DNA from: Paenibacillus sp. FSL R5-0341
GTDB taxonomy: Bacteria > Bacillota > Bacilli > Paenibacillales > Paenibacillaceae
Assembly: GCF_037975235.1 (NCBI RefSeq)
Contig: NZ_CP150241.1
Location: 3,782,001-3,846,000 of the forward strand
Direction of reading: 5' to 3'
Length of the DNA: 64,000 nucleotides
Shown: piece after piece, positions 1 through 64,000 of the stretch
Layout of the letters: each line of letters opens with the position of its first letter
Position numbering within the stretch: position 1 is the stretch's first letter
Made by a program: the position numbers and the translations under genes
The notes under the pieces: generated by a model
Seen by the model: the letters and a program-made list of their open reading frames with translations, nothing else
What the model was told of the DNA's origin: nothing
Database searches by the model: none

Positions 1-65
1 TTGATTGCAGCAGCCAATTCGGTTTGCCTGCTATTGGCCGCTGCTGGGTACATGGTTTCAAGCAA
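1..65 (-). CDS. Phage tail protein, N-terminal fragment (cut by window edge)
   Basis: A TTG start at 65 follows an AAGGAGG ribosome-binding site with 8-base spacing. It opens a frame reading LETMYPAAANRQTELAAAI that runs off the left edge. The MYPAA...TELAAAI opening resembles the start of minor tail proteins that lie after the distal tail gene in siphovirus tail modules. It is the next gene of the leftward late operon. Only 21 codons are visible, so no function beyond tail-module membership can be given. An ATG at 53 is an alternative start. Confidence 0.6.
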   Translation of the reverse strand, partial: MLETMYPAAANSRQTELAAAI

Positions 66-78
66 AGGTCATTCCTCC

Positions 79-528
79 TTAGTTCAAACGGATTTCAACT
101 TGGCTTGCCAAGAATTTAAATATGTCGTTACTCAGAATACTGCGCGGCGACTCCAGCTCACCGAAGTAATATAAATTTCCGCCAGTAGCTGCATCCCTCA
201 AAGCGAAGTGTGTAATCACACCCCAGTTGCCTGAAGCCACATCAAAGGCAACATCCACAGAAGACTTAATGACCATCTTCTGAATATCGCTCAGGGCTCC
301 GGTTTTGGGATGGTATTCTCTCACAGTCGCCTGAGCCGGTGCGTCAAACAAAATATCCTTCCGCGCATATGCGCCTCCGCTCACTTCCTGCCCTGTGTCA
401 TTCCATGTCGGGTTAGATGTATACAAAGCCACGTACAGCTTCTCGGGAAACACGAATTGCTCTCCGCGAGCTGTGGCATTAAGGATTTTGGTTGCTAAAT
501 ACTTGCCGATATTCGCCAAGATGTTCAC
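79..528 (-). CDS. Phage tail fibre-like / Gp80-type minor tail protein
   Basis: A 149-residue protein. The motif YVALYTSNPTWNDTGQEVSG followed by AYAR, then FDVASGNWGVITHFALRDA, matches a widespread small phage family annotated as tail fibre protein, in which LYVALYTSNPT...EVSGGGYAR and WG.I...ALxDA are hallmarks. It probably forms a structural part of the tail tip. It overlaps the upstream distal tail gene by 4 bases (ATGA), which indicates translational coupling in the late operon. The precise position in the virion is not established by the sequence. Confidence 0.65.
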   Translation of the reverse strand: MNILANIGKYLATKILNATARGEQFVFPEKLYVALYTSNPTWNDTGQEVSGGAYARKDILFDAPAQATVREYHPKTGALSDIQKMVIKSSVDVAFDVASGNWGVITHFALRDAATGGNLYYFGELESPRSILSNDIFKFLASQVEIRLN

Positions 529-1082
529 CCCTCTAATAAATATTCATTCTGAAGCCTGAAACTTTGAATCGTATTGGAGCCTGTGTTAGTTAGAACAATT
601 TCAGGACTGGCACATTCGTCCCCCACTGACAAAACTTTTATAGTCTCAGGTGAATTAACGATCGTCTCCTCCAGCATGTTTTCATCACTTTCCGGAAAAG
701 GATGTTCTCCCATCTTGATCGGGATTGTCAGTTCTCCATCAAAAAGAATCTTCTCAATATCAAGCGTTCCGGCATACCGACCGATGTATCTCCTTCCTGG
801 TAAATCATCGAAAGTGAATACGATATCCCCTTTTTTCACATTAAAAAGAGCCGCCACTTGGGCGACTCTTCTATGATAGTCAAGGGTAGTATCATCAGCC
901 ATGACGATACACTCCAGGTTAATTAATCTTGGACCATAGGTGCTACCAAAATCGATCTCTCCATCCCGTCCTGCAATTTCGAGACTGTAGTCCCTCGTTG
1001 GCGGCAAGACCGGGATGTTGTGTTTTTTTAAACCAAGTCCAATTGATCGGAATGACTTACCGTTCGCTGTAGCGTCAATCAT
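525..1082 (-). CDS. Distal tail (Dit)-like protein, Sipho_tail family
   Basis: A 185-residue protein just downstream of the tape measure gene, the usual place for the distal tail protein that caps the tail tube and docks the baseplate. The N-terminal pattern (PPTRDYSLEIAGRDGEIDFG, then GPRLINLECIV and HRRVAQVAALFN) fits the N-terminal domain of the Sipho_tail/Dit family. It is shorter than many Dit proteins (250 residues or more), so the C-terminal galectin-like domain may be missing or reduced. Its start overlaps the tape measure stop by one base (TGATG). Confidence 0.7.
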   Translation of the reverse strand: MIDATANGKSFRSIGLGLKKHNIPVLPPTRDYSLEIAGRDGEIDFGSTYGPRLINLECIVMADDTTLDYHRRVAQVAALFNVKKGDIVFTFDDLPGRRYIGRYAGTLDIEKILFDGELTIPIKMGEHPFPESDENMLEETIVNSPETIKVLSVGDECASPEIVLTNTGSNTIQSFRLQNEYLLEG

Positions 1083-4000
1083 CAGCCTTTACCTCCCTTT
1101 GCCTGCATCCTCCGCATCAAATTATCGCGTTCACTCCAGAAGACCTTCGCAGCCGATTCATCCGCGATATAAGTATCTCCTGATTTAATTACGAATTGAT
1201 TACTGGTTCTCTCCGGATTTACTCCGTTTGAACCTTGAGGAACTGAGAATTCAGGCATTGTGAAGTCTAGTCTATGCATCCGAAGGTTTAAAAGATTAAA
1301 TAACGAATCCTGTTGACGGTCATTAAGGATAGCTTCTCCAGCGTGCGCAATAACTGGTACAGCCGCACCGCGAGGACCTTTGACTACTCCCCCTTCACTA
1401 AAATGCTGGAGTTTCCCTGTATCTTTATCGATTCCATATTTCTTACGAATGGCATCGTTTTGTTCTTGAAGGAGTCGCATGGTTTCAGCATCACCACGGG
1501 CTTTAGCTGCATCCCAAGCATCCTTGTTGGCGTTATAGGTGTACAGATCAATTTCCTTTTGATATGCAGAGTCCTTCGAAGCGGTTCCTGGAGCCAAAGC
1601 TCCCCCAGAGACATCGGTCATTCCAAGTGAAGCACTTGCCGCAGCAATCTGATCAAGACGGCTCTGATATTCCAAAACAAATGCATCAAGCATTCCGAGT
1701 ATCGTTTCGTTCTTCTCGCTCTCCTTCAAAATCTGAATATTTTTCAGATTCTCGGCAGACAGCTCAGTATTCGAAGAGAATTCATCAAAAGCGGAAGAGA
1801 GATTATCATAATGCGTTTTAGCATCTTGAATTTTATCGTCAAAATCTTTTTCACGAGTTGTTTTTTCCTCTTGTAACGCCGTTTTCTGATCTTCGAGCGC
1901 CTGTTTCGCAAGTTTACGACCATGTTCACGATCCAGATCCTCAATATCCTTTTGGACTTGCTTCCGCTCAGCAATACCCTCTGGACCAACGGCAGACTGG
2001 AGCTTTTCAAGACGAGCAACTTTCTCTGCTCGCTGTCTCTCATAGTCATCCTGATCATTACTTCTCTCCATGGCTTGAATCAGATCGTCAATAGCTTTGA
2101 TTTTGGCTTCTTGTGCTGAGGTGAATGCGTCCTTCTCCGCTTGGATACGTTTAATTTCCTCATCTCTCGCGCTGTCCAATAGCTTTTTCTGTTTCGTTAC
2201 CAATTCAGATACTGCCTTGGTCATTTCGTCCATCAGTTTTTTCTTTAGATCGTAGACCTTCTCATCCGCATCCATTCGTTGATCGCTTCCTACAAGGTAA
2301 GCTGCCTGAAGCTTCATATACTCTGCAAGTTCCTGCTGAGTAGTCATTTCGCCGATGGCCTTCAAGTGGTTGATCCGTTTTTCAGCAGCAGAGTAGTATT
2401 CTTTATCTAGATCCAGTCTCTGCTTATATATTTTTTGTTCAATATCCCATTGTTGTTCAGCAGATAGGGTTTTATCAGCCTGCATTTTCAGGTACTCTTG
2501 CAGCTCCCATTTCATGATGTCTACTTTTTGAGCACCGGACATTTCCATTTTCAAAGCTTCTTTAGTCATCCACTTTTCAGAAAATTCATAACGAGATGCA
2601 ATCAATTTCTTGGAAGTATCTTGATACATTTTCTCTGCTTCGGCTCGTTGCTCTGCTTTTAGTGTGGTATCGTTGCGCATACGATTGTATGCTTCAGCTT
2701 GCATTTGGTAAATTTCAACCTCGGACTTACCTTGACGTTCCATCTGATCGGTTTGTTTATCGATCCAATTCGTAGAATTTTTAAATTTCAGATCCGTAAC
2801 CTTGTTCGTCAAGTCATACACTTGTTTAGCTGATTCAACACGCTGTTCCTCAGTGAGGGCCGTATTCTTGAGTTGCCCCTGATAAAACTGAAGTTGCGTC
2901 TTGGTCATTTCCATTTCGGAACGGCCTTGTTGACGCATGCGTTCAACACGAGCTTCCATATTGGCCTGTGCGGTATCGAATTGGTCGCTGGCATACTGAT
3001 CCTTCATGTCTTCTTTCTCAGACTGCACATCCCCGATTTTCTCAGTCAGGCTTCGCCGCTTATTAGTCAATTCATCCGATTTTAGCCCGGACTGTTCGAT
3101 CATCTGACGCTGCTCCTGCATCAGTTTCTGTATTTCTGTTTTAAGTTTCAATTGAAGTTCATATTCGGCTTTGTACTCTTGGGAGTCTTTCTTCATGTTC
3201 TTCTGCCGCGTTTCAGATTGTTTTAAAGACAACTCTTTGTCGGAGATTTTCATATCCTTAATGCCAAGTTTACTTTCAAGTTCCGAGACATCAATGTTAT
3301 AAAGTTCATCACTAATACGAAGCAGCTCACTATCAGCAGTGTTTTTTGCATCCTTCAATTGCTTCTGTGTAGGTTGTGTAGTTGTACTGGTCTTTTGAGG
3401 AGAATAATCAGCTAAAACTTTATCTACATAACCAACATCTCCGTACACCTTACTCTTATAGACTTTTTTGTATTTTTCAGAATAAGCAACCATGTCAGAT
3501 TGATTGTACCCGCCCGACTTTTTAAACCAATCGATGATTCCAGATCCCATGTTGTATCCGCCCAGAGCCATGGCGACATCTCCGCCAGATTTCTTCAGTA
3601 ACTCGGAGAGCATCTTAGTTCCTGCATCAATACTCTGTTTTACTGTCGCATTGTTCATGCCGTTAACTTGCATGACATTGGTTACGCCCTTAGCTCCAAA
3701 AGTTGATTCGCGTTGGATCACAGCAGCGACAAGGTATGGGTCAACATTGAATTGATTAGCAGCAGCATTAATCTCAGAAGCGTATTTGCCTGCATATGCC
3801 ACTCCGCTAGAGGTCGTTTGCGTACTAGTGGATGTAGGGTAAGCAGCATCTGTCGAAAGCCCAGGAATACGAGTTGCTCCGTTGTATTTCGGTGCCCAAT
3901 AGCTATTATTTAAATCGGAGACCTTTAACCCCGATTCCCCCATTTGAATAAACTTACTGTCTCCCATATAAATTCCGACATGTGAGTTGTCCTTACCATT

Positions 4001-7000
4001 CGTATTAAAGAAGACAAGGTCTCCAACTTGTAGGTTTTTCTTCGATACCGCAGTTCCCGCTTTAGCTTGTTGAGCTGCTGTACGCGGTACCTGTACTCCG
4101 ATCGTTTCAAACATCTCCTGCACAAACTGAGAACAGTCTGAATAGGCTCGTTGTTTGAAGTCATCAAACGAACCGGTAAATTCACCGCCTATTTGCTTGT
4201 ATCTCATCACACCCGAGTTAGCCAGGTCGACAGCAGTGGATAGCATTCTAGTAATATCTGAAGACGGTGACCCGCTTGTTGTTACTTCTGCTTGTGATGA
4301 TACGAGTTGTGATGGATCGTTGTATCCTTGCTCGTAAAGCTTTTGTTCCTCCAGCAATGCCTTACGTTTCTCTGCAAGTATATCAAGATATTCTTTGGAT
4401 GACTTCGCAACTCTTTTCTGTTGTGAATCCAATTTTTCCAAGGACTTATTGTAGCCTTCAATCGCCTTCTGTAAGTCCGTCATAATTTCTACGGTTTCTT
4501 TTTTGGCCTTGTTATTTTCTTCTACCCCGTAAGTGTCATCTTCCAGAAGCTTAGTCATGGCTTCGATCTGGTCATTGCTCAACTGTAGTTGACCAGCATA
4601 TTTTTTAACGACATCGTTTAACTCATTAAGTTTTTGTTTTTTAGCTTCAAGTTGCTCATTAGCCTTTTGTTGAAGAAAATTAGCTATGCCTTGATTCATA
4701 AGCTGCGTGCTATTCAATTCAGAAGCATTCTTCTTCTGCTCCTCGGTAATTTCTTTTTCAATATCTTTAATTTTCTCGCGTGCTTCAGCAAAAGTTGAGA
4801 TAGACTCAAACTCTTGCCCATAGAATTGAATTCGTTTTAAACTTTCCATCGCAACGCTTCGTGTTGAATCCCTCTCAGCCTTCAGATCATCAATAGCTTT
4901 CTTGATCTTCACTTGCCTTAATTTTTCTAGAATTTGACTTTCAAATATCCATCCATCCGTTGTTTTCCGGATCTGAGAAGCCAATTCAGGATATTTTAGA
5001 ATCAAGTCTGCTACATTAGATGCACTTAATGACTGTCCTTTGGAGAGGGCGTCCGCAACTTGGTTCAGCTCAGAAACGGAAGAAACACTGGCTTGAACGG
5101 ACTCTCTCAGAGCCTTAGTCTGCTCAACCAGTTTTTCAGTCAGTTCTTCAATCGTATCGGATGCCTTCCCATTTATCCCCGCCAAAGCATCTATTTCTTT
5201 TTGAGCTTCGACTGATTCTACGGTCATTTGTTGCATTTGGACATTCGCATCACTTAATGATGCTTCAAGTTCGCGATTTTTGGTCTCTAAAGAGTCCATT
5301 TTCAATCGTAAATTCTCCAGTTGGTTGGATGATTCGTCCACGCTTTTGAAACTGAAGATGTTCTTCATAAACTCCATGCCGCCAGCGATCAAACTATTTT
5401 CAAGAGACTCTATCTTCTCCTTCGTTTTTTCAATAGCTGCGATGTTTTCATTCATTTGGTTCTGTAAACCGTTTTTCTGATCTTCTAATACAGCTTTTCT
5501 GGCTTCCCTTTGCTTATCAATGAGTGAATTAAGCGCAGCAATTTGTGTTTGAGTTGCCTCATCCGTGAACCCCGCAGCTTCAAGCTGTGCCAATCCTTCT
5601 TTACCTATAGTCATCGCCAGAGCCTTAGATATCTCTTCCAGTTGACGTTTCGCCTGTTCCTGTTTACTTGTGGATAGCGTTCCGCCATCAATCATCGCTT
5701 TTAAAGAATTGTGAGCATTGACCATCTTCGGCAACAAATCAATCTGACGTTGATACTGACTTATCATTTGTTGACTCGCCGAATCGTTGTCCTTCATCAT
5801 CTGAATCCGATCACGTTCTGCTTTTTCGGCTTCCCCACTTTTCATAGCAAAAATAGCGATAGCTCCGACAAGTAGAGATAGTCCCGCAGTTGCCGCCGCC
5901 ATAGTAACCGTAGCAGCAGCCTGCGCCCTGCTCAATGCACCGGTTGCCACTGTTGCCGTGGTGGTCGCTACAGCTTGTGCTTCCCGTGCGGCTGTCTGCT
6001 GAACTGTGGAGATAGTTACACCTTCACTGGAAACGATATTAACTGTATTCGCAGCAGAATTCGCTGCTGTTGCAGTTGTACTGGCAACTGTTGTAACAGT
6101 CTCTTGCGCTTTTGCGGCATTCAGAACTTGAATTGCAGCTATTACAGACGCAATAGGACCGCTAAGAGCCTTATACGCCAACAGTAGTCCACTTAGTCCA
6201 GCAGCAGCGGCGTAGACGCCTGTCGGTATTTTCGTCAAACCGATCAATAACTGATCAATGCCATCTAGTACGTCTTTAATCATCTGACGCAATCCATCTT
6301 CGCCGGCAGTGTTAAAGATTTCAAGAAGTGACGTTCTGGTCTGAGCAGCCTTTCGCTGGATAGTATCCATTTGTACGGTCAAATACTGCATCGTAGATCC
6401 GGAAGAACCAACAGAAGCAGCAGTACCCAGCAAGATATCCCCTACGTTTAATGAAGCGGCCAGTTTTGCATATTGGTAAACACCACGAGAAATATCTGCA
6501 TATGACTGAGTTAGATCATAGTTCTTGTCTGTTACCTGAATGGAGAGGTCCAAGAGAATATCTTCCGCTTTACGCCATTGTTCAACCCCGTCTACAACCT
6601 CCTTGGTTTTAACACCAAGACGCTCAATCTCATCCACTGCTTTATCCGTCCGAATCGTACCTAGAACTGTTTTCCACATGTTACCGAGGTTTTCCCCGGA
6701 CAACGCCGTATTACGAACACCGGCAGAGATCAATCCGTTCATCACGTCAAATGACACACCTGTTTCCGCAGCAATTTTACCAGTACGTTGAAAAGCGGCT
6801 CCAAGGTCACGCGCCGGAGCCATAGTGTCATGGGCAACTTTTGACCAGGAATCCAGGACCCTGTTACCAATAACCATAGCTTCGTTGGCATTGGTGATAT
6901 GGACTCCATATTGAGACATTACAGATTCCATGGACTTGGTAGCGTCCTCAAGCTCAACCATGTCCACCGTGGACAGCTTAGTAGATTGACGCACAAGCTC

Positions 7001-7984
7001 TTGAACAACGTTAACATCTTTGTACATACGGCCCCAGAGACGTGCTGATTCCGTGACGTCCAAAATGTTGGAACCGAGTTCGTGAGCAGTTTGGATAAAG
7101 GCTTTTGTCTCGCGGTTTAGCTTTTGAGTATCCATAACCATTTTGTTTGTGCCGTCTTCAAAATGAACAAAATAGTGTTCATTCGTCTGCACGTATCCGG
7201 CCATGTTTGACTCGATGTCTACTAAGCCCTCATGCATTGCCTGCGTGACTTCATGCATTGCTTTATACATTGTGTGGAACACAACGGCATGTGTAGCCAT
7301 GTCACCTAATCTACCGATCCAGCTTTTAGAAACAGCATCCATTGTGGACCCCATCCGTTTGGTTTGCTGTTCAGTTTGAGACAAAGCTTGTCGAATCCGC
7401 TGTTCCTCTTGCAACACTTTTTCCCGGAGAGCTTCTTCTTTTCTCTGGCGTTCTGTCAGAGCAACACGTATCTTCTGTTCCTCTTGCAGTACACGCTCTC
7501 TGGTTCGGTCATCCGTTCCTGTACCTGTTGCTTTTGCAGCCTCCTGCCCGGTCTTGACAGAACGATTCTGAAGAATCTGCATCTTTTGTTGATGTTCACG
7601 TTCAGATTGCTCAATCTGCTGATTCCTTCTTTTGATCAATGCTTGTTGTGCCTGCATCTTAGCATCAATCAAACGATTGGTTTGTTCCAACTGTTGAGCC
7701 TTGGCACCAAGTAAGGCTGTTTGAGCGAGTTTTTGCTTATGTTGAGCTTCAGCTTCAGCGAGTATCTTTTGGCGGCGTTGATCCGCAGTTAAGGCCATCT
7801 TATCCATTGCTGAAGATATATTCTTGTATGACTTCTCAGCGGATGATAACTCAACATTCAGCGCCTTGAACGCATCAGCATTACCTTTAGCACCCGTATC
7901 AATGTTTTTAAATGATTGTAGCACTGTACCGGTGTCTAATTTTATCCGCGCAGCAACGACATCTCTATTTGTACCCTCTGCCAT
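1082..7984 (-). CDS. Tape measure protein with internal NlpC/P60 and lytic transglycosylase domains
   Basis: A 2300-residue tape measure protein, which sets tail length and passes through the tail into the cell envelope on infection. Layout: N-terminal coiled coil (about 30-220); phage minor-tail core (about 290-480, with VSFDVMNGLISAGVRNTALSGE); hydrophobic segments (about 590-710); long coiled coils; an NlpC/P60-type peptidase (about 1265-1360) with Cys1284 in DCSQF and His1335 in SHVGIY; then an SLT-type transglycosylase (about 1390-1480) with Glu1426 in IQRES followed by GGYNMGSG. More coiled coil follows, ending in the HFSEGGVV...VIAHAGEAIL motif common at tape measure C-termini. Two different wall-cutting activities in one tape measure suggest local digestion of thick peptidoglycan. 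No internal stop is seen over 6.9 kb. Confidence 0.93.
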   Translation of the reverse strand: MAEGTNRDVVAARIKLDTGTVLQSFKNIDTGAKGNADAFKALNVELSSAEKSYKNISSAMDKMALTADQRRQKILAEAEAQHKQKLAQTALLGAKAQQLEQTNRLIDAKMQAQQALIKRRNQQIEQSEREHQQKMQILQNRSVKTGQEAAKATGTGTDDRTRERVLQEEQKIRVALTERQRKEEALREKVLQEEQRIRQALSQTEQQTKRMGSTMDAVSKSWIGRLGDMATHAVVFHTMYKAMHEVTQAMHEGLVDIESNMAGYVQTNEHYFVHFEDGTNKMVMDTQKLNRETKAFIQTAHELGSNILDVTESARLWGRMYKDVNVVQELVRQSTKLSTVDMVELEDATKSMESVMSQYGVHITNANEAMVIGNRVLDSWSKVAHDTMAPARDLGAAFQRTGKIAAETGVSFDVMNGLISAGVRNTALSGENLGNMWKTVLGTIRTDKAVDEIERLGVKTKEVVDGVEQWRKAEDILLDLSIQVTDKNYDLTQSYADISRGVYQYAKLAASLNVGDILLGTAASVGSSGSTMQYLTVQMDTIQRKAAQTRTSLLEIFNTAGEDGLRQMIKDVLDGIDQLLIGLTKIPTGVYAAAAGLSGLLLAYKALSGPIASVIAAIQVLNAAKAQETVTTVASTTATAANSAANTVNIVSSEGVTISTVQQTAAREAQAVATTTATVATGALSRAQAAATVTMAAATAGLSLLVGAIAIFAMKSGEAEKAERDRIQMMKDNDSASQQMISQYQRQIDLLPKMVNAHNSLKAMIDGGTLSTSKQEQAKRQLEEISKALAMTIGKEGLAQLEAAGFTDEATQTQIAALNSLIDKQREARKAVLEDQKNGLQNQMNENIAAIEKTKEKIESLENSLIAGGMEFMKNIFSFKSVDESSNQLENLRLKMDSLETKNRELEASLSDANVQMQQMTVESVEAQKEIDALAGINGKASDTIEELTEKLVEQTKALRESVQASVSSVSELNQVADALSKGQSLSASNVADLILKYPELASQIRKTTDGWIFESQILEKLRQVKIKKAIDDLKAERDSTRSVAMESLKRIQFYGQEFESISTFAEAREKIKDIEKEITEEQKKNASELNSTQLMNQGIANFLQQKANEQLEAKKQKLNELNDVVKKYAGQLQLSNDQIEAMTKLLEDDTYGVEENNKAKKETVEIMTDLQKAIEGYNKSLEKLDSQQKRVAKSSKEYLDILAEKRKALLEEQKLYEQGYNDPSQLVSSQAEVTTSGSPSSDITRMLSTAVDLANSGVMRYKQIGGEFTGSFDDFKQRAYSDCSQFVQEMFETIGVQVPRTAAQQAKAGTAVSKKNLQVGDLVFFNTNGKDNSHVGIYMGDSKFIQMGESGLKVSDLNNSYWAPKYNGATRIPGLSTDAAYPTSTSTQTTSSGVAYAGKYASEINAAANQFNVDPYLVAAVIQRESTFGAKGVTNVMQVNGMNNATVKQSIDAGTKMLSELLKKSGGDVAMALGGYNMGSGIIDWFKKSGGYNQSDMVAYSEKYKKVYKSKVYGDVGYVDKVLADYSPQKTSTTTQPTQKQLKDAKNTADSELLRISDELYNIDVSELESKLGIKDMKISDKELSLKQSETRQKNMKKDSQEYKAEYELQLKLKTEIQKLMQEQRQMIEQSGLKSDELTNKRRSLTEKIGDVQSEKEDMKDQYASDQFDTAQANMEARVERMRQQGRSEMEMTKTQLQFYQGQLKNTALTEEQRVESAKQVYDLTNKVTDLKFKNSTNWIDKQTDQMERQGKSEVEIYQMQAEAYNRMRNDTTLKAEQRAEAEKMYQDTSKKLIASRYEFSEKWMTKEALKMEMSGAQKVDIMKWELQEYLKMQADKTLSAEQQWDIEQKIYKQRLDLDKEYYSAAEKRINHLKAIGEMTTQQELAEYMKLQAAYLVGSDQRMDADEKVYDLKKKLMDEMTKAVSELVTKQKKLLDSARDEEIKRIQAEKDAFTSAQEAKIKAIDDLIQAMERSNDQDDYERQRAEKVARLEKLQSAVGPEGIAERKQVQKDIEDLDREHGRKLAKQALEDQKTALQEEKTTREKDFDDKIQDAKTHYDNLSSAFDEFSSNTELSAENLKNIQILKESEKNETILGMLDAFVLEYQSRLDQIAAASASLGMTDVSGGALAPGTASKDSAYQKEIDLYTYNANKDAWDAAKARGDAETMRLLQEQNDAIRKKYGIDKDTGKLQHFSEGGVVKGPRGAAVPVIAHAGEAILNDRQQDSLFNLLNLRMHRLDFTMPEFSVPQGSNGVNPERTSNQFVIKSGDTYIADESAAKVFWSERDNLMRRMQAKGGKG

Positions 7985-7996
7985 ATTGTCTCCTTC

Positions 7997-8287
7997 CTAC
8001 CTTGGCTGGAAGAAACCAAGATCGGATAAGTATTTTGCTTTCTTCGGCTTTTTGTTTTCAACCGAACCGCCATGAAGAGTGATTTCGAATTCACGAGAAC
8101 GCTGTTTTTCATTCATCAGTGCTCGTATTTTAGGTATGGTCATATTAGGCCACTCTGTATCTGAAATTCCATTGCTGATACAGAGCGCCCACAGACCCAT
8201 CCAGTCCGTTCCTGGTTGGTCTACTTCACCTTCATCCGAACCCTCATCATCACCGGAATCAGGATCTGGAGGAAAAGACTCCTTATA
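7997..8287 (-). CDS. Tail assembly chaperone, T domain (read by +1 frameshift from the upstream frame)
   Basis: This frame (96 codons after the proposed slip) encodes an acidic linker (PPDPDSGDDEGSDEGEVDQP) and then TDWMGLWALCISNGISDTEW...IRALMNEKQRSREF, the aromatic/LM pattern of the T part of lambda gpGT-like chaperones. It lies between the tail tube and tape measure genes, the conserved site for G/GT pairs. It has no credible ribosome-binding site of its own, and the open frame extends back under the upstream gene. The product is therefore probably a fusion to the 8283-8648 frame. An independently started short protein from the ATG at 8353 is possible but less likely. Confidence 0.7.
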   Translation of the reverse strand, partial: YKESFPPDPDSGDDEGSDEGEVDQPGTDWMGLWALCISNGISDTEWPNMTIPKIRALMNEKQRSREFEITLHGGSVENKKPKKAKYLSDLGFFQPR

Positions 8288-8648
8288 GAAATCGGTCCAA
8301 AACATCATCCAATGCCTGGATGCCCTCCATGTCCACTTGTTCACACTCTTCATCCGTTAGGCCATCAACAAAGATCATGTCAAATGCTTTCAAATACGCC
8401 TGCTCAATAGCTGGGCAATCAATGGCCGGAATAACTTGTTCTTCTACTTGTGTTGCTTCAATTGGGTCGCGCCCGATGACGTAACTAAACCGAATTCCTT
8501 TGAGATTCTTAGCATGCTGCCTTACTTCCCGGATCAACTTTATTGTCCCGACCTTGATAGTCTTATGGATACCTTCAGCCAAACGTACTGTGCTTCCAAT
8601 ATTCAAAGTCTGATCCAATGTTTTCTCTTCTTGTTCAACTTCACTCAT
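8283..8648 (-). CDS. Tail assembly chaperone, G domain
   Basis: A 121-residue protein (MSEVEQEEK...DVLDRFL). Start chosen at the second ATG, 7 bases after AAAGGAG; the ATG at 8654 is too close to that site. Size, acidic N-terminus and position between the tail tube gene and the tape measure fit the gpG-type chaperone that coats the tape measure during tail assembly. Its 3' end overlaps a second open frame that encodes a T-like domain (7997-8287), as expected for a G/GT frameshift pair. Confidence 0.72.
   Translation of the reverse strand: MSEVEQEEKTLDQTLNIGSTVRLAEGIHKTIKVGTIKLIREVRQHAKNLKGIRFSYVIGRDPIEATQVEEQVIPAIDCPAIEQAYLKAFDMIFVDGLTDEECEQVDMEGIQALDDVLDRFL
8285..8294 (-). promoter_or_regulatory. 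Candidate +1 programmed frameshift site (TTT C)
   Basis: On the minus strand the first frame ends CGA TTT CTA TAA. The downstream frame reads GAT TTC TAT AAG. A Phe tRNA on TTT (8291-8289) can re-pair perfectly with TTC after sliding one base forward, just two codons before the stop. The result would be ...VLDRF-YKESFPPDP. Reading-frame geometry (+1, or -2) is read directly from the sequence; the exact slip codon is inference. A purine-rich GGAGGGC lies about 30 bases upstream. Confidence 0.5.
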
Positions 8649-8684
8649 GTTCATTCTCCTTTGAATTGAAATATAGTTTTTACC

Positions 8685-8717
8685 AAAAAAAGAACCCCAC
8701 CGATTACCGGCAGGGTT
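8685..8717 (-). terminator. Rho-independent terminator after the tail tube gene
   Basis: On the minus strand AACCCTGCCG - GTAAT - CGGTGGGGTT forms a 10-bp stem (two G-T pairs) followed by C and seven T. It lies 12 bases past the tail tube stop. It probably lowers expression of the chaperone and tape measure genes relative to the abundant tube protein. Confidence 0.85.
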
Positions 8718-8729
8718 GTGTGTGATAGT

Positions 8730-9500
8730 TTAAATTCCGAACTTGATAGTCATTGCATGACCATTCGGGTTATCTGGTGTGCGTTCAGGCTCCATGACTT
8801 GCAAATCCATGGTGGAAGTATTAGCTTTTTTACGTTCTTGGGATACGTCAAGCGTACCACCGCCGAGTGCTTTGTAAATAGTGAGTTGGCATTGAATCTC
8901 ATCGTTCGTTTTGTCATCGATCAGCTTGAATCTGTGCGTGAACTTGAACGCTGTTGGGCGACGAGTCCCATCGAATGAAGTTTCCGTGCCCTGGTTAGAC
9001 CACTTGTAGGTAACAAGAAGCTCTTTATCATTATTTGCCGTGGTAGATTCGATCACTCCCTCAGCAGTAATCGTGTATTGTTGATCGGTCGGCGTTGATG
9101 CCACGCGAGTAAGTTGAGTTAATGCATCAGTATCCGGGTCCTTGAGATAGACTTCGTCACTGTCGGCTACCAAGGTTTCTCCGAAGGCTAGTTTGTATTC
9201 GCCATTCTTCAGAAAAGCTGTTTCTGTTTCGTCAAACACAATTTCTTTCTTCTCTGTTTTACCGCCTTGAGACATATCAGCGATAGCTGCGGAGTAACGC
9301 GGCACTTCGATACTTACTTTGTCTTGTAGATCCCCTGCTGTGTAGTGGAATGCATATCCACTGTCGCCACCCATGACTGCCTGCCAGTCAAATTGCAGTT
9401 GTAAAGTAACCTTTGTTACCTTGTCCTCAACGTACTTAATTGTGTTATCCAAATTACGGGCTACGATTGTTCCTACGCCATCAAAAACGAGTGGTCTCAT
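8730..9500 (-). CDS. Major tail tube protein
   Basis: A 256-residue protein (MRPLVFDGVGTIVARNLDN...) with an AAGGAGG site upstream of the ATG. Composition (beta-rich, repeated Thr/Val, no membrane segment), size, and position just before the G/GT chaperones and tape measure identify it as the protein that polymerises into the tail tube. The C-terminal stretch EPERTPDNPNGHAMTIKFGI and the segment FKFTHRFKLIDDKTNDEIQC look like the conserved tube fold core. A strong terminator directly follows it, which is typical for a highly expressed structural gene. Confidence 0.75.
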   Translation of the reverse strand: MRPLVFDGVGTIVARNLDNTIKYVEDKVTKVTLQLQFDWQAVMGGDSGYAFHYTAGDLQDKVSIEVPRYSAAIADMSQGGKTEKKEIVFDETETAFLKNGEYKLAFGETLVADSDEVYLKDPDTDALTQLTRVASTPTDQQYTITAEGVIESTTANNDKELLVTYKWSNQGTETSFDGTRRPTAFKFTHRFKLIDDKTNDEIQCQLTIYKALGGGTLDVSQERKKANTSTMDLQVMEPERTPDNPNGHAMTIKFGI

Positions 9501-9527
9501 ATTTATCCTCCTTGGGTATAGAGTTGA

Positions 9528-9734
9528 TTAGACAAGCTCCCAGAGCCGCATATCAATCTCTTCAATTCGTTTGTAATCTTCGGTTTCTTTGTATCCCTCA
9601 ATAGGCTTCTGACCGTCTATCAGCCCAAGTTTCTTTGCCAGTCGAATTTTTTCTTGAGTCAGCTTCTTAAGCTCAGGAATTTTTTCCTTAGCTTCAGGTT
9701 TTCCCTCTACTTCCTCGTGCTGTTGTTCAGACAT
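9528..9734 (-). CDS. Small charged phage protein
   Basis: A 68-residue, strongly charged, probably helical protein (IPELKKLTQEKIRLAKKLGLID, then ETEDYKRIEEIDMRLWELV). It sits between the tail terminator-like gene and the tail tube gene in the late operon, 9 bases after the former. No family recognised. It could be a small tail-assembly factor. Confidence 0.55.
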   Translation of the reverse strand: MSEQQHEEVEGKPEAKEKIPELKKLTQEKIRLAKKLGLIDGQKPIEGYKETEDYKRIEEIDMRLWELV

Positions 9735-9743
9735 ATTTTCACC

Positions 9744-10178
9744 TCAATTCATACGGAGATAGTCCACATCAAAAATGGCCTTATATCCTTTGACACCTTG
9801 TATTCCAGTTGCAAAATCAGCATCATACGTTAATAGGCATAGGTATGTCGCCCAACCTGGCATTGTAATACGTTTATTGTGTAGCACTCGAAAGGCTCTT
9901 TCAAAAAGCTCTTTCGCTGAATAACCTGTCCCTGCATAAAAGTCCAGACAGAATTTACCCTCGAAAACCAACTGATTGGGTGAAAACCGTCCTGGCATAA
10001 CATATTGGCAAATATGAGGAACCGTTTCGTTACTTACCGTGATTTCAGGTTCCATTCCCTTTGTCAATCTCTTCACTACCTCTTTGGAAGGTGAAGATGA
10101 GTCAAGCTCAAGTAACTCCATGAGTTCAGCATCACCTTTAAGCGCATGCTGAACTGCATCCAACAATTGAAGACTCAA
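9744..10178 (-). CDS. Tail terminator-like protein
   Basis: A 144-residue protein (MSLQLLDAVQHALKGDAEL...GYKAIFDVDYLRMN). Size, the N-terminal helix with ALKGDAELMELL, the middle beta region (HICQYVMPGRFSPNQLVFEGKFCLDFYA) and position directly before the tail tube gene fit the tail terminator/tail completion family (lambda gpU-like role) that caps the tail and joins it to the head. It overlaps the preceding gene by 4 bases (ATGA). Assignment rests mainly on synteny. Confidence 0.55.
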   Translation of the reverse strand: MSLQLLDAVQHALKGDAELMELLELDSSSPSKEVVKRLTKGMEPEITVSNETVPHICQYVMPGRFSPNQLVFEGKFCLDFYAGTGYSAKELFERAFRVLHNKRITMPGWATYLCLLTYDADFATGIQGVKGYKAIFDVDYLRMN

Positions 10179-10753
10179 TCTCTCACCTCCCTGAAGTAAC
10201 GATGATATGGAAACTCAGTAATGACACGACTAATCCCGTTTAATATCCGATCACGATTGGATTCAAGAGCTATACGCATGAAATAAGTAGGAGGAGTGGC
10301 TTTGAACGATGGATCAAGGTCACCACGTTCTGCCAACTCCTCCAAATCTACACCTGCGTATCCGCCTTTGGACTTTTTAATTGTGCCGTCGATAGCTCGG
10401 TAAGTACCTCTACCCCGGCCTACGACTACCCGGCTACCCTTTGACCTCAGCTTGTTCCATGCCTCACTGTTCATGTAGCTGACTAAGCCTGGGTTTTGAC
10501 TCGGTCCAGCCATAAGTGATCCTTTACCGAATTGCTCAAGCCACGCTTGCCAGTAATCAGCGGTGATGTCACCTGAAATCATTTGGTTCGCCAGCACAAT
10601 CATTTGCATTTCCAAACTCTCTCGGACAGCAGGGTAATATCTGATACCAGTCTTAGCAGTAAGCATAACGATTTTCGTCAGACCTGTGATTTCAACCGCC
10701 AACTTGTTTTCCAAGTCCTTCGCTGCACGTTCAGCATCATAACCGGTAATCAT
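10175..10753 (-). CDS. Head-tail joining / neck protein (HK97 gp10-like position)
   Basis: A 192-residue protein. The start is taken at the ATG at 10753, which overlaps the stop of the preceding gene (ATGA); an in-frame start 5 codons upstream is weaker. It is rich in Lys and Arg, with YYPAVRESLEMQMIVLANQM and a C-terminal RDRILNGISRVITEFPYHRYFREVRD. Its place between head closure-like and tail terminator-like genes suggests a neck or tail-completion role. No clear family signature was recognised. Confidence 0.5.
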   Translation of the reverse strand: MITGYDAERAAKDLENKLAVEITGLTKIVMLTAKTGIRYYPAVRESLEMQMIVLANQMISGDITADYWQAWLEQFGKGSLMAGPSQNPGLVSYMNSEAWNKLRSKGSRVVVGRGRGTYRAIDGTIKKSKGGYAGVDLEELAERGDLDPSFKATPPTYFMRIALESNRDRILNGISRVITEFPYHRYFREVRD

Positions 10754-11325
10754 CGCCGGTCCTCGCATAATTGGATGTAAAGCAGATTCGGATACTTGAT
10801 CCGATCAACCACATCCACTTGATACTTCTTACCAGCAATCACGATGCGGTCTGGACTTAACAATGCAGGATCACTCGGCTCCTTGACATCAAAACTGGTC
10901 TGCAAAAGAAGCACTAGCGAAGTTGTGGATAGAAGACCAGGTTCTTCTTGTTTGAGCTGAGCAGAGACATGTTGAGCGAAACCAATGATATCCCCGGCTA
11001 CGAGTGTAAACTCAGGTTTGCCCTTTGGATTGTCATTCGTATCGAACTCCTGCATGTACCGCTGGACTTCCGCGGTAACGTTCGTCTTAATCAAGGAGCA
11101 GTATTTATCTTTGGTTGCGGTGAAACGGAGAGTTTGGACCAAGAATGTCATATCACTCTGCACGACATCCCCAGGTAATACAGGAGACTTAGGAGCAAAA
11201 AGGCCGTTGTACATGTACTCTTTACCGAGAACCGTAGTCGCCTTTGTTTCTCTGGACAGAATGACTTTATCCTGTTCCCCATTTACAGTGCAGGGAGAAT
11301 GTCTATGAACGAAATCTTTATACAT
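10750..11325 (-). CDS. Head closure-like protein
   Basis: A 191-residue, beta-rich protein. The C-terminal ALLSPDRIVIAGKKYQVDVVDRIKYPNLLYIQLCEDRR resembles head-closure/connector proteins, which commonly end in an ...Y.V......Y.gL....L segment. It lies third after the capsid gene, where head-tail connector and closure genes sit. The start overlaps the previous gene's end. Function is inferred from context. Confidence 0.5.
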   Translation of the reverse strand: MYKDFVHRHSPCTVNGEQDKVILSRETKATTVLGKEYMYNGLFAPKSPVLPGDVVQSDMTFLVQTLRFTATKDKYCSLIKTNVTAEVQRYMQEFDTNDNPKGKPEFTLVAGDIIGFAQHVSAQLKQEEPGLLSTTSLVLLLQTSFDVKEPSDPALLSPDRIVIAGKKYQVDVVDRIKYPNLLYIQLCEDRR

Positions 11326-11783
11326 CAGAAACGCCGCCTTTCCTTCTCCCTAGTGGGACCAGACAACATAAATAATGGAGCATCCATGGTCTCTTGAAAA
11401 CTAGAGATCAAGCCGATGAATTCATTTGCCTCTTCAACGAGTTGTGAGGCACGTCTATCCCAATTAACTGCCTGATTTTCGAAAGAGAAATCGAAATCTT
11501 TCATCGTTTTTTTGATTCTCGCAGCCATAGATGGAGCCAGTATAGCAGCAACCATACAAATAGCTGCTGCATATACATAGGCTTGATCATCACCAATCAA
11601 ATCAGCGTAATCTGGAACTTGCTTTACAATCCTCGCTTCAGCGATTGGTAAAACAGAAATAGCGTCTATGTCGGATTCAGATATTACATCCTCACCAACG
11701 CCTAGACGCCCTCTTATTTCTTCGTGATATGTTTCTGTCGTAAGTATCTTATTCGCCACCAGCGTCACCGCCAGTTGCGGCAA
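11325..11783 (-). CDS. Head-tail connector-like protein
   Basis: An open frame of 152 codons from a TTG at 11783. The true start may be a GTG at 11768 or 11759, because no strong ribosome-binding site is seen and the first codons overlap the preceding gene by 35 bases. The protein is helical (DLIGDDQAYVYAAAICMVAAILAPSMAARI, then NWDRRASQLVEEANEFIGLI), typical in size and fold expectation for connector (gp6-like) adaptors that bind below the portal. Assigned by position and helical character. Confidence 0.5.
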   Translation of the reverse strand: MPQLAVTLVANKILTTETYHEEIRGRLGVGEDVISESDIDAISVLPIAEARIVKQVPDYADLIGDDQAYVYAAAICMVAAILAPSMAARIKKTMKDFDFSFENQAVNWDRRASQLVEEANEFIGLISSFQETMDAPLFMLSGPTREKERRRF

Positions 11784-12159
11784 TCGCCTCTTTCAGCTCA
11801 TCAATACCCATTTTTGTATAGCCAGGGATTTTCATTTCCTTCGCAACAGATTTCAATTCTTTCAGTTCATCATCCGAATCACTATTTTGGATGTCAGATT
11901 GCAGTTCATCAATCTGCGCCAAAAGTTCAGCCTCGCGCTTCTTTGATTCGTCCAACTCTTCCTGAAGCATTAATTCTCGTTCCGATGGGGTGTGCGTAGA
12001 AATTGAATCGACTTCAACGATCTCTGCCAGTAACTCACCAGTTGCTGCATTGCGAACTTGCTTCTTAGCAATCTCAACAAGTCCATCAGGGGCATCTTTT
12101 ACGATGTCCCCTGCGTTGTATTCACCAACAGCATCAACCAAAATTTTCACAGTAGTCAT
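11749..12159 (-). CDS. Phage structural-module protein with KILVDAVGEYNAGD motif
   Basis: A 136-residue protein. The N-terminal 45 residues (KILVDAVGEYNAGDIVKDAP...IAKKQVRNA) form a small beta domain seen in proteins just downstream of phage capsid genes. A predicted coiled coil (about 70-110, LMLQEELDESKKREAELLAQ) and a short SAP/Rho-like helical tail (VAKEMKIPGYTKMGIDELKEAI) follow. It lies 14 bases after the capsid gene. It could be a capsid-associated or head-fibre protein; the role is not established. Confidence 0.5.
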   Translation of the reverse strand: MTTVKILVDAVGEYNAGDIVKDAPDGLVEIAKKQVRNAATGELLAEIVEVDSISTHTPSERELMLQEELDESKKREAELLAQIDELQSDIQNSDSDDELKELKSVAKEMKIPGYTKMGIDELKEAIAATGGDAGGE

Positions 12160-12173
12160 AGGTTATTCCTCCC

Positions 12174-13187
12174 TCACGCCACTGTAGCAAAAATGTGCCA
12201 GTTGACGTATTTCAAACGTGGCAGCACAGTTGCCCCGTTAATTACTTGCCATTGGTCAGGGTCGCCTTGAATCAGTTTAGCGAGTGCGAATTTTCCGGTG
12301 TGACCAGTAAAGATGTCTTCGTAGTTGTTCGGGCTCGTCACTAGGTCCATGATAGAACCTGTCATGCCTTGACCAATGATGATTACAGCGTTGTCAGGGA
12401 TAAACGGGTAGAACGTTCCTGTATCGTCAATGTATCCACCATCATACACTTCGTATTGAAGACCATTCAGGTTTTGGCTGACGATTTCTGAAAGCGAACC
12501 ATCTGTTACAATATCTTTGCCGTAGGTGAATTTGATCAGATCGCGAATTTTTTCGTTTTGCTTCAAGTAACTGTCCACTTTTTTATTAGCTACAACTTTA
12601 ACACCTCTTGCGCCACTCCCCCTGAATCTAAGAAGCCATTCATCAAGATTTTTCAAAGGATCAGCAGTTGCGATATTGTTCCAAAGGACATCAGCTGTAG
12701 GCTTGTTATTTGCCGGAACGCCGTAGTCGATTGTCCGAGAAGGTTTATTCGCAGTTGCTGGAACAACAAGGCTGCCTGTAAGTGATTGCCAACGCATCCA
12801 CTCGAATCGAGTTTCAAGACGTTGGTTGAGATTCACCATTTTTTCAATCATGTATTCTTCGCCCCAAGTTTGCTCAAGGCTCGTGCCCGGCTTACGAAGA
12901 GTAGCAATCTTTTCTCGATCAATGATTGCCTTCTCACGCCATTCCTGGTTGGTGAATTCCATTTGTTTCACAACAGGAGCGGCATGGATCGGTGAGGGAT
13001 CATTGAGTCCAGTAGGTGGGGTCATGCCGGTATCGTCGTAGGTAACATCATATTTAATGGTCAGCCCGAGTTCTGGTTTGAAATCCACACCATTTGTCAG
13101 GATTTGAGCACCTCGAAAACTGTTAATATCTGTCCGAATGTTCTGAACGACTTCCGTAAGGAAGTACGGGTCGAGTACGTTTGCCAT
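12174..13187 (-). CDS. Major capsid protein (lambda gpE / Phage_cap_E family)
   Basis: A 337-residue protein. The start MANVLDPYFLTEVVQNIRTDINSFRG..., GVDFKPELGLTIKYDVTYDDTGMTPPTGL, the segment REKAIIDREKIATLRKPGT, and the C-terminal YEVYDGGYIDDTGTFYPFIPDNAVIIIGQG are characteristic of gpE-type capsid proteins with the HK97 fold. It assembles the icosahedral shell. It lies after the decoration protein gene and the protease gene, the lambda-like order protease - D - E. Confidence 0.9.
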   Translation of the reverse strand: MANVLDPYFLTEVVQNIRTDINSFRGAQILTNGVDFKPELGLTIKYDVTYDDTGMTPPTGLNDPSPIHAAPVVKQMEFTNQEWREKAIIDREKIATLRKPGTSLEQTWGEEYMIEKMVNLNQRLETRFEWMRWQSLTGSLVVPATANKPSRTIDYGVPANNKPTADVLWNNIATADPLKNLDEWLLRFRGSGARGVKVVANKKVDSYLKQNEKIRDLIKFTYGKDIVTDGSLSEIVSQNLNGLQYEVYDGGYIDDTGTFYPFIPDNAVIIIGQGMTGSIMDLVTSPNNYEDIFTGHTGKFALAKLIQGDPDQWQVINGATVLPRLKYVNWHIFATVA

Positions 13188-13202
13188 TTATGTTGTTCCC
13201 CC

Positions 13203-13571
13203 TTATACAAAGTAGCAAAGCTTCAGCGCTGTTTTAGCCGCTGCATCAATGCCGGTCAATTTTGATTCAGTGAAAATACCAGCAATCCACGCTGAAGCTC
13301 CAATATCGGTGAGTGTAGTATCGTGATCATTGTCCAAAATGCAAACAGCGACTTGCGAACCGTCAGAAGCTGAGGAGAGATAAGGAACAAATTTATTGGA
13401 AGCAGTAACCCTCCCAAGAATAGTCCCCTTTTTAATCACTCCATTTCCTTTTACAAGCAACACGCCGCCAGGAATCCGAGCTTGCAAGTCCGTGGAAGCA
13501 AGAACTTCAACAAATTCCTGTGTGTTAATCTGACCAGGTCCCGGAGCACCGTTGTATTGAGATCCAATCAT
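13203..13571 (-). CDS. Head decoration protein (lambda gpD-like)
   Basis: A 122-residue protein with ARIPGGVLLVKGNGVIKKGTILGRV..., then VAVCILDNDHDT and AAKTALKLCYFV. The pattern G.ll..G.GvikrGTvLg......G...vgiL and position between protease and capsid genes fit the gpD/HDPD family of trimeric capsid cement proteins. It starts 2 bases after the protease stop. Confidence 0.8.
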   Translation of the reverse strand: MIGSQYNGAPGPGQINTQEFVEVLASTDLQARIPGGVLLVKGNGVIKKGTILGRVTASNKFVPYLSSASDGSQVAVCILDNDHDTTLTDIGASAWIAGIFTESKLTGIDAAAKTALKLCYFV

Positions 13572-13572
13572 A

Positions 13573-14862
13573 TTACTTATCCTCCTTCAGCAGATTACTT
13601 CTGCCGGTATTTTTGAGGGCGGCTATAGCATCAGCTCTAGCCATTTCCTTCGCCTCTGTTTGGAGTTGTTCTGGTGTCTTTTGACCAGCAGCCTGCGCGT
13701 TAGTTGGCGCTGTTCCATTAGCAGCTCCTGCAGGAAGATCAGGGTTATCACCCTCGGTATGACGACCACCGCCACCCAATGCGGCTTGAGCCTGAGCTTC
13801 GTAAGTCGCACCAATTTTTTCAATCTCAGATACTGGCAAGTGGGACAGCATAGCTTTCATAGTTTCCGTATTAAACGCTTCTCCCAACGCACGTACACCA
13901 GCTCCGCAAGCTTGCTCTGTAACCTTTGTCTTGTAGACTGCACCATCAGCAGCCTGAGCGCTAAGTGTAGCCAACTTCGAGGTAATATCCGCATCATTTT
14001 CAACGCCCAGCGCAGCCCGGACTTGTCCGAGCACACTATTCGCAGCAGTCAGCGCGATTGTTTGAGTTTGTGATGCTGCCAAAGCAGCCTTTTGTTCTTC
14101 TGTCACAGTGTCATCTCCTTCGGCCTGCGTTTTGGCCACATTGTTTTTTTCTTGCTTGATTACGAATCCATCAAGACCGGATTTTCCGCTAAAAGAATAA
14201 AAGACACGTCCGTCGCTAGGAAGCGACTTCGCATCTTCTGATAAAGCTTCCCATTTCACAGTTGCTTGTTGCTCAGTGACGTTGCTCATCCCCACTACTC
14301 CAGCACCCGGATAAGCTCCGTCAAAGACGAGTGAGTTCTCCATAAGATCACCGTCATTAATATCAACCGTACAGAGTTTTGTATCATACTCTCTGCCGCG
14401 TATGTGAGGGCAATTCCCGCCGAAATATTCCTGACCACAGATGGAACACGTTTGGCTACTTACCGTGAAGCCGATTGAGGTATCAAAGATCGTTCCGGCA
14501 TCAATACCTTCCGCTATCTGATCTATCTTGATGTCACCGACCTCTTGTCCCAGCTTCATGTAATGGTCGGCATATAATGCCAGTTCATCGCCATCCATCT
14601 GTAATCGGCTGTCAAAGGTTCTTCCAAGTGGAATTGTCATGATGCCTAAGTTGGACCATGAGTGATCCAGAAGCAGCGACACACCTTCTCTGGCTTGGAA
14701 AGCCATCTTTCGAAGGAAGTTAGGTGTTAATCGGTAAAATCGACGTGGGATAATCTGATCCCCCACAAGCTTTGCTGGAAACACATAGGTTTCTTCTTCC
14801 GTGAGTGGAACACGTGCAAGTTGATTAATTCTCGCCAATTGCTCAGTTGTTGGCTTTGCCAT
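13573..14862 (-). CDS. Prohead protease fused to a scaffold domain
   Basis: A 429-residue protein. The N-terminal half looks like an HK97-type (U35) prohead protease: His67 in LLLDHSW and Ser129 in FDTSIGF are the likely catalytic pair, with Glu175 in DLMENSLVFDGAYPGA as the expected third conserved position. An inserted zinc knuckle (C139, C142, C151, H153: CSICGQEYFGGNCPH) follows the Ser. The C-terminal half (about 250-429) is Ala/Gln-rich and helical, like an internal scaffold, and contains a low-complexity TEGDNPDLPAGAANGTAP linker. The enzyme would clear the scaffold from the prohead and process capsid proteins. Confidence 0.78.
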   Translation of the reverse strand: MAKPTTEQLARINQLARVPLTEEETYVFPAKLVGDQIIPRRFYRLTPNFLRKMAFQAREGVSLLLDHSWSNLGIMTIPLGRTFDSRLQMDGDELALYADHYMKLGQEVGDIKIDQIAEGIDAGTIFDTSIGFTVSSQTCSICGQEYFGGNCPHIRGREYDTKLCTVDINDGDLMENSLVFDGAYPGAGVVGMSNVTEQQATVKWEALSEDAKSLPSDGRVFYSFSGKSGLDGFVIKQEKNNVAKTQAEGDDTVTEEQKAALAASQTQTIALTAANSVLGQVRAALGVENDADITSKLATLSAQAADGAVYKTKVTEQACGAGVRALGEAFNTETMKAMLSHLPVSEIEKIGATYEAQAQAALGGGGRHTEGDNPDLPAGAANGTAPTNAQAAGQKTPEQLQTEAKEMARADAIAALKNTGRSNLLKEDK

Positions 14863-14906
14863 TTACTTCTTTTCACCTCCTTCATGTAATAAACGACTCT
14901 TCTTTC

Positions 14907-16355
14907 TCAACTCGGTGAATTATGATCGTTATCATCAGACCCATACTTCTTCTCAAGACCGGCAAGCAACTCAGACGGTATATTAGGATCAAGCCCCATA
15001 ATCCACCGTGCTTCTGTCGCCGCTTCTTTGGCAGTGATGTAGCGTTCTTTCTCCGCCAGTACATAGTTGTTAAGCTTCGCTCTCAGATCACGCTCTCTCT
15101 CCATTTCAGAACGTAGATCAATCGGAGCGTAGTCTGTCTCTACCAGGGTTTGAACGCCACGCACTCTTGCAGCAATAGAAAAAGCCCGCTTCCAGAAACG
15201 CTTGGTTACGTTTCGAGCGGACTCTACTGACTTGATATATATTTGAGTATCCACGGAGCTGTAAGTCTCAGTAGAACCTTGATGCCTGGATAGTAATGTG
15301 AGCAACGTTTTCAATCCAGTTGCCATCTGCGTATCGATAATATCAATCAATTTCTTAATATCAATCATTGGGCCTGCATTCCCACCCTTGAGATATTCAA
15401 CCTTCACACTGTCCCAGTGAATCATAGCATCGTCTGGATTAAGCGAATTAAAATGTCCCATAATTTCACTCATACGTTCAGTCAACCACTTTTGCTGACC
15501 AGCAGGATTATTCTTATATTGATTAGGCATGTTTTTTAATAAAACTTCCTCAACCACGGATATATCCAACCTTGGGTATCCCTGATTGTGAACAACTGCC
15601 TTCAAGTCCTGCAAAACCTGTAAATGAAAAAACACCGCTTGAAGAACTGGTAATATCGGTGTTCGCCCATACGGATCATCAATCATTGGATCGAACTCTT
15701 CATAAATGAATGTCGGCGTATCGATCTTCTTATACTGACCAAACCAATCTTCGCCCACACGAGGACGTGGATTCTTGATGTATTGCCAAGGCACAAGTCG
15801 ATTCGTCCCCTCTTCTCTCCTAAACCAAATCGTCGCAGGGTCAACAGGTATGATATCAATCACATCGTTACAACGATCGTTAAGAACTACTTCACCAGCA
15901 CAAGCTCCACGCACCATGATCATCATCCGCTGAATCGTATCAAGCTTGTCCAGAGACCTTCCATGCTGATAACCAGTTGAGGGAAGTGGAGAATCCAGTA
16001 AGTTCTTGATTGCATCTAACATTCGCTGCCCGTTCTTGTCGTCACTACCACTCTGCTTCTTTGCTGTAAATGTAAGTGGAGTGTCACCCATACGCAAAAA
16101 ATTGTAGAGCGCATGCGAAATATCGGGATGAACAGACACAAGAATCTCAAGCAATTCCTCAGCTGTATGGTTTTGGAGTTTAGTCAGATCAATATTATGA
16201 GCGCTCTGGTACTTTTTCGGGAGCCAATTGAATATATCCCATCCGTTTGATGACCCGGGCGAGGTCATTCTACCAATCCCCATCATCTGCCGCTTTACGG
16301 CAGCCGGAAGAACTGAATTCGCAAATGAATAAATGGCTTTATGATACCATTTCAA
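14907..16355 (-). CDS. Portal protein
   Basis: About 482 residues. The TTG start at 16355 is preferred because GGAGG lies 7 bases upstream; the in-frame ATG at 16373 abuts a terminator T-tract and has no ribosome-binding site. Features: PDISHALYNFLRMGDTPLTF, DRCNDVIDIIPVDPATIWFRRE, FIYEEFDPMIDDPYGRTPILP and GLKTLLTLLSRHQGSTETYSSVDTQIY, typical of siphovirus portals. It forms the dodecameric DNA entry ring. It is separated from terL by 6 kb of accessory genes, although normally the two adjoin. Confidence 0.87.
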   Translation of the reverse strand: MKWYHKAIYSFANSVLPAAVKRQMMGIGRMTSPGSSNGWDIFNWLPKKYQSAHNIDLTKLQNHTAEELLEILVSVHPDISHALYNFLRMGDTPLTFTAKKQSGSDDKNGQRMLDAIKNLLDSPLPSTGYQHGRSLDKLDTIQRMMIMVRGACAGEVVLNDRCNDVIDIIPVDPATIWFRREEGTNRLVPWQYIKNPRPRVGEDWFGQYKKIDTPTFIYEEFDPMIDDPYGRTPILPVLQAVFFHLQVLQDLKAVVHNQGYPRLDISVVEEVLLKNMPNQYKNNPAGQQKWLTERMSEIMGHFNSLNPDDAMIHWDSVKVEYLKGGNAGPMIDIKKLIDIIDTQMATGLKTLLTLLSRHQGSTETYSSVDTQIYIKSVESARNVTKRFWKRAFSIAARVRGVQTLVETDYAPIDLRSEMERERDLRAKLNNYVLAEKERYITAKEAATEARWIMGLDPNIPSELLAGLEKKYGSDDNDHNSPS

Positions 16356-16373
16356 TGCTTCACCTCCAGACAT

Positions 16374-16408
16374 AAAAAAAGAAAGCAGGAAAAGTTTCCT
16401 TACCTTCT
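16374..16408 (-). terminator. Terminator at the portal-side border of the accessory island
   Basis: The minus strand reads AGAAGGTAAGGAA - ACTT - TTCCTGCTTTCT followed by a T-run (seven T). It is a long, mostly A-T/G-T stem with one bulge, and would stop leftward transcripts coming from the island just before the portal ribosome-binding site. Confidence 0.65.
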
Positions 16409-16557
16409 AAAGTTCTTCATACTTCTATGAATTTATAATATCATCGAGTTACTATATTGTTACTACGGATTTTAAAAAAACTCATAATATTATTTAACAC
16501 CTTCAATAGTAACAATTGTATAATTAAGAAACATCCAAAATTGAGAGGAATTAGCAT

Positions 16558-17238
16558 ATGAAAAATACATATTTCCCACCAGAACTTTATTCGAAAAAAT
16601 TCAGTTGTCCACACTGCGAAGTTTACACAACTCAAAGTTGGAGTAGCATGTGGTATGGACAACCTGGAAATATAGATGAAGTTAGTTCAATGTACCACTG
16701 CATGTGTGACCATTGTCAGAAAATATCATTTTGGTTTCAAGGAAAAATGATTCTTCCCTCCCTTTCTTACGCTCCAATGCCTCATGAAGATATGCCAAAC
16801 TATCTACTTGATGATTACAATGAAGCGAGAGATATCCTAAACACCTCTCCTAGAGGAGCAGCGGCTTTGCTAAGATTGGTTTTAGAAAAACTATTAAAAG
16901 AGATTTTAAAAAAATACGATAAAACCAGCCAAAATATAAATAGTGACATAAAATTCCTTGTTTCAGAAGGCCTTCCTTTAAAAATCCAGAAATCACTAGA
17001 TATTGTTAGGGTTGTCGGGAATAACGCTGTTCATCCCGGACGAATTGATTTGAAAGATGACATCAATACAGCACTCACATTATTCAAACTAATAAATATC
17101 ATCATTCAAAACCAAATTACGGAACCTGCGGAGATAGAAAGCATATACAATGAAACAATCTCGGAAAACCAACGTCAAAGCATAGAAGAACGTGACTCTA
17201 AAGGAATTCTTACAACAGATCATCCTGCTGAAGCTTGA
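16558..17238 (+). CDS. DUF4145-type protein with N-terminal zinc ribbon
   Basis: A 226-residue protein, rightward, so opposite to the late operon. The N-terminus holds CPHC (18-21) and CDHC (49-52) pairs, a likely zinc ribbon. From about residue 83 the DYNEARDILNTSPRGAAALLRLVLEKLLKEIL ... VVGNNAVHPG pattern is the DUF4145 domain. That domain is often found in or beside restriction and other defence proteins; no molecular activity is established. The gene is AT-rich relative to neighbours and sits alone between terminators, which suggests a moron expressed in the lysogen. Confidence 0.8.
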   Translation: MKNTYFPPELYSKKFSCPHCEVYTTQSWSSMWYGQPGNIDEVSSMYHCMCDHCQKISFWFQGKMILPSLSYAPMPHEDMPNYLLDDYNEARDILNTSPRGAAALLRLVLEKLLKEILKKYDKTSQNINSDIKFLVSEGLPLKIQKSLDIVRVVGNNAVHPGRIDLKDDINTALTLFKLINIIIQNQITEPAEIESIYNETISENQRQSIEERDSKGILTTDHPAEA

Positions 17239-17356
17239 TATCTAACACGTGAGATATTCCAGATCTCGAACCATCTGCATATTTATATGTCCAGCCTGTA
17301 GGTCATGAACCCCTAGGCTGGATAACATGATTCTGATATTCAAAACTTTCCCTTGA

Positions 17357-17385
17357 ACAAAAATAGACCATCTAATCAGATGGTC
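17357..17385 (-). terminator. Terminator of the putAbiC-like gene
   Basis: Perfect 8-bp stem GACCATCT - GATT - AGATGGTC on the minus strand followed by TATTTTTG. It lies 20 bases past the stop of the 17405-18106 gene and also separates it from the converging 16558 gene. A second imperfect hairpin (CCAGCCT...AGGCTGG, 17291-17321) follows the converging gene but lacks a T-run. Confidence 0.8.
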
Positions 17386-17404
17386 ACCGCAATGAATAAC
17401 TTAA

Positions 17405-18106
17405 CTACAATTTAACGTCAACCCTTCTATCAAAATTGAATTTCTTCAATAAAGCTAGTTTATGTTGATCATTGTTAAAATGATTATATATCAGGTGCAG
17501 CTCGTAATCAGAAGTATCTATATCCAATAACTTAGCTAGAACATTCTTTTGTTTTTCTGTTAAATCAGCATCTACAATGTACTGCAATATATAAAAAAAA
17601 GGATTAAACATAAACTCAAATGTAAAATTGATTTCTTTTTGAGGTCTGACACCTCTTCTACATTCATTAAAAATTAATCCCAAGGCATCTATTCCGCGAT
17701 TATTTTCCTCGCCGTATACATAACTGTAAGTTTCAATTCTCTTATTTTTACTTGCAATTAATTCGTTAATTGTTGTGGTTGCTATCTGTAAATTTAGCAA
17801 CTGCCTTTGACCCTCCAGTTGATCGGCTGATCTGGCAGTTTCCTCTCTCTGAATCTTTAACTCCTCAGTCTGCATCTCAATTGCTTCTCGTTGTAGTGAC
17901 AACTCTTGTCGTTGAACCGTTATCGTATAAATGAGGCCAGCGAATGCTAGACCTGAAAACAGAGCATTAACCGCTCCGAACATATCTCCAAATGTCCCAG
18001 CTTCTAAAGCTGTTTTATCATACCACTGCGGAATGAAGTACCAAGAAGCACCCCACAATAAAATGATTGCCGCTACTACAATTCCAAAGATAACTTGCCT
18101 TCTCAT
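17405..18106 (-). CDS. putAbiC-like membrane protein (putative phage abortive infection/exclusion)
   Basis: A 233-residue protein with two membrane helices (about 7-28 and 45-65). Between them is GTFGDMFGAVNALFSGLAFA, a hallmark of proteins annotated as putative phage abortive infection (putAbiC). A coiled coil (about 67-108, rich in Q and E) and a soluble C-terminal domain with IFNECRRG follow. GAGGAG lies 7 bases before the ATG. In prophages such proteins are thought to block superinfecting phages; that role here is inference. It has its own terminator and lies in the accessory island. Confidence 0.75.
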   Translation of the reverse strand: MRRQVIFGIVVAAIILLWGASWYFIPQWYDKTALEAGTFGDMFGAVNALFSGLAFAGLIYTITVQRQELSLQREAIEMQTEELKIQREETARSADQLEGQRQLLNLQIATTTINELIASKNKRIETYSYVYGEENNRGIDALGLIFNECRRGVRPQKEINFTFEFMFNPFFYILQYIVDADLTEKQKNVLAKLLDIDTSDYELHLIYNHFNNDQHKLALLKKFNFDRRVDVKL

Positions 18107-18219
18107 CTTTCCACTCCTCGTCTATTTCTGACTCAATACCTTCCACTATCATCTAAAGAGTGAATGTGGTCAAGAAAAAGATGAGGAGGTTACAAACACC
18201 AGATGGCACTAGAAAAACT

Positions 18220-18663
18220 TCATTTAGCTTCACGAATGATACTAATATAACGATTTTTCTTACTGTGATCTATGATGTATATATTAAACTCACCGGCCTT
18301 AACTAAATAATTCTTGTAATCTTCAATTTTTTCATTTGGGCCAATATATACTTCTTTTGGCTTTTGCTTTTCGACCCACTCTCTGCTTACTTTTGTACAA
18401 TTGTCAATGGAACGTGACTTAGTACGTATGGTAATCACATCATATTTATCCCAACCAAGGTCATAGATATCTTGTAGTTGATCAACCTCCTCTAGATCAC
18501 TCGGTAATTCGTAATCTTCTAGAACTTTCAATAATTCAATTAACAATGAATCCTTCTGTTCAAATTGTTCAGATACCATAGAAATAAAATCTAGATTTGT
18601 TTCTTCGTGTACTTTTTTCAACACAACTACCACTCCAATTCCATTTAGTATTTCCAGTATCAT
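18220..18663 (-). CDS. Protein of unknown function in the accessory island
   Basis: A 147-residue, acidic N-terminal/basic C-terminal protein. Visible: an N-terminal hydrophobic stretch (ILNGIGVVVVLKK), an acidic middle (VLEDYELPSDLEEVDQLQDI) and a C-terminal beta-rich region ending IYIIDHSKKNRYISIIREAK. No family recognised. AT content and codon use match other island genes. Start codon uncertain. Confidence 0.55.
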   Translation of the reverse strand: MILEILNGIGVVVVLKKVHEETNLDFISMVSEQFEQKDSLLIELLKVLEDYELPSDLEEVDQLQDIYDLGWDKYDVITIRTKSRSIDNCTKVSREWVEKQKPKEVYIGPNEKIEDYKNYLVKAGEFNIYIIDHSKKNRYISIIREAK

Positions 18664-18835
18664 ACAATAGAAAGAAAAGAGTCAAGAGTCTTATTTATGT
18701 TGAGTTGGTTTCAACGCATCGATGACCACCATATGCATGCGTAGGCTCACTCAGCGCCTGTTCTCCGCTCTTCAAATGGCTGACCCCTGCAAACGACCGT
18801 CTCATGCGGAAAAGCTTAAAACGGCTTTATGAAGG
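18664..18835. other. Intergenic stretch with a GC-richer insert
   Basis: This 172-base gap holds a visibly GC-richer block (about 18690-18800) than its surroundings. On the minus strand it contains a 36-codon frame (18691-18801; MRRSFAGVSHLKSGEQALSE...) without a ribosome-binding site. It may be a decayed fragment of foreign DNA. No functional feature can be assigned. Confidence 0.3.
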
Positions 18836-18865
18836 CAAAAGAAAAAGCACCACGATGGGTGCCTT
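18836..18865 (-). terminator. Terminator after the 54-residue gene
   Basis: Minus strand AAGGCACC - CATCGT - GGTGCTTT then TTTCTTTTGC. It lies just past the stop of the 18870 gene. Its distal arm and T-tract (plus-strand GCAAAAGAAAAAGCACC) recur almost identically at 19128-19144. Confidence 0.8.
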
Positions 18866-18869
18866 CCTT

Positions 18870-19034
18870 TTATCGCACTTTGTACCAAATCAGAACTGAG
18901 TGACCCGTACTTCCTGTTTGATATTGGATAGATACGATTTCATAATGCGCTCCCTCTCCATTAAGAAAACCATTGACCTTATGCTCAAGGGAACTTAAAT
19001 TTGAATCCAAATATGTCTGAACATTACTTTTCAT
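18870..19034 (-). CDS. Small phage/host protein, Cse60-like size and pattern
   Basis: A 54-residue protein (MKSNVQTYLDSNLSSLEHKV...). The ATG at 19034 is preferred over longer frames because GGGGAGGTGAGGTT precedes it. The pattern L...VN.FL.......EIVSIQYQ.......VLIWY is like small sporulation-associated Cse60/DUF2758-type proteins, a weak resemblance. It is followed directly by a terminator. Confidence 0.55.
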   Translation of the reverse strand: MKSNVQTYLDSNLSSLEHKVNGFLNGEGAHYEIVSIQYQTGSTGHSVLIWYKVR

Positions 19035-19129
19035 AACCTCACCTCCCCTAACAATATGAGAACGTGCTAGATATGATATACGACCTTGGAAGGTCTTGGT
19101 TGCAAAATTACAAATATTCGTTTGATAGC

Positions 19130-19157
19130 AAAAGAAAAAGCACCCGTTAAGGTGCCT
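19130..19157 (-). terminator. Terminator overlapping the stop of the 83-residue gene
   Basis: Minus strand AGGCACC - TTAACG - GGTGCTT then TTTCTTTTGC. The TAA stop of the 19147-19398 gene lies in the loop. It is a near copy of the terminator at 18836-18865. Confidence 0.75.
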
Positions 19158-19398
19158 CCTTATCAATGGTCAATTGCATCAATCCGCTCTCATGTCTAAC
19201 TTTAATCAGCTCTTGATTGCTATCGACTCTCACGATTTCATGATCTTTTCTGACAACACAAACCCAATGACCGTCATTATAGGTTCGTTCTTCATACTTT
19301 AGATCCCCATCTTCATAAGGTTCTGAGGTATAGCTCCCATTTCTTACAAAAACGAAATTTTCACCTATATCAACTTTATTGTACTCAAAAAATGCCAT
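19147..19398 (-). CDS. Small protein of unknown function
   Basis: An 83-residue, acidic, beta-rich protein (MAFFEYNKVDIGENFVFVRN...). Preceded by AAGGGGGTAGGTCT. No membrane segment or recognised family. It ends inside a terminator hairpin, which marks it as the last gene of a small transcript within the accessory island. Confidence 0.6.
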   Translation of the reverse strand: MAFFEYNKVDIGENFVFVRNGSYTSEPYEDGDLKYEERTYNDGHWVCVVRKDHEIVRVDSNQELIKVRHESGLMQLTIDKEAP

Positions 19399-19436
19399 AG
19401 ACCTACCCCCTTGTTAACACCATTATCATTCGACAA

Positions 19437-19586
19437 CTAAGAGGGGTTTACCTTCTTCACACAACAATCAGGAGGTTTGGGACAAAATTGTTTCACTCCA
19501 TCCCATCTACCCCACACACAACCTTTGCATTTCTCTGGCTGCTTGTTCGGGCGAATGCGTATCTTCTTCCGTCTTCTGCTGATCAC
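19437..19586 (-). CDS. Cys-rich mini-protein (CxGCxWGxWxGVxxxC family), copy 1
   Basis: A 49-residue protein from a GTG start with GGAGG 7 bases upstream. A basic N-terminus (ISRRRKKIRIR) precedes CKGCVWGRWDGVKQFC and a C-terminal DCC, likely a small zinc site. The core matches a second protein in this prophage (25638-25826, CRGCGWGTWTGVNQLC). In both cases the ribosome-binding site follows directly on a terminator hairpin and T-tract. Function unknown; a nucleic-acid or protein adaptor would be typical for such a size. Confidence 0.72.
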   Translation of the reverse strand: MISRRRKKIRIRPNKQPEKCKGCVWGRWDGVKQFCPKPPDCCVKKVNPS

Positions 19587-19601
19587 TTCAATTCCTCCAA
19601 T

Positions 19602-19637
19602 AAAAAAAGCCGATCCAGTGAAGGAACGACTTTGGCT
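19602..19637 (-). terminator. Hairpin and T-tract directly upstream of the Cys-rich mini-protein
   Basis: Minus strand AGCC...GTTCC - TTCACT - GGATC-GGCT followed by seven T and then ATTGGAGG, the ribosome-binding site of the 19437-19586 gene. The stem has an internal bulge. It may be an attenuator for that gene rather than only an end of transcription. Confidence 0.55.
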
Positions 19638-19912
19638 GTGATATGTACAATAATGGCTATTTGAATTACGTTTTCTGGCTATAAAATGACGCTATTGGCG
19701 AATGGTGTGACGCTTTTACAAGAATGGCGTCCGTACCGTCCGCAGCAAATGCACTTTGCTCTTTGCTTTTAAATGCATACGTACTATGTAACTATAGAGG
19801 AAGAACAAGGCCATTTTACTTATCATTCCAAACAGTAGTCAACTTCAAAACTTACACTCATTGCACTAATTCTTAACGTTTTCTACCCCATCCTCTGTTT
19901 TACTCATTAATT
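19638..19912. other. Intergenic region with a repeated CTTTGCTCTTTGCT motif
   Basis: No gene with a credible ribosome-binding site was found in these 275 bases. They contain CTTTGCTCTTTGCT at about 19751-19764, which also occurs at 21642-21655 beside the ArpU remnant. On the minus strand the shared words translate as SKEQ in both places. The stretch may therefore be part of a dispersed Paenibacillus-type repeat. Confidence 0.35.
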
Positions 19913-20173
19913 TCAGTTAGAAGGGAAAACAAATAACTGAGCAACTGCAAGAAGTGCAAATCCTATAATCAAAAGTTTAAATCCGCGTTGTGAGAACTTC
20001 TGACGATTACTAAAATCTTTGAACATTTCTCCTGCTTCTTCCCTGGTATGTGGAAATGAATAATTATTCTCTAATCCAATTGTATCTCTCGGTGCTCCCT
20101 TGTATGCATACCAGGAACCTATCCCTGAAATCACTATTCCCACCATATTAATTATCCAACTCACCAGCATCAT
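19913..20173 (-). CDS. Small membrane protein
   Basis: An 86-residue protein with two predicted membrane helices (about 5-23 and 66-84) joined by a charged loop (TREEAGEMFKDFSNRQKFSQRG). AAAGGAG lies upstream of a double ATG. No family recognised; the topology is like small SdpI/superinfection-type membrane proteins, but that is only a comparison. It lies leftward of the short MKRTAA peptide frame. Confidence 0.62.
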   Translation of the reverse strand: MMLVSWIINMVGIVISGIGSWYAYKGAPRDTIGLENNYSFPHTREEAGEMFKDFSNRQKFSQRGFKLLIIGFALLAVAQLFVFPSN

Positions 20174-20218
20174 GTGACCATCTCCTTTGTATTAAATATA
20201 GCTTAAACCGGGAGAAGG

Positions 20219-20284
20219 TTAAATAGAAAAGGCGAGAAGAGGAACGCCCCAGTCATATGCTGCTGTTGCAGCTGTGCGTTTCAT
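20219..20284 (-). CDS. Possible 21-residue peptide (MKRTAA element, copy A)
   Basis: A frame MKRTAATAAYDWGV followed by PLLAFSI and a stop. No strong ribosome-binding site is seen. The same words recur at 21661-21724 with changes almost all at third codon positions (AAA/AAG, CGC/CGT, ACA/ACG, GTT/GTC, CTT/CTC, ATT/ATA), which points to selection on the peptide. The DNA can also fold (GAAACGC with GCGTTCC; GCTGC-AACA-GCAGC), so a structured RNA leader is an alternative. It precedes the 19913 membrane gene. Confidence 0.4.
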   Translation of the reverse strand: MKRTAATAAYDWGVPLLAFSI

Positions 20285-20433
20285 TCTCGCTCGATTTCAA
20301 CAATACAAATATATCACGTCTAAAGTCCAGCGAACGATCACTATTCATTCAAAATAAGGTCATTAATCAGTCAACAATTTCAAGAGAACACTTTGTAAAC
20401 TTAATGTAAAATTTAAGGTTATATTCCTATAAT

Positions 20434-20463
20434 TTGTGTTTGATAGATTGCTAGTGCTATAAT
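20434..20463 (+). promoter_or_regulatory. Promoter for the exported protein gene
   Basis: TTGTGT at 20434-20439, an 18-base spacer and a perfect TATAAT at 20458-20463, 42 bases before the ATG of the 20506 gene. The upstream 60 bases are very AT-rich. The arrangement suggests the gene is transcribed by the host sigma-A polymerase in the lysogen. Confidence 0.65.
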
Positions 20464-20505
20464 ATTCCTGTAACAACTAAATTTTATGAAAAGAGGTCTG
20501 AATCT

Positions 20506-21072
20506 ATGAAAAAAATTAAGCAACTGGGAATCGCATCACTTTCCGCACTCTTACTGTCATCATTTACACTACCCGCTTTTGCCAGCGCTCAAGTTGCTAA
20601 TGGCACTTTACCTGTCAACACAGGGACACAAATTGAATTGCCCACTGGTCCTATTAACAAAGATGCCAGAACTGAATTAGAATTAAGACAAGTTGATTAC
20701 AACGCTCTTTTTAGAACTGTTGGTTCTGAACTAGGAATGACTACTGCTGCTGGAGAAGTAGGTACGCTTGGTTGGAAAACAAAACTGGCAAAAGAAGTAG
20801 CACAAGAATTAATCAAAAAACTCAAAAACGTTGGGTCACGTGCTTGGAATGAACAGATTAAAGTGTACGTAGATAAATTACCATTGACAGCTGGTGCAAA
20901 AACTACTTTGAAAACATACCTCAGCTATCAAGTACTGATGCAAGCTTTGGATATCATGGTAGATTTCTCAGGTACTGCAGAAGATGGTCTTTCTAATGCC
21001 TTACAGTCCATTGGAGTTCCGGGATGGTTAAGTGATCCAGCTGCAAGAGCGATTGTCTTCTTCCTGCTATAA
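20506..21072 (+). CDS. Exported protein of unknown function
   Basis: A 188-residue protein with a clear Sec signal peptide (KK..., hydrophobic core 8-22, cleavage likely after AFA-SA at about 27). The mature part has a Pro/Thr-rich segment (LPVNTGTQIELPTGPIN), then a basic amphipathic helix region (KLAKEVAQELIKKLKNVGSRAW) and a hydrophobic C-terminus (VPGWLSDPAARAIVFFLL). AAAGAGGT lies 8 bases before the ATG. It runs opposite to the late genes with its own promoter and is followed 24 bases later by a small membrane protein gene and a strong terminator. The pair could be an exported effector with its immunity protein, but no homology supports this. Confidence 0.7.
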   Translation: MKKIKQLGIASLSALLLSSFTLPAFASAQVANGTLPVNTGTQIELPTGPINKDARTELELRQVDYNALFRTVGSELGMTTAAGEVGTLGWKTKLAKEVAQELIKKLKNVGSRAWNEQIKVYVDKLPLTAGAKTTLKTYLSYQVLMQALDIMVDFSGTAEDGLSNALQSIGVPGWLSDPAARAIVFFLL

Positions 21073-21096
21073 AATCGAACTTAGGGAGGACTAAAC

Positions 21097-21273
21097 GTGT
21101 ACATACTCGCACTGTTTATACTCATATCTACAGGTTTGGTATCCATAATCGATATTCTATTTGGTATAAAAGATTCCGGTGAAGGAATCAGATTACTGGT
21201 AACTATCTCACAGGCTCTATTCTTCTTATCTTTGTTGTTCTTTGTGATTAAGATGCCTACTAAAAAGAAGTAA
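21097..21273 (+). CDS. Small two-helix membrane protein (possible partner/immunity)
   Basis: A 58-residue protein from a GTG start with AGGGAGG 7 bases upstream. It has two hydrophobic helices (about 1-20 and 34-51) and a KMPTKKK C-terminus, expected to be cytoplasmic. It is co-transcribed with the exported protein gene and ends just before a shared terminator. Size and topology match bacteriocin immunity or small accessory membrane proteins; no family recognised. Confidence 0.62.
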   Translation: MYILALFILISTGLVSIIDILFGIKDSGEGIRLLVTISQALFFLSLLFFVIKMPTKKK

Positions 21274-21285
21274 CAACGATACTCT

Positions 21286-21334
21286 AAAAAAAGCAGGGTA
21301 GACTGGTTAATACATCAGTCCTACCCTGCTTTTA
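21286..21334. terminator. Strong bidirectional terminator
   Basis: AAGCAGGGTAG-ACTG ... CAGT-C-CTACCCTGCTT with T-runs on both sides. It ends the rightward exported-protein operon and also the leftward transcript through the ArpU remnant. Confidence 0.9.
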
Positions 21335-21341
21335 ATATAAA

Positions 21342-21704
21342 TCAACAAACGCCTTCCTTTGCTTGCTCTTGTATGACTTCTAAGCCCAGCGCACTTGCAA
21401 GTACACTCACCGCTTCAAGCTTAATTCTTCTAAATGTGCTTTCACTTATTCCCATCTCTCCGCAACTAATATAATCGAACTCCCCCTCATTATCCAGGTA
21501 ACTGCGCTGAATAACTTCACGTTATGAACTTGAGAGTCTATTCATTACAATTTCAAGCGCTTCATCCATCCGAATAAATTCCGCTTCCTTGTCTGCGTTG
21601 TAAACAGTATAACAATCGAAGGAACATAGGCAGAAACTTCCCTTTGCTCTTTGCTGAATATAGAAAAGGAGAGGAGAGGAGCGACCCCTGGTCATGTACC
21701 ACAT
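21342..21704 (-). pseudogene. Broken ArpU-type late regulator
   Basis: Reading leftward, KEAEFIRMDEALEIVMNRLSSS is followed by an in-frame TAA and then REVIQRSYLDNEGEFDYISCGEMGISESTFRRIKLEAVSVLASALGLEV. This is the sigma-region-4-like C-terminal half of ArpU family phage late-gene activators (...ERevI..RYl......DY....elgiSe.tyrRiK..A...LA.aL...V). The stop would be one base from a Glu codon (TAA versus GAA). The N-terminal half is not recognisable; the open frame instead starts within the MKRTAA element. ArpU genes normally lie just upstream of terS, whereas this remnant is downstream of terL, so it looks like a displaced, inactivated copy. Confidence 0.7.
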
Positions 21705-21724
21705 TGTGCAGCCGTACGCTTCAT
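21661..21724 (-). repeat. MKRTAA element, copy B (interrupted by a stop)
   Basis: Second copy of the element at 20219-20284. Its frame reads MKRTAAQCGT, then TGA, then PGVAPLLSFSI, and stays open afterwards (FSKEQREV...). The flanks are shared too: TATCACG upstream and AGAAAAGG downstream. The outer stem (GAAGCG with CGCTCC) keeps pairing through compensating changes relative to copy A (GAAACG with CGTTCC). Confidence 0.5.
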
Positions 21725-21839
21725 TCGCGCCTTTTTCTATGTCTCCTAATGTATCACGGAAAAATGGTCATATGGAGTTCAACATAGTCTCAATATGAGG
21801 TCAAGTAAGGTTCATATTTGGACCAAATAATTAAGGACC

Positions 21840-22487
21840 TCATTTAGTTGGTATGCCAGCATAGAAACTTTCCATTTTGCTGGTATAGTCATAAAATGAC
21901 AAGCGGGCTCTTATTTTCGAATCATTGCTCTTTAAAGTTTGAGTGACAATATTTGATCTACTATGGTCTCCGTTTAATTCAATTGGTTCCGAAACATCCT
22001 CAATTATTGCAGTGAGACATAACTTCAAATCTTCAGATGCACCATTAAGATATTGAAATGTGTTTGAGTAAACATCCGATTGACTCCATTCTTTAGACAT
22101 CCCTGATAACTCTTTTTTTATTTGTTCCAGCTCGGGAAGTAATGATTTAGCTTCGGAAACGGATAAGTTTGAAGCATCCTCATTTATACCTTCTGTTATA
22201 GCAACAAGTCTCTCGTATATTGGTTCTATAACTTCATTAAATCTCTTTGTCTCTGCCTTATTATTTTCCCTCAGTAGTGCCTCTTTCGCCATTGTTTTTA
22301 AGGCTGCTGCATCTTTACTATTAGGCTCTTCTATCAAAGCGTTTTGTATGTACTCCAGTGTTTCCTCGTATTTACCTTCCTTCATAGAATCTTTGGCTTT
22401 TCTCATGTATCCTTCGTATGCATTAAACATTGTACAAGCTGAACAAACAAGCACTATAACAATTAAAAATAAAATAATTTTACGCAC
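21840..22487 (-). CDS. Putative lipoprotein with helical repeat region
   Basis: A 215-residue protein from a GTG start preceded by AGGGGAG; a longer frame to 22547 lacks such a site. The N-terminus is a lipoprotein-type signal (VRKIILFLIVIVLVCSAC) with the acceptor Cys at about residue 18. The next segment (RKAKDSMKEGKYEETLEYIQNALIEEPNSKDA) looks like one TPR unit, followed by helices. Surface lipoproteins encoded by prophages often cause superinfection exclusion; here this is a guess from location beside putAbiC in the same island. Confidence 0.7.
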   Translation of the reverse strand: MRKIILFLIVIVLVCSACTMFNAYEGYMRKAKDSMKEGKYEETLEYIQNALIEEPNSKDAAALKTMAKEALLRENNKAETKRFNEVIEPIYERLVAITEGINEDASNLSVSEAKSLLPELEQIKKELSGMSKEWSQSDVYSNTFQYLNGASEDLKLCLTAIIEDVSEPIELNGDHSRSNIVTQTLKSNDSKIRARLSFYDYTSKMESFYAGIPTK

Positions 22488-22580
22488 CGCTACTCCCCTT
22501 TCTAATGAAAATTTTGTAATCTTCAAGTTATTATACCATCTACCCATTTAACTATTACATGAAAATGACTGATCACTCAA

Positions 22581-22606
22581 TAAAATAGGGCGAAATAGTT
22601 TCGCCC
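22581..22606 (-). terminator. Terminator after terL
   Basis: Perfect stem GGGCGAAA - CTA - TTTCGCCC on the minus strand followed by TATTTTATTG. It is the terL-side border of the accessory island. Confidence 0.8.
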
Positions 22607-22674
22607 CTGCTCTCACTGATCGTTTCTTTGCACGAATATCCTTGAGCGTATATCTCACTCCACTGCTGTTAATG

Positions 22675-24129
22675 TTATCTTTTTATTGTCACACCTCCTA
22701 TTGCGGGAAGCATCATAGACTGAGGTGTTCCCAGCAAATATTCTCCGAAAGTGAGTACATATGCGTCTGCCCTGTCAGGCGACTTTAATCCGCGCTTTTT
22801 CATGTCCTTCTTACTCTCAAGTAGTATCTTCCCCTTACTGGTCATTGACCATTTTCTTGCGGTCAATTGAGAAGTAAGTACATCATCATCAGGCAATTGT
22901 AAAACAGCAAGATCACCATTCATGTAATTGCTCATGTTCTGCTCCAATTGTCCTTTTATGGATGCCCACATTTCTGCGCCTAAATTTCCGTAATGTTCAT
23001 CCAATGAGGATGATCCGTTATTTATCGGAATTACTTCATAAGGAAGCCCTTCTTCGGCAATAATCTCATTCAGTCGATCCGTCACTCCACCACCCACGCC
23101 GGTATCATCAATCCTGATTCTCGTATGGACAACTTCCGGGTAATGTGGCAACAAGTCCCTTATCAAATTCAAAACCCAGCCGGCAGTGACCATAGTATCT
23201 TTCTTGAAATGATGATGCTGTCCAACTGTTACCGGCCCTATCCCTGCGTAAATGGACGTCTCATCGTCACCAAAACGAGCAACGTCACAGCCAATCGTCA
23301 AGATGTCACCGACTGGAGAAAGATTTACTTCCTTGGCAGCGAATTCAGCCACTTCCAACGCAATAAATGTTTCGGATTCCCCTCGTGGGAACTCACCTTC
23401 AACCCGGACACGCCATACATCAGATCCTTTACCGTATTTGCGTTCAAGCATAGCTATGTTCTCTTTACTTGTACGAGGACTGTTCAAACAGGATACTTTA
23501 TGTGTATTGTAGTCAGCACGATCTCGGTTGTGAGAATCATAAAATACTCCGCTGGTTCGGGTTGGGTTACCACACATAAGCAGCTTATTGTATTCACCTG
23601 AGAGCGTACCCAGGATTGCTTCCATGATACGATCTTCAACCCCAGAAGCTTCGTCTACGATGAACAGCATGTAGTCTTCATGGAAACCTTGCATGTTCTC
23701 AGGTTTAGTTGCTGTCCGGGCTGTAGCAAACCATCGTTCCTCATAATTTCGCATGTAAATCTTCGTTTTAGTCCATTTGAGTATTCGCTTGAGCAGAGGA
23801 CTCTTCTCTTGCCATTTACTTATCTCTGCCCAAAGTACATCATGTAGCTGCTGACGTGTAGGAGCTGTACAGATAACTTTCGGAAACGGGAAACATGATA
23901 GAAACCATAATGCCACCGCAGCCTCAAGACCGGTCTTCCCCACACCCTGTCCAGATCGCACCGACACCCGTGGACTTCCCGCTATATCCATTAACACTTC
24001 TGCCTGCCACTCATCAGGAGTGAATTTCAGTAATTCCACACAAAAAAGAACCGGGTTCTTCCGGTACTCTGGAATACGTTTTTTGAATGCAGCAAAGCGG
24101 CGTTTTGTTTGTGGAGACTCTTTACTCAC
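22675..24129 (-). CDS. Terminase large subunit
   Basis: A 484-residue DNA-packaging motor. ATPase: Walker A SGQGVGKT (59-66), Walker B LFIVDE (155-160) and a GNPT coupling motif (187-190). RuvC-like nuclease: Asp282 in IGCDVARFGDDE, Asp341/342 in RIRIDDTGVGGG, and a third acidic motif in SPDRADAYVL near the C-terminus. It overlaps terS by 8 bases. It is complete and full length for the family. Confidence 0.95.
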   Translation of the reverse strand: MSKESPQTKRRFAAFKKRIPEYRKNPVLFCVELLKFTPDEWQAEVLMDIAGSPRVSVRSGQGVGKTGLEAAVALWFLSCFPFPKVICTAPTRQQLHDVLWAEISKWQEKSPLLKRILKWTKTKIYMRNYEERWFATARTATKPENMQGFHEDYMLFIVDEASGVEDRIMEAILGTLSGEYNKLLMCGNPTRTSGVFYDSHNRDRADYNTHKVSCLNSPRTSKENIAMLERKYGKGSDVWRVRVEGEFPRGESETFIALEVAEFAAKEVNLSPVGDILTIGCDVARFGDDETSIYAGIGPVTVGQHHHFKKDTMVTAGWVLNLIRDLLPHYPEVVHTRIRIDDTGVGGGVTDRLNEIIAEEGLPYEVIPINNGSSSLDEHYGNLGAEMWASIKGQLEQNMSNYMNGDLAVLQLPDDDVLTSQLTARKWSMTSKGKILLESKKDMKKRGLKSPDRADAYVLTFGEYLLGTPQSMMLPAIGGVTIKR

Positions 24130-24850
24130 CAGACTCCACCGCCTTTACCCAATCTTCTATGAGGTCATCCTCGGTATCTCCATCACCGTTCTTCAGTTTC
24201 TCGATCTCAAGGCGGGTTTTATCAACTTTGGCCTGCATCTGATCCAGTTTCAATCTGCGTTCATCTTCCTGCGGTGCAATATCAAGGAATTGTTTGATGG
24301 CTCCCCTAATCTCGCGCATGACCGTGGCCTCTGCTTTAATGAAACTAGCGTATTTATCCCAAGCGAATTGAATTTCCCATTCATATTCATCTCCATACTC
24401 ACCTGGTTTCTCTTTTTTCAACTCTTTGGTCATATCCTCTTTGTCTTTGATGAAGAAGATACGTTGCGCCCAAATGATTTTACGGAATCCCTGGGTGATG
24501 TTATGCCAGATCATGTCTATAGGTTCCATTTGCTGAACGATATCTATGAGTTCTAGATACTCAGGATCTTGCGGCTCGAACTTACGGAACAATCCATGTG
24601 TCACAGCTTTCTGATTGCCGAGCGGACCTCCTTTACCACCTCTGTTGCCTTTAGCATTCTGATTACCACGAGGAGCACCAGGTTTAGCGTTCGCAATCTT
24701 CCCTTCCCATTGATCCAGTGATTTCCACTTCCGGACCGATTCAGGTGTTATTCCCAACTTTTCTGCAATCTCTTTCGGCTTCATTACAGCGCCACTATCT
24801 TTCCAAATTTTGAACGCCTTCTTACGATTCGGATTCTGCTTCCTGCTCAC
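24122..24850 (-). CDS. Terminase small subunit
   Basis: A 242-residue protein with an N-terminal helix-turn-helix (KPKEIAEKLGITPESVRKWKSLDQWE, about 24-50) of the PBSX-type small terminase family. A Gly/Asn-rich linker (NQNAKGNRGGKGGPLGNQKAVTHG) and a helical oligomerisation/ATPase-binding C-terminus (RRLKLDQMQAKVDKTRLEIEK) follow. It recognises the packaging start site and loads terL. Confidence 0.9.
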   Translation of the reverse strand: MSRKQNPNRKKAFKIWKDSGAVMKPKEIAEKLGITPESVRKWKSLDQWEGKIANAKPGAPRGNQNAKGNRGGKGGPLGNQKAVTHGLFRKFEPQDPEYLELIDIVQQMEPIDMIWHNITQGFRKIIWAQRIFFIKDKEDMTKELKKEKPGEYGDEYEWEIQFAWDKYASFIKAEATVMREIRGAIKQFLDIAPQEDERRLKLDQMQAKVDKTRLEIEKLKNGDGDTEDDLIEDWVKAVESGE

Positions 24851-24898
24851 AAAATTATCACCACTTTCATCTAATTGAGTTGGAATTCCTATTTAAGG

Positions 24899-24988
24899 TC
24901 AGTAATAGTCAAACGTTACGAATGAGTTTGAGCGGTTGGACGCCATATTCCTTGGCACAACCAGCCTTAACCAGCTATAAAATGTCAA
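24899..24988 (-). CDS. Possible very short gene upstream of terS
   Basis: A 29-codon frame from a TTG start with AAGGAG 7 bases upstream (reads TFYSWLRLVVPRN...). The FYSWL opening recalls the start of YozE-like small proteins, but the rest does not. The other 200 bases between the recombinase and terS show no gene; they may hold the packaging site, which is not recognisable by eye. Confidence 0.25.
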   Translation of the reverse strand: MTFYSWLRLVVPRNMASNRSNSFVTFDYY

Positions 24989-25108
24989 TCAAGTTCTCCT
25001 TAATACGTATTGTGTGTAATTACTTAATTGCTCAGATTCCTTTTCACTACCAGTTTTCTACCGTTTTCCCCATTTTGAATTCATCATTACCTGTTTGAAG
25101 TGAATTCG

Positions 25109-25663
25109 TTACAGCTCAAAGTCCTCTAATGCATCGTCCAAGGTGTCCTGAAGGATGCCAATGTATCTTAAAGTCACCTTTTCTTCTGTGTGATTGAATA
25201 GATCCATTAGTAACGCTATATCCTTCTTTTCGTTGTAAAATTTGTGCCCAAAGGTTTTCCTCATTGAATGCGTGCCTATTTCAGTTAATCCAACTTCAAC
25301 AGCCGCATCTCTGATGATTTTGTAAGCCATACTCCTGGTGATCGGTTTCTGATCAGAAGTTGATTTTCTATTGCGACTAGGAAATAAGTACTCCCAGTCC
25401 ATTTTTCCTGCAATGTATGCATCCAGATCCTTGCGCAGTGATTTACGAATCAAAACCTTCTTCTCTTTCCCTGTTTTACTTTCATATATCAGAATGTGAC
25501 TTCCCTTAACGTCCCTGACTCTTAATGGCAATATGTCCGATATCCGAAATCCGGTATTAGTACCGACTTGAAAAAGGATATAGTTCCTCTCATTCTTTTC
25601 TTTTAGATTAATCTTTATCGTCTTTAACTTCACTGGATCACGGATGGGTTGTACGAATTTCAT
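25109..25663 (-). CDS. Small tyrosine recombinase
   Basis: A 184-residue, catalytic-domain-only tyrosine recombinase: Arg in NTGFRISDILPLRVRDV, HSMRKTFGHKFY for the His-x-x-Arg box, and the probable nucleophile Tyr in VTLRYIGI. It lacks the N-terminal core-binding domain of integrases. Such short XerC-like proteins often sit just upstream of terminase genes in Bacillus and Paenibacillus prophages; a role in resolving or maturing phage DNA is inferred. It is distinct from the main integrase at 42854-44038. Confidence 0.85.
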   Translation of the reverse strand: MKFVQPIRDPVKLKTIKINLKEKNERNYILFQVGTNTGFRISDILPLRVRDVKGSHILIYESKTGKEKKVLIRKSLRKDLDAYIAGKMDWEYLFPSRNRKSTSDQKPITRSMAYKIIRDAAVEVGLTEIGTHSMRKTFGHKFYNEKKDIALLMDLFNHTEEKVTLRYIGILQDTLDDALEDFEL

Positions 25664-25826
25664 TACATTTCACCCCTTTCAGTTTAGATTTTTTAGGAGA
25701 TGGTAGCATGCATAATTGATTCACTCCTGTCCATGTACCCCATCCACACCCACGACATAGTTCCGGCTGCTTGTCCGATACCCTTGGAATAGCCGGTTCA
25801 TTTCTACTGAAATAGTTGCCCTCCAC
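25638..25826 (-). CDS. Cys-rich mini-protein (CxGCxWGxWxGVxxxC family), copy 2
   Basis: A 62-residue protein from a GTG start with GGAGGG 6 bases upstream. It contains LCRGCGWGTWTGVNQLC, matching the 49-residue protein at 19437-19586, and a basic tail (SPKKSKLKGVKC). It overlaps the recombinase start by 26 bases. Its ribosome-binding site directly follows a terminator hairpin (25843-25870), the same layout as copy 1. Confidence 0.72.
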   Translation of the reverse strand: MEGNYFSRNEPAIPRVSDKQPELCRGCGWGTWTGVNQLCMLPSPKKSKLKGVKCNEIRTTHP

Positions 25827-25842
25827 GTTCTTCCCTCCAATG

Positions 25843-25870
25843 CAAAAAGGCCGCTCAAAAGAGCGACCTT
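25843..25870 (-). terminator. Terminator/attenuator directly upstream of Cys-rich copy 2
   Basis: Minus strand AAGGTCGCTC - TTTT - GAGCGGCCTT (10-bp stem, one G-T pair) followed by TTT, then GCATTGGAGGG, the ribosome-binding site of the 25638-25826 gene. Confidence 0.85.
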
Positions 25871-26216
25871 CTCATTTACGTTATTATATGGATTTAAGAT
25901 AACATGCATTTTATTCGGAATTACTTCGTTTTTGTGACTACCACGCCAAGAAATAATTTCCTTAGTTGAGTATGCCACTCTTAAACAAGCATTAACTTTA
26001 CGTATGAAGGATTTTACATATCGTTATGGGGAGGGGGAGCGAGTGTTCTTTGATAATCACAATAAACACTCACCGAACAACAAGCCTTACTCGCAAACCT
26101 CGAAGTTCAACTGGCTGCGTTGAGGTAGGTGCGTATAAAATGTGCGTAGAATGTGTTCAATAACACATAAATAATATGGTTGTAAGTTCTACAGATGTTT
26201 AATAAAATGAAAGTAA
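25871..26216. other. Non-coding stretch between toxin locus and recombinase module
   Basis: No gene with start and ribosome-binding site was recognised over these 346 bases. The right end holds a probable rightward promoter (26180-26208). The rest is AT-rich without notable repeats. Confidence 0.4.
26180..26208 (+). promoter_or_regulatory. Candidate promoter for antisense RNA to the toxin
   Basis: TTGTAA at 26180-26185, 17-base spacer, TAAAAT at 26203-26208, pointing rightward into the complement of the toxin mRNA. One mismatch in the -10 element and two in the -35. Confidence 0.4.
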
Positions 26217-26252
26217 GACAAAATAGGAGTAGCCACGCCAATGGCTACTCCT
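26217..26252 (-). terminator. Terminator of the toxin mRNA
   Basis: Perfect 11-bp stem AGGAGTAGCCA ... TGGCTACTCCT; on the minus strand it is followed by ATTTTGTC. It lies 90 bases after the toxin stop, giving the long 3' region usual for type I toxin mRNAs. Confidence 0.75.
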
Positions 26253-26338
26253 CTACAGTATTTGTGGTGGGATTATCTCCGAGTCTGTTGCACAATCAGA
26301 AGAATTAGCCCGCACGTTGGCTCGATACCTGTGGCGGG

Positions 26339-26422
26339 TTACATTCTTTTACGGTCAATGTATGTCAGGAGCGCAATAACAAACGTTGCGAACATGATAA
26401 CATCCGAAAAAGCGAAGTTCAT
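26339..26422 (-). CDS. Putative holin-like toxin peptide (type I toxin-antitoxin)
   Basis: A 27-residue peptide: short N-terminus, one hydrophobic helix (VIMFATFVIALLTYI) and a basic end (DRKRM). The form FSDVIMFATFVIALLTYIDR is typical of the small holin-like toxins (Hol_Tox) of Firmicute prophages. GGGAGG lies 8 bases before the chosen ATG. That site can pair with an upstream CCTCC (CCTCC-AGTG-GGAGG), so translation is probably held back in the full-length mRNA. Overexpression would depolarise the membrane; a cis antisense RNA is expected to control it. Confidence 0.75.
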   Translation of the reverse strand: MNFAFSDVIMFATFVIALLTYIDRKRM

Positions 26423-26482
26423 AGTCATCACCTCCCACTGGAGGCTTGTCTATACCCACCACAAATTGGCTGTACAAATTAA

Positions 26483-26491
26483 ATTATATCA
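26483..26491 (-). promoter_or_regulatory. Extended -10 promoter of the toxin
   Basis: TGATATAAT on the minus strand (perfect TATAAT with the TG extension), about 60 bases upstream of the toxin start. No good -35 box is seen, as is usual for extended -10 promoters. Confidence 0.55.
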
Positions 26492-26498
26492 GGATAGG

Positions 26499-26526
26499 GA
26501 CGCTCATACGAGTGTCTTTTTCTTTT
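26499..26526 (+). terminator. Rightward terminator, possible end of the antisense RNA
   Basis: GACGCTC - ATAC - GAGTGTC (one mismatch) followed by TTTTTCTTTT. It lies just beyond the toxin promoter on the opposite strand. Confidence 0.75.
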
Positions 26527-26583
26527 ACCTATTCTTTTACAAAATCGATATCTTTGGTGTTTAGGCAAAAACAACACAAGATG

Positions 26584-26614
26584 AGGATTCTGCCGACCGC
26601 GGGGTCCTTTTTTA
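26584..26614 (+). terminator. Hairpin and T-tract directly upstream of the 26630 gene
   Basis: GACC-GCGG-GGTC within an AGGA...TCCT outer stem, then TTTTTTATT and at once AGGAGG, the ribosome-binding site of the next frame. Third case in this prophage of a hairpin placed immediately before a small gene. Confidence 0.55.
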
Positions 26615-26629
26615 TTAGGAGGACATGTG

Positions 26630-26809
26630 ATGAAGAAAAAAAACGACGGCGGGAAGTGGTTAAGATCGATTCTATCTTGTGTATCGTATGAGGGATGGAC
26701 GCCCAGAACGGTGAATGGAAGCCCACATTTAACTCATGATGATGCGATTAACACTTGTGGCACTTCCATCCATCGCAAGTTCAAGGCGCTAATGACAAGA
26801 CAGACGTAG
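26630..26809 (+). CDS. Small protein of unknown function
   Basis: A 59-residue frame (MKKKNDGGKWLRSILSCVSY...) with AGGAGG 7 bases before the ATG; a GTG one codon upstream also fits. Basic, with two Cys. It is rightward, converging on the DUF3892-like gene. The good ribosome-binding site supports it; no family is recognised. Confidence 0.45.
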   Translation: MKKKNDGGKWLRSILSCVSYEGWTPRTVNGSPHLTHDDAINTCGTSIHRKFKALMTRQT

Positions 26810-26855
26810 CCCGCGTCACCATTGAGAAGCGGTATTTACCGTATGGCTATGAAGA

Positions 26856-27125
26856 TTAGAACCTCGGTAAGTGTAATAAGTTGTTATTAATAGTCGAATC
26901 TGATTCACTTCTAACGTAAGGTACGCCGTCAGGAGTTCTTGCTACTTCAAGATATGCTTTCTGGTTATCCGCATAAGTATAGAAAGCTTTGGAGTTCATT
27001 TGAATATAGACAATCATACTTAACTTAGGCATCTCAATACCAGTATCCAAACGAAAATCTGTGATGTGATGTTCTGCAGTCCCTGGAGGACTTACTCTAA
27101 CAGCTACAACTTGACTTTCAGCCAT
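26856..27125 (-). CDS. DUF3892-like small protein
   Basis: An 89-residue protein. VVAVRVSPPGTAEHHITDFRLD at the start and VPYVRSESDSTINNNLLHLPRF at the end fit DUF3892 proteins (...g..YlrS..d.t..DNLL.LP.F). These are small proteins of unknown function common in Firmicutes and their prophages. GGAGG lies 10 bases upstream. Confidence 0.7.
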   Translation of the reverse strand: MAESQVVAVRVSPPGTAEHHITDFRLDTGIEMPKLSMIVYIQMNSKAFYTYADNQKAYLEVARTPDGVPYVRSESDSTINNNLLHLPRF

Positions 27126-27297
27126 ATGTATTCCACCTCCTCTCTCTATACTATTTTAGTAGAACAGGAGTAATATGAATAGGAATAATTTACTATTTTT
27201 TAGTTAATTCGTGTAACGAAGACTAATCGTTAAAATCTTTTAATTAACAGAGAAAAAGCCCCATCAACAACAGTGCTGACAGGTCCTTTCGCGCCTT

Positions 27298-27927
27298 TCA
27301 TTTCGAGATAAGCAAGCCTATTTCTCCTTCGTTATTCCGTCCTCTCCCATAATCAATCGTTACAAAATCTAATGTCCTATTAAATTTCAAACTGTTAGCA
27401 ATGTTGGCTATGGCCCTGCGCCGCTTATCTGCAAATGTAGTCGCCGCGATGCCAGGAACGTCCTTGCGATAACCTTTTTCCATGTATTCTTGCGCTTTCA
27501 AGTATTTCTTTCCTTCCAAGAATAACAATCTTGCTGCTACACCTTCGTGTACATCTTTTAAGTTGTTTATAGCAAATCGGACATTGTTGGATATAAACAC
27601 GTATAGCTCGTAGTTGGCATGCCGCTTATCCTTCATGATAACAGCGTTTGCAGTGACATCAGCAGTCAATTCATGACCTGATTCACGTTTCGCAACCGAT
27701 CCCTCTGCGGACAGTAACTCATACGCCGACATTCCATTCTCGATCTGTTTAAGTGCATATTCATAATTTTGAATGATGTCTATCATGTCTACATATTTTC
27801 CGAGCAACCACTTTGTTTTACGGATATCCACTTCATCCACGTCCGAGAAAAAGTTTAGTTGAATGATTTTATTGGTATCCTCGACATCTTCTCTGTTGAC
27901 TACTACAACTACATCATCGTTATTCAA
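27298..27927 (-). CDS. Possible late transcription regulator (RinA/ArpU-like)
   Basis: A 209-residue protein. The C-terminal half has a sigma-region-4-like layout: ELYVFISNNVRFAINNLKDVHEGVAARLLFLEGKKYLKAQEYM, then DKRRRAIANIANSLKFN, similar in plan to phage late regulators that end in a helix-turn-helix with R..rAi..IA..L. It lies upstream of the recombinase-terminase module, where such regulators sit. If correct, it could replace the broken ArpU gene at 21342. GAGGAGGT precedes the ATG. Family assignment is tentative. Confidence 0.45.
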   Translation of the reverse strand: MNNDDVVVVVNREDVEDTNKIIQLNFFSDVDEVDIRKTKWLLGKYVDMIDIIQNYEYALKQIENGMSAYELLSAEGSVAKRESGHELTADVTANAVIMKDKRHANYELYVFISNNVRFAINNLKDVHEGVAARLLFLEGKKYLKAQEYMEKGYRKDVPGIAATTFADKRRRAIANIANSLKFNRTLDFVTIDYGRGRNNEGEIGLLISK

Positions 27928-27967
27928 TGCTTTACCTCCTCAAAGGTGATCAGGAAAATTTTCCTTA

Positions 27968-28033
27968 TCTCTTTTTGTTGTTTTTTATTTATGTTGTTGT
28001 TTTTTGTTTTTTTTGATTTATTTTTTTTGTGTC
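27968..28033. repeat. Low-complexity A/T tract
   Basis: About 65 bases of almost pure T on the plus strand (runs of 6-8 T broken by G and single A). On the minus strand this is an A-rich leader just upstream of the possible regulator gene. It may be an UP-like or curved-DNA element, or simply drift next to the insertion sequence. Confidence 0.6.
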
Positions 28034-28139
28034 ATCTATATATCCGTTGCCAAGAGTTGTATAAATCTAAACAATCCTTGTTTGCTTCCCTTTTCCTCGT
28101 GCCCAATTTTGTCCAGAGACTACTTTTGTTTGATATAAC

Positions 28140-28260
28140 ACTCCAAGGGCGTAAATTCGGATGCAACGAATCCTACATATTAGCGATAACGTGTAAGTGT
28201 TAATTCGCCAATTTTGATAAATTGATTGCCGCGTTCATATCTCGGTCAATAATGAATCCG
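28140..28260 (-). ncRNA. Candidate omega RNA / right end of the TnpB element
   Basis: In IS200/IS605 elements the guide (omega) RNA spans the 3' end of tnpB and the element's right end. Here the stretch just past the tnpB stop contains a small hairpin ATTCG-TTGCATC-CGAAT (28155-28171). The exact right end and guide cannot be fixed by eye. Confidence 0.35.
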
Positions 28261-29312
28261 CAATCGCATTCATAGGTACGATCAGATAATTTCAAGTCTT
28301 TCTTGATTCGCCCACAACACGAACACAATTTCGATGAAGAGAACCACCTGTCGGCTTGGATAAACCTTGCGCCTATCTTCTCACACTTGTATTTCATTTG
28401 TCGGGTAAACTCATGCAGTTTTTGCCCTGCAATTGCTTTGCTCAAGTATCGGTTCTTCATCATCCCTTTCACATTCAAGTCTTCCATCACAACGGCGCTA
28501 GGCTTGGTTTTCGCTATCGCGTTTGTTGCTTGATGAATGTGATTGCCACGGATATTAGTTATTCTCCGATGAAGCAAACGAATGGAATTTTCGACTTTTA
28601 CAATGTTACATGTCTTGACGAAACGGCTTCCTTCCTTATTCATTTCGTATTTGCGGGAAACTTTGCGTTGTAACCTCCGCAATCGTTTCTCCGTCTTTCT
28701 TACGACGGCTGTCTTGTTGATGTTCTTAAACACCATTCCGTTACTGCAGACCGCCAGTTCTTTAATACCTACATCAATACCAATCGCCTCGTCCGACAGT
28801 TCAGGGCTTTCTTGCTCCTGCTCAATACCTACGGATACGTACCAATACTTACCGTCAAATGATACTCGCGGATTGCTGTACTTGTCCGATTCTGGAAGTT
28901 GTTCAGAAGTTGCCACCCAGCCTATTTTTTCGAGTAAGACCTTACTGTCTTTGACCTTGAACTTGACTGTATCGTTGTAGAACGCTGGTTTGGAGCGCTT
29001 CTTGATCTTGAACTTCGGTTTCTTGGATTGTCCTTTGAACATCTTCTTGTAGGCATCGCAAGCATCTTTTACGGCTTGTTTCGCTACATTGTTGGACACA
29101 TCGTACAGCCAAGCATATTCTTCTCGCTGCTTGAGTTGCGTCAACTCTTTTCGCAGTACGCCATCGTGCAAGAACTTCCCGCCATTCTGGTAATTCTCTA
29201 TTTGCCGGGCAAGCGTCAAGTTGTACACCCAGCGAGCCGTCCCTGCCGAACGCCACAATTGCTGCTCCTGCTCAGGAGTTGGTCGAATTCTAACCTTTTT
29301 AGCTAGAATCAT
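28200..29312 (-). CDS. tnpB: RNA-guided endonuclease TnpB
   Basis: A 370-residue TnpB. RuvC residues all present: Asp180 (IGIDVGIKEL), Glu277 (VVMEDLNVKG) and Asp358 (DRDMNAAINL). Zinc ribbon CSCCG (330-334) and CDCG (349-352). The N-terminal HTH_OrfB domain begins ILAKKVRIRPTPEQEQQLW. TnpB cuts DNA guided by an omega RNA made from its own 3' end and keeps the element at its donor site. Full length, so probably functional. No tnpA nearby. Confidence 0.95.
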   Translation of the reverse strand: MILAKKVRIRPTPEQEQQLWRSAGTARWVYNLTLARQIENYQNGGKFLHDGVLRKELTQLKQREEYAWLYDVSNNVAKQAVKDACDAYKKMFKGQSKKPKFKIKKRSKPAFYNDTVKFKVKDSKVLLEKIGWVATSEQLPESDKYSNPRVSFDGKYWYVSVGIEQEQESPELSDEAIGIDVGIKELAVCSNGMVFKNINKTAVVRKTEKRLRRLQRKVSRKYEMNKEGSRFVKTCNIVKVENSIRLLHRRITNIRGNHIHQATNAIAKTKPSAVVMEDLNVKGMMKNRYLSKAIAGQKLHEFTRQMKYKCEKIGARFIQADRWFSSSKLCSCCGRIKKDLKLSDRTYECDCGFIIDRDMNAAINLSKLAN

Positions 29313-29329
29313 TTAATCACCACCTTTAG

Positions 29330-29431
29330 TTAAAGTGTACTATAATCATTTATATTATCGTACCACAGCCAGCTTGCAGCGCGGTGCCTGTAAAAGTGAG
29401 CCAGAAGCGTTTTGATCGGTATGCCTGCCAT
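29330..29431 (-). pseudogene. Gene start truncated by the TnpB element
   Basis: AAGGAGG lies 6 bases before an ATG opening MAGIPIKTLLAHFYRHRAAS-WLWYDN. The frame then enters AT-rich element DNA and stops after 33 codons. Beyond the other side of the element, the minus strand from about 28110 to 28035 holds an open frame ending REANKDCLDLYNSWQRIYR before a stop, which could be the displaced C-terminus. The join cannot be proven from this sequence alone. Confidence 0.5.
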
Positions 29432-29489
29432 CTGTATCCCTCCTTGGTTAGAGGCCGGAGCCTCCAAGATCAAAAGTGCATTAATATTT

Positions 29490-29639
29490 CTACTGTGGCC
29501 CCTGATCGCAACACAATCTTGAATCCTGAAAGGTTGTCGTTTGCAAATCTAGAATGCGGTATGTGGTACCCCTCTTCTTCAAGCAGGCAACCAACATCTC
29601 TCGAATTTCTTCAACGTTCTCTTTATCCGCTTGGTTCAT
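29490..29639 (-). CDS. Small phage protein
   Basis: A 49-residue protein with AAAGGAG upstream of the ATG. It begins NQADKENVEEIREMLVACLK and has two adjacent Cys near the end. It follows the adenine methyltransferase by 31 bases in the same direction. No family recognised. Confidence 0.55.
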   Translation of the reverse strand: MNQADKENVEEIREMLVACLKKRGTTYRILDLQTTTFQDSRLCCDQGPQ

Positions 29640-29670
29640 GTGTTATCTCTCCTTTGGTGGGCCTAAACCC

Positions 29671-30483
29671 TCAAAATAGTGTCAGTTGGCGGTTATCAAA
29701 GTTCATAAGCAGCATTTCCGTAGTATCTCTGCGCATGTTCGAATCACCAACCACCTGTTTATGTGCTTCGAAAGGATCTCGAGTAAAGTCTGAATACATT
29801 TCTTGTATCAAAGGATCGTCGTAATAAGACAGGACCACTTTTCCTTTGACGTTGTGCAGCAGTTGCGATAGGTCCCGATGATCGTCCTCGGTAAATCCTC
29901 CAGCGTAATACTTCTCTCTGCCCACGTAAGGTGGATCAACATAGAACAATGTGTGTTCATCGTCATATTTCTGAATAATGGTCCGGAAGTCGGTGTGCTC
30001 GATCATCACGCCTTTCATCCGTTCAGCGAAGTTTGTAATTAGCTTGCAGGCGCTGAGATATCCGTTTGCCGGACTCTGGCCAGAAACTGTGCTGTGTCTC
30101 CATCCTGTCTGCGGCACCTCTTCTGCGTTGCCTTTCCCGATTGCAGATCGATTGAGATAAAAGAATCTCACCGCACGTTCAAATGGATCATCTGGCATCG
30201 GTTCACGTTTCCAGGTCTCGAATAATTGCCGACTATAAGGTAATGCTTCACACGCTGCCTGAAGTCGTTCCGGATCCCGTATGTTCTGCATGATGAAATT
30301 CACGACCAGACCGTCAATATCGTTGTACACCTCATGTGTTATCCGTTGCTTCTGAGCAATAACGTGAGCTGCACCGCCGAACGGCTCCACATACTTCCGA
30401 TGCTTGGGAAAGCGACTGATGATGTGGTCTGCGTATTTACTCTTTCCGCCAAACCATATTAACGGGCTTCTCGTTGCTTGCAT
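29671..30483 (-). CDS. DNA N6-adenine methyltransferase (Dam/D12 class)
   Basis: A 270-residue alpha-type adenine methyltransferase. SAM-binding N-terminus WFGGKSKYADHI...YVEPFGGAAHV (10-41) and the catalytic DPPY (183-186). Target site unknown; the family usually methylates GATC or similar. It lies next to a cytosine methyltransferase with no partner endonuclease, so its likely job is protecting phage DNA from host restriction or affecting packaging or regulation. Confidence 0.93.
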   Translation of the reverse strand: MQATRSPLIWFGGKSKYADHIISRFPKHRKYVEPFGGAAHVIAQKQRITHEVYNDIDGLVVNFIMQNIRDPERLQAACEALPYSRQLFETWKREPMPDDPFERAVRFFYLNRSAIGKGNAEEVPQTGWRHSTVSGQSPANGYLSACKLITNFAERMKGVMIEHTDFRTIIQKYDDEHTLFYVDPPYVGREKYYAGGFTEDDHRDLSQLLHNVKGKVVLSYYDDPLIQEMYSDFTRDPFEAHKQVVGDSNMRRDTTEMLLMNFDNRQLTLF

Positions 30484-30541
30484 GTCTCCGCTCCTTTGTG
30501 TGGTGGGAAGGGAGGGTATTCCCTTCCTCTGTTATGGGGTG

Positions 30542-32227
30542 CTACATGCTGAATGCCATTTGTCCTTGCTCCTGCTCTGCGTAACGTTCAAGAGTCAGGT
30601 TGTTTCCCGATCCTGTGCAGAGCTCCGGCAGATTCGCCCTTACCAATGCTTGAGCGAACGGTGGTGGTACTGCGTTACCGCAGCGTGCAACCTGAGCACT
30701 TTTTGAATACTTCTGTCCGTTGGCATCGACTGCGATGGTGTAGTTGCTCGGAAACCCTTGAGCTGCAAATAATTCGTGTGGCTCAAGCATCCGCATACCG
30801 ATATCGATAATTTGGTAATCAACACCTTGAATTGTCACAAGCCCGAACCGATCCTTGGTTGTTATGGTGTGTAACGGCTGGTCGACTGTCTGACCGTTAT
30901 CTGCGTTACCATAATATTTAAGAAGGAATGCTCTAACCTCTCCGAAATGTAATCCGCCTGCCGTGATGGTTTGAAGTGGGTCCGTAACCGGTTGCCCCGT
31001 ATTGGTCCCACGCATCTTGACCAGGTGACTTGTGACTATGGCGCTTTTCCCGCCACCTCCGGCAGTAACTGTTCCAATCGGTTCATCCACTGAGCTGCCA
31101 ATTGATTCTCCAAAGTGCCGAGCAATGTGAGCTGCTACAACCGCATGCTTGCGTCCGCCGGCTACTACTGTACCGAGTGGCTTTTGCAAGCCTGGAACTC
31201 TCGGCGCTTGACCTGGTCCCTCGCCATAACCAATCTCGATCAATGTAGGACTAACAAGAAGGTGTTCAGCTTTTGTTGTGATGGTTGTCAGCGGGTCCGT
31301 TACCTTGTATTGCAACCGATCTCCGGCATATCCCGTCTGACCGATCCGCGCAATATATGGTGTAACCAATCCCCATCCGTTCTTGGCCGTTATCGTCTTC
31401 AATGGCTCTTCGATAGAATCGCAGTAATGGTGATTACTTCCAGAGAAATTAACACGCATGATAAACGGATCAGGGTTATCGATTACGAATTTCTGAATTC
31501 CTCTCGCAATACGTCTCATAGTGTTATCAGCCAGTTCCTTCTTACGTTCAAAGATGGAAGGACAAGGAATGGACCAATCAATTATTTCTGCTGCCGTTCT
31601 CCATGGCAGACGCTTGCCTGCCTTTACTTCCGGACTGTTAGGTGCCCCATGTGTCGGTTCGGGCCAGACAATAGGACGCCCATCCCTCCGTGCAACCATG
31701 AACAGACGCTTGCGAATTGTAGGCGCTCCGTAATCACATGCCCTCAGCTCTTTCCACTCAACTTTGTATCCCTGTCGCCGAAGGGCATTCACAAACGTTC
31801 TAAACGTCCGGCCCTTCTGTTCCTTGTCTGGGTAACCATCTGCTGTTAACGGACCCCATGTCGTGAATTCCTCCACGTTTTCCAGCATGATAACCCTCGG
31901 TTTAACCGTTGCTGCCCACCGAACGGCGACCCATGCCAAACCGCGGATCTCTTTTGCAACCGGCTTGCCTCCTTTAGCCTTGGAGAAGTGTTTGCAATCT
32001 GGACTGAACCATGCCAGACCCACCGGACGACCTTTTACCGCTTCAACCGGGTTCACTTCCCACACAGATTCACAATAGTGCTCCGTATCTGGGTGATTGA
32101 CCTCATGCATTGCAATAGCTGCTGGGTCGTGATTAATTGCTATATCTACACTGCGTCCGGTTGCCAGCTCAATTCCCGTACTAGCTCCGCCACCGCCTGC
32201 GAAATTATCAACGATGATTTCTTTCAT
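30542..32227 (-). CDS. C5-cytosine DNA methyltransferase with repeated recognition region
   Basis: A 561-residue m5C methyltransferase. Motif I FAGGGGAS (9-16); catalytic Cys78 in WFSPDCKHFS (an SPDC variant of the usual PPC); ENV (116-118) motif VI; RKRLFMVARRDG motif VIII; GNAVPPPFAQALV motif X. Between VIII and IX lies a long region with about five repeats of the plan (D/E)xPLxTITxK/A...LV (for example DPLTTITTK, DEPIGTVTAGG, DPLQTITAGG, DQPLHTITTK). Normal m5C enzymes have one TITG-like motif before the recognition domain, so the repeats suggest several recognition modules, as in multispecific phage enzymes. No partner nuclease is seen. Confidence 0.92.
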   Translation of the reverse strand: MKEIIVDNFAGGGGASTGIELATGRSVDIAINHDPAAIAMHEVNHPDTEHYCESVWEVNPVEAVKGRPVGLAWFSPDCKHFSKAKGGKPVAKEIRGLAWVAVRWAATVKPRVIMLENVEEFTTWGPLTADGYPDKEQKGRTFRTFVNALRRQGYKVEWKELRACDYGAPTIRKRLFMVARRDGRPIVWPEPTHGAPNSPEVKAGKRLPWRTAAEIIDWSIPCPSIFERKKELADNTMRRIARGIQKFVIDNPDPFIMRVNFSGSNHHYCDSIEEPLKTITAKNGWGLVTPYIARIGQTGYAGDRLQYKVTDPLTTITTKAEHLLVSPTLIEIGYGEGPGQAPRVPGLQKPLGTVVAGGRKHAVVAAHIARHFGESIGSSVDEPIGTVTAGGGGKSAIVTSHLVKMRGTNTGQPVTDPLQTITAGGLHFGEVRAFLLKYYGNADNGQTVDQPLHTITTKDRFGLVTIQGVDYQIIDIGMRMLEPHELFAAQGFPSNYTIAVDANGQKYSKSAQVARCGNAVPPPFAQALVRANLPELCTGSGNNLTLERYAEQEQGQMAFSM

Positions 32228-32293
32228 ATGCTATATCCCCTCCCTATCCCCTAATAGTCTTTAATTTTCGTTGTTAAGAGAACTAAATGTGTT

Positions 32294-32971
32294 TTAATCA
32301 TCGAAGTGACCATATCCAAACGGTACTTGATGCTTCTCATCAACTCTTACAATATCGTTAATTAAAGTCTCGAAAATTGCGATTTGTTTATCATCCATCA
32401 TTTCAATAAGCCTGATCTCTCTTGCTTTCAATGAACGTCCTGCCGCCGAAGAGATAAGTTCCTTAACTGGGTTTAAAGATTGTTCACGGTTCTGTTTCTC
32501 CTGATCGGTTTTCTGCTGCGCCTCTTGCTTCCGGTTATACTCGTCCCAATCCTGTTCATCAAACCAGAATCGGTCCCCATACTTATCGCGGAACGCAGAT
32601 ATCCAAAACTGGAGTAATTCCTCATTCGTTTGTATCCGATCATGACAGGGCCAGCAAAGCCGAAGGCCGTTGGTTTTAACTCCGCGTCCTTTTCTGCCTC
32701 GCGGATATACATGGTGAGTAGTCGTCCCTTCTGCAAGCTTGCAGCATTCACAAATTCCGTTTGATTCTTCGATAAGTTCAGCTATGACTTCTTTCGGGAA
32801 ATCTCCGCGCTCCTTCGAGCCTGGTCTGGATTGGTGATGGGCTAAAATGTCCTTCTTCCATTCCGGTACAGGCTTTTTGACTTTCTTACTCCGCCCGAAG
32901 CTGCTCACTTTCTTTTCTTTTGCTTTTTTCTCCGGTTTCCAGAATGTCTGATGGGCCATTTCCTCATCCAC
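32294..32971 (-). CDS. HNH endonuclease-like protein
   Basis: A 225-residue protein. A Cys4/HNH fold occupies about residues 70-125: CECC, then THHVYPRGRKGRG, TNGLRLCWPCHDRIQ. A basic N-terminus (KKAKEKKVSSFGRSKKVKK) and a charged C-terminus flank it. This far from the terminase it is more likely an early nuclease (recombination or host DNA attack) than the packaging-linked HNH protein. Confidence 0.8.
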   Translation of the reverse strand: MDEEMAHQTFWKPEKKAKEKKVSSFGRSKKVKKPVPEWKKDILAHHQSRPGSKERGDFPKEVIAELIEESNGICECCKLAEGTTTHHVYPRGRKGRGVKTNGLRLCWPCHDRIQTNEELLQFWISAFRDKYGDRFWFDEQDWDEYNRKQEAQQKTDQEKQNREQSLNPVKELISSAAGRSLKAREIRLIEMMDDKQIAIFETLINDIVRVDEKHQVPFGYGHFDD

Positions 32972-33020
32972 CTTTCCAACGTTTTTCCTGTCCTTATGCT
33001 TATATTTTGAACCTAATTTA

Positions 33021-33203
33021 CTACATACCCACTACGGATTTTATAGGCTCCAACAACCCAACACGCTCTAAAACAGCGTAATGAGCCTGTCTTTCCTGAG
33101 CAGTAGCCTGTACACCGTTTACTGTGTATCCAACATAAAAAGCTATAGCTTGTTGCACTTCGGTAGGCTGTTCGTCAAAATTGTTCAAATGTACAGTACT
33201 CAC
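33021..33203 (-). CDS. Small early phage protein
   Basis: A 60-residue protein. The GTG start at 33203 has AAAGGAGG 7 bases upstream; the longer frame to 33251 would place that site inside the gene. Sequence STVHLNNFDEQPTEVQQAIA, no recognised family. Confidence 0.55.
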   Translation of the reverse strand: MSTVHLNNFDEQPTEVQQAIAFYVGYTVNGVQATAQERQAHYAVLERVGLLEPIKSVVGM

Positions 33204-33216
33204 ATCCAAACCTCCT

Positions 33217-33396
33217 TTACAAAGCCGAAAATTGACTCTGCTTTTCTTCAAATTTTGATTTTATATCGAGAGGCAAGTCACAAATCACCGCATCCCAAGT
33301 GTTTATCAATTCTCTGTTAGAAGAATTTAATTGTTTAACCTGTGCATACCTTTCAGATAAGGCTGTGGAGAATTCATCTTTCTCAGCTTCAGTCAC
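33217..33396 (-). CDS. Small early phage protein
   Basis: A 59-residue, charged helical protein. GTG start at 33396 with GGGAGG 8 bases upstream (reads VTEAEKDEFSTALSERYAQ). It lies 13 bases before the next small gene. No family recognised. Confidence 0.5.
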   Translation of the reverse strand: MTEAEKDEFSTALSERYAQVKQLNSSNRELINTWDAVICDLPLDIKSKFEEKQSQFSAL

Positions 33397-33495
33397 AGAG
33401 CACACCTCCCAATTGACTATTAAGTTCAAGTAGAATGTTCCTTAGATGAGGTAAGGAAATGTTTCCTTTGCCCTTGGGTTCAGGGCTTTGTCCAC

Positions 33496-33789
33496 TCATG
33501 CCTCCACCTCAGTTTCTGGAAGCTCCATCGTATCTCCCTCTTGCCTAAACTCGACTTGATTTGGATCGTATGTTGGTTCCCAATGACCGTTTTCTTGTAA
33601 GATGCGTACAACGTCTTCAGCGTAAGTTTCGTCTGTATTTACGACCAGGTACATGTTGAACCCAACTTTCCCCTCCGAAACTCGACCATACTGAATTTTA
33701 TGAAACAAGCGCAGTAAGTCTTCTTTCTCCTGTTGGTTAAGGTGCTTTTTAATGTCCTCGTTTTTGATTACGGTATGTTTGATTTCCAT
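33496..33789 (-). CDS. Small early phage protein
   Basis: A 97-residue protein starting MEIKHTVIKNEDIKKHLNQQ, with AGGGGAG upstream of the chosen ATG. It overlaps the end of the DUF1064 gene by 41 bases. A compact domain (LLRLFHKIQYGRVSEGKVGFNMYLVVNTDE) and an acidic C-terminus are seen. Family not recognised. Confidence 0.55.
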   Translation of the reverse strand: MEIKHTVIKNEDIKKHLNQQEKEDLLRLFHKIQYGRVSEGKVGFNMYLVVNTDETYAEDVVRILQENGHWEPTYDPNQVEFRQEGDTMELPETEVEA

Positions 33790-34261
33790 TTTGTTTTCTC
33801 CCCTCATCTGCTCGTTTTCTTAGTGCATCCGCTGCTCGTTTACGCGCTGCTTTTTCCTTCTTGTATTGTGCAAGAGGAATGAATTCTCCGCGCTTTTTAA
33901 CAAGTATATCTATTGGTAAAGTCGGATATTTCGCTTGAAATAGTTTCAGTTTGACGCGGAACGTGGAGGTCTCCACTCCTTTAATATCCACCACTCGCTG
34001 ACTGTCATCTAATTCTGTTACCAAAAAGTCAGCAATGTAAGTGACCTGCGGTTTCTCTTGAAGAACAAATTTAGGATGACATTCGAAGGCTTTAATCTCC
34101 CCAAACCTCTTTTGCTGGAGAAGGAGCTGATAATACTCTCCCTCAGCAATGCTATCGAATCGTATACCGGTTATATCAAGGTTGTGCTTTTTCACGATCC
34201 ATTCCGAGAACAATGTCCCGTCTTCAGTGACGATCACTTTGGTTGCGTTGTATTTGTTCAT
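33749..34261 (-). CDS. DUF1064 phage protein (VRR/PD-DExK-like fold expected)
   Basis: A 170-residue protein. FDSIAEGEYYQLLLQQKRFGEIKAFECHPKFVLQ followed by TYIADFLVTE...VVDIKGVETSTFRVKLKLFQAKYP is the DUF1064 signature: E..........P.......yiaDF....g....vDvKG......f..K.kl. The Asp/Glu-x-Lys (DIKG) arrangement is nuclease-like, but activity is unproven. It starts on the last base of the clamp gene. Confidence 0.82.
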   Translation of the reverse strand: MNKYNATKVIVTEDGTLFSEWIVKKHNLDITGIRFDSIAEGEYYQLLLQQKRFGEIKAFECHPKFVLQEKPQVTYIADFLVTELDDSQRVVDIKGVETSTFRVKLKLFQAKYPTLPIDILVKKRGEFIPLAQYKKEKAARKRAADALRKRADEGRKQNGNQTYRNQKRGH

Positions 34262-35391
34262 TACACTTCTTCCGTCCTATAAGGGAGTACAATGTGGAGT
34301 GATCTCTCGTCACTTTCATCCAGGATATAAATTGGCTTCAACTTGCCAGGGAAAACCAGTGTCACCTTATCTCCTTCTAATGCTTTGATAGCATCTATGA
34401 AATACTTGGAATTCAATGCAACGGCGAAATTTTCACCTTTAAATGACAATGGAACTAAACTCTCATTTGCCTTTCCAGATTCTTTTCCTTTGCCGCGAAT
34501 GCTCACTTCATTCTCTGTGATGCTGATGATGATCTGGTTATGCTTATCTTCCTTAGCAAGTGTGTAAATGAGATCAAGGCAACTCATTAATTCTCTTTTT
34601 TCAACGCTTACTTCCGTAACACCATCTGGCACGATTGACATCCGGCCTAAATCCGGGAACGCTCCTTCCAAAACTCTGGAGTAAAAAGTGAATCGGTCTG
34701 TTCTCGCAAATACGTGTACTACTTCGCCGGTGAAGGATTTCGAAAATCCAAATTCAAGATTGTCTTTATCCAAGATGATCTTTTGCAATTCACCCAATGC
34801 CTTGGCCTCAATGACAGCTCCACCCAAGTTACCTACATCTGTGTCTTGCTCTGTTTTAGCTAGCCTGTGCCGATCTGTTGCTTCAATGCCAAATACTCCG
34901 TCATTAATGTAAACATGTGCTCCAGCTAGGATTGCCGCATTCTTGCCGGTTGGATCAGCAGCGTAGGTTGCTTTTCTGAATAGCCGTTTAAGTTCTTTTC
35001 CAGTAGTTTCAAACAACTCGCTGTCATCAATGTCAGGCACCCTTGGAAACTCTTCTGGATCAAATACACCCATGTCAATTTCCTTCTTCCGAGAAATGAT
35101 AATCGCGTTGTTGCCTTTTTTCTCAATGCTCACATCTCCATTGAGTTTCTTGATAACTTCAAGGGATAGCTTAGGGAGTGCGATCTGACCAGGCGATTCA
35201 ACTTGAACGTGTTCACTGAAAATGTATGACTGTATCGTTGTACGTGTATCCGTTCCAGTGACCTTAACACCTTCTGTACCAGCCTCGATTAAGAAGCAAT
35301 CCAGAATAGGCATAATGTTCTTGCTTGCAATGGCCTTGCTTGCATCTTCCAAGGCTTCTGCCAGCAGCTCACTATCCACGACTATTTTCAT
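34261..35391 (-). CDS. dnaN: DNA polymerase III beta subunit-like sliding clamp
   Basis: A 376-residue beta clamp: MKIVVDSELLAEALEDASKAI, TGTDTRTTIQSY, the middle domain with FGIEATDRHRLA, and the C-terminal SIVPDGV...SLHIVLPYRTEEV. It tethers polymerase to DNA. A prophage-borne clamp beside a helicase loader and an initiator, without a phage polymerase or helicase, suggests it redirects the host replisome. The 5' end overlaps the preceding small zinc-finger gene by 20 bases. Confidence 0.9.
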   Translation of the reverse strand: MKIVVDSELLAEALEDASKAIASKNIMPILDCFLIEAGTEGVKVTGTDTRTTIQSYIFSEHVQVESPGQIALPKLSLEVIKKLNGDVSIEKKGNNAIIISRKKEIDMGVFDPEEFPRVPDIDDSELFETTGKELKRLFRKATYAADPTGKNAAILAGAHVYINDGVFGIEATDRHRLAKTEQDTDVGNLGGAVIEAKALGELQKIILDKDNLEFGFSKSFTGEVVHVFARTDRFTFYSRVLEGAFPDLGRMSIVPDGVTEVSVEKRELMSCLDLIYTLAKEDKHNQIIISITENEVSIRGKGKESGKANESLVPLSFKGENFAVALNSKYFIDAIKALEGDKVTLVFPGKLKPIYILDESDERSLHIVLPYRTEEV

Positions 35392-35515
35392 AAGGTCTAA
35401 TTCCCTCCTTCACTTCTTTTTTAGCTTGAGGATTGCATGTTGGGCACGGACCCAACATCATCATTGCGCCTTTAAATTGGTAAGTTACTTTTGCACCATC
35501 ACATGTTTTGCACAT
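35372..35515 (-). CDS. Small zinc-finger protein (DnaJ-like CxxCxG)
   Basis: A 47-residue protein: MCKTCDGAKVTYQFKGAM... with CPTC downstream, giving two CxxC pairs as in one DnaJ-type zinc finger. GGAGGGG lies upstream of the ATG at 35515; a longer frame to 35566 overlaps the loader gene. It sits between helicase loader and clamp genes and may be an adaptor. Confidence 0.6.
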   Translation of the reverse strand: MCKTCDGAKVTYQFKGAMMMLGPCPTCNPQAKKEVKEGIRPYENSRG

Positions 35516-35519
35516 ACTG

Positions 35520-36455
35520 TTATCCCCTCCGTCTATTTCTTCCGCCAACTGGCAGCGACTTAACAAATGGTTCGATTCTCTCTATGATTCGAGCTGCCTT
35601 CTTTTCATCCTGAGATCCCTTGGCGTTAGCAAAATGTTTGAACAACTCTTGTATCGTTAAATTGGATGTGTATATCGTCGGCAACCTCTCCATACGTCTC
35701 TGGAGAACCGGACCAATAACTTCATCCCTAACCCATCCACTCATGGACTCCGCTCCAATATCATCCAAGATAAGCACTGGTACCGTTCTGAGAGCATCCA
35801 GTTTCTTTGCTACGCTCTCTTTGGAGCCGATGGCATCCTTAATCTCTTCGATAAAGTCGGGTACATACACCATAAGGACATCCACTTCACATTTAGCTAA
35901 CTCCCGTGCGATAGCTCCGGCAAAACGGCTCTTGCCGACTCCCATTGGGCCGTACAAATACAATCCTTGTACCGTTTCTTTGGGAACAAATTCACTACAA
36001 AACTTCACTGCTCCCGCAATAGCTGCCATCCTCGGAGGATCAGGTTCAATGTCGTCAAAGGTGGCGTTCAAAATATGCTCAGGAATGAAGTGACTCTTAA
36101 TTCGTTCCCCTATGCCCTGTTGCCGCTCGTAAGACTTCAACAGTTCGCATTTTTTAAGCCTAAACACCAACTCGTCCTGTTTATCTGGGTTTGGTTCTTC
36201 AACGCTCCTATGCCCCTTCTGGACGTTCTGACAGCTTAGTAGACCTGGGCACGTGGCGCATGCATCGCATTGAGCCAAATGCTCTGAAACATCCCTGTAT
36301 CTTCTAGGACTTGTAAGGTCTCCCGATCGATCAGGATAGGCCTGTCGGAGCCGTTTGATTTCCGGATGGCCATCAATTTGCTGAATAGCTGCCTGCTGTC
36401 GTTCTGCAAACCTTGGGGGAATTAGTGCCTTGAGTTCCTCCTGAAAGCTGCCCAT
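35520..36455 (-). CDS. DnaI/DnaC-like replicative helicase loader
   Basis: A 311-residue AAA+ ATPase: Walker A GPMGVGKS (169-176), Walker B VLILDDIGAESMS, sensor TIYTSNLT. The N-terminal region has Cys63, 66, 69 and 75 (CDACATCPGLLSC), as in DnaI where a zinc domain contacts the helicase. It probably loads the host helicase at the phage origin, as no phage helicase gene is present. AAGGAG lies 9 bases before the ATG. Confidence 0.88.
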   Translation of the reverse strand: MGSFQEELKALIPPRFAERQQAAIQQIDGHPEIKRLRQAYPDRSGDLTSPRRYRDVSEHLAQCDACATCPGLLSCQNVQKGHRSVEEPNPDKQDELVFRLKKCELLKSYERQQGIGERIKSHFIPEHILNATFDDIEPDPPRMAAIAGAVKFCSEFVPKETVQGLYLYGPMGVGKSRFAGAIARELAKCEVDVLMVYVPDFIEEIKDAIGSKESVAKKLDALRTVPVLILDDIGAESMSGWVRDEVIGPVLQRRMERLPTIYTSNLTIQELFKHFANAKGSQDEKKAARIIERIEPFVKSLPVGGRNRRRG

Positions 36456-36459
36456 GTAC

Positions 36460-37494
36460 TCACACTCCTTGCTTTGACCTTAGATTAGCAAGCAACTCTT
36501 TTAAATCATCTGCGGTCACGTTTGATGCCGTTTCAATCGGCGCATCTGGTACGGAAGTCGCTATTTGAATTTCGTCTGTGTTTGATTTTTCACGTTTGGC
36601 ATGCAACGAATATACAACCGTTGCACAGTAACTCAGGTTTCGTATCTGATCCCATTTGTTCTTGGGTTTAAAATTGTCAAATGATTGGTCAATACCATCG
36701 ATAACTGTTTGGAGCGGAATCCTCTCAGCTATGAATTCATTGACAGCATCCTCGTCATTAAAAGTAATCTCAAGTCCCTTGCCTTTTCTCTGGAGATATC
36801 GAGCTGCAACTTGATTGCGATACTCCATTGGGGAAACCTCCCGATCAGAGTCAGTATCTGCTTCGGTTTTAGGAACAGAATCCGGGTTTCCCATGTATGG
36901 TTTAAAGACCGAATCGGGATCTTCTAAACAACAACTAACTTTAATACTGTCTTTAAACATGTCTTTAGAGGTGCCTTCAGCCTTACTCCCGCAAGGGATT
37001 GAGACCTCTTCGACTTCCACTTTTCGTAACTCATCAGTTACACTTTTCGTAACTTCGGAGTTACACTTTTCGTAACTTTCGTCATTCTCTTCGCTTTCTG
37101 GAGTTACACTTTTCGTAACTTTTTTATTGCCTATATTTAAAGAGATAAGTTCTGAAAATTTCTCGCGATCCCACTCTTTCACAAGACTGACACGCCATTC
37201 ATCATAGTTCTTGTTGAGAGAATAGACCTGTTTGCCATCCCAATAAATCACCTTACATTGCCCCAAATAAGTGATCTCTTTTTTAGCGTCCTGTATGCGT
37301 ACTCCACATAGTTCGAAATGCTTCAAGAGAGGGATAACTGCCTCTTTCTTCTGGCATCCATACGACAGCCTTAGAATCAGCTTGAGAATCTTTTGTTGCC
37401 TTTCTGTGAACTTCCGGCTGATTATCTCATCCCATATTTCATTAGCAATCCCGATGAATCCATTCTTTAACTGGGGACTTGCCACTCTCCTCAC
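36460..37494 (-). CDS. Phage replication initiator (RepO-like)
   Basis: A 344-residue protein. The N-terminal 90 residues (NGFIGIANEIWDEIISRKFTERQQKILKLILRLSYGCQKKEAVI) match the winged-helix of phage replication protein O/DnaD-like initiators. The middle is low-complexity and encodes repeated VTKSV words from DNA repeats (37018-37119). The C-terminal part (EYRNQVAARYLQRKGKGLEI) may bind the loader. As in lambda, the origin appears to be inside the initiator gene. Confidence 0.82.
   Translation of the reverse strand: MRRVASPQLKNGFIGIANEIWDEIISRKFTERQQKILKLILRLSYGCQKKEAVIPLLKHFELCGVRIQDAKKEITYLGQCKVIYWDGKQVYSLNKNYDEWRVSLVKEWDREKFSELISLNIGNKKVTKSVTPESEENDESYEKCNSEVTKSVTDELRKVEVEEVSIPCGSKAEGTSKDMFKDSIKVSCCLEDPDSVFKPYMGNPDSVPKTEADTDSDREVSPMEYRNQVAARYLQRKGKGLEITFNDEDAVNEFIAERIPLQTVIDGIDQSFDNFKPKNKWDQIRNLSYCATVVYSLHAKREKSNTDEIQIATSVPDAPIETASNVTADDLKELLANLRSKQGV
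37018..37119. repeat. Iteron array inside the initiator gene (candidate replication origin)
   Basis: Three identical 17-bp copies of GTTACACTTTTCGTAAC at 37037-37053, 37060-37076 and 37103-37119, plus a partial copy (CACTTTTCGTAAC, 37018-37030). Each unit has inverted ends (GTTAC...GTAAC). Spacing between copies is 23 and 43 bases, about two and four helical turns, which favours binding on one face. The layout is like lambda ori in gene O. Confidence 0.8.
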
Positions 37495-37512
37495 CCCGGA
37501 AAATTCTGATTA

Positions 37513-37920
37513 CTATCTCTTTCCACTGGCTGGATTGTTGAATTCCGCCAGAAGAACCTTCAAGCTATACTTCAACGAATTGATAACCTGATCATTACTT
37601 TCCACTGCGTTATGCCAGCGAACCTTGTCTGACTCAGCATCAGCTTCCTGAAGACGAATCTCAATGATTGCCAGCTCCGCACGCTGAGCTTTGTCTTTGC
37701 CAGCAGCAAGGTATGCTTCTGCATACACACGCTTTCTCTGGGCGTAGATACGTTTATAGTCTCTCACTGCTTCAGCAGCTCTACGGCCCAAAATAACCTG
37801 TACCTCGGTCAAAAACTCGATCTTCCGAGCCAGTGTAGCCGGATAATCGTGACTGCACTGTTCTGCTAGGCTGTATAACTCACCCAATGTATATTGTTTT
37901 TGTAGAGACAATGCAGTCAC
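37513..37920 (-). CDS. Coiled-coil early phage protein
   Basis: A 135-residue, almost wholly helical protein (YTLGELYSLAEQCSHDYPAT, then long charged helices). It lies just upstream of the initiator gene. No family recognised. Confidence 0.6.
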   Translation of the reverse strand: MTALSLQKQYTLGELYSLAEQCSHDYPATLARKIEFLTEVQVILGRRAAEAVRDYKRIYAQRKRVYAEAYLAAGKDKAQRAELAIIEIRLQEADAESDKVRWHNAVESNDQVINSLKYSLKVLLAEFNNPASGKR

Positions 37921-37927
37921 TCCTTAC

Positions 37928-39088
37928 TTATACATGCGCTCCGATATGGAGCAATCGTTCCCTGACCTCAGGCCAAAGGTAAGCCTGTCCGCCTTCTCCA
38001 TTTCTATCCTCACAGAACCATCTTGAAATGGTAGGTTTGCCACCAGTAACATAGTCACGCAATCCATTAATCCACGATGCTTCTGTACTCGACATCGGTA
38101 AATTACGCGAGTATAGCTTTACAGCCTGGGGTGGATCGTATTTCCTCTCACCAATACGTTGTCCCATGAAATAAGGATTCCCTTCTGTTTCTACTAATCC
38201 AAGACGACCATTCTCTTTCTTGATAAACTCGAATTTACGAGACATCCAATTTATTTCATACAGATAGGCTAATACTCTATTGGCTAAATCTGCCCTGCCG
38301 AATCTCCCTGCTTGCTTAGCTGAAGATTTCCAATTTTTAAAATTTTCTTCACTTGGAACGAACCTGGATTTAGGATTGTGATGACCCGATCTTTTCGAAA
38401 GCTTCCTCTTACAATTTTCAGGTTTTGTTAATAGATCAAACAGTTCGAATGCAGCCATGTTGGTGTAATGATCTTTGTTGATAATCACCCACCACATATT
38501 GTTGATATTGTGATAGACAGTTCCTCGCATCAGTACCCCTTTGCGGTCGCGGAAGTACTTAACTTCTCCATTGCTGATCCGCACACCATCTTTATCAAGA
38601 GCGTTGTAATCAGGTAAATTGTCGGATCTCCAATGTCTACTCGGTTCGTTTAACTTGTGAAACACCTTGTCATATGATGTTTTCAATTCAGAATCAGAGT
38701 CACAAGATAAACCTTCTTGCAACAGAAAATCCTCAATATGTTTTCGTTCTACCAAAAATCGTTTCTGGATCAAATAAGACATTTTTTTAAATTTGTTGAA
38801 GTCATACCTTCCACCGTTCCTGTTCTCAACATTGATTTCTTGGTAAAACTCAATACGAGCACCTGTGTTATATTTGTCGGCTATGAAAAGGAGGTCTCCC
38901 TTGCTTCCAGCGAAGTGATCTTTTGAAAGGATCGCATAATCACGATCTATTCTCGGGTCAGAACCAACGGTAAATCCTCTGCCTCTCATCATTTCCAACA
39001 TCCGCAGAAAGATGGGATGGGATATTTCTTTATCTCCCCTAACAGTGATATTCGTTTCCCGTACAGCAAAATTCTTATTTTCTTTCAC
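37928..39088 (-). CDS. Large early phage protein of unknown function
   Basis: A 386-residue protein. The GTG at 39088 is preferred (AGGGGG 8 bases upstream) over the frame start at 39109. It is rich in Arg, Lys, Tyr and Trp (FGRADLANRVLAYLYEINWM, GKPTISRWFCEDRNGEGGQAYLWPEVRERL). The layout suggests a nucleic-acid-binding protein, but no motif is recognised. It is the biggest unassigned gene of the early region. Confidence 0.6.
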   Translation of the reverse strand: MKENKNFAVRETNITVRGDKEISHPIFLRMLEMMRGRGFTVGSDPRIDRDYAILSKDHFAGSKGDLLFIADKYNTGARIEFYQEINVENRNGGRYDFNKFKKMSYLIQKRFLVERKHIEDFLLQEGLSCDSDSELKTSYDKVFHKLNEPSRHWRSDNLPDYNALDKDGVRISNGEVKYFRDRKGVLMRGTVYHNINNMWWVIINKDHYTNMAAFELFDLLTKPENCKRKLSKRSGHHNPKSRFVPSEENFKNWKSSAKQAGRFGRADLANRVLAYLYEINWMSRKFEFIKKENGRLGLVETEGNPYFMGQRIGERKYDPPQAVKLYSRNLPMSSTEASWINGLRDYVTGGKPTISRWFCEDRNGEGGQAYLWPEVRERLLHIGAHV

Positions 39089-39185
39089 GGGACATCCCCC
39101 TATTTCCATTTTTAAGTTTTCATGTTATACTGCCGTTGAATATTTTTTTAAATGATCGTGTTGGTAGCACGATTAACTTAAGGAC

Positions 39186-39548
39186 TCATTTGTTACTGTT
39201 GTTGCGGTAGACTCTTCTGCAATAGTAGTTACAAAAGAGTCCTTCTTCTTTTGGATCAGGAAATTTTTGTCCCGAGAACACTTCTCTATCGCAGTGTTTA
39301 CACAAACCAATCACTGTCCCTTCAACCTTATAGCCTGATGGTTCTTTCCAGATTAGTCCTTCATATTCTGCGTTCTTATCGATTGAGCGTTCTAATTCCT
39401 CAAGATCGTTACGGAGCATCTTAATTTGTTGTTTGATGGGTTTGATGCTGCGTTCCATTGCTAATGCATCAATAGCAGTATCACATAAATCCCTAATCTG
39501 TCTTCGCAATACTCTGGTTTGCAACAAATCGTGAGAACGTATCATCAT
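39186..39548 (-). CDS. Zinc-finger early phage protein
   Basis: A 120-residue protein with a basic helical N-terminus (RVLRRQIRDLCDTAI), a coiled coil (IKQQIKMLRNDLEELERSID) and a C-terminal C4 site (CKHCDREVF ... FCNYYCRRVY). It overlaps the upstream 33-residue gene by 4 bases (ATGA), so the two are coupled. No family recognised. Confidence 0.62.
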   Translation of the reverse strand: MMIRSHDLLQTRVLRRQIRDLCDTAIDALAMERSIKPIKQQIKMLRNDLEELERSIDKNAEYEGLIWKEPSGYKVEGTVIGLCKHCDREVFSGQKFPDPKEEGLFCNYYCRRVYRNNSNK

Positions 39549-39646
39549 TTCTTTTTAGCAATGTTCCGAGTGATTATGGCATGTTGCAATGGCTTGTGTG
39601 ACCAGATACGTGCCAAGTCATCCAGAGTCATAAATTTGTATCCCAT
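39545..39646 (-). CDS. 33-residue early phage peptide
   Basis: MGYKFMTLDDLARIWSHKPL... with AGGAG 9 bases before the ATG. Its TGA overlaps the ATG of the zinc-finger gene (ATGA), strong evidence that it is translated. MTLDDLARIWSHKPLQHAI could fold as a small helix-turn-helix. Unknown function. Confidence 0.55.
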   Translation of the reverse strand: MGYKFMTLDDLARIWSHKPLQHAIITRNIAKKK

Positions 39647-39661
39647 CGGTTTCAACTCCTG

Positions 39662-40087
39662 TCAGATGTAGTCTTCCGGACGAAACTCCTTAATGAACTC
39701 TACCGCATCATCAAAGTCGATACGCCGTACATGGCTATATTTCGCTACCTCAAACCGATCTTTCAATTTACTCCAGACCATCCTACGATAACGACCGACC
39801 AGGTCCTTGAATTTCTCGTCAGACTCTTTGTACCTGTCCTTTGTTAACGAATTCGACTTCTTGCGGACAAGAGACTGGAGTTGGTAGCACTCCGCATCCG
39901 TAAGCGTTACGCTGTCCCGGACCTCCTGCACCATCATCTGAACCTCTCCAACTTTTTCAGCAACGTCATCTTGCATTTGTTTCATGCCATCCCACAATCC
40001 TCGGATAGCAACTCCCTGCGCCTCTGTAAGCTGCAACTGTCTTTCAACGATTGTCAGATAGTCAGGCTGATTAGGAATCAATGTCAT
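39662..40087 (-). CDS. ORF6C-type domain protein
   Basis: A 141-residue protein. After an N-terminal coiled coil, the C-terminal part (VTLTDAECYQLQSLVRKKS ... RYRRMVWSKLKDRFEVAKYSHVRRIDFDDAVEFIKEF) fits the ORF6C domain found at the C-terminus of phage antirepressors and in stand-alone phage proteins. It may interact with other regulators. It overlaps the ParB-like gene by 17 bases. Confidence 0.75.
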   Translation of the reverse strand: MTLIPNQPDYLTIVERQLQLTEAQGVAIRGLWDGMKQMQDDVAEKVGEVQMMVQEVRDSVTLTDAECYQLQSLVRKKSNSLTKDRYKESDEKFKDLVGRYRRMVWSKLKDRFEVAKYSHVRRIDFDDAVEFIKEFRPEDYI

Positions 40088-41207
40088 GTTTCTCTACCAC
40101 CTTTCTTGAATTAATTGCCGGACGAAGTTGGTCTATGAAAGATTGGAGCATATCAAGACCTTCTGACAATCGTTTCTTCTCACTTGTGCTTGCACCAGAT
40201 ACTGCTCCAAGCATGAATGATGTAATACCAACCTTCTGAAGAAACTGTTTAATATGAATGCTGATTTGAATAGTGTTACTGTCAGCTTCAAAGCGAAGTT
40301 TTTTCATCTGAGATGCCGCTTGTTGGTCATCAAAGTCATCAGGCTGTTGGAGCTTCATTGTCTCCAACTCTTCTTTTGTCCTTTGATAACCCGCTTTCAA
40401 TTCTTCCACCTTCAGGCGCTCATTTTCTACATCACCCTGAAGCTTGTCCTTCCAGTATTGATCACGCTCTTTGATTTGCTTAGCAGCTTCCTGAGCTTTC
40501 TGCGCCAGGATAACTTCCGTCTCCTCGTCTCGGCGCTCAACCGCTGCCGCTACTGCCTCATCTACCTGATCTGCTGGAATTGCATCCTTATACCGCCGCT
40601 GGAGTTCTTCCTTCTCCTGCTCAGCTTGGTTAGCCCGAGTCTCAGCCTCTCGTACAGCAGCTTCAAGCCGTTCCTTTGTCTCCACATACGCTTTGTGTGT
40701 AGATATGATCCCTTCATCAAGTTGCTGGATGATTTCTGGTGTCGCATTTTCCATGATGTACTTGGCTTTGTCGTAGGTTCTGCCCGATCCAAAGCCTGCT
40801 TGATCAGCTACGATATCGCGGACTTGTCCAGCAGGATGCTCAGGAATATTTTCCTTGCCTCCAGCCATTCGCTCTTTTGCCTTAATTCGTTCAACATCCT
40901 CAAGGCGTTTGGCCCATTCGACTCGCTCCGAGAACGTGAACTCTTTTCGATGCTCGTTTTCGGAAATTTCTAATCGGAGTTGATGTTCATAATCCTCAAT
41001 TTCCATGACGCGAACCGCTACTTCCTTACGCTCCAAATACTGATGAGCACGCAATCGACGTTCTCCAGCTATTAATTGATAATCTGGTGTTACAAGGATA
41101 GGATTAATGAGACCATTTTGATCAATGTCTTGCGCCAGTTCTTCGATACCGCCGAAGTCCTTACGAATTCGGTCACTGACTTTGATTTTGTTTATGTCAA
41201 TTAACAC
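40071..41207 (-). CDS. ParB/Spo0J-type DNA-binding protein with coiled coil
   Basis: A 378-residue protein. The ParB N-terminal nuclease-fold domain is clear: IRKDFGGIEELAQDIDQNGLINPILV...YQLIAGERRLRAHQYL (about 14-58), then LEISENEHRKEFTFSERVEWAKRL and a helix-turn-helix region (VADQAGFGSGRTYDKAKYI). A long coiled coil (about 175-310) and a C-terminal helical domain follow. No ParA is encoded nearby, so partition is unlikely; a role in early transcription or replication control is more probable. Confidence 0.85.
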   Translation of the reverse strand: MLIDINKIKVSDRIRKDFGGIEELAQDIDQNGLINPILVTPDYQLIAGERRLRAHQYLERKEVAVRVMEIEDYEHQLRLEISENEHRKEFTFSERVEWAKRLEDVERIKAKERMAGGKENIPEHPAGQVRDIVADQAGFGSGRTYDKAKYIMENATPEIIQQLDEGIISTHKAYVETKERLEAAVREAETRANQAEQEKEELQRRYKDAIPADQVDEAVAAAVERRDEETEVILAQKAQEAAKQIKERDQYWKDKLQGDVENERLKVEELKAGYQRTKEELETMKLQQPDDFDDQQAASQMKKLRFEADSNTIQISIHIKQFLQKVGITSFMLGAVSGASTSEKKRLSEGLDMLQSFIDQLRPAINSRKVVEKHDIDS

Positions 41208-41243
41208 CCTGATTCTCCTTCCAGAACGTTTAAAATAGAATCC

Positions 41244-41513
41244 TTATATTACTGGCTGTTCTGCTAGCCACTCTTCCAAAAATTCACGTGTTTCTCTTGC
41301 TGGAAAGTACCATTTACTTCCGACTTTTCTTTTAGGAAACCTTTGATCAAAGAAGAATTGATCCTGTATGAAATTCCAACTCATGCAAGTCCTGCGCTTC
41401 AATTCAGAGGCATCCCAGAAGATATACTCCGCATCGGCTTCTTTTAAAATCTCTGTCACTTTTTCCTTCAGGAGTTTTTTTATTTCTTTTTCATCAACGC
41501 TGATCGATAGCAT
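41244..41513 (-). CDS. DUF771-type phage protein (excisionase-like helix-turn-helix)
   Basis: An 89-residue protein: MLSISVDEKEIKKLLKEKVTE..., then WDASELKRRTCMSWNFIQDQ...RFPKRKVGSKWYFPARETREFLEEW. The W...eL..rt..s..wi.......P.....g.kW.fp......FL..W pattern is DUF771, a small winged-helix family next to phage Cro genes. AAAGGAG lies 6 bases before the ATG. Two repressor-type operators lie just upstream. Confidence 0.8.
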   Translation of the reverse strand: MLSISVDEKEIKKLLKEKVTEILKEADAEYIFWDASELKRRTCMSWNFIQDQFFFDQRFPKRKVGSKWYFPARETREFLEEWLAEQPVI

Positions 41514-41537
41514 AAAAATCTCCTTTCCCGTCAGATT

Positions 41538-41633
41538 GATAATTTAATTATCAATCAGGTTAAAAAAAATTATTCTATATTATTGACGATATTTATATTA
41601 TCGTTTATATTAACATTAGATAATTTAATTATC
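41538..41633. promoter_or_regulatory. Three operator sites between cro-like and DUF771 genes
   Basis: GATAATTTAATTATC at 41538-41552, GATATTTATATTATC at 41588-41602 and GATAATTTAATTATC at 41619-41633. All are 15-bp near-palindromes of the class found between the repressor and cro genes. The third overlaps the end of the cro-like gene. They suggest the leftward early operon is controlled by the same repressor at a second promoter. Confidence 0.75.
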
Positions 41634-41861
41634 GCTTTTTGCATGACTAAGAAGCCTTTCAAAATAATCAGGAAACAGTTTTTCTGCTGGATGACCGAAA
41701 TATTTTGATAATTTGAACATGAGATCTCTGCCAGGAGTGAATGTTCCATTCTCAATCATTCGAACATAAACCGTTGAGATTTTATTATCTTGAGCCACTT
41801 TTGCTTGTGTGCCTTTATGTTTCCTACAGTCTGAGAAAAATTGTCGCTTTTGTGTTTCCAC
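41625..41861 (-). CDS. Cro-like helix-turn-helix regulator
   Basis: A 78-residue protein. GTG at 41861 is preferred (AAGGAGG 11 bases upstream); the GTG at 41873 abuts that site. The XRE-type helix-turn-helix reads KGTQAKVAQDNKISTVYVRMIENGTFTPGRDLMFKLSKYFG. It is divergent from the CI-like repressor, with shared operators, as expected of Cro in the lytic switch. Confidence 0.82.
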   Translation of the reverse strand: METQKRQFFSDCRKHKGTQAKVAQDNKISTVYVRMIENGTFTPGRDLMFKLSKYFGHPAEKLFPDYFERLLSHAKSDN

Positions 41862-41886
41862 TAAACTGTTCACCTCCTTGCCTCTG

Positions 41887-41915
41887 ATTATATTTGATAA
41901 TTATATTATCGTCAA
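41887..41915 (-). promoter_or_regulatory. Early promoter (P-cro)
   Basis: Minus strand TTGACG (41910-41915), 17-base spacer, TATAAT (41887-41892): a near-perfect sigma-A promoter. Operator GATAATTATATTATC (41896-41910) fills the spacer, so a bound repressor would block it. Confidence 0.85.
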
Positions 41916-41921
41916 TATGAT
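41894..41921 (+). promoter_or_regulatory. Repressor promoter (P-cI)
   Basis: TTGATA (41894-41899), 16-base spacer, TATGAT (41916-41921). It overlaps the divergent early promoter, and its start region overlaps operator 41925-41939. Confidence 0.65.
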
Positions 41922-41939
41922 TTTGATAATTTTATTATC
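41896..41939. promoter_or_regulatory. Two operators between repressor and cro-like genes
   Basis: GATAATTATATTATC (41896-41910) and GATAATTTTATTATC (41925-41939), centre to centre 29 bases. They belong to the five-site set GATAAT(3)ATTATC and overlap both divergent promoters, the layout of a lambdoid genetic switch. Confidence 0.8.
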
Positions 41940-41969
41940 TTTCTTATTAAAAAGGAGAAATTGCACAAA

Positions 41970-42368
41970 ATGAAACTAGGTCAGAGGTTAACAGAATTAC
42001 GCGAAAAAAAAGGATTGACTCAAGATCAAATGGCAGAAAGACTCGGTATCAAACGTCCTAGGTACAATTCATGGGAAAATAGTATCGCAAAACCTGACAT
42101 TGAGTTTATTGATAAATTGGCGGAACTGCATCAAGTTTCAGTAGATTTTCTGCTGGGTAGAGATTCAACAGCATTTCCTGAATGGGCAACTCCTAAAGAT
42201 AAAAGAGATTTCAAAACAATGCTAGAGGAAGATGGAGATGTAATGTTTGACGGGGTACCTATCTCAGGTGAGGACAAAGAAAAGATCAAACGCGTCATGG
42301 AAGCAATGTTTTGGGACGCTAAAAAGGATAATAAGAAAACCTACGGTCGTAAAAAGAAAGAGGAATAG
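41970..42368 (+). CDS. CI-like phage repressor
   Basis: A 132-residue protein. N-terminal XRE helix-turn-helix: LTELREKKGLTQDQMAERLGIKRPRYNSWENSIAKPDIEFIDKLAELHQVSVDFLLGR. The short C-terminus (MLEEDGDVMFDGVPISGEDKEKIKRVMEAMFW) is typical of Firmicute repressors that lack a LexA-like peptidase domain. ATG at 41970; a TTG three codons upstream sits too close to AAGGAG. It is followed within 4 bases by an ImmA/IrrE-type gene, whose product probably cuts it on induction. Confidence 0.88.
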   Translation: MKLGQRLTELREKKGLTQDQMAERLGIKRPRYNSWENSIAKPDIEFIDKLAELHQVSVDFLLGRDSTAFPEWATPKDKRDFKTMLEEDGDVMFDGVPISGEDKEKIKRVMEAMFWDAKKDNKKTYGRKKKEE

Positions 42369-42371
42369 CCT

Positions 42372-42779
42372 ATGGACGATATCGTTCAAGGACTCATTAA
42401 ACGCTTCAAGACAAACGACCCCTTTATAATTGCAGAAAGACTTAACATTAAGGTCTGGTACAGTGATCTTGGGAAGAATACACGTGGCATGTACTATCGT
42501 AAACTAAGGCGGCGCTTTATCGTAATTAACTCTGATCTAAGCGAGCCTTGGATGAGATTTGTTTGTGCCCACGAACTCGCCCATGATCGTCTCCACCCTG
42601 GCATAAGCAGATTCTTCTTAGATGAACACTCATTCTTTAATGCAGGCAAATACGAAAGACAGGCAAATCAGTTTGCAATTAAGTTACTGACAGCCACAAT
42701 CGAACCAGAACTTGGCGAAACGAAAGAACAGTTACTAAGACGCTGCTCTATTCCAGCCGAACTACATAGCTTTTTGTAA
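42372..42779 (+). CDS. ImmA/IrrE-type metallopeptidase
   Basis: A 135-residue zinc protease: HELAHDRLH provides the HExxH site (about residues 58-62), with a downstream Glu in NAGKYERQANQFAIKLL. In ICEBs1 and related prophages ImmA cleaves the CI-like repressor after DNA damage signals. The tight coupling with the repressor gene supports the same role. Confidence 0.9.
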   Translation: MDDIVQGLIKRFKTNDPFIIAERLNIKVWYSDLGKNTRGMYYRKLRRRFIVINSDLSEPWMRFVCAHELAHDRLHPGISRFFLDEHSFFNAGKYERQANQFAIKLLTATIEPELGETKEQLLRRCSIPAELHSFL

Positions 42780-42853
42780 TCTTGCGCTTCCACCGTTGCA
42801 AGGCGGTTTAACATATACAAAAAAAGAACACACGTTCGAATGGAGGTAGAATT

Positions 42854-44038
42854 ATGGCAAGTTTCAAGAAATTAAAAAGTGGCTGGAGATATCGGTTAAA
42901 GTATACCGATCCGTTCACTCGACAACAAAAGGAAAAATCAGAGGCTGGTTTTCGAACGAAACCAGAAGCAGAGTTAGCGGCTGCGCAATTTTTAAAGCAG
43001 ACAATAGAAGGGTTTGAACAGTCCGACATTCCTTTGGTAGATTACATTCGTAATTGGATTGATAATTACAAAAAAGGTGTTGTAAGAAAGAACACAATCA
43101 AATTACATGATAACAATCTTAACACCCATATCAAACCTTATTTTAAGCGTCTGATGCTCCAGGATTTAAAACCAGATATGTACCAAGTCTTTTTGGACTC
43201 TCTATTTAAAAAGGGACTCAGTAAACGAACGGTCGAGATCATTAACTCAACAGTATACTCAGCCATAGAGCATGCATTGATTCAAGGGAAAATATTACGC
43301 AATCCATGTAAAGGTTCAATTATTAAAGGAGAGCACAAAAAGAAGACGATCCAATTCATTGATTCAGAGGACATTCCCAAATTTCTTCATACTTCTCGAG
43401 GAGATGGGTACATTTATTGGATTTTCTTTAAAGTGCTGATTGAAACGGGGTTACGAAAAGGTGAGGCTGCCGCTTTAAAGTGGTCGGATATCAATTTCAA
43501 AGAAAAGACGATCCGCGTGGATGAAACACTCGATTTCCAAGCTGAAGACGAGGACGAACTTTTCGGAGATACAAAAACCGAAAATTCTACCCGCACAATT
43601 AGTGTAAGTAACGGAATTATTAATGATTTAAGGTATCATGCTTCATGGCAGAATCAAAATAAGATCAATTTAGGGGAGTCAATGTACAGACACGATTTAA
43701 ACCTAGTCTTGTGCAAAAACGACGGTAGTCCGATGCCTAAATCTAGTCTCTTTAATGCTTCGAAGAGGATTTTGAGAAAGGCTGGTTTGAGTGAGGAATT
43801 AACAATTCACTCCTTAAGACATACCTATGCCGTGGTCATGCTTGAAGCTGGGGCTGACATAAAATTTGTACAAGAGCAGCTTGGGCATGGCAGTGTGCAA
43901 ATTACATCCGATGTATATGCTCATATTTCTAAAAAGCTAGAAAAGCGTAACATTGATAAATATGAAGAGTACACTTCCCGTATTTTTGGATCAGAGAATC
44001 AAAAACCGGGGGATGTTTGGGGGATGCAACCTCAATAG
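42854..44038 (+). CDS. int: Prophage integrase (tyrosine recombinase)
   Basis: A 394-residue integrase: N-terminal arm-binding domain (KLKSGWRYRLKYTDPFTRQQ), SAM-like core-binding domain (about 65-160), and catalytic domain with Arg in ETGLRKGEAAALKW, HSLRHTYAVVML for His-x-x-Arg, GHGSVQ and Tyr in SDVYAHIS. GGAGG lies 6 bases before the ATG. As the last prophage gene before host glnA, it should recognise the attachment site at 44039-44107. Confidence 0.93.
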   Translation: MASFKKLKSGWRYRLKYTDPFTRQQKEKSEAGFRTKPEAELAAAQFLKQTIEGFEQSDIPLVDYIRNWIDNYKKGVVRKNTIKLHDNNLNTHIKPYFKRLMLQDLKPDMYQVFLDSLFKKGLSKRTVEIINSTVYSAIEHALIQGKILRNPCKGSIIKGEHKKKTIQFIDSEDIPKFLHTSRGDGYIYWIFFKVLIETGLRKGEAAALKWSDINFKEKTIRVDETLDFQAEDEDELFGDTKTENSTRTISVSNGIINDLRYHASWQNQNKINLGESMYRHDLNLVLCKNDGSPMPKSSLFNASKRILRKAGLSEELTIHSLRHTYAVVMLEAGADIKFVQEQLGHGSVQITSDVYAHISKKLEKRNIDKYEEYTSRIFGSENQKPGDVWGMQPQ

Positions 44039-44107
44039 AAGTGCAATCTCCTCAAAACGTCCCCCGGCTAGATACTTTAAAACCCCGTAGTTACAAGGTT
44101 TTTGCTA
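44039..44107. other. Right prophage border (attR expected) with glnA terminator
   Basis: The junction between the integrase and host glnA. The core site is expected here, most likely in or near the glnA terminator. It cannot be fixed because the left junction is outside the window. Confidence 0.55.
44076..44103 (-). terminator. Terminator of glnA
   Basis: Minus strand AAAACC ... GGTTTT stem with a 14-base interior (CTTGTAACTACGGG) followed by TTTTAAAG. Just past the glnA stop. Confidence 0.6.
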
Positions 44108-45436
44108 TTAATACAAAGTAATATATTGATCGCGTTCCCATTGGTGGACTTGTGTGCGATACATATCCCACTCAATTTCTTTCAGCTCATAGAAGTGAGC
44201 CAAGGCGTGGTCGCCGAGAGCGTCACAGATGACTTCGCTGCGGATCAATTCATTCAATGCTTCTTTCAGGTCAGCTGGCAGGCTTGGAATGCCTTCTTCC
44301 ACGCGCTCTTCTTCTGACATGATATAGATGTTACGGTCAATTGGAGCTGGTAAGGAAAGCTCACGTTTGATTCCGTCCAGACCTGCTTTCAACAAAACAG
44401 CCAAAGCCAGGTAAGGGTTAGCAGCCGGATCCGGGTTACGAACTTCAACACGTGTACTCAGGCCACGGGAAGCTGGAATACGGATCATTGGGCTACGGTT
44501 ACTAGCAGACCATGCTACATAGCAAGGCGCTTCATATCCTGGTACAAGACGTTTGTATGAGTTCACAGTTGGGTTAGTAATTGCTGCAAACGCACGCGCA
44601 TGCTTGAGCGTTCCAGCCATAAAGTGACGTGCAGTTTTGCTCAGACCCAGCTCGTCCGACTCGTCAACGAATGCATTCTCATTGCCTTTGAACAAGGATT
44701 GGTTACAGTGCATACCGGAACCGTTCATACCAAACAGTGGTTTCGGCATAAAGGTAGCATGTAGACCATGCTGACGTGCAATCGTTTTAACAACGAGTTT
44801 GAACGTTTGGATCTGGTCTGCTGCTTTCAGAGCATCAGCATATTTAAAGTCGATCTCATGCTGACCTGGAGCTACCTCATGGTGGGAAGCTTCGATCTCA
44901 AAGCCCATTTCTTCAAGTGTGATAACGATGTCACGACGACAGTTTTCACCAAGATCCGTAGGCGCAAGGTCAAAATATCCACCTTGGTCATTCAGTTCGT
45001 TAGTCGGGTTTCCTTTTTCGTCTGTTTTGAACAAGAAGAACTCTGGTTCAGGACCGACGTTGAAGGAAGTGAATCCCATTTCTTCGGCTTCCTTCAGATT
45101 ACGTTTCAAGATGCCACGCGGATCTCCTGGGAACGGATTACCATCCGGAAGATACACGTCACAAATCAGGCGTGCAACACGGTTCTCTGCAACCCATGGG
45201 AAAATAAGCCAAGAATCTAGATCTGGATAGAGGTACATGTCGGACTCTTCAATACGTACATAACCTTCAATGGAAGATCCATCGAACATCATTTTGTTAT
45301 CCAGAGCCTTAGTCAACTGGCTCACAGGAATCTCAACGTTTTTGATAGCTCCAAGCAAATCAGTAAATTGCAATCGAATGAATCGTACGTTTTCTTCTTT
45401 CGAAATGCGGAGAATGTCTTCTTTTGTATAACTCAC
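44108..45436 (-). CDS. glnA: Glutamine synthetase type I
   Basis: A 442-residue GSI-alpha enzyme that makes glutamine from glutamate, ammonia and ATP. Motifs: [19 protein letters not shown], the Glu-rich metal site in [32 protein letters not shown], and the ATP/active-site [21 protein letters not shown] (read in two pieces) with [11 protein letters not shown]. It lacks the adenylylation tyrosine region of GSI-beta. It lies downstream of glnR, with which it forms the glnRA operon; feedback-inhibited GlnA also controls GlnR in Bacillus. Confidence 0.97.
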
Positions 45437-45565
45437 TATAACCTCTCCCTTTCTTATCTGCGTATTTGGCTTGCCTGTTATATTTGTACATTAGAAAGTT
45501 CCACGGGTCAAGGAGTCTCACACCAAAAGTGCATGTTTTCCCCTCACTCGCCAAGTTATGCGAAT

Positions 45566-45979
45566 TTACTTTTTATTAAAGAATCGGGAAAGCTCTCCCT
45601 GAATGAGAGATACTTGTCCAGGTCTCTTACCTGATACAAGCTGTTGCTTCAGCAAGCGATGCAACTGCGTATCGGACAGCTCTCTGCGTTTGACTTCAGT
45701 ATCTGGCGTGATAACTGTAGCTTCCTCGGATTCTTTCGAAACAGGATTCATCACTTGTTTGATCCCCGCGATGTTAACTCCTTTTTCAATCAAAGCCTTA
45801 ATCTCTAGCAATCTCTCAACGTCATTAAAAGAGAACAAACGTTGATTACCTGACGTTCTCGCAGGAACGATCAAGCTGTGCTGCTCATAATAACGAATCT
45901 GACGTGCAGACAGATCCGTAAGTTTCATTACAATACCAATCGGGAATAAGGCCATATTTCTGCGAATTTCATCACCCAT
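45566..45979 (-). CDS. glnR: MerR-family nitrogen regulator GlnR
   Basis: A 137-residue protein: MGDEIRRNMALFPIGIVMKL... matches GlnR starts, so ATG 45979 is chosen over 46000. MerR helix-turn-helix SARQIRYYEQHSLIVPARTSGNQRLFS; the C-terminus (QVSLIQGELSRFFNKK) is the autoinhibitory/GlnA-contact tail. It represses glnRA under nitrogen excess. A GlnR-type box lies upstream. Confidence 0.95.
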   Translation of the reverse strand: MGDEIRRNMALFPIGIVMKLTDLSARQIRYYEQHSLIVPARTSGNQRLFSFNDVERLLEIKALIEKGVNIAGIKQVMNPVSKESEEATVITPDTEVKRRELSDTQLHRLLKQQLVSGKRPGQVSLIQGELSRFFNKK

Positions 45980-46014
45980 GTTCATCAACCTTCCAGTCAT
46001 CTATTCTTCACCCT

Positions 46015-46044
46015 ATTGTACATTTAGTTGTTACCAAGTGTCAA
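46015..46044 (-). promoter_or_regulatory. Promoter of glnRA
   Basis: Minus strand TTGACA (46039-46044), 18-base spacer, TACAAT (46015-46020). It starts transcription about 30 bases before the glnR start. Confidence 0.75.
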
Positions 46045-46049
46045 TGACA

Positions 46050-46066
46050 TGTTAGATAAACTCACA
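46050..46066. promoter_or_regulatory. GlnR/TnrA box
   Basis: TGTTAGATAAACTCACA fits TGTNA-N7-TNACA exactly. It lies 5 bases upstream of the glnRA -35 element and overlaps the end of ynbB. It supports autoregulation by GlnR. Confidence 0.7.
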
Positions 46067-47315
46067 ATAATTTACGATCTTTCATGGTCTGTAACGCCAT
46101 TAAAACGCCATATTTGACATGAGAGTACGTTAATCCGCCTTGCATATACCCGATATATGGCTCCCGAATAGGTGCATCGGCTGACAATTCCAGACTTCCC
46201 CCCTGAATAAACGTACCTGCCGCCATAATGACAGGATGTTCATAACCAGGCATGTCCCAAGGTTCAGGAACCACGTGGCTATCCACAGCAGCTGCACGCT
46301 GAATCCCCTGCACGAAAGCGATCAGATGCTCGGCAGAGCTGAACTGCACAGCCTGAATCAGATCTGTGCGAGCTTCATTCCAAGCGGGTTTGGTTACAAA
46401 TCCGGATTGAGCAAACATCGCGGCAGCAAACGTACTTCCTTTGATAGCTTGTCCTACAATTGTCGGAGCCATGTAAAGTCCTTGATAGATGCCACGTGTT
46501 GTCCCTAGCATTGCTCCCACTTCTCCCCCGATTCCTGGGGCTGTCAGACGATAAGCTGCAAGTTGTACGTACTGTTCCTTCCCACATATGTATCCACCGG
46601 TTTCAGCAATGCCTCCACCAGGATTCTTAATAAGTGACCCGGCCATCAGATCAACTCCGACTTCTGTCGGTTCACGTTCCTCCGTGAATTCACCATAACA
46701 ATTATCCACGAATACGATGACATCTTCCTTCATTGCTTTAACACGTGTAACCATCTCAGCGATCTCAGCAACGCAGAAGGATGAGCGCCAGTCATAACCA
46801 CGTGAACGTTGAATCCCAATGACTTTTGTAGCCGGTGTGATGCTTTTCTCAACTGCTGTCCAATCGACTCCACCTTCTGCAGTTAAAGCCGTCTCACGGT
46901 AACCGATGCCAAAATCGCGTAAAGAACCTGTACCATCGCCCGGTTTGCCAATTACTTTATGCAATGTGTCATAAGGCTTACCCGTGATGTATAATAATTC
47001 GTCACCTGGGCGCAGCACGCCAAAGAGAGCTGTACTAATCGTATGTGTACCCGAAGCAAAATGAGGACGTACCAACGCGGCTTCCGCGCCGAACACATCA
47101 GCATATACTTCATCGAGCACTTCACGCCCACGATCGTTATACGCATAACCTGTTGAACCTGCAAAGTGAAAATCACTTACTTTCCGCTGTTGAAAAGCAT
47201 TAATGACCTTCCATTGGTTGTGATCTGTGATCCGATCAATCTGTTGAAGTTTTCCTTCTATCTGACGCTCCACTTGATGCTGAAGATCAGATATTTCTGA
47301 ATCAAAGCTTACCAT
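46062..47315 (-). CDS. ynbB: YnbB, methionine gamma-lyase-like PLP protein
   Basis: A 417-residue fold-type I PLP enzyme of the 'aluminium resistance'/Met_gamma_lyase family. FAGSTGYAYNDRGREVLDEVYADVFGAEAALVRP at the start, Asp204 in VFVDNCYGEF and the PLP lysine Lys230 in MAGSLIKNPGGG. Substrate is unknown in most bacteria. It is conserved beside hflX and glnR in Bacillus. Confidence 0.9.
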   Translation of the reverse strand: MVSFDSEISDLQHQVERQIEGKLQQIDRITDHNQWKVINAFQQRKVSDFHFAGSTGYAYNDRGREVLDEVYADVFGAEAALVRPHFASGTHTISTALFGVLRPGDELLYITGKPYDTLHKVIGKPGDGTGSLRDFGIGYRETALTAEGGVDWTAVEKSITPATKVIGIQRSRGYDWRSSFCVAEIAEMVTRVKAMKEDVIVFVDNCYGEFTEEREPTEVGVDLMAGSLIKNPGGGIAETGGYICGKEQYVQLAAYRLTAPGIGGEVGAMLGTTRGIYQGLYMAPTIVGQAIKGSTFAAAMFAQSGFVTKPAWNEARTDLIQAVQFSSAEHLIAFVQGIQRAAAVDSHVVPEPWDMPGYEHPVIMAAGTFIQGGSLELSADAPIREPYIGYMQGGLTYSHVKYGVLMALQTMKDRKLL

Positions 47316-47399
47316 CTTACTTCATTCTCCTTCATAGCACGAATCTGACGTTGAATATCCATTATCGTGTCAACTTATCACATCAATATGTCATGAATA

Positions 47400-48686
47400 T
47401 TACAATTCAATGAATTCTTCAAGCATATAACCAAATTTCTCATATTCACCTTTTTGCAATTCAACTTCATAAATCACATCATTCTCTTCAAAGCTGGTAT
47501 CCACGACGTCACCAATTTTGTAGAGTACCGACGTAAGATCACCACGTTCTGCCGGAATACGGAAGCGCTTCGTGTCACCTGTCAGCTCCGTCTGAATCAA
47601 TTCACGGATTTTAAGTAGATCGTCCGAGTCTAATGCGCTTACTTTGATATGGTCCTTATCCAATGGAAGCATCTCAAGCTGTTCAGGAGTACATGCATCT
47701 TTCTTGTTATAGAGCACTAACTGTGGCTTGTCCCCTGAACCAAGTTCTTGCAGAATCGTGTTAACCGTTCGCATCTGATCTTCACGCATAGCTGATGAGG
47801 CGTCAACAACATGCAGGATCAGGTCTGCTTCATTCACTTCCTCCAGCGTTGCACGGAATGCTGCAATTAGATCATGCGGGAGATTTTGAATAAATCCTAC
47901 CGTGTCGGTAAGTACGATCTCTTTACCACTTGGAAGTTCCATCGTGCGTGATGTTGGATCCAGTGTAGCGAATAGCTGATCTTGAATATACACATCTGCA
48001 GCAGTTAACTGCTTGAGCAAGGTTGATTTGCCAGCATTGGTATAACCAACAAGGGCCACCTGAACAATACCTGTCTTTTTACGGCGTTCACGATGCAACT
48101 TGCGATGACGAGTCAATTCTTCCAGATGACGCTTCAGATCATCGATACGACCACGGATGTGACGGCGGTCTGTCTCCAGCTTGCTTTCACCCGGACCTCT
48201 TGTTCCGATTCCGCCTCCAAGTCTGGAAAGGTTCTTACCATGACCGGACAACCGTGGCAACAAGTAGCTATGTTGAGCCAACTCCACTTGAATGATACCT
48301 TCTCTGGTGTTGGCACGTTGTGCAAAGATGTCCAAAATCAATTGGGTACGGTCAATAATTTTGAGATCGAGGGTTTCTTCCAGATTACGAACCTGCGCAC
48401 CTGACAATTCCTGATCAAAAATAGCTGTAGTTGCTCCGAGTTCCTCCGCAATTGCACGAAGCTCTTCCACCTTACCTTTACCAATGAACCATTTGGTATC
48501 ACGTTTTTCCCTGTTCTGAGAAAGCACACTCAGCACTTCCACTCCAGCTGTCTCGGCAAGTTTCACCAGTTCCTCTAAAGAGTACTCCGGATTGATACCT
48601 GTACGTTTAACATCATCCGTAACAAGACTCACCAAGACGGCGCGATCTTTTTTGACCATATCTGTATCATGTGTGCCATTTGTCAT
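47400..48686 (-). CDS. hflX: Ribosome-associated GTPase HflX
   Basis: A 428-residue GTPase that splits stalled ribosomes. HflX domain with LSQNREKRDTKWFIGKGKVEEL, then IIDRTQLILDIFAQRANTREGIIQVELAQ and the GLSRLGGGIGTRGPGESKLE glycine loop; G1 GYTNAGKST, G3 DTVGFI, G4 NKKD. The ATG at 48686 (MTNGTHD) is preferred because GAGGGAG is 11 bases upstream. Confidence 0.95.
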   Translation of the reverse strand: MTNGTHDTDMVKKDRAVLVSLVTDDVKRTGINPEYSLEELVKLAETAGVEVLSVLSQNREKRDTKWFIGKGKVEELRAIAEELGATTAIFDQELSGAQVRNLEETLDLKIIDRTQLILDIFAQRANTREGIIQVELAQHSYLLPRLSGHGKNLSRLGGGIGTRGPGESKLETDRRHIRGRIDDLKRHLEELTRHRKLHRERRKKTGIVQVALVGYTNAGKSTLLKQLTAADVYIQDQLFATLDPTSRTMELPSGKEIVLTDTVGFIQNLPHDLIAAFRATLEEVNEADLILHVVDASSAMREDQMRTVNTILQELGSGDKPQLVLYNKKDACTPEQLEMLPLDKDHIKVSALDSDDLLKIRELIQTELTGDTKRFRIPAERGDLTSVLYKIGDVVDTSFEENDVIYEVELQKGEYEKFGYMLEEFIEL

Positions 48687-48809
48687 GTATATGTTCACTC
48701 CCTCTTATTACTAATCCGTTGATTAATCGTTTTTGCCATGAATATGCCATGGCATGCCTTAAGCCGAACCGGTTGGCCCGGCCGGCTGGTGTAAAAACTA
48801 TATTATCGC

Positions 48810-49781
48810 TTACTTTCGCTCAAAGTTCAAATCCTCTGTACGGATTGTCATCAGCTCCAGTTTCCCTGGACTGCCTTCTGAGTATTGTTCCAACAAGCGA
48901 ACCGCCTGATGCCTGATCGAACGCTCAATGGCATTACGAACGTATCTGGCGTTACTGAACGCATGCAGCGAATCATTTTTTTCCTGAAGCAAATGTTGCT
49001 TCAACTTGAGTATGGTCTGTGGCATTAGAATATAATCACGCTCTTTGGCCATAATCTCAGAGATTTGAATCAACTGATCAATACTATAGTCTGGAAACTC
49101 TACCTGAATGGGAAAGCGGGAAGGTAACCCCGGATTCGTCTGGAGAAAAAAATCAATTTCTTCCGAATACCCGGCAAGAATCAGTATAAACTGATTTTTA
49201 TTATCTTCCATGGACTTCACAAGCGTATCAATGGCTTCCTTGCCAAAATCCTTCTCACCACCGCGTGCCAAACTGTATGCTTCATCAATGAACAAGATCC
49301 CACCGAGTGCCTTTTTGACCAGATCTCTTGTTTTCTGCGCCGTGTGACCGATATACTCTCCTACCAGATCCGCACGCTCTACTTCAATAAGATGTCCTTT
49401 ACTCAACACACCCATCTTCTGAAAAAGTTTCGCAACAATTCTGGCTACAGTTGTCTTACCGGTCCCCGGATTACCTTTGAAGATCATATGATACACGTGC
49501 GCGCCACTAAGTAAGCCTGCTTCGGTACGCATTTGAGCAATCTGTAGGAAAGCATAGATTTCAAATACCAAGTCCTTGATATTTTCAAGTCCAACCAGTT
49601 GTTCCAATTCACCCTGTATCTCCTGGAAGTGCGCATGTTTGGTTATACTCTTAGCCGCCTGTACTGCCGCTGCTTCGTCTTTGACCAACATCTGAGGTTC
49701 CTGGTTACGCAATACAATATTAATTTGTCTGGATGGTCTGCCTCCTGGTTGCTCTCCTGCAGCCATGACCCGTCCGTTCAT
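48810..49781 (-). CDS. spoVK: Stage V sporulation protein K (AAA+ ATPase)
   Basis: A 323-residue AAA+ protein of the CbxX/CfqX type: Walker A GNPGTGKTT, Walker B GGILFIDEAYSLARGG, sensor region ILAGYSEEIDFFLQTNPGLPSRF. It is needed for spore cortex maturation in Bacillus. AGAGGTG lies 8 bases before the ATG. A spore-former is implied. Confidence 0.92.
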   Translation of the reverse strand: MNGRVMAAGEQPGGRPSRQINIVLRNQEPQMLVKDEAAAVQAAKSITKHAHFQEIQGELEQLVGLENIKDLVFEIYAFLQIAQMRTEAGLLSGAHVYHMIFKGNPGTGKTTVARIVAKLFQKMGVLSKGHLIEVERADLVGEYIGHTAQKTRDLVKKALGGILFIDEAYSLARGGEKDFGKEAIDTLVKSMEDNKNQFILILAGYSEEIDFFLQTNPGLPSRFPIQVEFPDYSIDQLIQISEIMAKERDYILMPQTILKLKQHLLQEKNDSLHAFSNARYVRNAIERSIRHQAVRLLEQYSEGSPGKLELMTIRTEDLNFERK

Positions 49782-49891
49782 TCGCCATCACCTCTATTTT
49801 ATCGGGCTGAACTCTCCTGATTATTAATGTATTCTATCAGGTGCTCCAATATTAGAAGGATCATGAAGAATTCTAAGGCCAGGTACGTGTC

Positions 49892-50455
49892 TCAAATCTG
49901 AATGTTTTTTCGAAACTCTCCGTTCTCAAACAAACTCTGCCTGTGCTTCAGTGATAACTGAAAGTATGGGAATACATGTGCATCAATGGCATGCAGCAGT
50001 TCCTTTGCCGTCTTGTTTGCCAAGTCATAATCACCTGTCGTAATATGCTTCCGTGACAATGCATCTTCAAGCTCATCTTCGTCCAGCAAAAACACTTCTC
50101 CATCTTTCAGCACAACGACATCCAGATACAGGTCATCAAACCAAGGAACACCTTGATCGGTTATCCCCTGACTACGACATGTATCAATGTACCACTCTAC
50201 AATCCGTTCCTGATCGTCAAACATCGCCGTAACTACAAAGTGTTCTCCCTTCGGATAGTATTGCAGCCAAGAATAACCTTTATCTGCGATACAGAAGGTA
50301 CTGCCTCCATATGTTTTCCACAGAGGTTCTTTCAAATCCTGTATGGTGTACAACGTAATATAACCTGTGAAAATTTTGGATTGAACGAACCGGCATGTGA
50401 ATTGTCGGTTCGTAATCCGGCGCCAGTTCGCGCGGTCCCCGAATTTCCGTTTCAT
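49892..50455 (-). CDS. DUF402 protein (YgaC/nucleoside phosphatase-type fold)
   Basis: A 187-residue protein; ATG at 50455 is chosen (AGAGGGG upstream), since the frame before it looks non-coding. WLQYYPKGEHFVVTAMFDDQERIVEWYIDTCRSQGI...DDLYLDVVVLKDGEVFLLDEDEL is the DUF402 core, including the D..LDv.v...G...l.De motif. Some members hydrolyse nucleoside di- and triphosphates. Confidence 0.85.
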   Translation of the reverse strand: MKRKFGDRANWRRITNRQFTCRFVQSKIFTGYITLYTIQDLKEPLWKTYGGSTFCIADKGYSWLQYYPKGEHFVVTAMFDDQERIVEWYIDTCRSQGITDQGVPWFDDLYLDVVVLKDGEVFLLDEDELEDALSRKHITTGDYDLANKTAKELLHAIDAHVFPYFQLSLKHRQSLFENGEFRKNIQI

Positions 50456-50673
50456 ACGAACCCCTCTTTGCCGACTACAGGCCCGTGACCTGCTCTCATA
50501 TTGGTGAACAATGTAATAACGTCCGCATGATGGCTTCCAGCGCTCTGGACCCACCTTGCACAACGTATTACGAATAGTTACAGCTTACCATATTTAAGGT
50601 ATACACTCAAAATCAAGCTTTGTCCCACCTATTCATTAAATGAGCTTTTATTACGGATGGTTCCGTATAACAC

Positions 50674-50713
50674 AAAAAAACTGCTTCACCGGGTTTCCGG
50701 GAAGCAGTTTTTT
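50674..50713. terminator. Bidirectional terminator after the PBP gene
   Basis: AAAAAAACTGCTTC - ACCGGGTTTCCGGG - GAAGCAGTTTTTT, with T-runs on both strands. Confidence 0.9.
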
Positions 50714-50751
50714 CAATGTAGCTTAATGTAGCTATTTAGTGATTCAATGGC

Positions 50752-53424
50752 TTAGCCGCCAGTTCCCGCTTGAGAATCTGCAGGTACATCTGTGCCCCCA
50801 GTATCCCCACTCGTTCCGCTGTCCGGGGTTACAACTTCGCCAGGCGTCGTTACGGACCCATCATCGGAACCTTCACCTGTACTACCTGGATCTGTTGTCC
50901 CCTGACCAGGTGGGGTCGTATTTCCTCCCCCAGGTTGACCGTTTCCTTGACCGGCTCCACCGTTATTACCACCGTTGCCATTGTTTCCGTTATTACCATT
51001 TCCATTTCCGTTGTTGCCATTTTCATTACCATTGCCGTTATTACCGTTCGAGTTGCCATTATCCGGTGAACCACTGTCCGGATTCTCTGTACCAGGCTGC
51101 TCAGGGTCTATCTCTGTTCCAGGGTCTATGCCAGGATCAGGTTCCTCCGGTGGCACTTCCTGCGCTTCAATCATCAGAGAGATGGTGTTGGAAGGATCCG
51201 TCTCCAGTCCTGATGCCGAATCATAGGCTGTCACATAGTACTCATAGGTCAGACCAGGCAACGCACTTAAATCTTGTGCACTGGTAGCGCCTACTGCATC
51301 TATGAGATGAGTAAACTGCGCTTCAGAAGTTTCTTTGCGATATACACGATATTGTGTGCTCGCGTCCCCCGTACCCGCCCAACTCAGTGAGACGGTTTGA
51401 ACAGAGGGATCATATGATCCACTCAATCCACTAACGGACAGAGTTGGCTGTTCTGGTTCTTCTACTGGCGGAGGTGCCTGCCCTCCAGCCGGTGTTTTGA
51501 ATTGCTTCACGGGAACACCTTTCATCGCATCTCCCATGACTTTGGCAAAGAAAGCTGCCGACAGCTTACTGCTGTTCTTAAGCATATGATTCGCATCCGG
51601 ATTGTCATAGCCCATCCAGACTGCGGCGGTCCATTCCGGTGTGTATCCAACGAACCATACATCACGGTTGGCACTGTTGCCAGAGATGCCACTTTGAACA
51701 GTTCCTGTTTTACCCGCTACCGGACGATCCAGACGTGCTGAACGTCCCGTACCGTCATTAACAACGTTCTGTAGCATCTGTGTAAGCTGATACGCATTTT
51801 GCTCACTCATGACACGCGTTGTGTCCGAGTTATCGTGTTTATACGTGGTTTTGCCTGCGCTATCCTTAATTTCTTTAATGGAATAGGCTGCTCGGTATTC
51901 GCCTAGGTTAGCAAATGCACTATAGGCTTGCGCCATTTCCAGTGTATTTGTACCTTTACTCAGACCACCGAGGGCAATAGCCAGGTTCTTGTCTTCATCT
52001 GTCAGCTGTATGCCTACACTCTTGGCAAAATTAATGCCTGTGTTAACACCTATTTTATCAAGTAGCCAAACCGCAGGAATATTTTCCGACTTCGTAATGG
52101 CTTCCGTCATACTGATGGTTGAAGAATATCCATGCAAGTTACCAGGACAATAGTTACCAAAACATTGCTTCGCATTACTCAGCGACGAGTTGGCACTGTA
52201 ATTTCCTGATTCTAGAGCCGGTGCATAAGACACAATCGGTTTAAAAGCTGAACCTGGTTGTCTTCGACTCTGCGTTACACGGCTATAGCCTTTGGTCTGA
52301 TAATCCCGTCCACCAAGGAGGGCAACGAGGCTACCATTCTCATGGTTCATGATAACCATGGAGCCTTGAACCTGTTGATCATCTTTGCTTGCCTCGAACA
52401 GACTATCATCCGTGAAGGCAGTTTCCATGGCTGTTTGAGCCTGAGCATCCATGGTTGTATAGATTTTGTATCCACCGATATTCAGATCATCTTCCGTTTT
52501 GCCTGTTACACGTTCAGCTTCACGGAGCACATAATCAATAAAGGCTTGATATTTCTGATCTTTTTCTGGTCGCTTGTAGTTATAGTTAATCTCTTTTGCT
52601 TCATCCATCTCCGCCTTGGTAATGTAGCCTTGTTCATACATCAGCTGCAATACCACACCTCGGCGTGCTTTTGAATCGTTTGGATTGCTCACCGGATTAT
52701 AAGCAGAAGGGCCTTTCGGCATAGCTGCTAATGTGGCAATCTGCCACAACTTCAATTTATTGAGATCGGTAACTCCAAAATAAAATTCAGATGCTGCTTT
52801 AATGCCGTAACGCTGATGGCCGAAGAATATCCGGTTCAGGTACATCGTCAGGATTTCGTCTTTTGTGTACTTGCGCTCCAATGCCATGGCAATCGATACT
52901 TCCGTTGCTTTACGGAAGAACGTCTTGTCACGGGACAAGAACATGTTCTTGGCAAGCTGCTGGGTGAGTGTACTACCACCTTCCACCATAGAACGAGCCA
53001 TGACATCCTTAACCGCGGCACGCCCAATGGACCAGATATCCACGCCTTGGTGATCGTAGAATCGTTTATCCTCCGTTGCGACAAAGGCTTGCTTCACCAG
53101 CTCTGGAATATCATCTTCATTGACGGGTTCCAGCTTCTGAATGGACAGCTCCCCCATTAATTGGCCATTTCGATCATATACTTTTGAAGTTTCATTAATT
53201 GTGGTTTTGTCCTTGTTGGCTTTGAGCAGATTTTCGCCACTTACCATAATAAATAAATATCCGCCTAGTGCACAGAATATGGCGATTGCCATTGTGAAAA
53301 ACAGTGTCCATCCAACGCGTTTACCCGTAATTTTTTTCTTTTTAGAGGTCTTTGGCTTCGCTTTTTTGGGTGACTTGTTATTGTTGTTGCGATTGTTAGA
53401 CCTCGACAACGGATCGTTTGGCAT
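50752..53424 (-). CDS. Class A penicillin-binding protein (PBP1A type)
   Basis: An 890-residue bifunctional peptidoglycan synthase. ATG 53424 follows AGGAGGTAAC. Basic Asn/Lys-rich cytoplasmic tail, membrane helix (about 38-61), GT51 glycosyltransferase with Glu118 (FVATEDKRFYDHQGVD) and GGSTLTQQLAKN, transpeptidase with Ser392-x-x-Lys395 (GSAFKP), SEN (446-448) and KTG (572-574). A fibronectin type III-like domain (about 680-770) and a Pro/Gly/Asn-rich tail with (NGN)n repeats follow. Typical for Paenibacillus. Confidence 0.93.
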   Translation of the reverse strand: MPNDPLSRSNNRNNNNKSPKKAKPKTSKKKKITGKRVGWTLFFTMAIAIFCALGGYLFIMVSGENLLKANKDKTTINETSKVYDRNGQLMGELSIQKLEPVNEDDIPELVKQAFVATEDKRFYDHQGVDIWSIGRAAVKDVMARSMVEGGSTLTQQLAKNMFLSRDKTFFRKATEVSIAMALERKYTKDEILTMYLNRIFFGHQRYGIKAASEFYFGVTDLNKLKLWQIATLAAMPKGPSAYNPVSNPNDSKARRGVVLQLMYEQGYITKAEMDEAKEINYNYKRPEKDQKYQAFIDYVLREAERVTGKTEDDLNIGGYKIYTTMDAQAQTAMETAFTDDSLFEASKDDQQVQGSMVIMNHENGSLVALLGGRDYQTKGYSRVTQSRRQPGSAFKPIVSYAPALESGNYSANSSLSNAKQCFGNYCPGNLHGYSSTISMTEAITKSENIPAVWLLDKIGVNTGINFAKSVGIQLTDEDKNLAIALGGLSKGTNTLEMAQAYSAFANLGEYRAAYSIKEIKDSAGKTTYKHDNSDTTRVMSEQNAYQLTQMLQNVVNDGTGRSARLDRPVAGKTGTVQSGISGNSANRDVWFVGYTPEWTAAVWMGYDNPDANHMLKNSSKLSAAFFAKVMGDAMKGVPVKQFKTPAGGQAPPPVEEPEQPTLSVSGLSGSYDPSVQTVSLSWAGTGDASTQYRVYRKETSEAQFTHLIDAVGATSAQDLSALPGLTYEYYVTAYDSASGLETDPSNTISLMIEAQEVPPEEPDPGIDPGTEIDPEQPGTENPDSGSPDNGNSNGNNGNGNENGNNGNGNGNNGNNGNGGNNGGAGQGNGQPGGGNTTPPGQGTTDPGSTGEGSDDGSVTTPGEVVTPDSGTSGDTGGTDVPADSQAGTGG

Positions 53425-53594
53425 GTTACCTCCTGACTCCCTTTCGGTTGCATAATTTCTATTCGTCTGTAGGCTCAGGCATATATTAAACATATTTTGC
53501 CCGGAATGAAAAGAACAACCCTTTATTCAGGTTGCTCTGTTTCAATACCTATACTTGTAGACGAAATGGTTGGTGAAAAGGTTTCGTAATTTTT

Positions 53595-53837
53595 TTAAGC
53601 TTCGCCGCTGTTATCTTGCTGCATCAGCGATACGCTGCGTTGCGGCGTGAACGTGGAGATGGCATGCTTGTAGACCATTTGCTGGCGTCCGTCGCTGTCA
53701 ATGACGATCGTAAAATTGTCAAATGCCTTGATCGTCCCGCGGATTTGGAAGCCGTTGGTCAGATAGACCGTAGCAGGAATATTCTCTTTCCGCAGTTGGT
53801 TCAAGAACGTATCTTGGATGTTGATGGACTTGTTCAT
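53595..53837 (-). CDS. hfq: RNA chaperone Hfq
   Basis: An 80-residue protein: [42 protein letters not shown] (Sm1) and YKHAISTF (Sm2, the YKHA motif). ATG 53837 is chosen over 53876 because family members start MNKSINIQD. It forms the hexamer that pairs small RNAs with mRNAs. Downstream of miaA, as in most bacteria, but with its own promoter. Confidence 0.96.
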
Positions 53838-53876
53838 TAGCCGTACCCCCATTGGTTCATTTGAATTCGTGTTCAA

Positions 53877-54115
53877 GTAATATTCAATATCGCTGAGTAG
53901 CTTTCGTGCTATTATATCATGAACAGTTTCATATAATCCACAAAAACCCCTTGTCTGCTATTTTGCACCCATTCTTGGCGTGGTTTACAACTAGAAGACT
54001 TATCCATTATACACCGCTTGCCAGATTTGCAAAAGAGGGACAAAATCTTCGTTTTTAAGCATACTCCTTGATTGTTTAGCGAAGCGTAATCCCTTCCATC
54101 TTTTCTAGTGATAAG
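53877..54115. other. hfq-miaA intergenic region with hfq promoter
   Basis: This gap holds TGATATAAT on the minus strand (53911-53919), an extended -10 promoter about 70 bases before hfq. Nothing else was recognised; the rest is AT-rich. Confidence 0.5.
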
Positions 54116-54157
54116 CAAAAACCTCTATCTTTTTAAATTTCAAAAGGTAGAGGTTTA
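54116..54157 (-). terminator. Terminator after miaA
   Basis: Minus strand ACCTCTA-CCTTTTGAAATTTAAAAAGA-TAGAGGT then TTTTG. It separates miaA from hfq transcription. Confidence 0.8.
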
Positions 54158-54209
54158 CATTCGCTGATCTAATCCAGGCATATGAGATCAATACTAATCG
54201 TTGCTCAAA

Positions 54210-55166
54210 TCAGTTAAATTTTCGTGTAATCAAGTCACTTACCTGATTGTAGTTTCCTTCAAAGTCTTCGGTATCCGTCATGTCCACCCATTCAATATCC
54301 TTCATATGGCGGAACCAGGAAAGCTGACGTTTGGCAAAACGCCGCGTATCCCTTTTCAACCACTCAACCGCTGCTTCCCAGCTCACTTCTCCTTGCAGGA
54401 ACGCTGCAATTTCCTTATAACCCAGTCCTTGCATGGAAATATGACCTCTCGCCACTCCACGTTCCAACAGGGATCTCACCTCATCGACCAAACCTTGTTC
54501 GATCATCAGGTCAATCCGCTCTTCTACCCGGGCATACAACTTCTGACGATCCATTGTCAAACCAACAATAAGAAGGTCATAAGGCGACTCTTTCTTCTGT
54601 ACTGCCAGCTGATCAGACCACTTCTCGCCTGTGAGGTGATGGATCTCAAGCGCACGTACAATTCGCCGCTGATCATTCGGATGCAGACGATCGGCACTAA
54701 CTGGATCAACTTCCCTCAAACGATCATGAAGAGCCTGTGCTCCATGTTGCTCCGCAAAGCTGAATTGTCGCTCTCTGAATGCTTCATCTGAACCACTATC
54801 GGAAAATTGGAAGCCGTAACATACCGATTCCACATACAGACCGGTGCCACCTACAATAAAGGGCATTTTACCGCGTTCATGGATTTCACTAATCAATCGT
54901 GTGCAACTCTCCTGAAACTCGGCCACAGAGTACGGATACTCCGGTTCATGGATATCAATGAGATGATGGGGTACACCTTTCATTTCTTCAGATGTAATCT
55001 TGGCTGTTCCGATATCCATTTCACGATATACCTGCATCGAATCCCCTGAGATAATCTCACAATTAAATGCTTGGGCAAGCTCGATGCTCAATCTCGTTTT
55101 GCCTACTGCTGTTGGTCCAACCAGCACAAGCAGTTTAGGTTTTGGTTTAACTTCCGCTTTCAACAT
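54210..55166 (-). CDS. miaA: tRNA dimethylallyltransferase MiaA
   Basis: A 318-residue enzyme that adds dimethylallyl to A37 of tRNAs reading UNN. P-loop GPTAVGKT (17-24), ISGDSMQVYREMDIGTAK, GVPHHLIDI, FIVGGTGLYVESV, HPNDQRRIVRALEI and the C-terminal QGLGYKEIAAFLQGE. It overlaps the upstream methyltransferase gene by 20 bases. Confidence 0.96.
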   Translation of the reverse strand: MLKAEVKPKPKLLVLVGPTAVGKTRLSIELAQAFNCEIISGDSMQVYREMDIGTAKITSEEMKGVPHHLIDIHEPEYPYSVAEFQESCTRLISEIHERGKMPFIVGGTGLYVESVCYGFQFSDSGSDEAFRERQFSFAEQHGAQALHDRLREVDPVSADRLHPNDQRRIVRALEIHHLTGEKWSDQLAVQKKESPYDLLIVGLTMDRQKLYARVEERIDLMIEQGLVDEVRSLLERGVARGHISMQGLGYKEIAAFLQGEVSWEAAVEWLKRDTRRFAKRQLSWFRHMKDIEWVDMTDTEDFEGNYNQVSDLITRKFN

Positions 55167-55932
55167 TAATCACTCCGTACAGGGTTTTTGCATTCGCCCG
55201 ATCAAGTATTTCAAATCCGAGCCTGTCAAACTCCGCGCTGCCGCGCTTTTCTTTCATAACGACACGTTTACGGGCAACCCGTCTCGCTTCCATAATGCTC
55301 TGTTCGTGCAACGCATGAGCATTCGCATAATCTCGCAAGGGCTGTATAGCACTTGAATCCATCATCGGCTCTCGGAACATAGGGTCAAAATAAACGGTAT
55401 CACAGCTTCGATCCGGCATGGAACGAAGCAACTCAAGATGATCCACATGCCGCAGATCTATCCGCCGGAAAGCCTCATCCACCAAGGGCTGATTACTCTT
55501 ATAATGAGACATGCCCTCCAACAGCAGGGTATAGAGCGGTTGAGAACTTTCACATGCGATGACCCGTCCGCTCTTACCAGCTGCAACCGAAAATACCAGC
55601 GCATCTGAACCGAGTCCAGCGGTACAATCAATAATTGTGTCCCCTTCAATTACCAGACCAGCTTCCAGCATGGGGTCGGCTTCCCCTCTTAGCACACGTT
55701 TAGCACGAACAAATCCCATACTGGGGTGAAACTCAAGCTCCGTTGCATCCTTGCGAAACAGGCGCGCTCTGCCATTGAGCACGACCAGAATTTCATCGAT
55801 ACCATAATGTTCAATGAGTCTGGGTAAAGACGTTCTCTTGCGCGGTACGTAGGTACCTCCAGTCGTTTCGGCGAGCTTACGTGCACGCTCCACCTGAGAG
55901 GCAATCTCCTTGTCACCGGTTGTAATGTACAT
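55147..55932 (-). CDS. Class I SAM-dependent methyltransferase (RsmJ-like)
   Basis: A 261-residue protein. IDCTAGLGSDALVFSVAAG is the SAM-binding glycine loop and TVYFDPMFREPM the catalytic DPMFP-like motif, as in RsmJ/YpiP methyltransferases acting on 16S rRNA G1516-type sites. Substrate here is inferred only. It sits between mutL and miaA in one leftward operon. Confidence 0.82.
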   Translation of the reverse strand: MYITTGDKEIASQVERARKLAETTGGTYVPRKRTSLPRLIEHYGIDEILVVLNGRARLFRKDATELEFHPSMGFVRAKRVLRGEADPMLEAGLVIEGDTIIDCTAGLGSDALVFSVAAGKSGRVIACESSQPLYTLLLEGMSHYKSNQPLVDEAFRRIDLRHVDHLELLRSMPDRSCDTVYFDPMFREPMMDSSAIQPLRDYANAHALHEQSIMEARRVARKRVVMKEKRGSAEFDRLGFEILDRANAKTLYGVINVESGS

Positions 55933-55949
55933 AATGTCCCCCTAAATAG

Positions 55950-58184
55950 CTACATCACTCGTTTAAATAGTTTCTCTAGATCATACGTTGAAAATGAAAT
56001 CACTATCGGTCGCCCATGCGGACACGTGTAGGGCTGTCGACATGAACCCAGACGCTGAATCAGCACCTCTGCCTCCTGATCCGTCAGCTTCTGGTTGGCT
56101 TTGATAGACGCCTTGCAGGAGCACATAATGGATGCAGCTTCCCTCATCTTGGCGACATCTATACTGCGTTCACTAAGAACCCATTCGGACATTTCTTCAA
56201 TAATGTCTTTCTCGTCCCCTTTAGGGAACCAGAACGGGTGGGAACGCACACGGAACGTCTGTCCACCGAAATGCTCCAAATATACACCCGCCTGTTCGAA
56301 CCAGGCCAGTCTTGTTTTCAGCTTTTCCGTCTCCGAAGGTGTGAACTCCAGCGTAATCGGCAGCAGTAACTCTTGTGAGGCCTGGGCAGGGTTACCGAAT
56401 TTCTCGTAGTAATACTCATAATTTACACGTTCATGAGCGGCATGCTGATCAATCAAATATAAACCTTGGTCATTTTGCGCAATCAAATACGTACCATGAT
56501 GCTGTCCGATCAGACTCAGTTCCGGAAATGCGGGCATGGATGCATCCGATTTAATGGCAGCGGCCAGTTTGGTCGCATCAGGCAAAGCTGAAGTTTTCCA
56601 CGTCCGTTCATTTCTCGCAATCGAAGACGGGCTATACGATGAACGTGCTTCCCTAACCGATGAATATACGGAATCGGAGCGGTACGTAGATGGTGTGCCT
56701 TCACCCAACGGTTTCTCTGTTGCTCTATGATCTCCGCGATCTTGAGAAGAGAGGTCAGTTTTCGGAAAAGTTTCGGTAGAACTTGTACTTGAATTTGAAC
56801 TTGTACTTACATTCTTAGTGCCTTTTTGCACGTCAGCAGATGTCTGCTCCCCGTCATGACTAGCAATCTTCTGCAAGATATCCCCGTTCCAACTTTCTAA
56901 CTGCTCAGGGGGGGGTGTAATCTCAGGTGGAGCTTCGGGCAGCGGCACCGACTGACCCTCTTCAGATACTGGTTGTCCTGTGGTCACATCCGCCGGAGCA
57001 TCCAAATCCAGATCATCATCTTCCGCAGTCAACTTCAGCGGCGCACTACCAGGTTTCCCGAGCGGACCTTGTTGACCATATCCTTCTGCATCAGATGGAT
57101 CTTTCAGAGGACCACGTGGAAAGAGGAATTGTTCCTGGATAAAGGAACTATCGTCTCCACGTCGAATCTGCTGCTTTTTGACCTGTGGAATCAATACCTC
57201 CTGCCGGAGTATCCCCCGTAGCGTCGTCTCTATAAATTCATATAGTTCTGGTTCCTTGCTGAAGCGAACCTCCAGCTTGGCCGGATGCACGTTCACATCC
57301 ACGAGAGAGGGGTGCATCTCCAACTGCACCACGACAAGTGGGAACCGATTAATGGGCAGCAAGGTATGGTAGGCTTTGAGAATCGCCTGATTGAGACCGT
57401 AATTGCGAACAAATCGCCCATTAACAACCGTAGACATCCCACCACGATTCGCTCGTGTCCATTCAGGCAGGCTGATCAGCCCACTCACTCGGTAATCCAG
57501 ACTTTCTCCCTGGATGGGGAGCATTGCTTTCGCTGCACTTGTACCATAGATCGCTGCAACCACTTGCAGCAGATCCCCGTTTCCCAACGTCTGAAGCAAC
57601 ACATTCTCATTATGGCGCAGTCTGAACGAAATGTTGGGATGAGACATCGCCATACGGTAAAGCACATCTGATATATGTCCAAGCTCGGTCTGGATCGTTT
57701 TCATATATTTGAGTCTGGCTGGTGTATTGTAAAATAGTTCTCTCACTGCAAAATCTGTACCTTGGGGTGAGGTTGCATCTTCATGAGATATAAGATTCCC
57801 GCCTTCAATTACGATGCGGCGCCCCCGCCCGTCATTATCACTTGCGGATAACACCTCTACCTTGGACACTGCGGCAATACTCGCCAGGGCTTCGCCACGG
57901 AATCCAAGACTTGTGATCTGAAACAGATCTCGGCCGTGGGCTATTTTACTGGTCGCATGACGATAAAAGGCAGTCTCCATATCCTCTGGCTCAATACCTG
58001 AACCATTGTCTTTGACACGAATACTGAGGAGTCCACCCTCTTCCACCGTGACTTCAATCTTGGTGGCGCCTGCATCCACTGAGTTTTCGAGCAACTCTTT
58101 GACGACTGAAGCAGGTCGTTCGACCACCTCACCCGCCGCGATCTGGTTGGCAATATGTTCATCAAGCACATGTATTTTCGCCAC
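55950..58184 (-). CDS. mutL: DNA mismatch repair protein MutL
   Basis: A 744-residue protein. GHKL ATPase: AAGEVVERPASVVKELLENSVDAGA, VKDNGSGIEPEDM, RHATSKI, GFRGEALASI. A long low-complexity linker (about 340-545). C-terminal endonuclease domain with DQHAAHERVNYEYY and the zinc motifs CSCKASIKANQKL and CPHGRP. The endonuclease makes it a nicking MutL as in Bacillus. Directly downstream of mutS. Confidence 0.97.
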   Translation of the reverse strand: MAKIHVLDEHIANQIAAGEVVERPASVVKELLENSVDAGATKIEVTVEEGGLLSIRVKDNGSGIEPEDMETAFYRHATSKIAHGRDLFQITSLGFRGEALASIAAVSKVEVLSASDNDGRGRRIVIEGGNLISHEDATSPQGTDFAVRELFYNTPARLKYMKTIQTELGHISDVLYRMAMSHPNISFRLRHNENVLLQTLGNGDLLQVVAAIYGTSAAKAMLPIQGESLDYRVSGLISLPEWTRANRGGMSTVVNGRFVRNYGLNQAILKAYHTLLPINRFPLVVVQLEMHPSLVDVNVHPAKLEVRFSKEPELYEFIETTLRGILRQEVLIPQVKKQQIRRGDDSSFIQEQFLFPRGPLKDPSDAEGYGQQGPLGKPGSAPLKLTAEDDDLDLDAPADVTTGQPVSEEGQSVPLPEAPPEITPPPEQLESWNGDILQKIASHDGEQTSADVQKGTKNVSTSSNSSTSSTETFPKTDLSSQDRGDHRATEKPLGEGTPSTYRSDSVYSSVREARSSYSPSSIARNERTWKTSALPDATKLAAAIKSDASMPAFPELSLIGQHHGTYLIAQNDQGLYLIDQHAAHERVNYEYYYEKFGNPAQASQELLLPITLEFTPSETEKLKTRLAWFEQAGVYLEHFGGQTFRVRSHPFWFPKGDEKDIIEEMSEWVLSERSIDVAKMREAASIMCSCKASIKANQKLTDQEAEVLIQRLGSCRQPYTCPHGRPIVISFSTYDLEKLFKRVM

Positions 58185-58205
58185 AGGTTTTCCCCTCCCT
58201 TATAC

Positions 58206-61010
58206 TCAGGATAATTGCTGTGCCTTCAATTTGAGATCATTCAATATCTGCATCGCCTGAAGAGGCGTCATATTCATGACGTCGATATCTTTCATCGTAC
58301 GGATAAATTCTCGCGCTGGTTTATCCACCGCAACTACATCCGCTTTCGTTGCCACACTCGGCTCATCATCTCCAAAGATGGACAGTTGAACCACATCCGA
58401 TTGGCTCGCACTGGACTGTACTTTGCTGCTGTTTGATTTCTTGGCATGTTGCTTCCCAACCGAATCTTCAATAGAAGCTGTGTAATCTGTACTTTCCACA
58501 GTCTCATACTCCCGAATTAATGGTGCTGCATCCGTGTGCTGGAATTCTACAGCTTTGACATTCAGGCCTGCTTCCTGCTTCTCACTACCGATATACTCAC
58601 TACCTACCGCTACCTGCGCAGCTGCATGCTCGAACCCATGCAACAATCCATTCGCCCGCTCAATAATGCTATCAGGCAGACCTGCAAGCCGTGCACAATA
58701 GATACCATAACTGCTGCTGGCTGCCCCGGCAATCAATTTGCGTAGAAAATTAACCTTGTCGCCGCTCTCCTGTACGGCCATCGAGTAGTTGGCCAACTTG
58801 TCCAGACTCTCCTCCAGATGAGCAAGTTCATGGAAATGAGTCGATACAAGAGCTTTACAGCCGATAATATCATGTACATATTCAATAACAGACTGAGCAA
58901 TGGCCATGCCTTCGCTGGTTGACGTTCCCCGTCCCAATTCATCGATAATGATCAAACTGCGTGGTGTGGCTTTGTCCGTCATGACCTGAATGTCGGCCAT
59001 CTCCACCATAAATGTGCTTTGTCCACCAATGAGATCATCCGCGGCACCGATCCGTGTGAAAATTCGATCCATAATCGGCACTTCTGCTTGACCCGCAGGT
59101 ACAAAACAACCTACTTGCGCCAAAATGGAGATTAAAGCGACCTGTCGCATATACGTACTCTTACCAGCCATATTTGGACCGGTAATCAGCAGAATACGTG
59201 CCTCTTCCTTGGTCATTGCCGTGTGATTGGCAATAAATGCACCATCTCGCATGACAGCCTCAACGACCGGATGACGTCCTTCTTCTACAACCAGATCATA
59301 ACCGTCGGTCAGTGTAGGTCGTACAAAGTTTCGCTCAGCACTGATCACTGCAAAAGATTGATATACATCAATTTCGGCTACCTGTTCGGCCAGCTTCTGC
59401 AATCTTGCAATTTCTTTGTTCAATCGCTCGCGCAGCTCTGCGAACAGTCCATACTCAATATCAACCATTTTGTCCTGAGCTTCGAGAATCAACGTCTCTT
59501 TTTCCTTCAACTCCGGCGTAATATATCGTTCTGCATTAGCGAGTGTCTGTTTACGTTCATAACGTCCCTCTGGCAACGAAGACAGATTGGACTTGGTGAT
59601 CTCGATATAATAACCAAACACTTTGTTATATCCAATCTTTAGCGATCGTATGCCTGTCGCCTCACGCTCTCGCGCTTCCAGCTCCGCAATCCACTGTTTC
59701 CCGTTGACCGAAGCCTCACGCAATTCATCCAGACGTTCATGATACCCTTCACGAATAAGACCTCCGTCCCTTACCGATACCGGCGGCTCGTCCACAATGG
59801 CTTGCCCGATGGCTTCACGCAGATCATTGCAATCATCCATCGTATCGGCAATATGCTGGAGTGTTGCAGAAGAAGATCCAGCGCAATGCTGGCGTAGCCC
59901 TGGAATTTTCTCGAGCGATGACTTGAGCGCATTCAGATCACGACCATTGGCATTACCAAAAGCAATCCGGCCTACCAATCGCTCCAGATCATAGATGTCT
60001 TTGAGTTCTGCCCGCAGGTCCTCACGCAATATAAACTGGTTGTACAGTGTATCCACAGCTTCCAGTCGCTCATTAATCTTCCCTTTTTGCAACAATGGCT
60101 TATCGACCCACCGACGCAGCATTCTCGCACCCATGGACGTCTCGGTCCGATCAAGCAACCAGAGTAATGAACCTTTTTTGGAGCGTTCACGCACAGTTTC
60201 CACTAATTCCAGGTTTCGGCGGGTAAATGGGTCTAAAATCATGTAATGATCGGGCTCGTACGTTGAAATCTGTGTTAACTGCCCCAGAGAACGTTTCTGA
60301 GTCTCACTCAGGTAAGAGAAAAGACGTGCAATACACGCTTGACGTTCCGGCTCCAATCTTGCCCACACAGCCTCGCCAAACTGCTGACGGACCAGATCTT
60401 CCTTATTCTTTGTCCACGACGTGTAGACCACAGGGCGACCGATTGGAGATGCCTCGGCTTCTACCGTTTCAAGCAACGCTGCATCCCCTACAAGCTCCGA
60501 TGGTTCATAGATTCCGATTTCATCCTTGAGCCATTCCTTGGAATAGGGTACTGATGTCACATACAATTCACCTGTTGAAAGATCACAAGCTGCAAGCGCC
60601 AGCGTATTTTGATTACCTGTAAGACAGACCATGTAGTTGTTGGACTTGTCCCCTAGCGTCTTTCCTTCCATCACCGTTCCGGGCGTAACCACACGTACAA
60701 TTTCACGTCGTACCATGCCTTTGGTTACACTCGCATCTTCCATCTGCTCGCATATCGCGACTTTATATCCTTTTTCAATCAGACGCTGTATGTAATTGTC
60801 AGCCGAATGATAAGGTACACCGCACATCGGAATTTTGTCATCCGTGCCCCCATTACGTGCGGTCAGCGTGATCTCAAGTTCACGGGAAGCATTAATCGCA
60901 TCCTCGAAGAACAGTTCATAGAAGTCACCCAGTCTAAAAAACAGAAAAGCATCTTGCGCTTCGGCTTTCACTTGCAAATATTGTTGAATCATCGGCGTAT
61001 ACTGAGCCAT
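58206..61010 (-). CDS. mutS: DNA mismatch recognition protein MutS
   Basis: About 934 residues; ATG 61010 (MAQYTPMIQQYLQ) follows GGAGGG by 9 bases. Mismatch-binding Phe-x-Glu in FFRLGDFYELF, Walker A TGPNMAGKST, Walker B SLIIIDELGRGTST, and HFHEL. A long acidic/Ser-rich stretch near the end precedes the C-terminal helix. It starts mismatch repair with MutL. Confidence 0.97.
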   Translation of the reverse strand: MAQYTPMIQQYLQVKAEAQDAFLFFRLGDFYELFFEDAINASRELEITLTARNGGTDDKIPMCGVPYHSADNYIQRLIEKGYKVAICEQMEDASVTKGMVRREIVRVVTPGTVMEGKTLGDKSNNYMVCLTGNQNTLALAACDLSTGELYVTSVPYSKEWLKDEIGIYEPSELVGDAALLETVEAEASPIGRPVVYTSWTKNKEDLVRQQFGEAVWARLEPERQACIARLFSYLSETQKRSLGQLTQISTYEPDHYMILDPFTRRNLELVETVRERSKKGSLLWLLDRTETSMGARMLRRWVDKPLLQKGKINERLEAVDTLYNQFILREDLRAELKDIYDLERLVGRIAFGNANGRDLNALKSSLEKIPGLRQHCAGSSSATLQHIADTMDDCNDLREAIGQAIVDEPPVSVRDGGLIREGYHERLDELREASVNGKQWIAELEAREREATGIRSLKIGYNKVFGYYIEITKSNLSSLPEGRYERKQTLANAERYITPELKEKETLILEAQDKMVDIEYGLFAELRERLNKEIARLQKLAEQVAEIDVYQSFAVISAERNFVRPTLTDGYDLVVEEGRHPVVEAVMRDGAFIANHTAMTKEEARILLITGPNMAGKSTYMRQVALISILAQVGCFVPAGQAEVPIMDRIFTRIGAADDLIGGQSTFMVEMADIQVMTDKATPRSLIIIDELGRGTSTSEGMAIAQSVIEYVHDIIGCKALVSTHFHELAHLEESLDKLANYSMAVQESGDKVNFLRKLIAGAASSSYGIYCARLAGLPDSIIERANGLLHGFEHAAAQVAVGSEYIGSEKQEAGLNVKAVEFQHTDAAPLIREYETVESTDYTASIEDSVGKQHAKKSNSSKVQSSASQSDVVQLSIFGDDEPSVATKADVVAVDKPAREFIRTMKDIDVMNMTPLQAMQILNDLKLKAQQLS

Positions 61011-61187
61011 GATGAATACCCTCCATCCCGTTCCTATAATGTCAGGAAGAAACGCGTCCTGGAAGGACAATAAGACGGTCAGGCACTGTGTTTGCGCCTC
61101 CGCCTTATGTTTTGGCTAATCGCCACTTCCTTCAAGGGTTGCTGCTCCATATCTTCCGTTGCTATCATTTAAAAAGACTTGTTTCTT

Positions 61188-61196
61188 ATTATATCA
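61188..61196 (-). promoter_or_regulatory. Candidate extended -10 promoter within the end of the next gene's intergenic region
   Basis: TGATATAAT on the minus strand (61188-61196), about 180 bases upstream of mutS. No strong -35 element is seen. Confidence 0.4.
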
Positions 61197-61212
61197 AAAA
61201 AACGTCCGTTCT

Positions 61213-62463
61213 TCATGAACCTGCCCGAATATTCCAGAGTTTGCGAATATCGCGGCTCTCATCCCAGGTTCTTCCGAGTTTTAATTGAAGGAGTAACGGT
61301 GACGCATACCGCTCATAACGTGCATATCCATCCAAGCTCTTCAGATCATCTACCAGAGCTGGAATGTGTTCCTTGATCACTTCGCGCTTTCCTTCATAAA
61401 AAGCGGTATGAACCTCCGCTTTCTCCAACGGACGCTGCCGTAATTGAGTATACCCGCTCACGATCAGACCTGCCAATGCCACAACGCCTTTCGCTACAAG
61501 GGGCGACACAAGGAAACTGGGTAACGTACGATACTCAAACCCACCGTAGGATTTCAGGCGAAAATCACCAAGTGCTCCATAACGGGGCCGTCTCCCCGAT
61601 CCACGCGGGTCTTGAAGAAATGCCAGCGGCAATGCCAGATAATTGTCCAGTGCACGGAGCAGTTCCCCGGTAAGATTCACGCCACTAAAATGAATATGAC
61701 CGCCTAGAGGTAATCCACGCTGTGGCATCCCTCCTGCCTGCCAGATGAGTGAGTGATCACTGATGCTGCGAGAAGCCGCTGCGAATGCCCTCATAAGATG
61801 AGCCAGTAGCTCACGCGGCTCAGAGCTGGGTGCGGGCCGCAATTCGGCAATTGGGTATATACGCCGGCCACCAATCGTCACGGAATCACAGCCTGCCATT
61901 CCTGTGCGTTCGAGAAATCTGGAGGCGGGTACAATTTTGGATTCTGGCATCTGTACCAGAACAAACTCGGGGTCCATCCCAAGTATGGGAACGGGTCTGT
62001 GATTCCACTCCTCATCCAGCAGTTCCTGCTGCTGCTTCCAGCTTTCCCTGTAGGTAGCCGCAAGGTTGGTCACCCCTTTCCAGGGGCACGGATCAATCGA
62101 AATCACCGCACAACCGCCGTTCCCGGAGGATTCCATTCGAACAGCTCCATGATCCAGTCCTAGCGTATACAGCGTTTTGATCGCAAGCCGTTCAACACGC
62201 TTGAACAAGGTTGAACTCGCTTCACGCTCCAACAGACTTTCCTGTGTCCCTCCCATGCCGCTAGTATCCTTACGCCTGATCCGGATCGCCTGCAGACAGC
62301 TTATCTCTACATCGTAGCGTACACGCAAACCTGGTTCACGCTTACGCCGATCCTGTAGTGACAATACTTCTATGCCTGCCTGTTTCAACCGTTCTGTACG
62401 TTGAGCAGAGGTCATATCTTCATATCGGCGTAGCGCTTCCTCCGCTTGTTCCATCACATTCAT
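61213..62463 (-). CDS. Amidoligase-fold (COOH-NH2 ligase-like) protein
   Basis: A 416-residue protein of the putative amidoligase family: ILGMDPEFVLVQ (DPE motif), ELRPAPSSEPRELLAHL, GLPLGGHIHFSG and LKSYGGFEYRTLPSFL. These match ATP-grasp/GS-like amidoligases found next to spore genes in Paenibacillus. Its substrate is unknown. The N-terminal 100 residues form a separate variable region. Confidence 0.8.
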   Translation of the reverse strand: MNVMEQAEEALRRYEDMTSAQRTERLKQAGIEVLSLQDRRKREPGLRVRYDVEISCLQAIRIRRKDTSGMGGTQESLLEREASSTLFKRVERLAIKTLYTLGLDHGAVRMESSGNGGCAVISIDPCPWKGVTNLAATYRESWKQQQELLDEEWNHRPVPILGMDPEFVLVQMPESKIVPASRFLERTGMAGCDSVTIGGRRIYPIAELRPAPSSEPRELLAHLMRAFAAASRSISDHSLIWQAGGMPQRGLPLGGHIHFSGVNLTGELLRALDNYLALPLAFLQDPRGSGRRPRYGALGDFRLKSYGGFEYRTLPSFLVSPLVAKGVVALAGLIVSGYTQLRQRPLEKAEVHTAFYEGKREVIKEHIPALVDDLKSLDGYARYERYASPLLLQLKLGRTWDESRDIRKLWNIRAGS

Positions 62464-62490
62464 GACGCCCCCCCTCCCAGATCATGCAAC

Positions 62491-62519
62491 TAAAATAAAA
62501 ATAACCCCGCAATGCGGAG
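62491..62519 (-). terminator. Hairpin before the amidoligase gene
   Basis: Minus strand CTCCGC - ATT - GCGGGG followed by TTATTTTTATTTTA. It could end cotE transcripts or act as a second terminator. Confidence 0.65.
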
Positions 62520-62581
62520 TCTTCCCGTGAAAGGTATTCCTGGCACATTGCGAGGCTCGTTACCACCCAATTTCAATATTT

Positions 62582-62608
62582 AAGAAGAAAGAGGGCTTAC
62601 GCCCTCTT
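62582..62608 (-). terminator. Terminator of cotE
   Basis: Perfect stem AAGAGGGC - GTAA - GCCCTCTT then TCTTCTTAAATA on the minus strand, 55 bases after cotE. Confidence 0.85.
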
Positions 62609-62663
62609 CATCGCGCCTTCTGGCGCATATGATACCTTAGGTTATCAACTATAAGCGTCAAAC

Positions 62664-63224
62664 TCACAGCTCATCGTCGAGCAGATCAGGATCGAGATCG
62701 TCATAATCTCCATCGCCACTGCCAAAGTCATAGTCCTTGTCTTCGTAATCACCGCAACCATCTGTGCAGACCTTCACACAAACTTTAGTCTCGGCAACGA
62801 GTTCCACAGCGAATTCCCGTTCTACCCGGATAATTACACTGCTTCCACCTGCTGATACTGTGGCTTCCACACAGCTAGGTTCCTGCGTTGCATCCGCAGA
62901 CACCTCTACTGTGGAAGTCCGGTGTTTCGGGTCCAAATAGGACAAAGGCACATGTTCTACATACGACACCGTTTCTTTGGCTACATCCGTCTGCGAATTC
63001 TTGTCATAGGAATACCAAATGTTGATATCGTAAGTACCAATAACTTCAATTCCGTCACCCGCTGATACGGCTTCATATTGGTGGTTGATAATCCAAGCCC
63101 CCAAAATACTTGTCGGACCATTTGGCGGAGTCACGGTATGTGTTACGGTAGAGAACTTACGACCTTTGCCGCAGATCGCCTTCGTGATAATCTCTCTACA
63201 TTGATGTTTATGACTCAATGACAT
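62664..63224 (-). CDS. cotE: Outer spore coat morphogenetic protein CotE
   Basis: A 186-residue protein; ATG 63224 has GGAGGAGGT upstream. REIITKAICGKGRKFSTVTHTVTPPNGPTSILGAWIINHQYEA is the CotE N-terminal signature. An acidic C-terminus with GDGDYDDLDPDLLDDEL follows, the part that recruits outer coat proteins. It is expressed in the mother cell during sporulation. Confidence 0.95.
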   Translation of the reverse strand: MSLSHKHQCREIITKAICGKGRKFSTVTHTVTPPNGPTSILGAWIINHQYEAVSAGDGIEVIGTYDINIWYSYDKNSQTDVAKETVSYVEHVPLSYLDPKHRTSTVEVSADATQEPSCVEATVSAGGSSVIIRVEREFAVELVAETKVCVKVCTDGCGDYEDKDYDFGSGDGDYDDLDPDLLDDEL

Positions 63225-63299
63225 CTTTAAACCTCCTCCATACAATCATTCACTACAAGTGTATGCAGGGCATTCGTCTAGGGTGACAACTATTTTCTA

Positions 63300-64000
63300 T
63301 TATTCGTTTGTAGATTGGGACCGGTCCGAGATTGGGGACGGTGCTTTGTCCTTCTTCGCGACTTTCAGATACAGCGCGAGTTCGCGGCACAGCTGGAGAA
63401 TTGCGGAGCGAATCTCGAATTCTTCCCTTGTATCCGGCAGCTCCATACGTCTGAATTCTTCTTGCACATCCGCAAGAAGTTTTTCAGTTCGTCCAGTGTA
63501 GGATTCAGTAAGCACATCCTGACTGAGCTGATCGAACAGCTCCGATACCATTTCCGCATGTGGCATCTTCTCATAGATCTGGGACACCAGATGCATCATG
63601 TGCTGGATGGAGTCCAGCTGCGTTTTGCGCATATAGAAGTAGACACTCCATTCCTCATTCGGATGAATCACCTGATTCTCCAGAGATCGCTTGGCTGCTT
63701 CGATGCCGCCCAGAATCGCTTTATCTGCTTCAATCAGTTCTCTCCCTGCCCACGCTTCATTAGGATTACGCAGCGTCGCCGCAAATTCTTTGAAGATCTT
63801 CGAGAAAAGTTCATCGATACGTTTGCGGATGCGCAGCATTTGTGGATCGGCTGCCGGCATATAAGCAAGGTTAACTGCCATTGCTGAACCAAGACCAATC
63901 AGCAGCAAAGCAATTTGCACGAGAATGACATGAATGTCCATCTCCCCGCCCCCAAACACCCGAAACACCACGACTGATCCTGTTACAATGCCTTCCTTGA
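63300..64000 (-). CDS. Aromatic acid exporter family protein (DUF939), C-terminal part, cut by window edge
   Basis: The frame stays open to the right edge (IVTGSVVVFRVFGGG upstream of the first possible start), so the gene continues beyond it. A membrane helix (about HVILVQIALLLIGLGSAMAVNL) is followed by MPAADPQMLRIRKRIDELFSKIFKEFA, the ArAE_1-type C-terminal cytoplasmic helical domain. It probably belongs to a membrane exporter-like family; substrate unknown. No stop is seen upstream of the visible part. Confidence 0.8.
   Translation of the reverse strand, partial: KEGIVTGSVVVFRVFGGGEMDIHVILVQIALLLIGLGSAMAVNLAYMPAADPQMLRIRKRIDELFSKIFKEFAATLRNPNEAWAGRELIEADKAILGGIEAAKRSLENQVIHPNEEWSVYFYMRKTQLDSIQHMMHLVSQIYEKMPHAEMVSELFDQLSQDVLTESYTGRTEKLLADVQEEFRRMELPDTREEFEIRSAILQLCRELALYLKVAKKDKAPSPISDRSQSTNE

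Follow-up and report, generated by a model that had tools for sequence, protein, structure and literature searches.

The 64,000-nt window analyzed here (the whole stretch of DNA under study) holds a prophage in which two overlapping reading frames, termed G and T, adjoin in the tail gene region, raising the question of whether and where ribosomes pass from one to the other. The structural genes of the prophage lie on the minus strand and include those for the portal (14907-16373; PHROG 3753), major capsid protein E (12174-13187), a major tail protein (8730-9500; assigned by position and gene order, PHROG 2729 'virion structural protein'), the tape measure protein (1082-7984, 2300 aa; PHROG 4211, E 5.9e-43) and Dit (525-1082). 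Pfam analysis of the tape measure protein revealed NlpC/P60 and SLT lytic domains, both located mid-protein. The G/T pair is situated between the major tail and tape measure proteins, which is the location of lambda G/GT-type tail chaperones. Gene G (8283-8654, minus strand) is an open reading frame of 123 aa that begins with ATG and is preceded by a Shine-Dalgarno-like AAGGAGA; the T domain as read after a shift (7997-8287, minus strand) runs from TAT AAG GAG to TAG and comprises 96 aa (YKESFPPDP...LSDLGFFQPR).

Comparison of G and T with PHROGs and Pfam gave no convincing match. The AlphaFold2 model of G had a pLDDT of 79, and a Foldseek search with it returned weak viral matches, several of which are named tail assembly chaperones, including Mu FS-gp41; none was significant, the best having an E value of about 0.2. 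The model of T was poorer than that of G, and its fold search gave no useful match. Because neither a family nor a significant fold match was obtained, G was assigned as the short form of a tail assembly chaperone from gene order together with its frame-switch anatomy, and a chaperone function of G and G-T would be that expected from synteny.

On the minus strand, positions 8294-8283 read CGA TTT CTA TAA, exactly as the preliminary description had reported. G terminates at the TAA (8285-8283), and the T frame, which is +1 to G, is open over positions 8356-7997. The TTT codon (8291-8289), which follows CGA (8294-8292), is able to re-pair on TTC (8290-8288), whose C is supplied by the zero-frame A-site codon CTA (8288-8286). 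The junction peptide predicted earlier, DRF-YKESFPPDP, would follow directly from these frames and a slip at TTT C. The window contains the decamer CGATTTCTAT once, against 0.23 occurrences expected by chance, and the 6.57-Mb genome contains it 11 times; its single occurrence in the window is therefore no evidence, and the evidence lies in its conservation.

To collect related loci, profiles of G and T were applied to genomes of the genus, family, order, class and phylum and to viral contigs. Merging of identical sequences left 53 distinct junctions, which came from prophages of the Paenibacillaceae type and from viral contigs; G and T are intact in 51 of them. The class and phylum searches found no members of the G/T family beyond the order, and a named phage collection gave no match to G or T, even when a divergent member served as the query. 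Further queries with the most divergent members yielded no new junctions, and the set is near saturation for the collections searched. Among the 51 intact junctions the median identity of G was 53% and the minimum 37%; clustering at 90% reduced them to 24-26 representatives, and the 51 are thus not independent samples. Broken copies were also encountered. In a decayed prophage (L044 and L099; G067, contig 17), a deletion joins part of the portal gene in frame with the T domain. Second, frameshifted GT copies (L016/L053 in G025; L108/L249 in viral contig 2922696095_000003) were found on contigs that also carry an intact copy, and L016 retains CGATTTCTATAA despite G and T being broken elsewhere.

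The T frame was +1 relative to G in all 51 intact junctions, as had been proposed for the window, and CGA_TTT_C was invariant throughout. The codon after CGA_TTT was CTA in 47 junctions and CTT in four, and this was followed by TAA (30 junctions), TGA (8), TAG (2), TTC and then TGA (10) or TAT and then TGA (1). Since the stop varies in identity and position, and 11 of 51 junctions have a sense codon after CTA, the stop lies outside the slip site. Codon changes were counted on a protein tree of joined G and T. CGA underwent no change, compared with 14, 19 and 22 changes for the remaining three invariant Arg positions in G, and TTT underwent none, compared with 9-14 at other invariant phenylalanines; the remaining amino-acid-conserved codons of G and T changed 3-22 times each. 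Judged from these counts, the constraints on CGA and TTT are at the codon level rather than the protein level. The preliminary description had named relatives that keep the frames but lose TTT C as one observation that would speak against a frameshift; TTT C was retained in every intact junction, and the frameshift reading survives. Its proposed site can nevertheless be refined: the conserved unit takes in the CGA before TTT (8294-8289), the stop codon is incidental, and the fixation of CGA suggests a role in the E site.

The place of the switch could be narrowed from both sides. In 23 of the 51 relatives, the T frame is interrupted by a stop codon 9 nt upstream of TAT, the first shifted codon, so that reading in the T frame starts there no earlier than xxC GAT TTC. 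Downstream, T residues 3, 4, 6 and 8 (ESxPxD) hardly vary, although their codons have undergone many synonymous changes (8-12 changes on the tree); by this measure residues 3-8 are under protein-level selection, and translation in the T frame must already be running there. Together, the upstream stop and the conserved residues confine the switch to a few codons, and within this stretch TTT to TTC is the only cognate +1 re-pairing. At the level of sequence, we regard the frames, the location, the confinement of the switch and the selection on codons CGA and TTT as established.

An independent T gene with its own start codon would make a frameshift unnecessary, and the window offers candidate starts, its T frame containing ATGs upstream of the junction (at 8353, and a tandem ATG ATG near 8310). 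However, the tandem ATG lacks a well-spaced Shine-Dalgarno sequence (a GGAGGG lies about 15 nt off), and in the 23 relatives closed upstream the next ATG, GTG or TTG in the T frame occurs 4-48 codons on, at a distance of at least 19 codons and past the conserved ESFPPD in all but one. Separate initiation would also leave the complete lack of change at CGA and TTT unexplained, and we consider it very unlikely.

The variable stop bears on a second possibility, a +1 slip of the prfB kind, in which slow decoding of an A-site stop codon is the driving force. The window has a stop directly after CTA, and in four relatives (L097, L104, L107 and L131) CTT TAA replaces CTA, with Phe instead of Tyr as the first T residue; there an RF2-style slip of CTT to TTT before TAA could also occur. 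However, the A-site codon is CTA or CTT rather than a stop, CTA is unable to re-pair on TAT, a sense codon intervenes in the 11 junctions noted above, the identity of the stop varies, and no Shine-Dalgarno sequence precedes the slip codon at a distance of about 3 nt. Such a mechanism is likewise very unlikely.

A -2 slip such as that of phage Mu ends in the same frame as a +1 slip, and the preliminary description had accordingly allowed "+1 (or -2)". The +1 part of this statement is upheld by the re-pairing on TTT C, whereas the -2 part is not: within the confined stretch a -2 slip would leave every codon without re-pairing, the closest candidates sharing one of the first two bases and TTT none. 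The slip site of the Mu type is GGGCGA-like, and no such site is present; we regard a -2 slip as extremely unlikely. A sequencing error, a pseudogene or transcriptional slippage has a negligible probability. The locus does have decayed copies (L016, L044 and L108), but the frame change is identical in kind and place in 51 distinct junctions, and the run of only three T residues is far below the length needed for polymerase slippage.

G and T are thus very probably joined by a +1 programmed frameshift at CGA_TTT_C into a lambda G/GT-type chaperone fusion, as far as comparative sequence data can indicate. In the mechanism that we infer, which covers the ribosomal slip itself, its efficiency and the roles of CGA in the E site and CUA in the A site, G and T would together make up a tail assembly chaperone of the lambda G/GT type. 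The majority of ribosomes would read G through to its stop. In a minority, tRNA-Phe would occupy UUU in the P site, with CGA just in the E site and the A site awaiting the rare CUA; the tRNA, held on UUU by a wobble G-U pair, would gain perfect pairing on UUC by a +1 slip. The shifted ribosomes would continue in the T frame, and their product would be G-T, joined at ...LDRF-YKESFPP.... Coating of the tape measure protein would fall to G, and recruitment of the tail tube protein to the T part.

The decoding context of the host was examined with its tRNA genes and with codon usage from 276 genes in 20 sampled 20-kb stretches. Among the 101 tRNA genes, the Arg anticodons are ACG (4), CCG (1) and TCT (2), with none for TCG. 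Without a tRNA-Arg(UCG), decoding of CGA should fall to the ACG (inosine) tRNA alone and involve a poor I-A pair, consistent with a weak E site; weak E-site pairing has been proposed to favor +1 shifting, and bacterial ribosomes shift +1 at UUU_Y unusually readily, even when no stop codon follows (PMC5009743). CTA is the rarest Leu codon in the sampled genes (6%), and two gene copies of tRNA-Leu(UAG) are present. Since CTT also occurs (4 of 51), the argument for the A site is weaker than that for the E site, and slow decoding at CUA would be the weakest link of the mechanism; CTA as a strictly required rare codon is ruled out by the four CTT relatives. The A or T at the third position may instead ensure that the T part begins with Tyr or Phe. 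No stimulatory RNA structure was detected on either the upstream or the downstream side, where mean z values were about -0.2 to -0.5; in the window the downstream z values were +0.29 and -0.04. In 17 of 24 representatives, but not in the lineage of the window, a Shine-Dalgarno-like AAGGAG precedes TTT by 18-20 nt; it probably arises from conserved KEL codons and is too distant for known stimulators. There is perhaps an even chance that CGA_UUU_C is a minimal bacterial +1 cassette, in which CGA in the E site, with its weak inosine-adenine pair, is essential and no stop, internal Shine-Dalgarno sequence or RNA structure is needed.

The arrangement resembles that of lambda G/GT as outlined in the accounts of that system (Xu, Hendrix and Duda 2004; reviewed in PMC5009743), in which a short G and a longer G-T are also encoded between the tail tube and tape measure genes, with the switch near the end of G; no sequence homology between the two pairs was detectable. 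In lambda and most other tail chaperones the shift is -1, whereas that of the Paenibacillus pair would be +1, at a single P-site codon (T frame +1 in 51 of 51). A -1 shift is usual in tail chaperones but not required, and +1 and -2 forms have been described. A second frame that overlaps the first and lacks its own start was found in the 23 relatives closed upstream; the window itself has the upstream ATGs described above. The same direction and the same kind of gene are found in the +1 tail chaperone shift predicted for HSTV-2 (PMC5009743) and in the actinophage set of PRFect (PMC10885494), which contains 350 annotated forward cases and consists mostly of tail chaperones. Those cases are annotations or predictions with generic motifs, whereas the Paenibacillus family has one fixed site and a variable stop. 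SPP1 (PMC6316719) is likewise a Firmicute siphophage whose tail genes carry programmed shifts. Its 17.5, the functional counterpart of G, has a putative -1 shift at UUUUUUC in contrast to the +1 shift at G/T, and the +1 shift of 17.1 takes place at CCC_UAA, with a stop codon in the A site instead of CTA or CTT.

The slip site itself is closest in kind to the bacterial UUU_Y sites (the UUU-pyrimidine work, YopN-TyeA and a rhizobial ICE), which, as cited in PMC5009743, also have UUU in the P site, followed by a pyrimidine, and require no stop. In our set, P-site UUU followed by a pyrimidine stood at the switch in 51 of 51 junctions, as TTT_C. The Paenibacillus site differs from the other bacterial sites in its invariant CGA before UUU, its position in a phage tail gene and CUA or CUU in the A site. 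Influenza PA-X (UCC_UUU_CGU) and amalgaviruses (UUU_CGN) also shift from P-site UUU to UUC after a special preceding codon and with no evident stimulatory structure (PMC5009743, PMC5052127). These sites operate on eukaryotic ribosomes with UCC before UUU and CGN after it, whereas here CGA precedes and CUW follows, and CGA_UUU_CUW does not match a UCC_UUU_CGN cassette of the PA-X type. A literature search of open-licence papers for CGA_UUU with frameshifting returned nothing relevant; a frameshift of this type is already known, and the site, with CGA_UUU_C fixed and the stop free to vary, appears to be new.

Forward frameshift sites are hard to recognize because they share no general motif. Here, natural mutagenesis across a diverse phage family spared only CGA_UUU_CU and left the stop variable, which offers in CGA_UUU_C a compact sequence with which the influence of the E-site codon on bacterial +1 slipping can be tested. 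The family also indicates that a +1 tail chaperone fusion can persist stably throughout a phage family, and the G-T fusion can be annotated in these prophages by a simple rule based on CGA_UUU_C. Among the 276 sampled host genes, CGA_TTT_C occurred three times in frame and 7 and 12 times out of frame, numbers too small to judge avoidance. Elsewhere in the same genome, near C1:4657660 (L182), a host open reading frame of approximately 459 codons contains CGA TTT CTA TTC in frame near its start, and might undergo low-level frameshifting at CGA TTT CTA.
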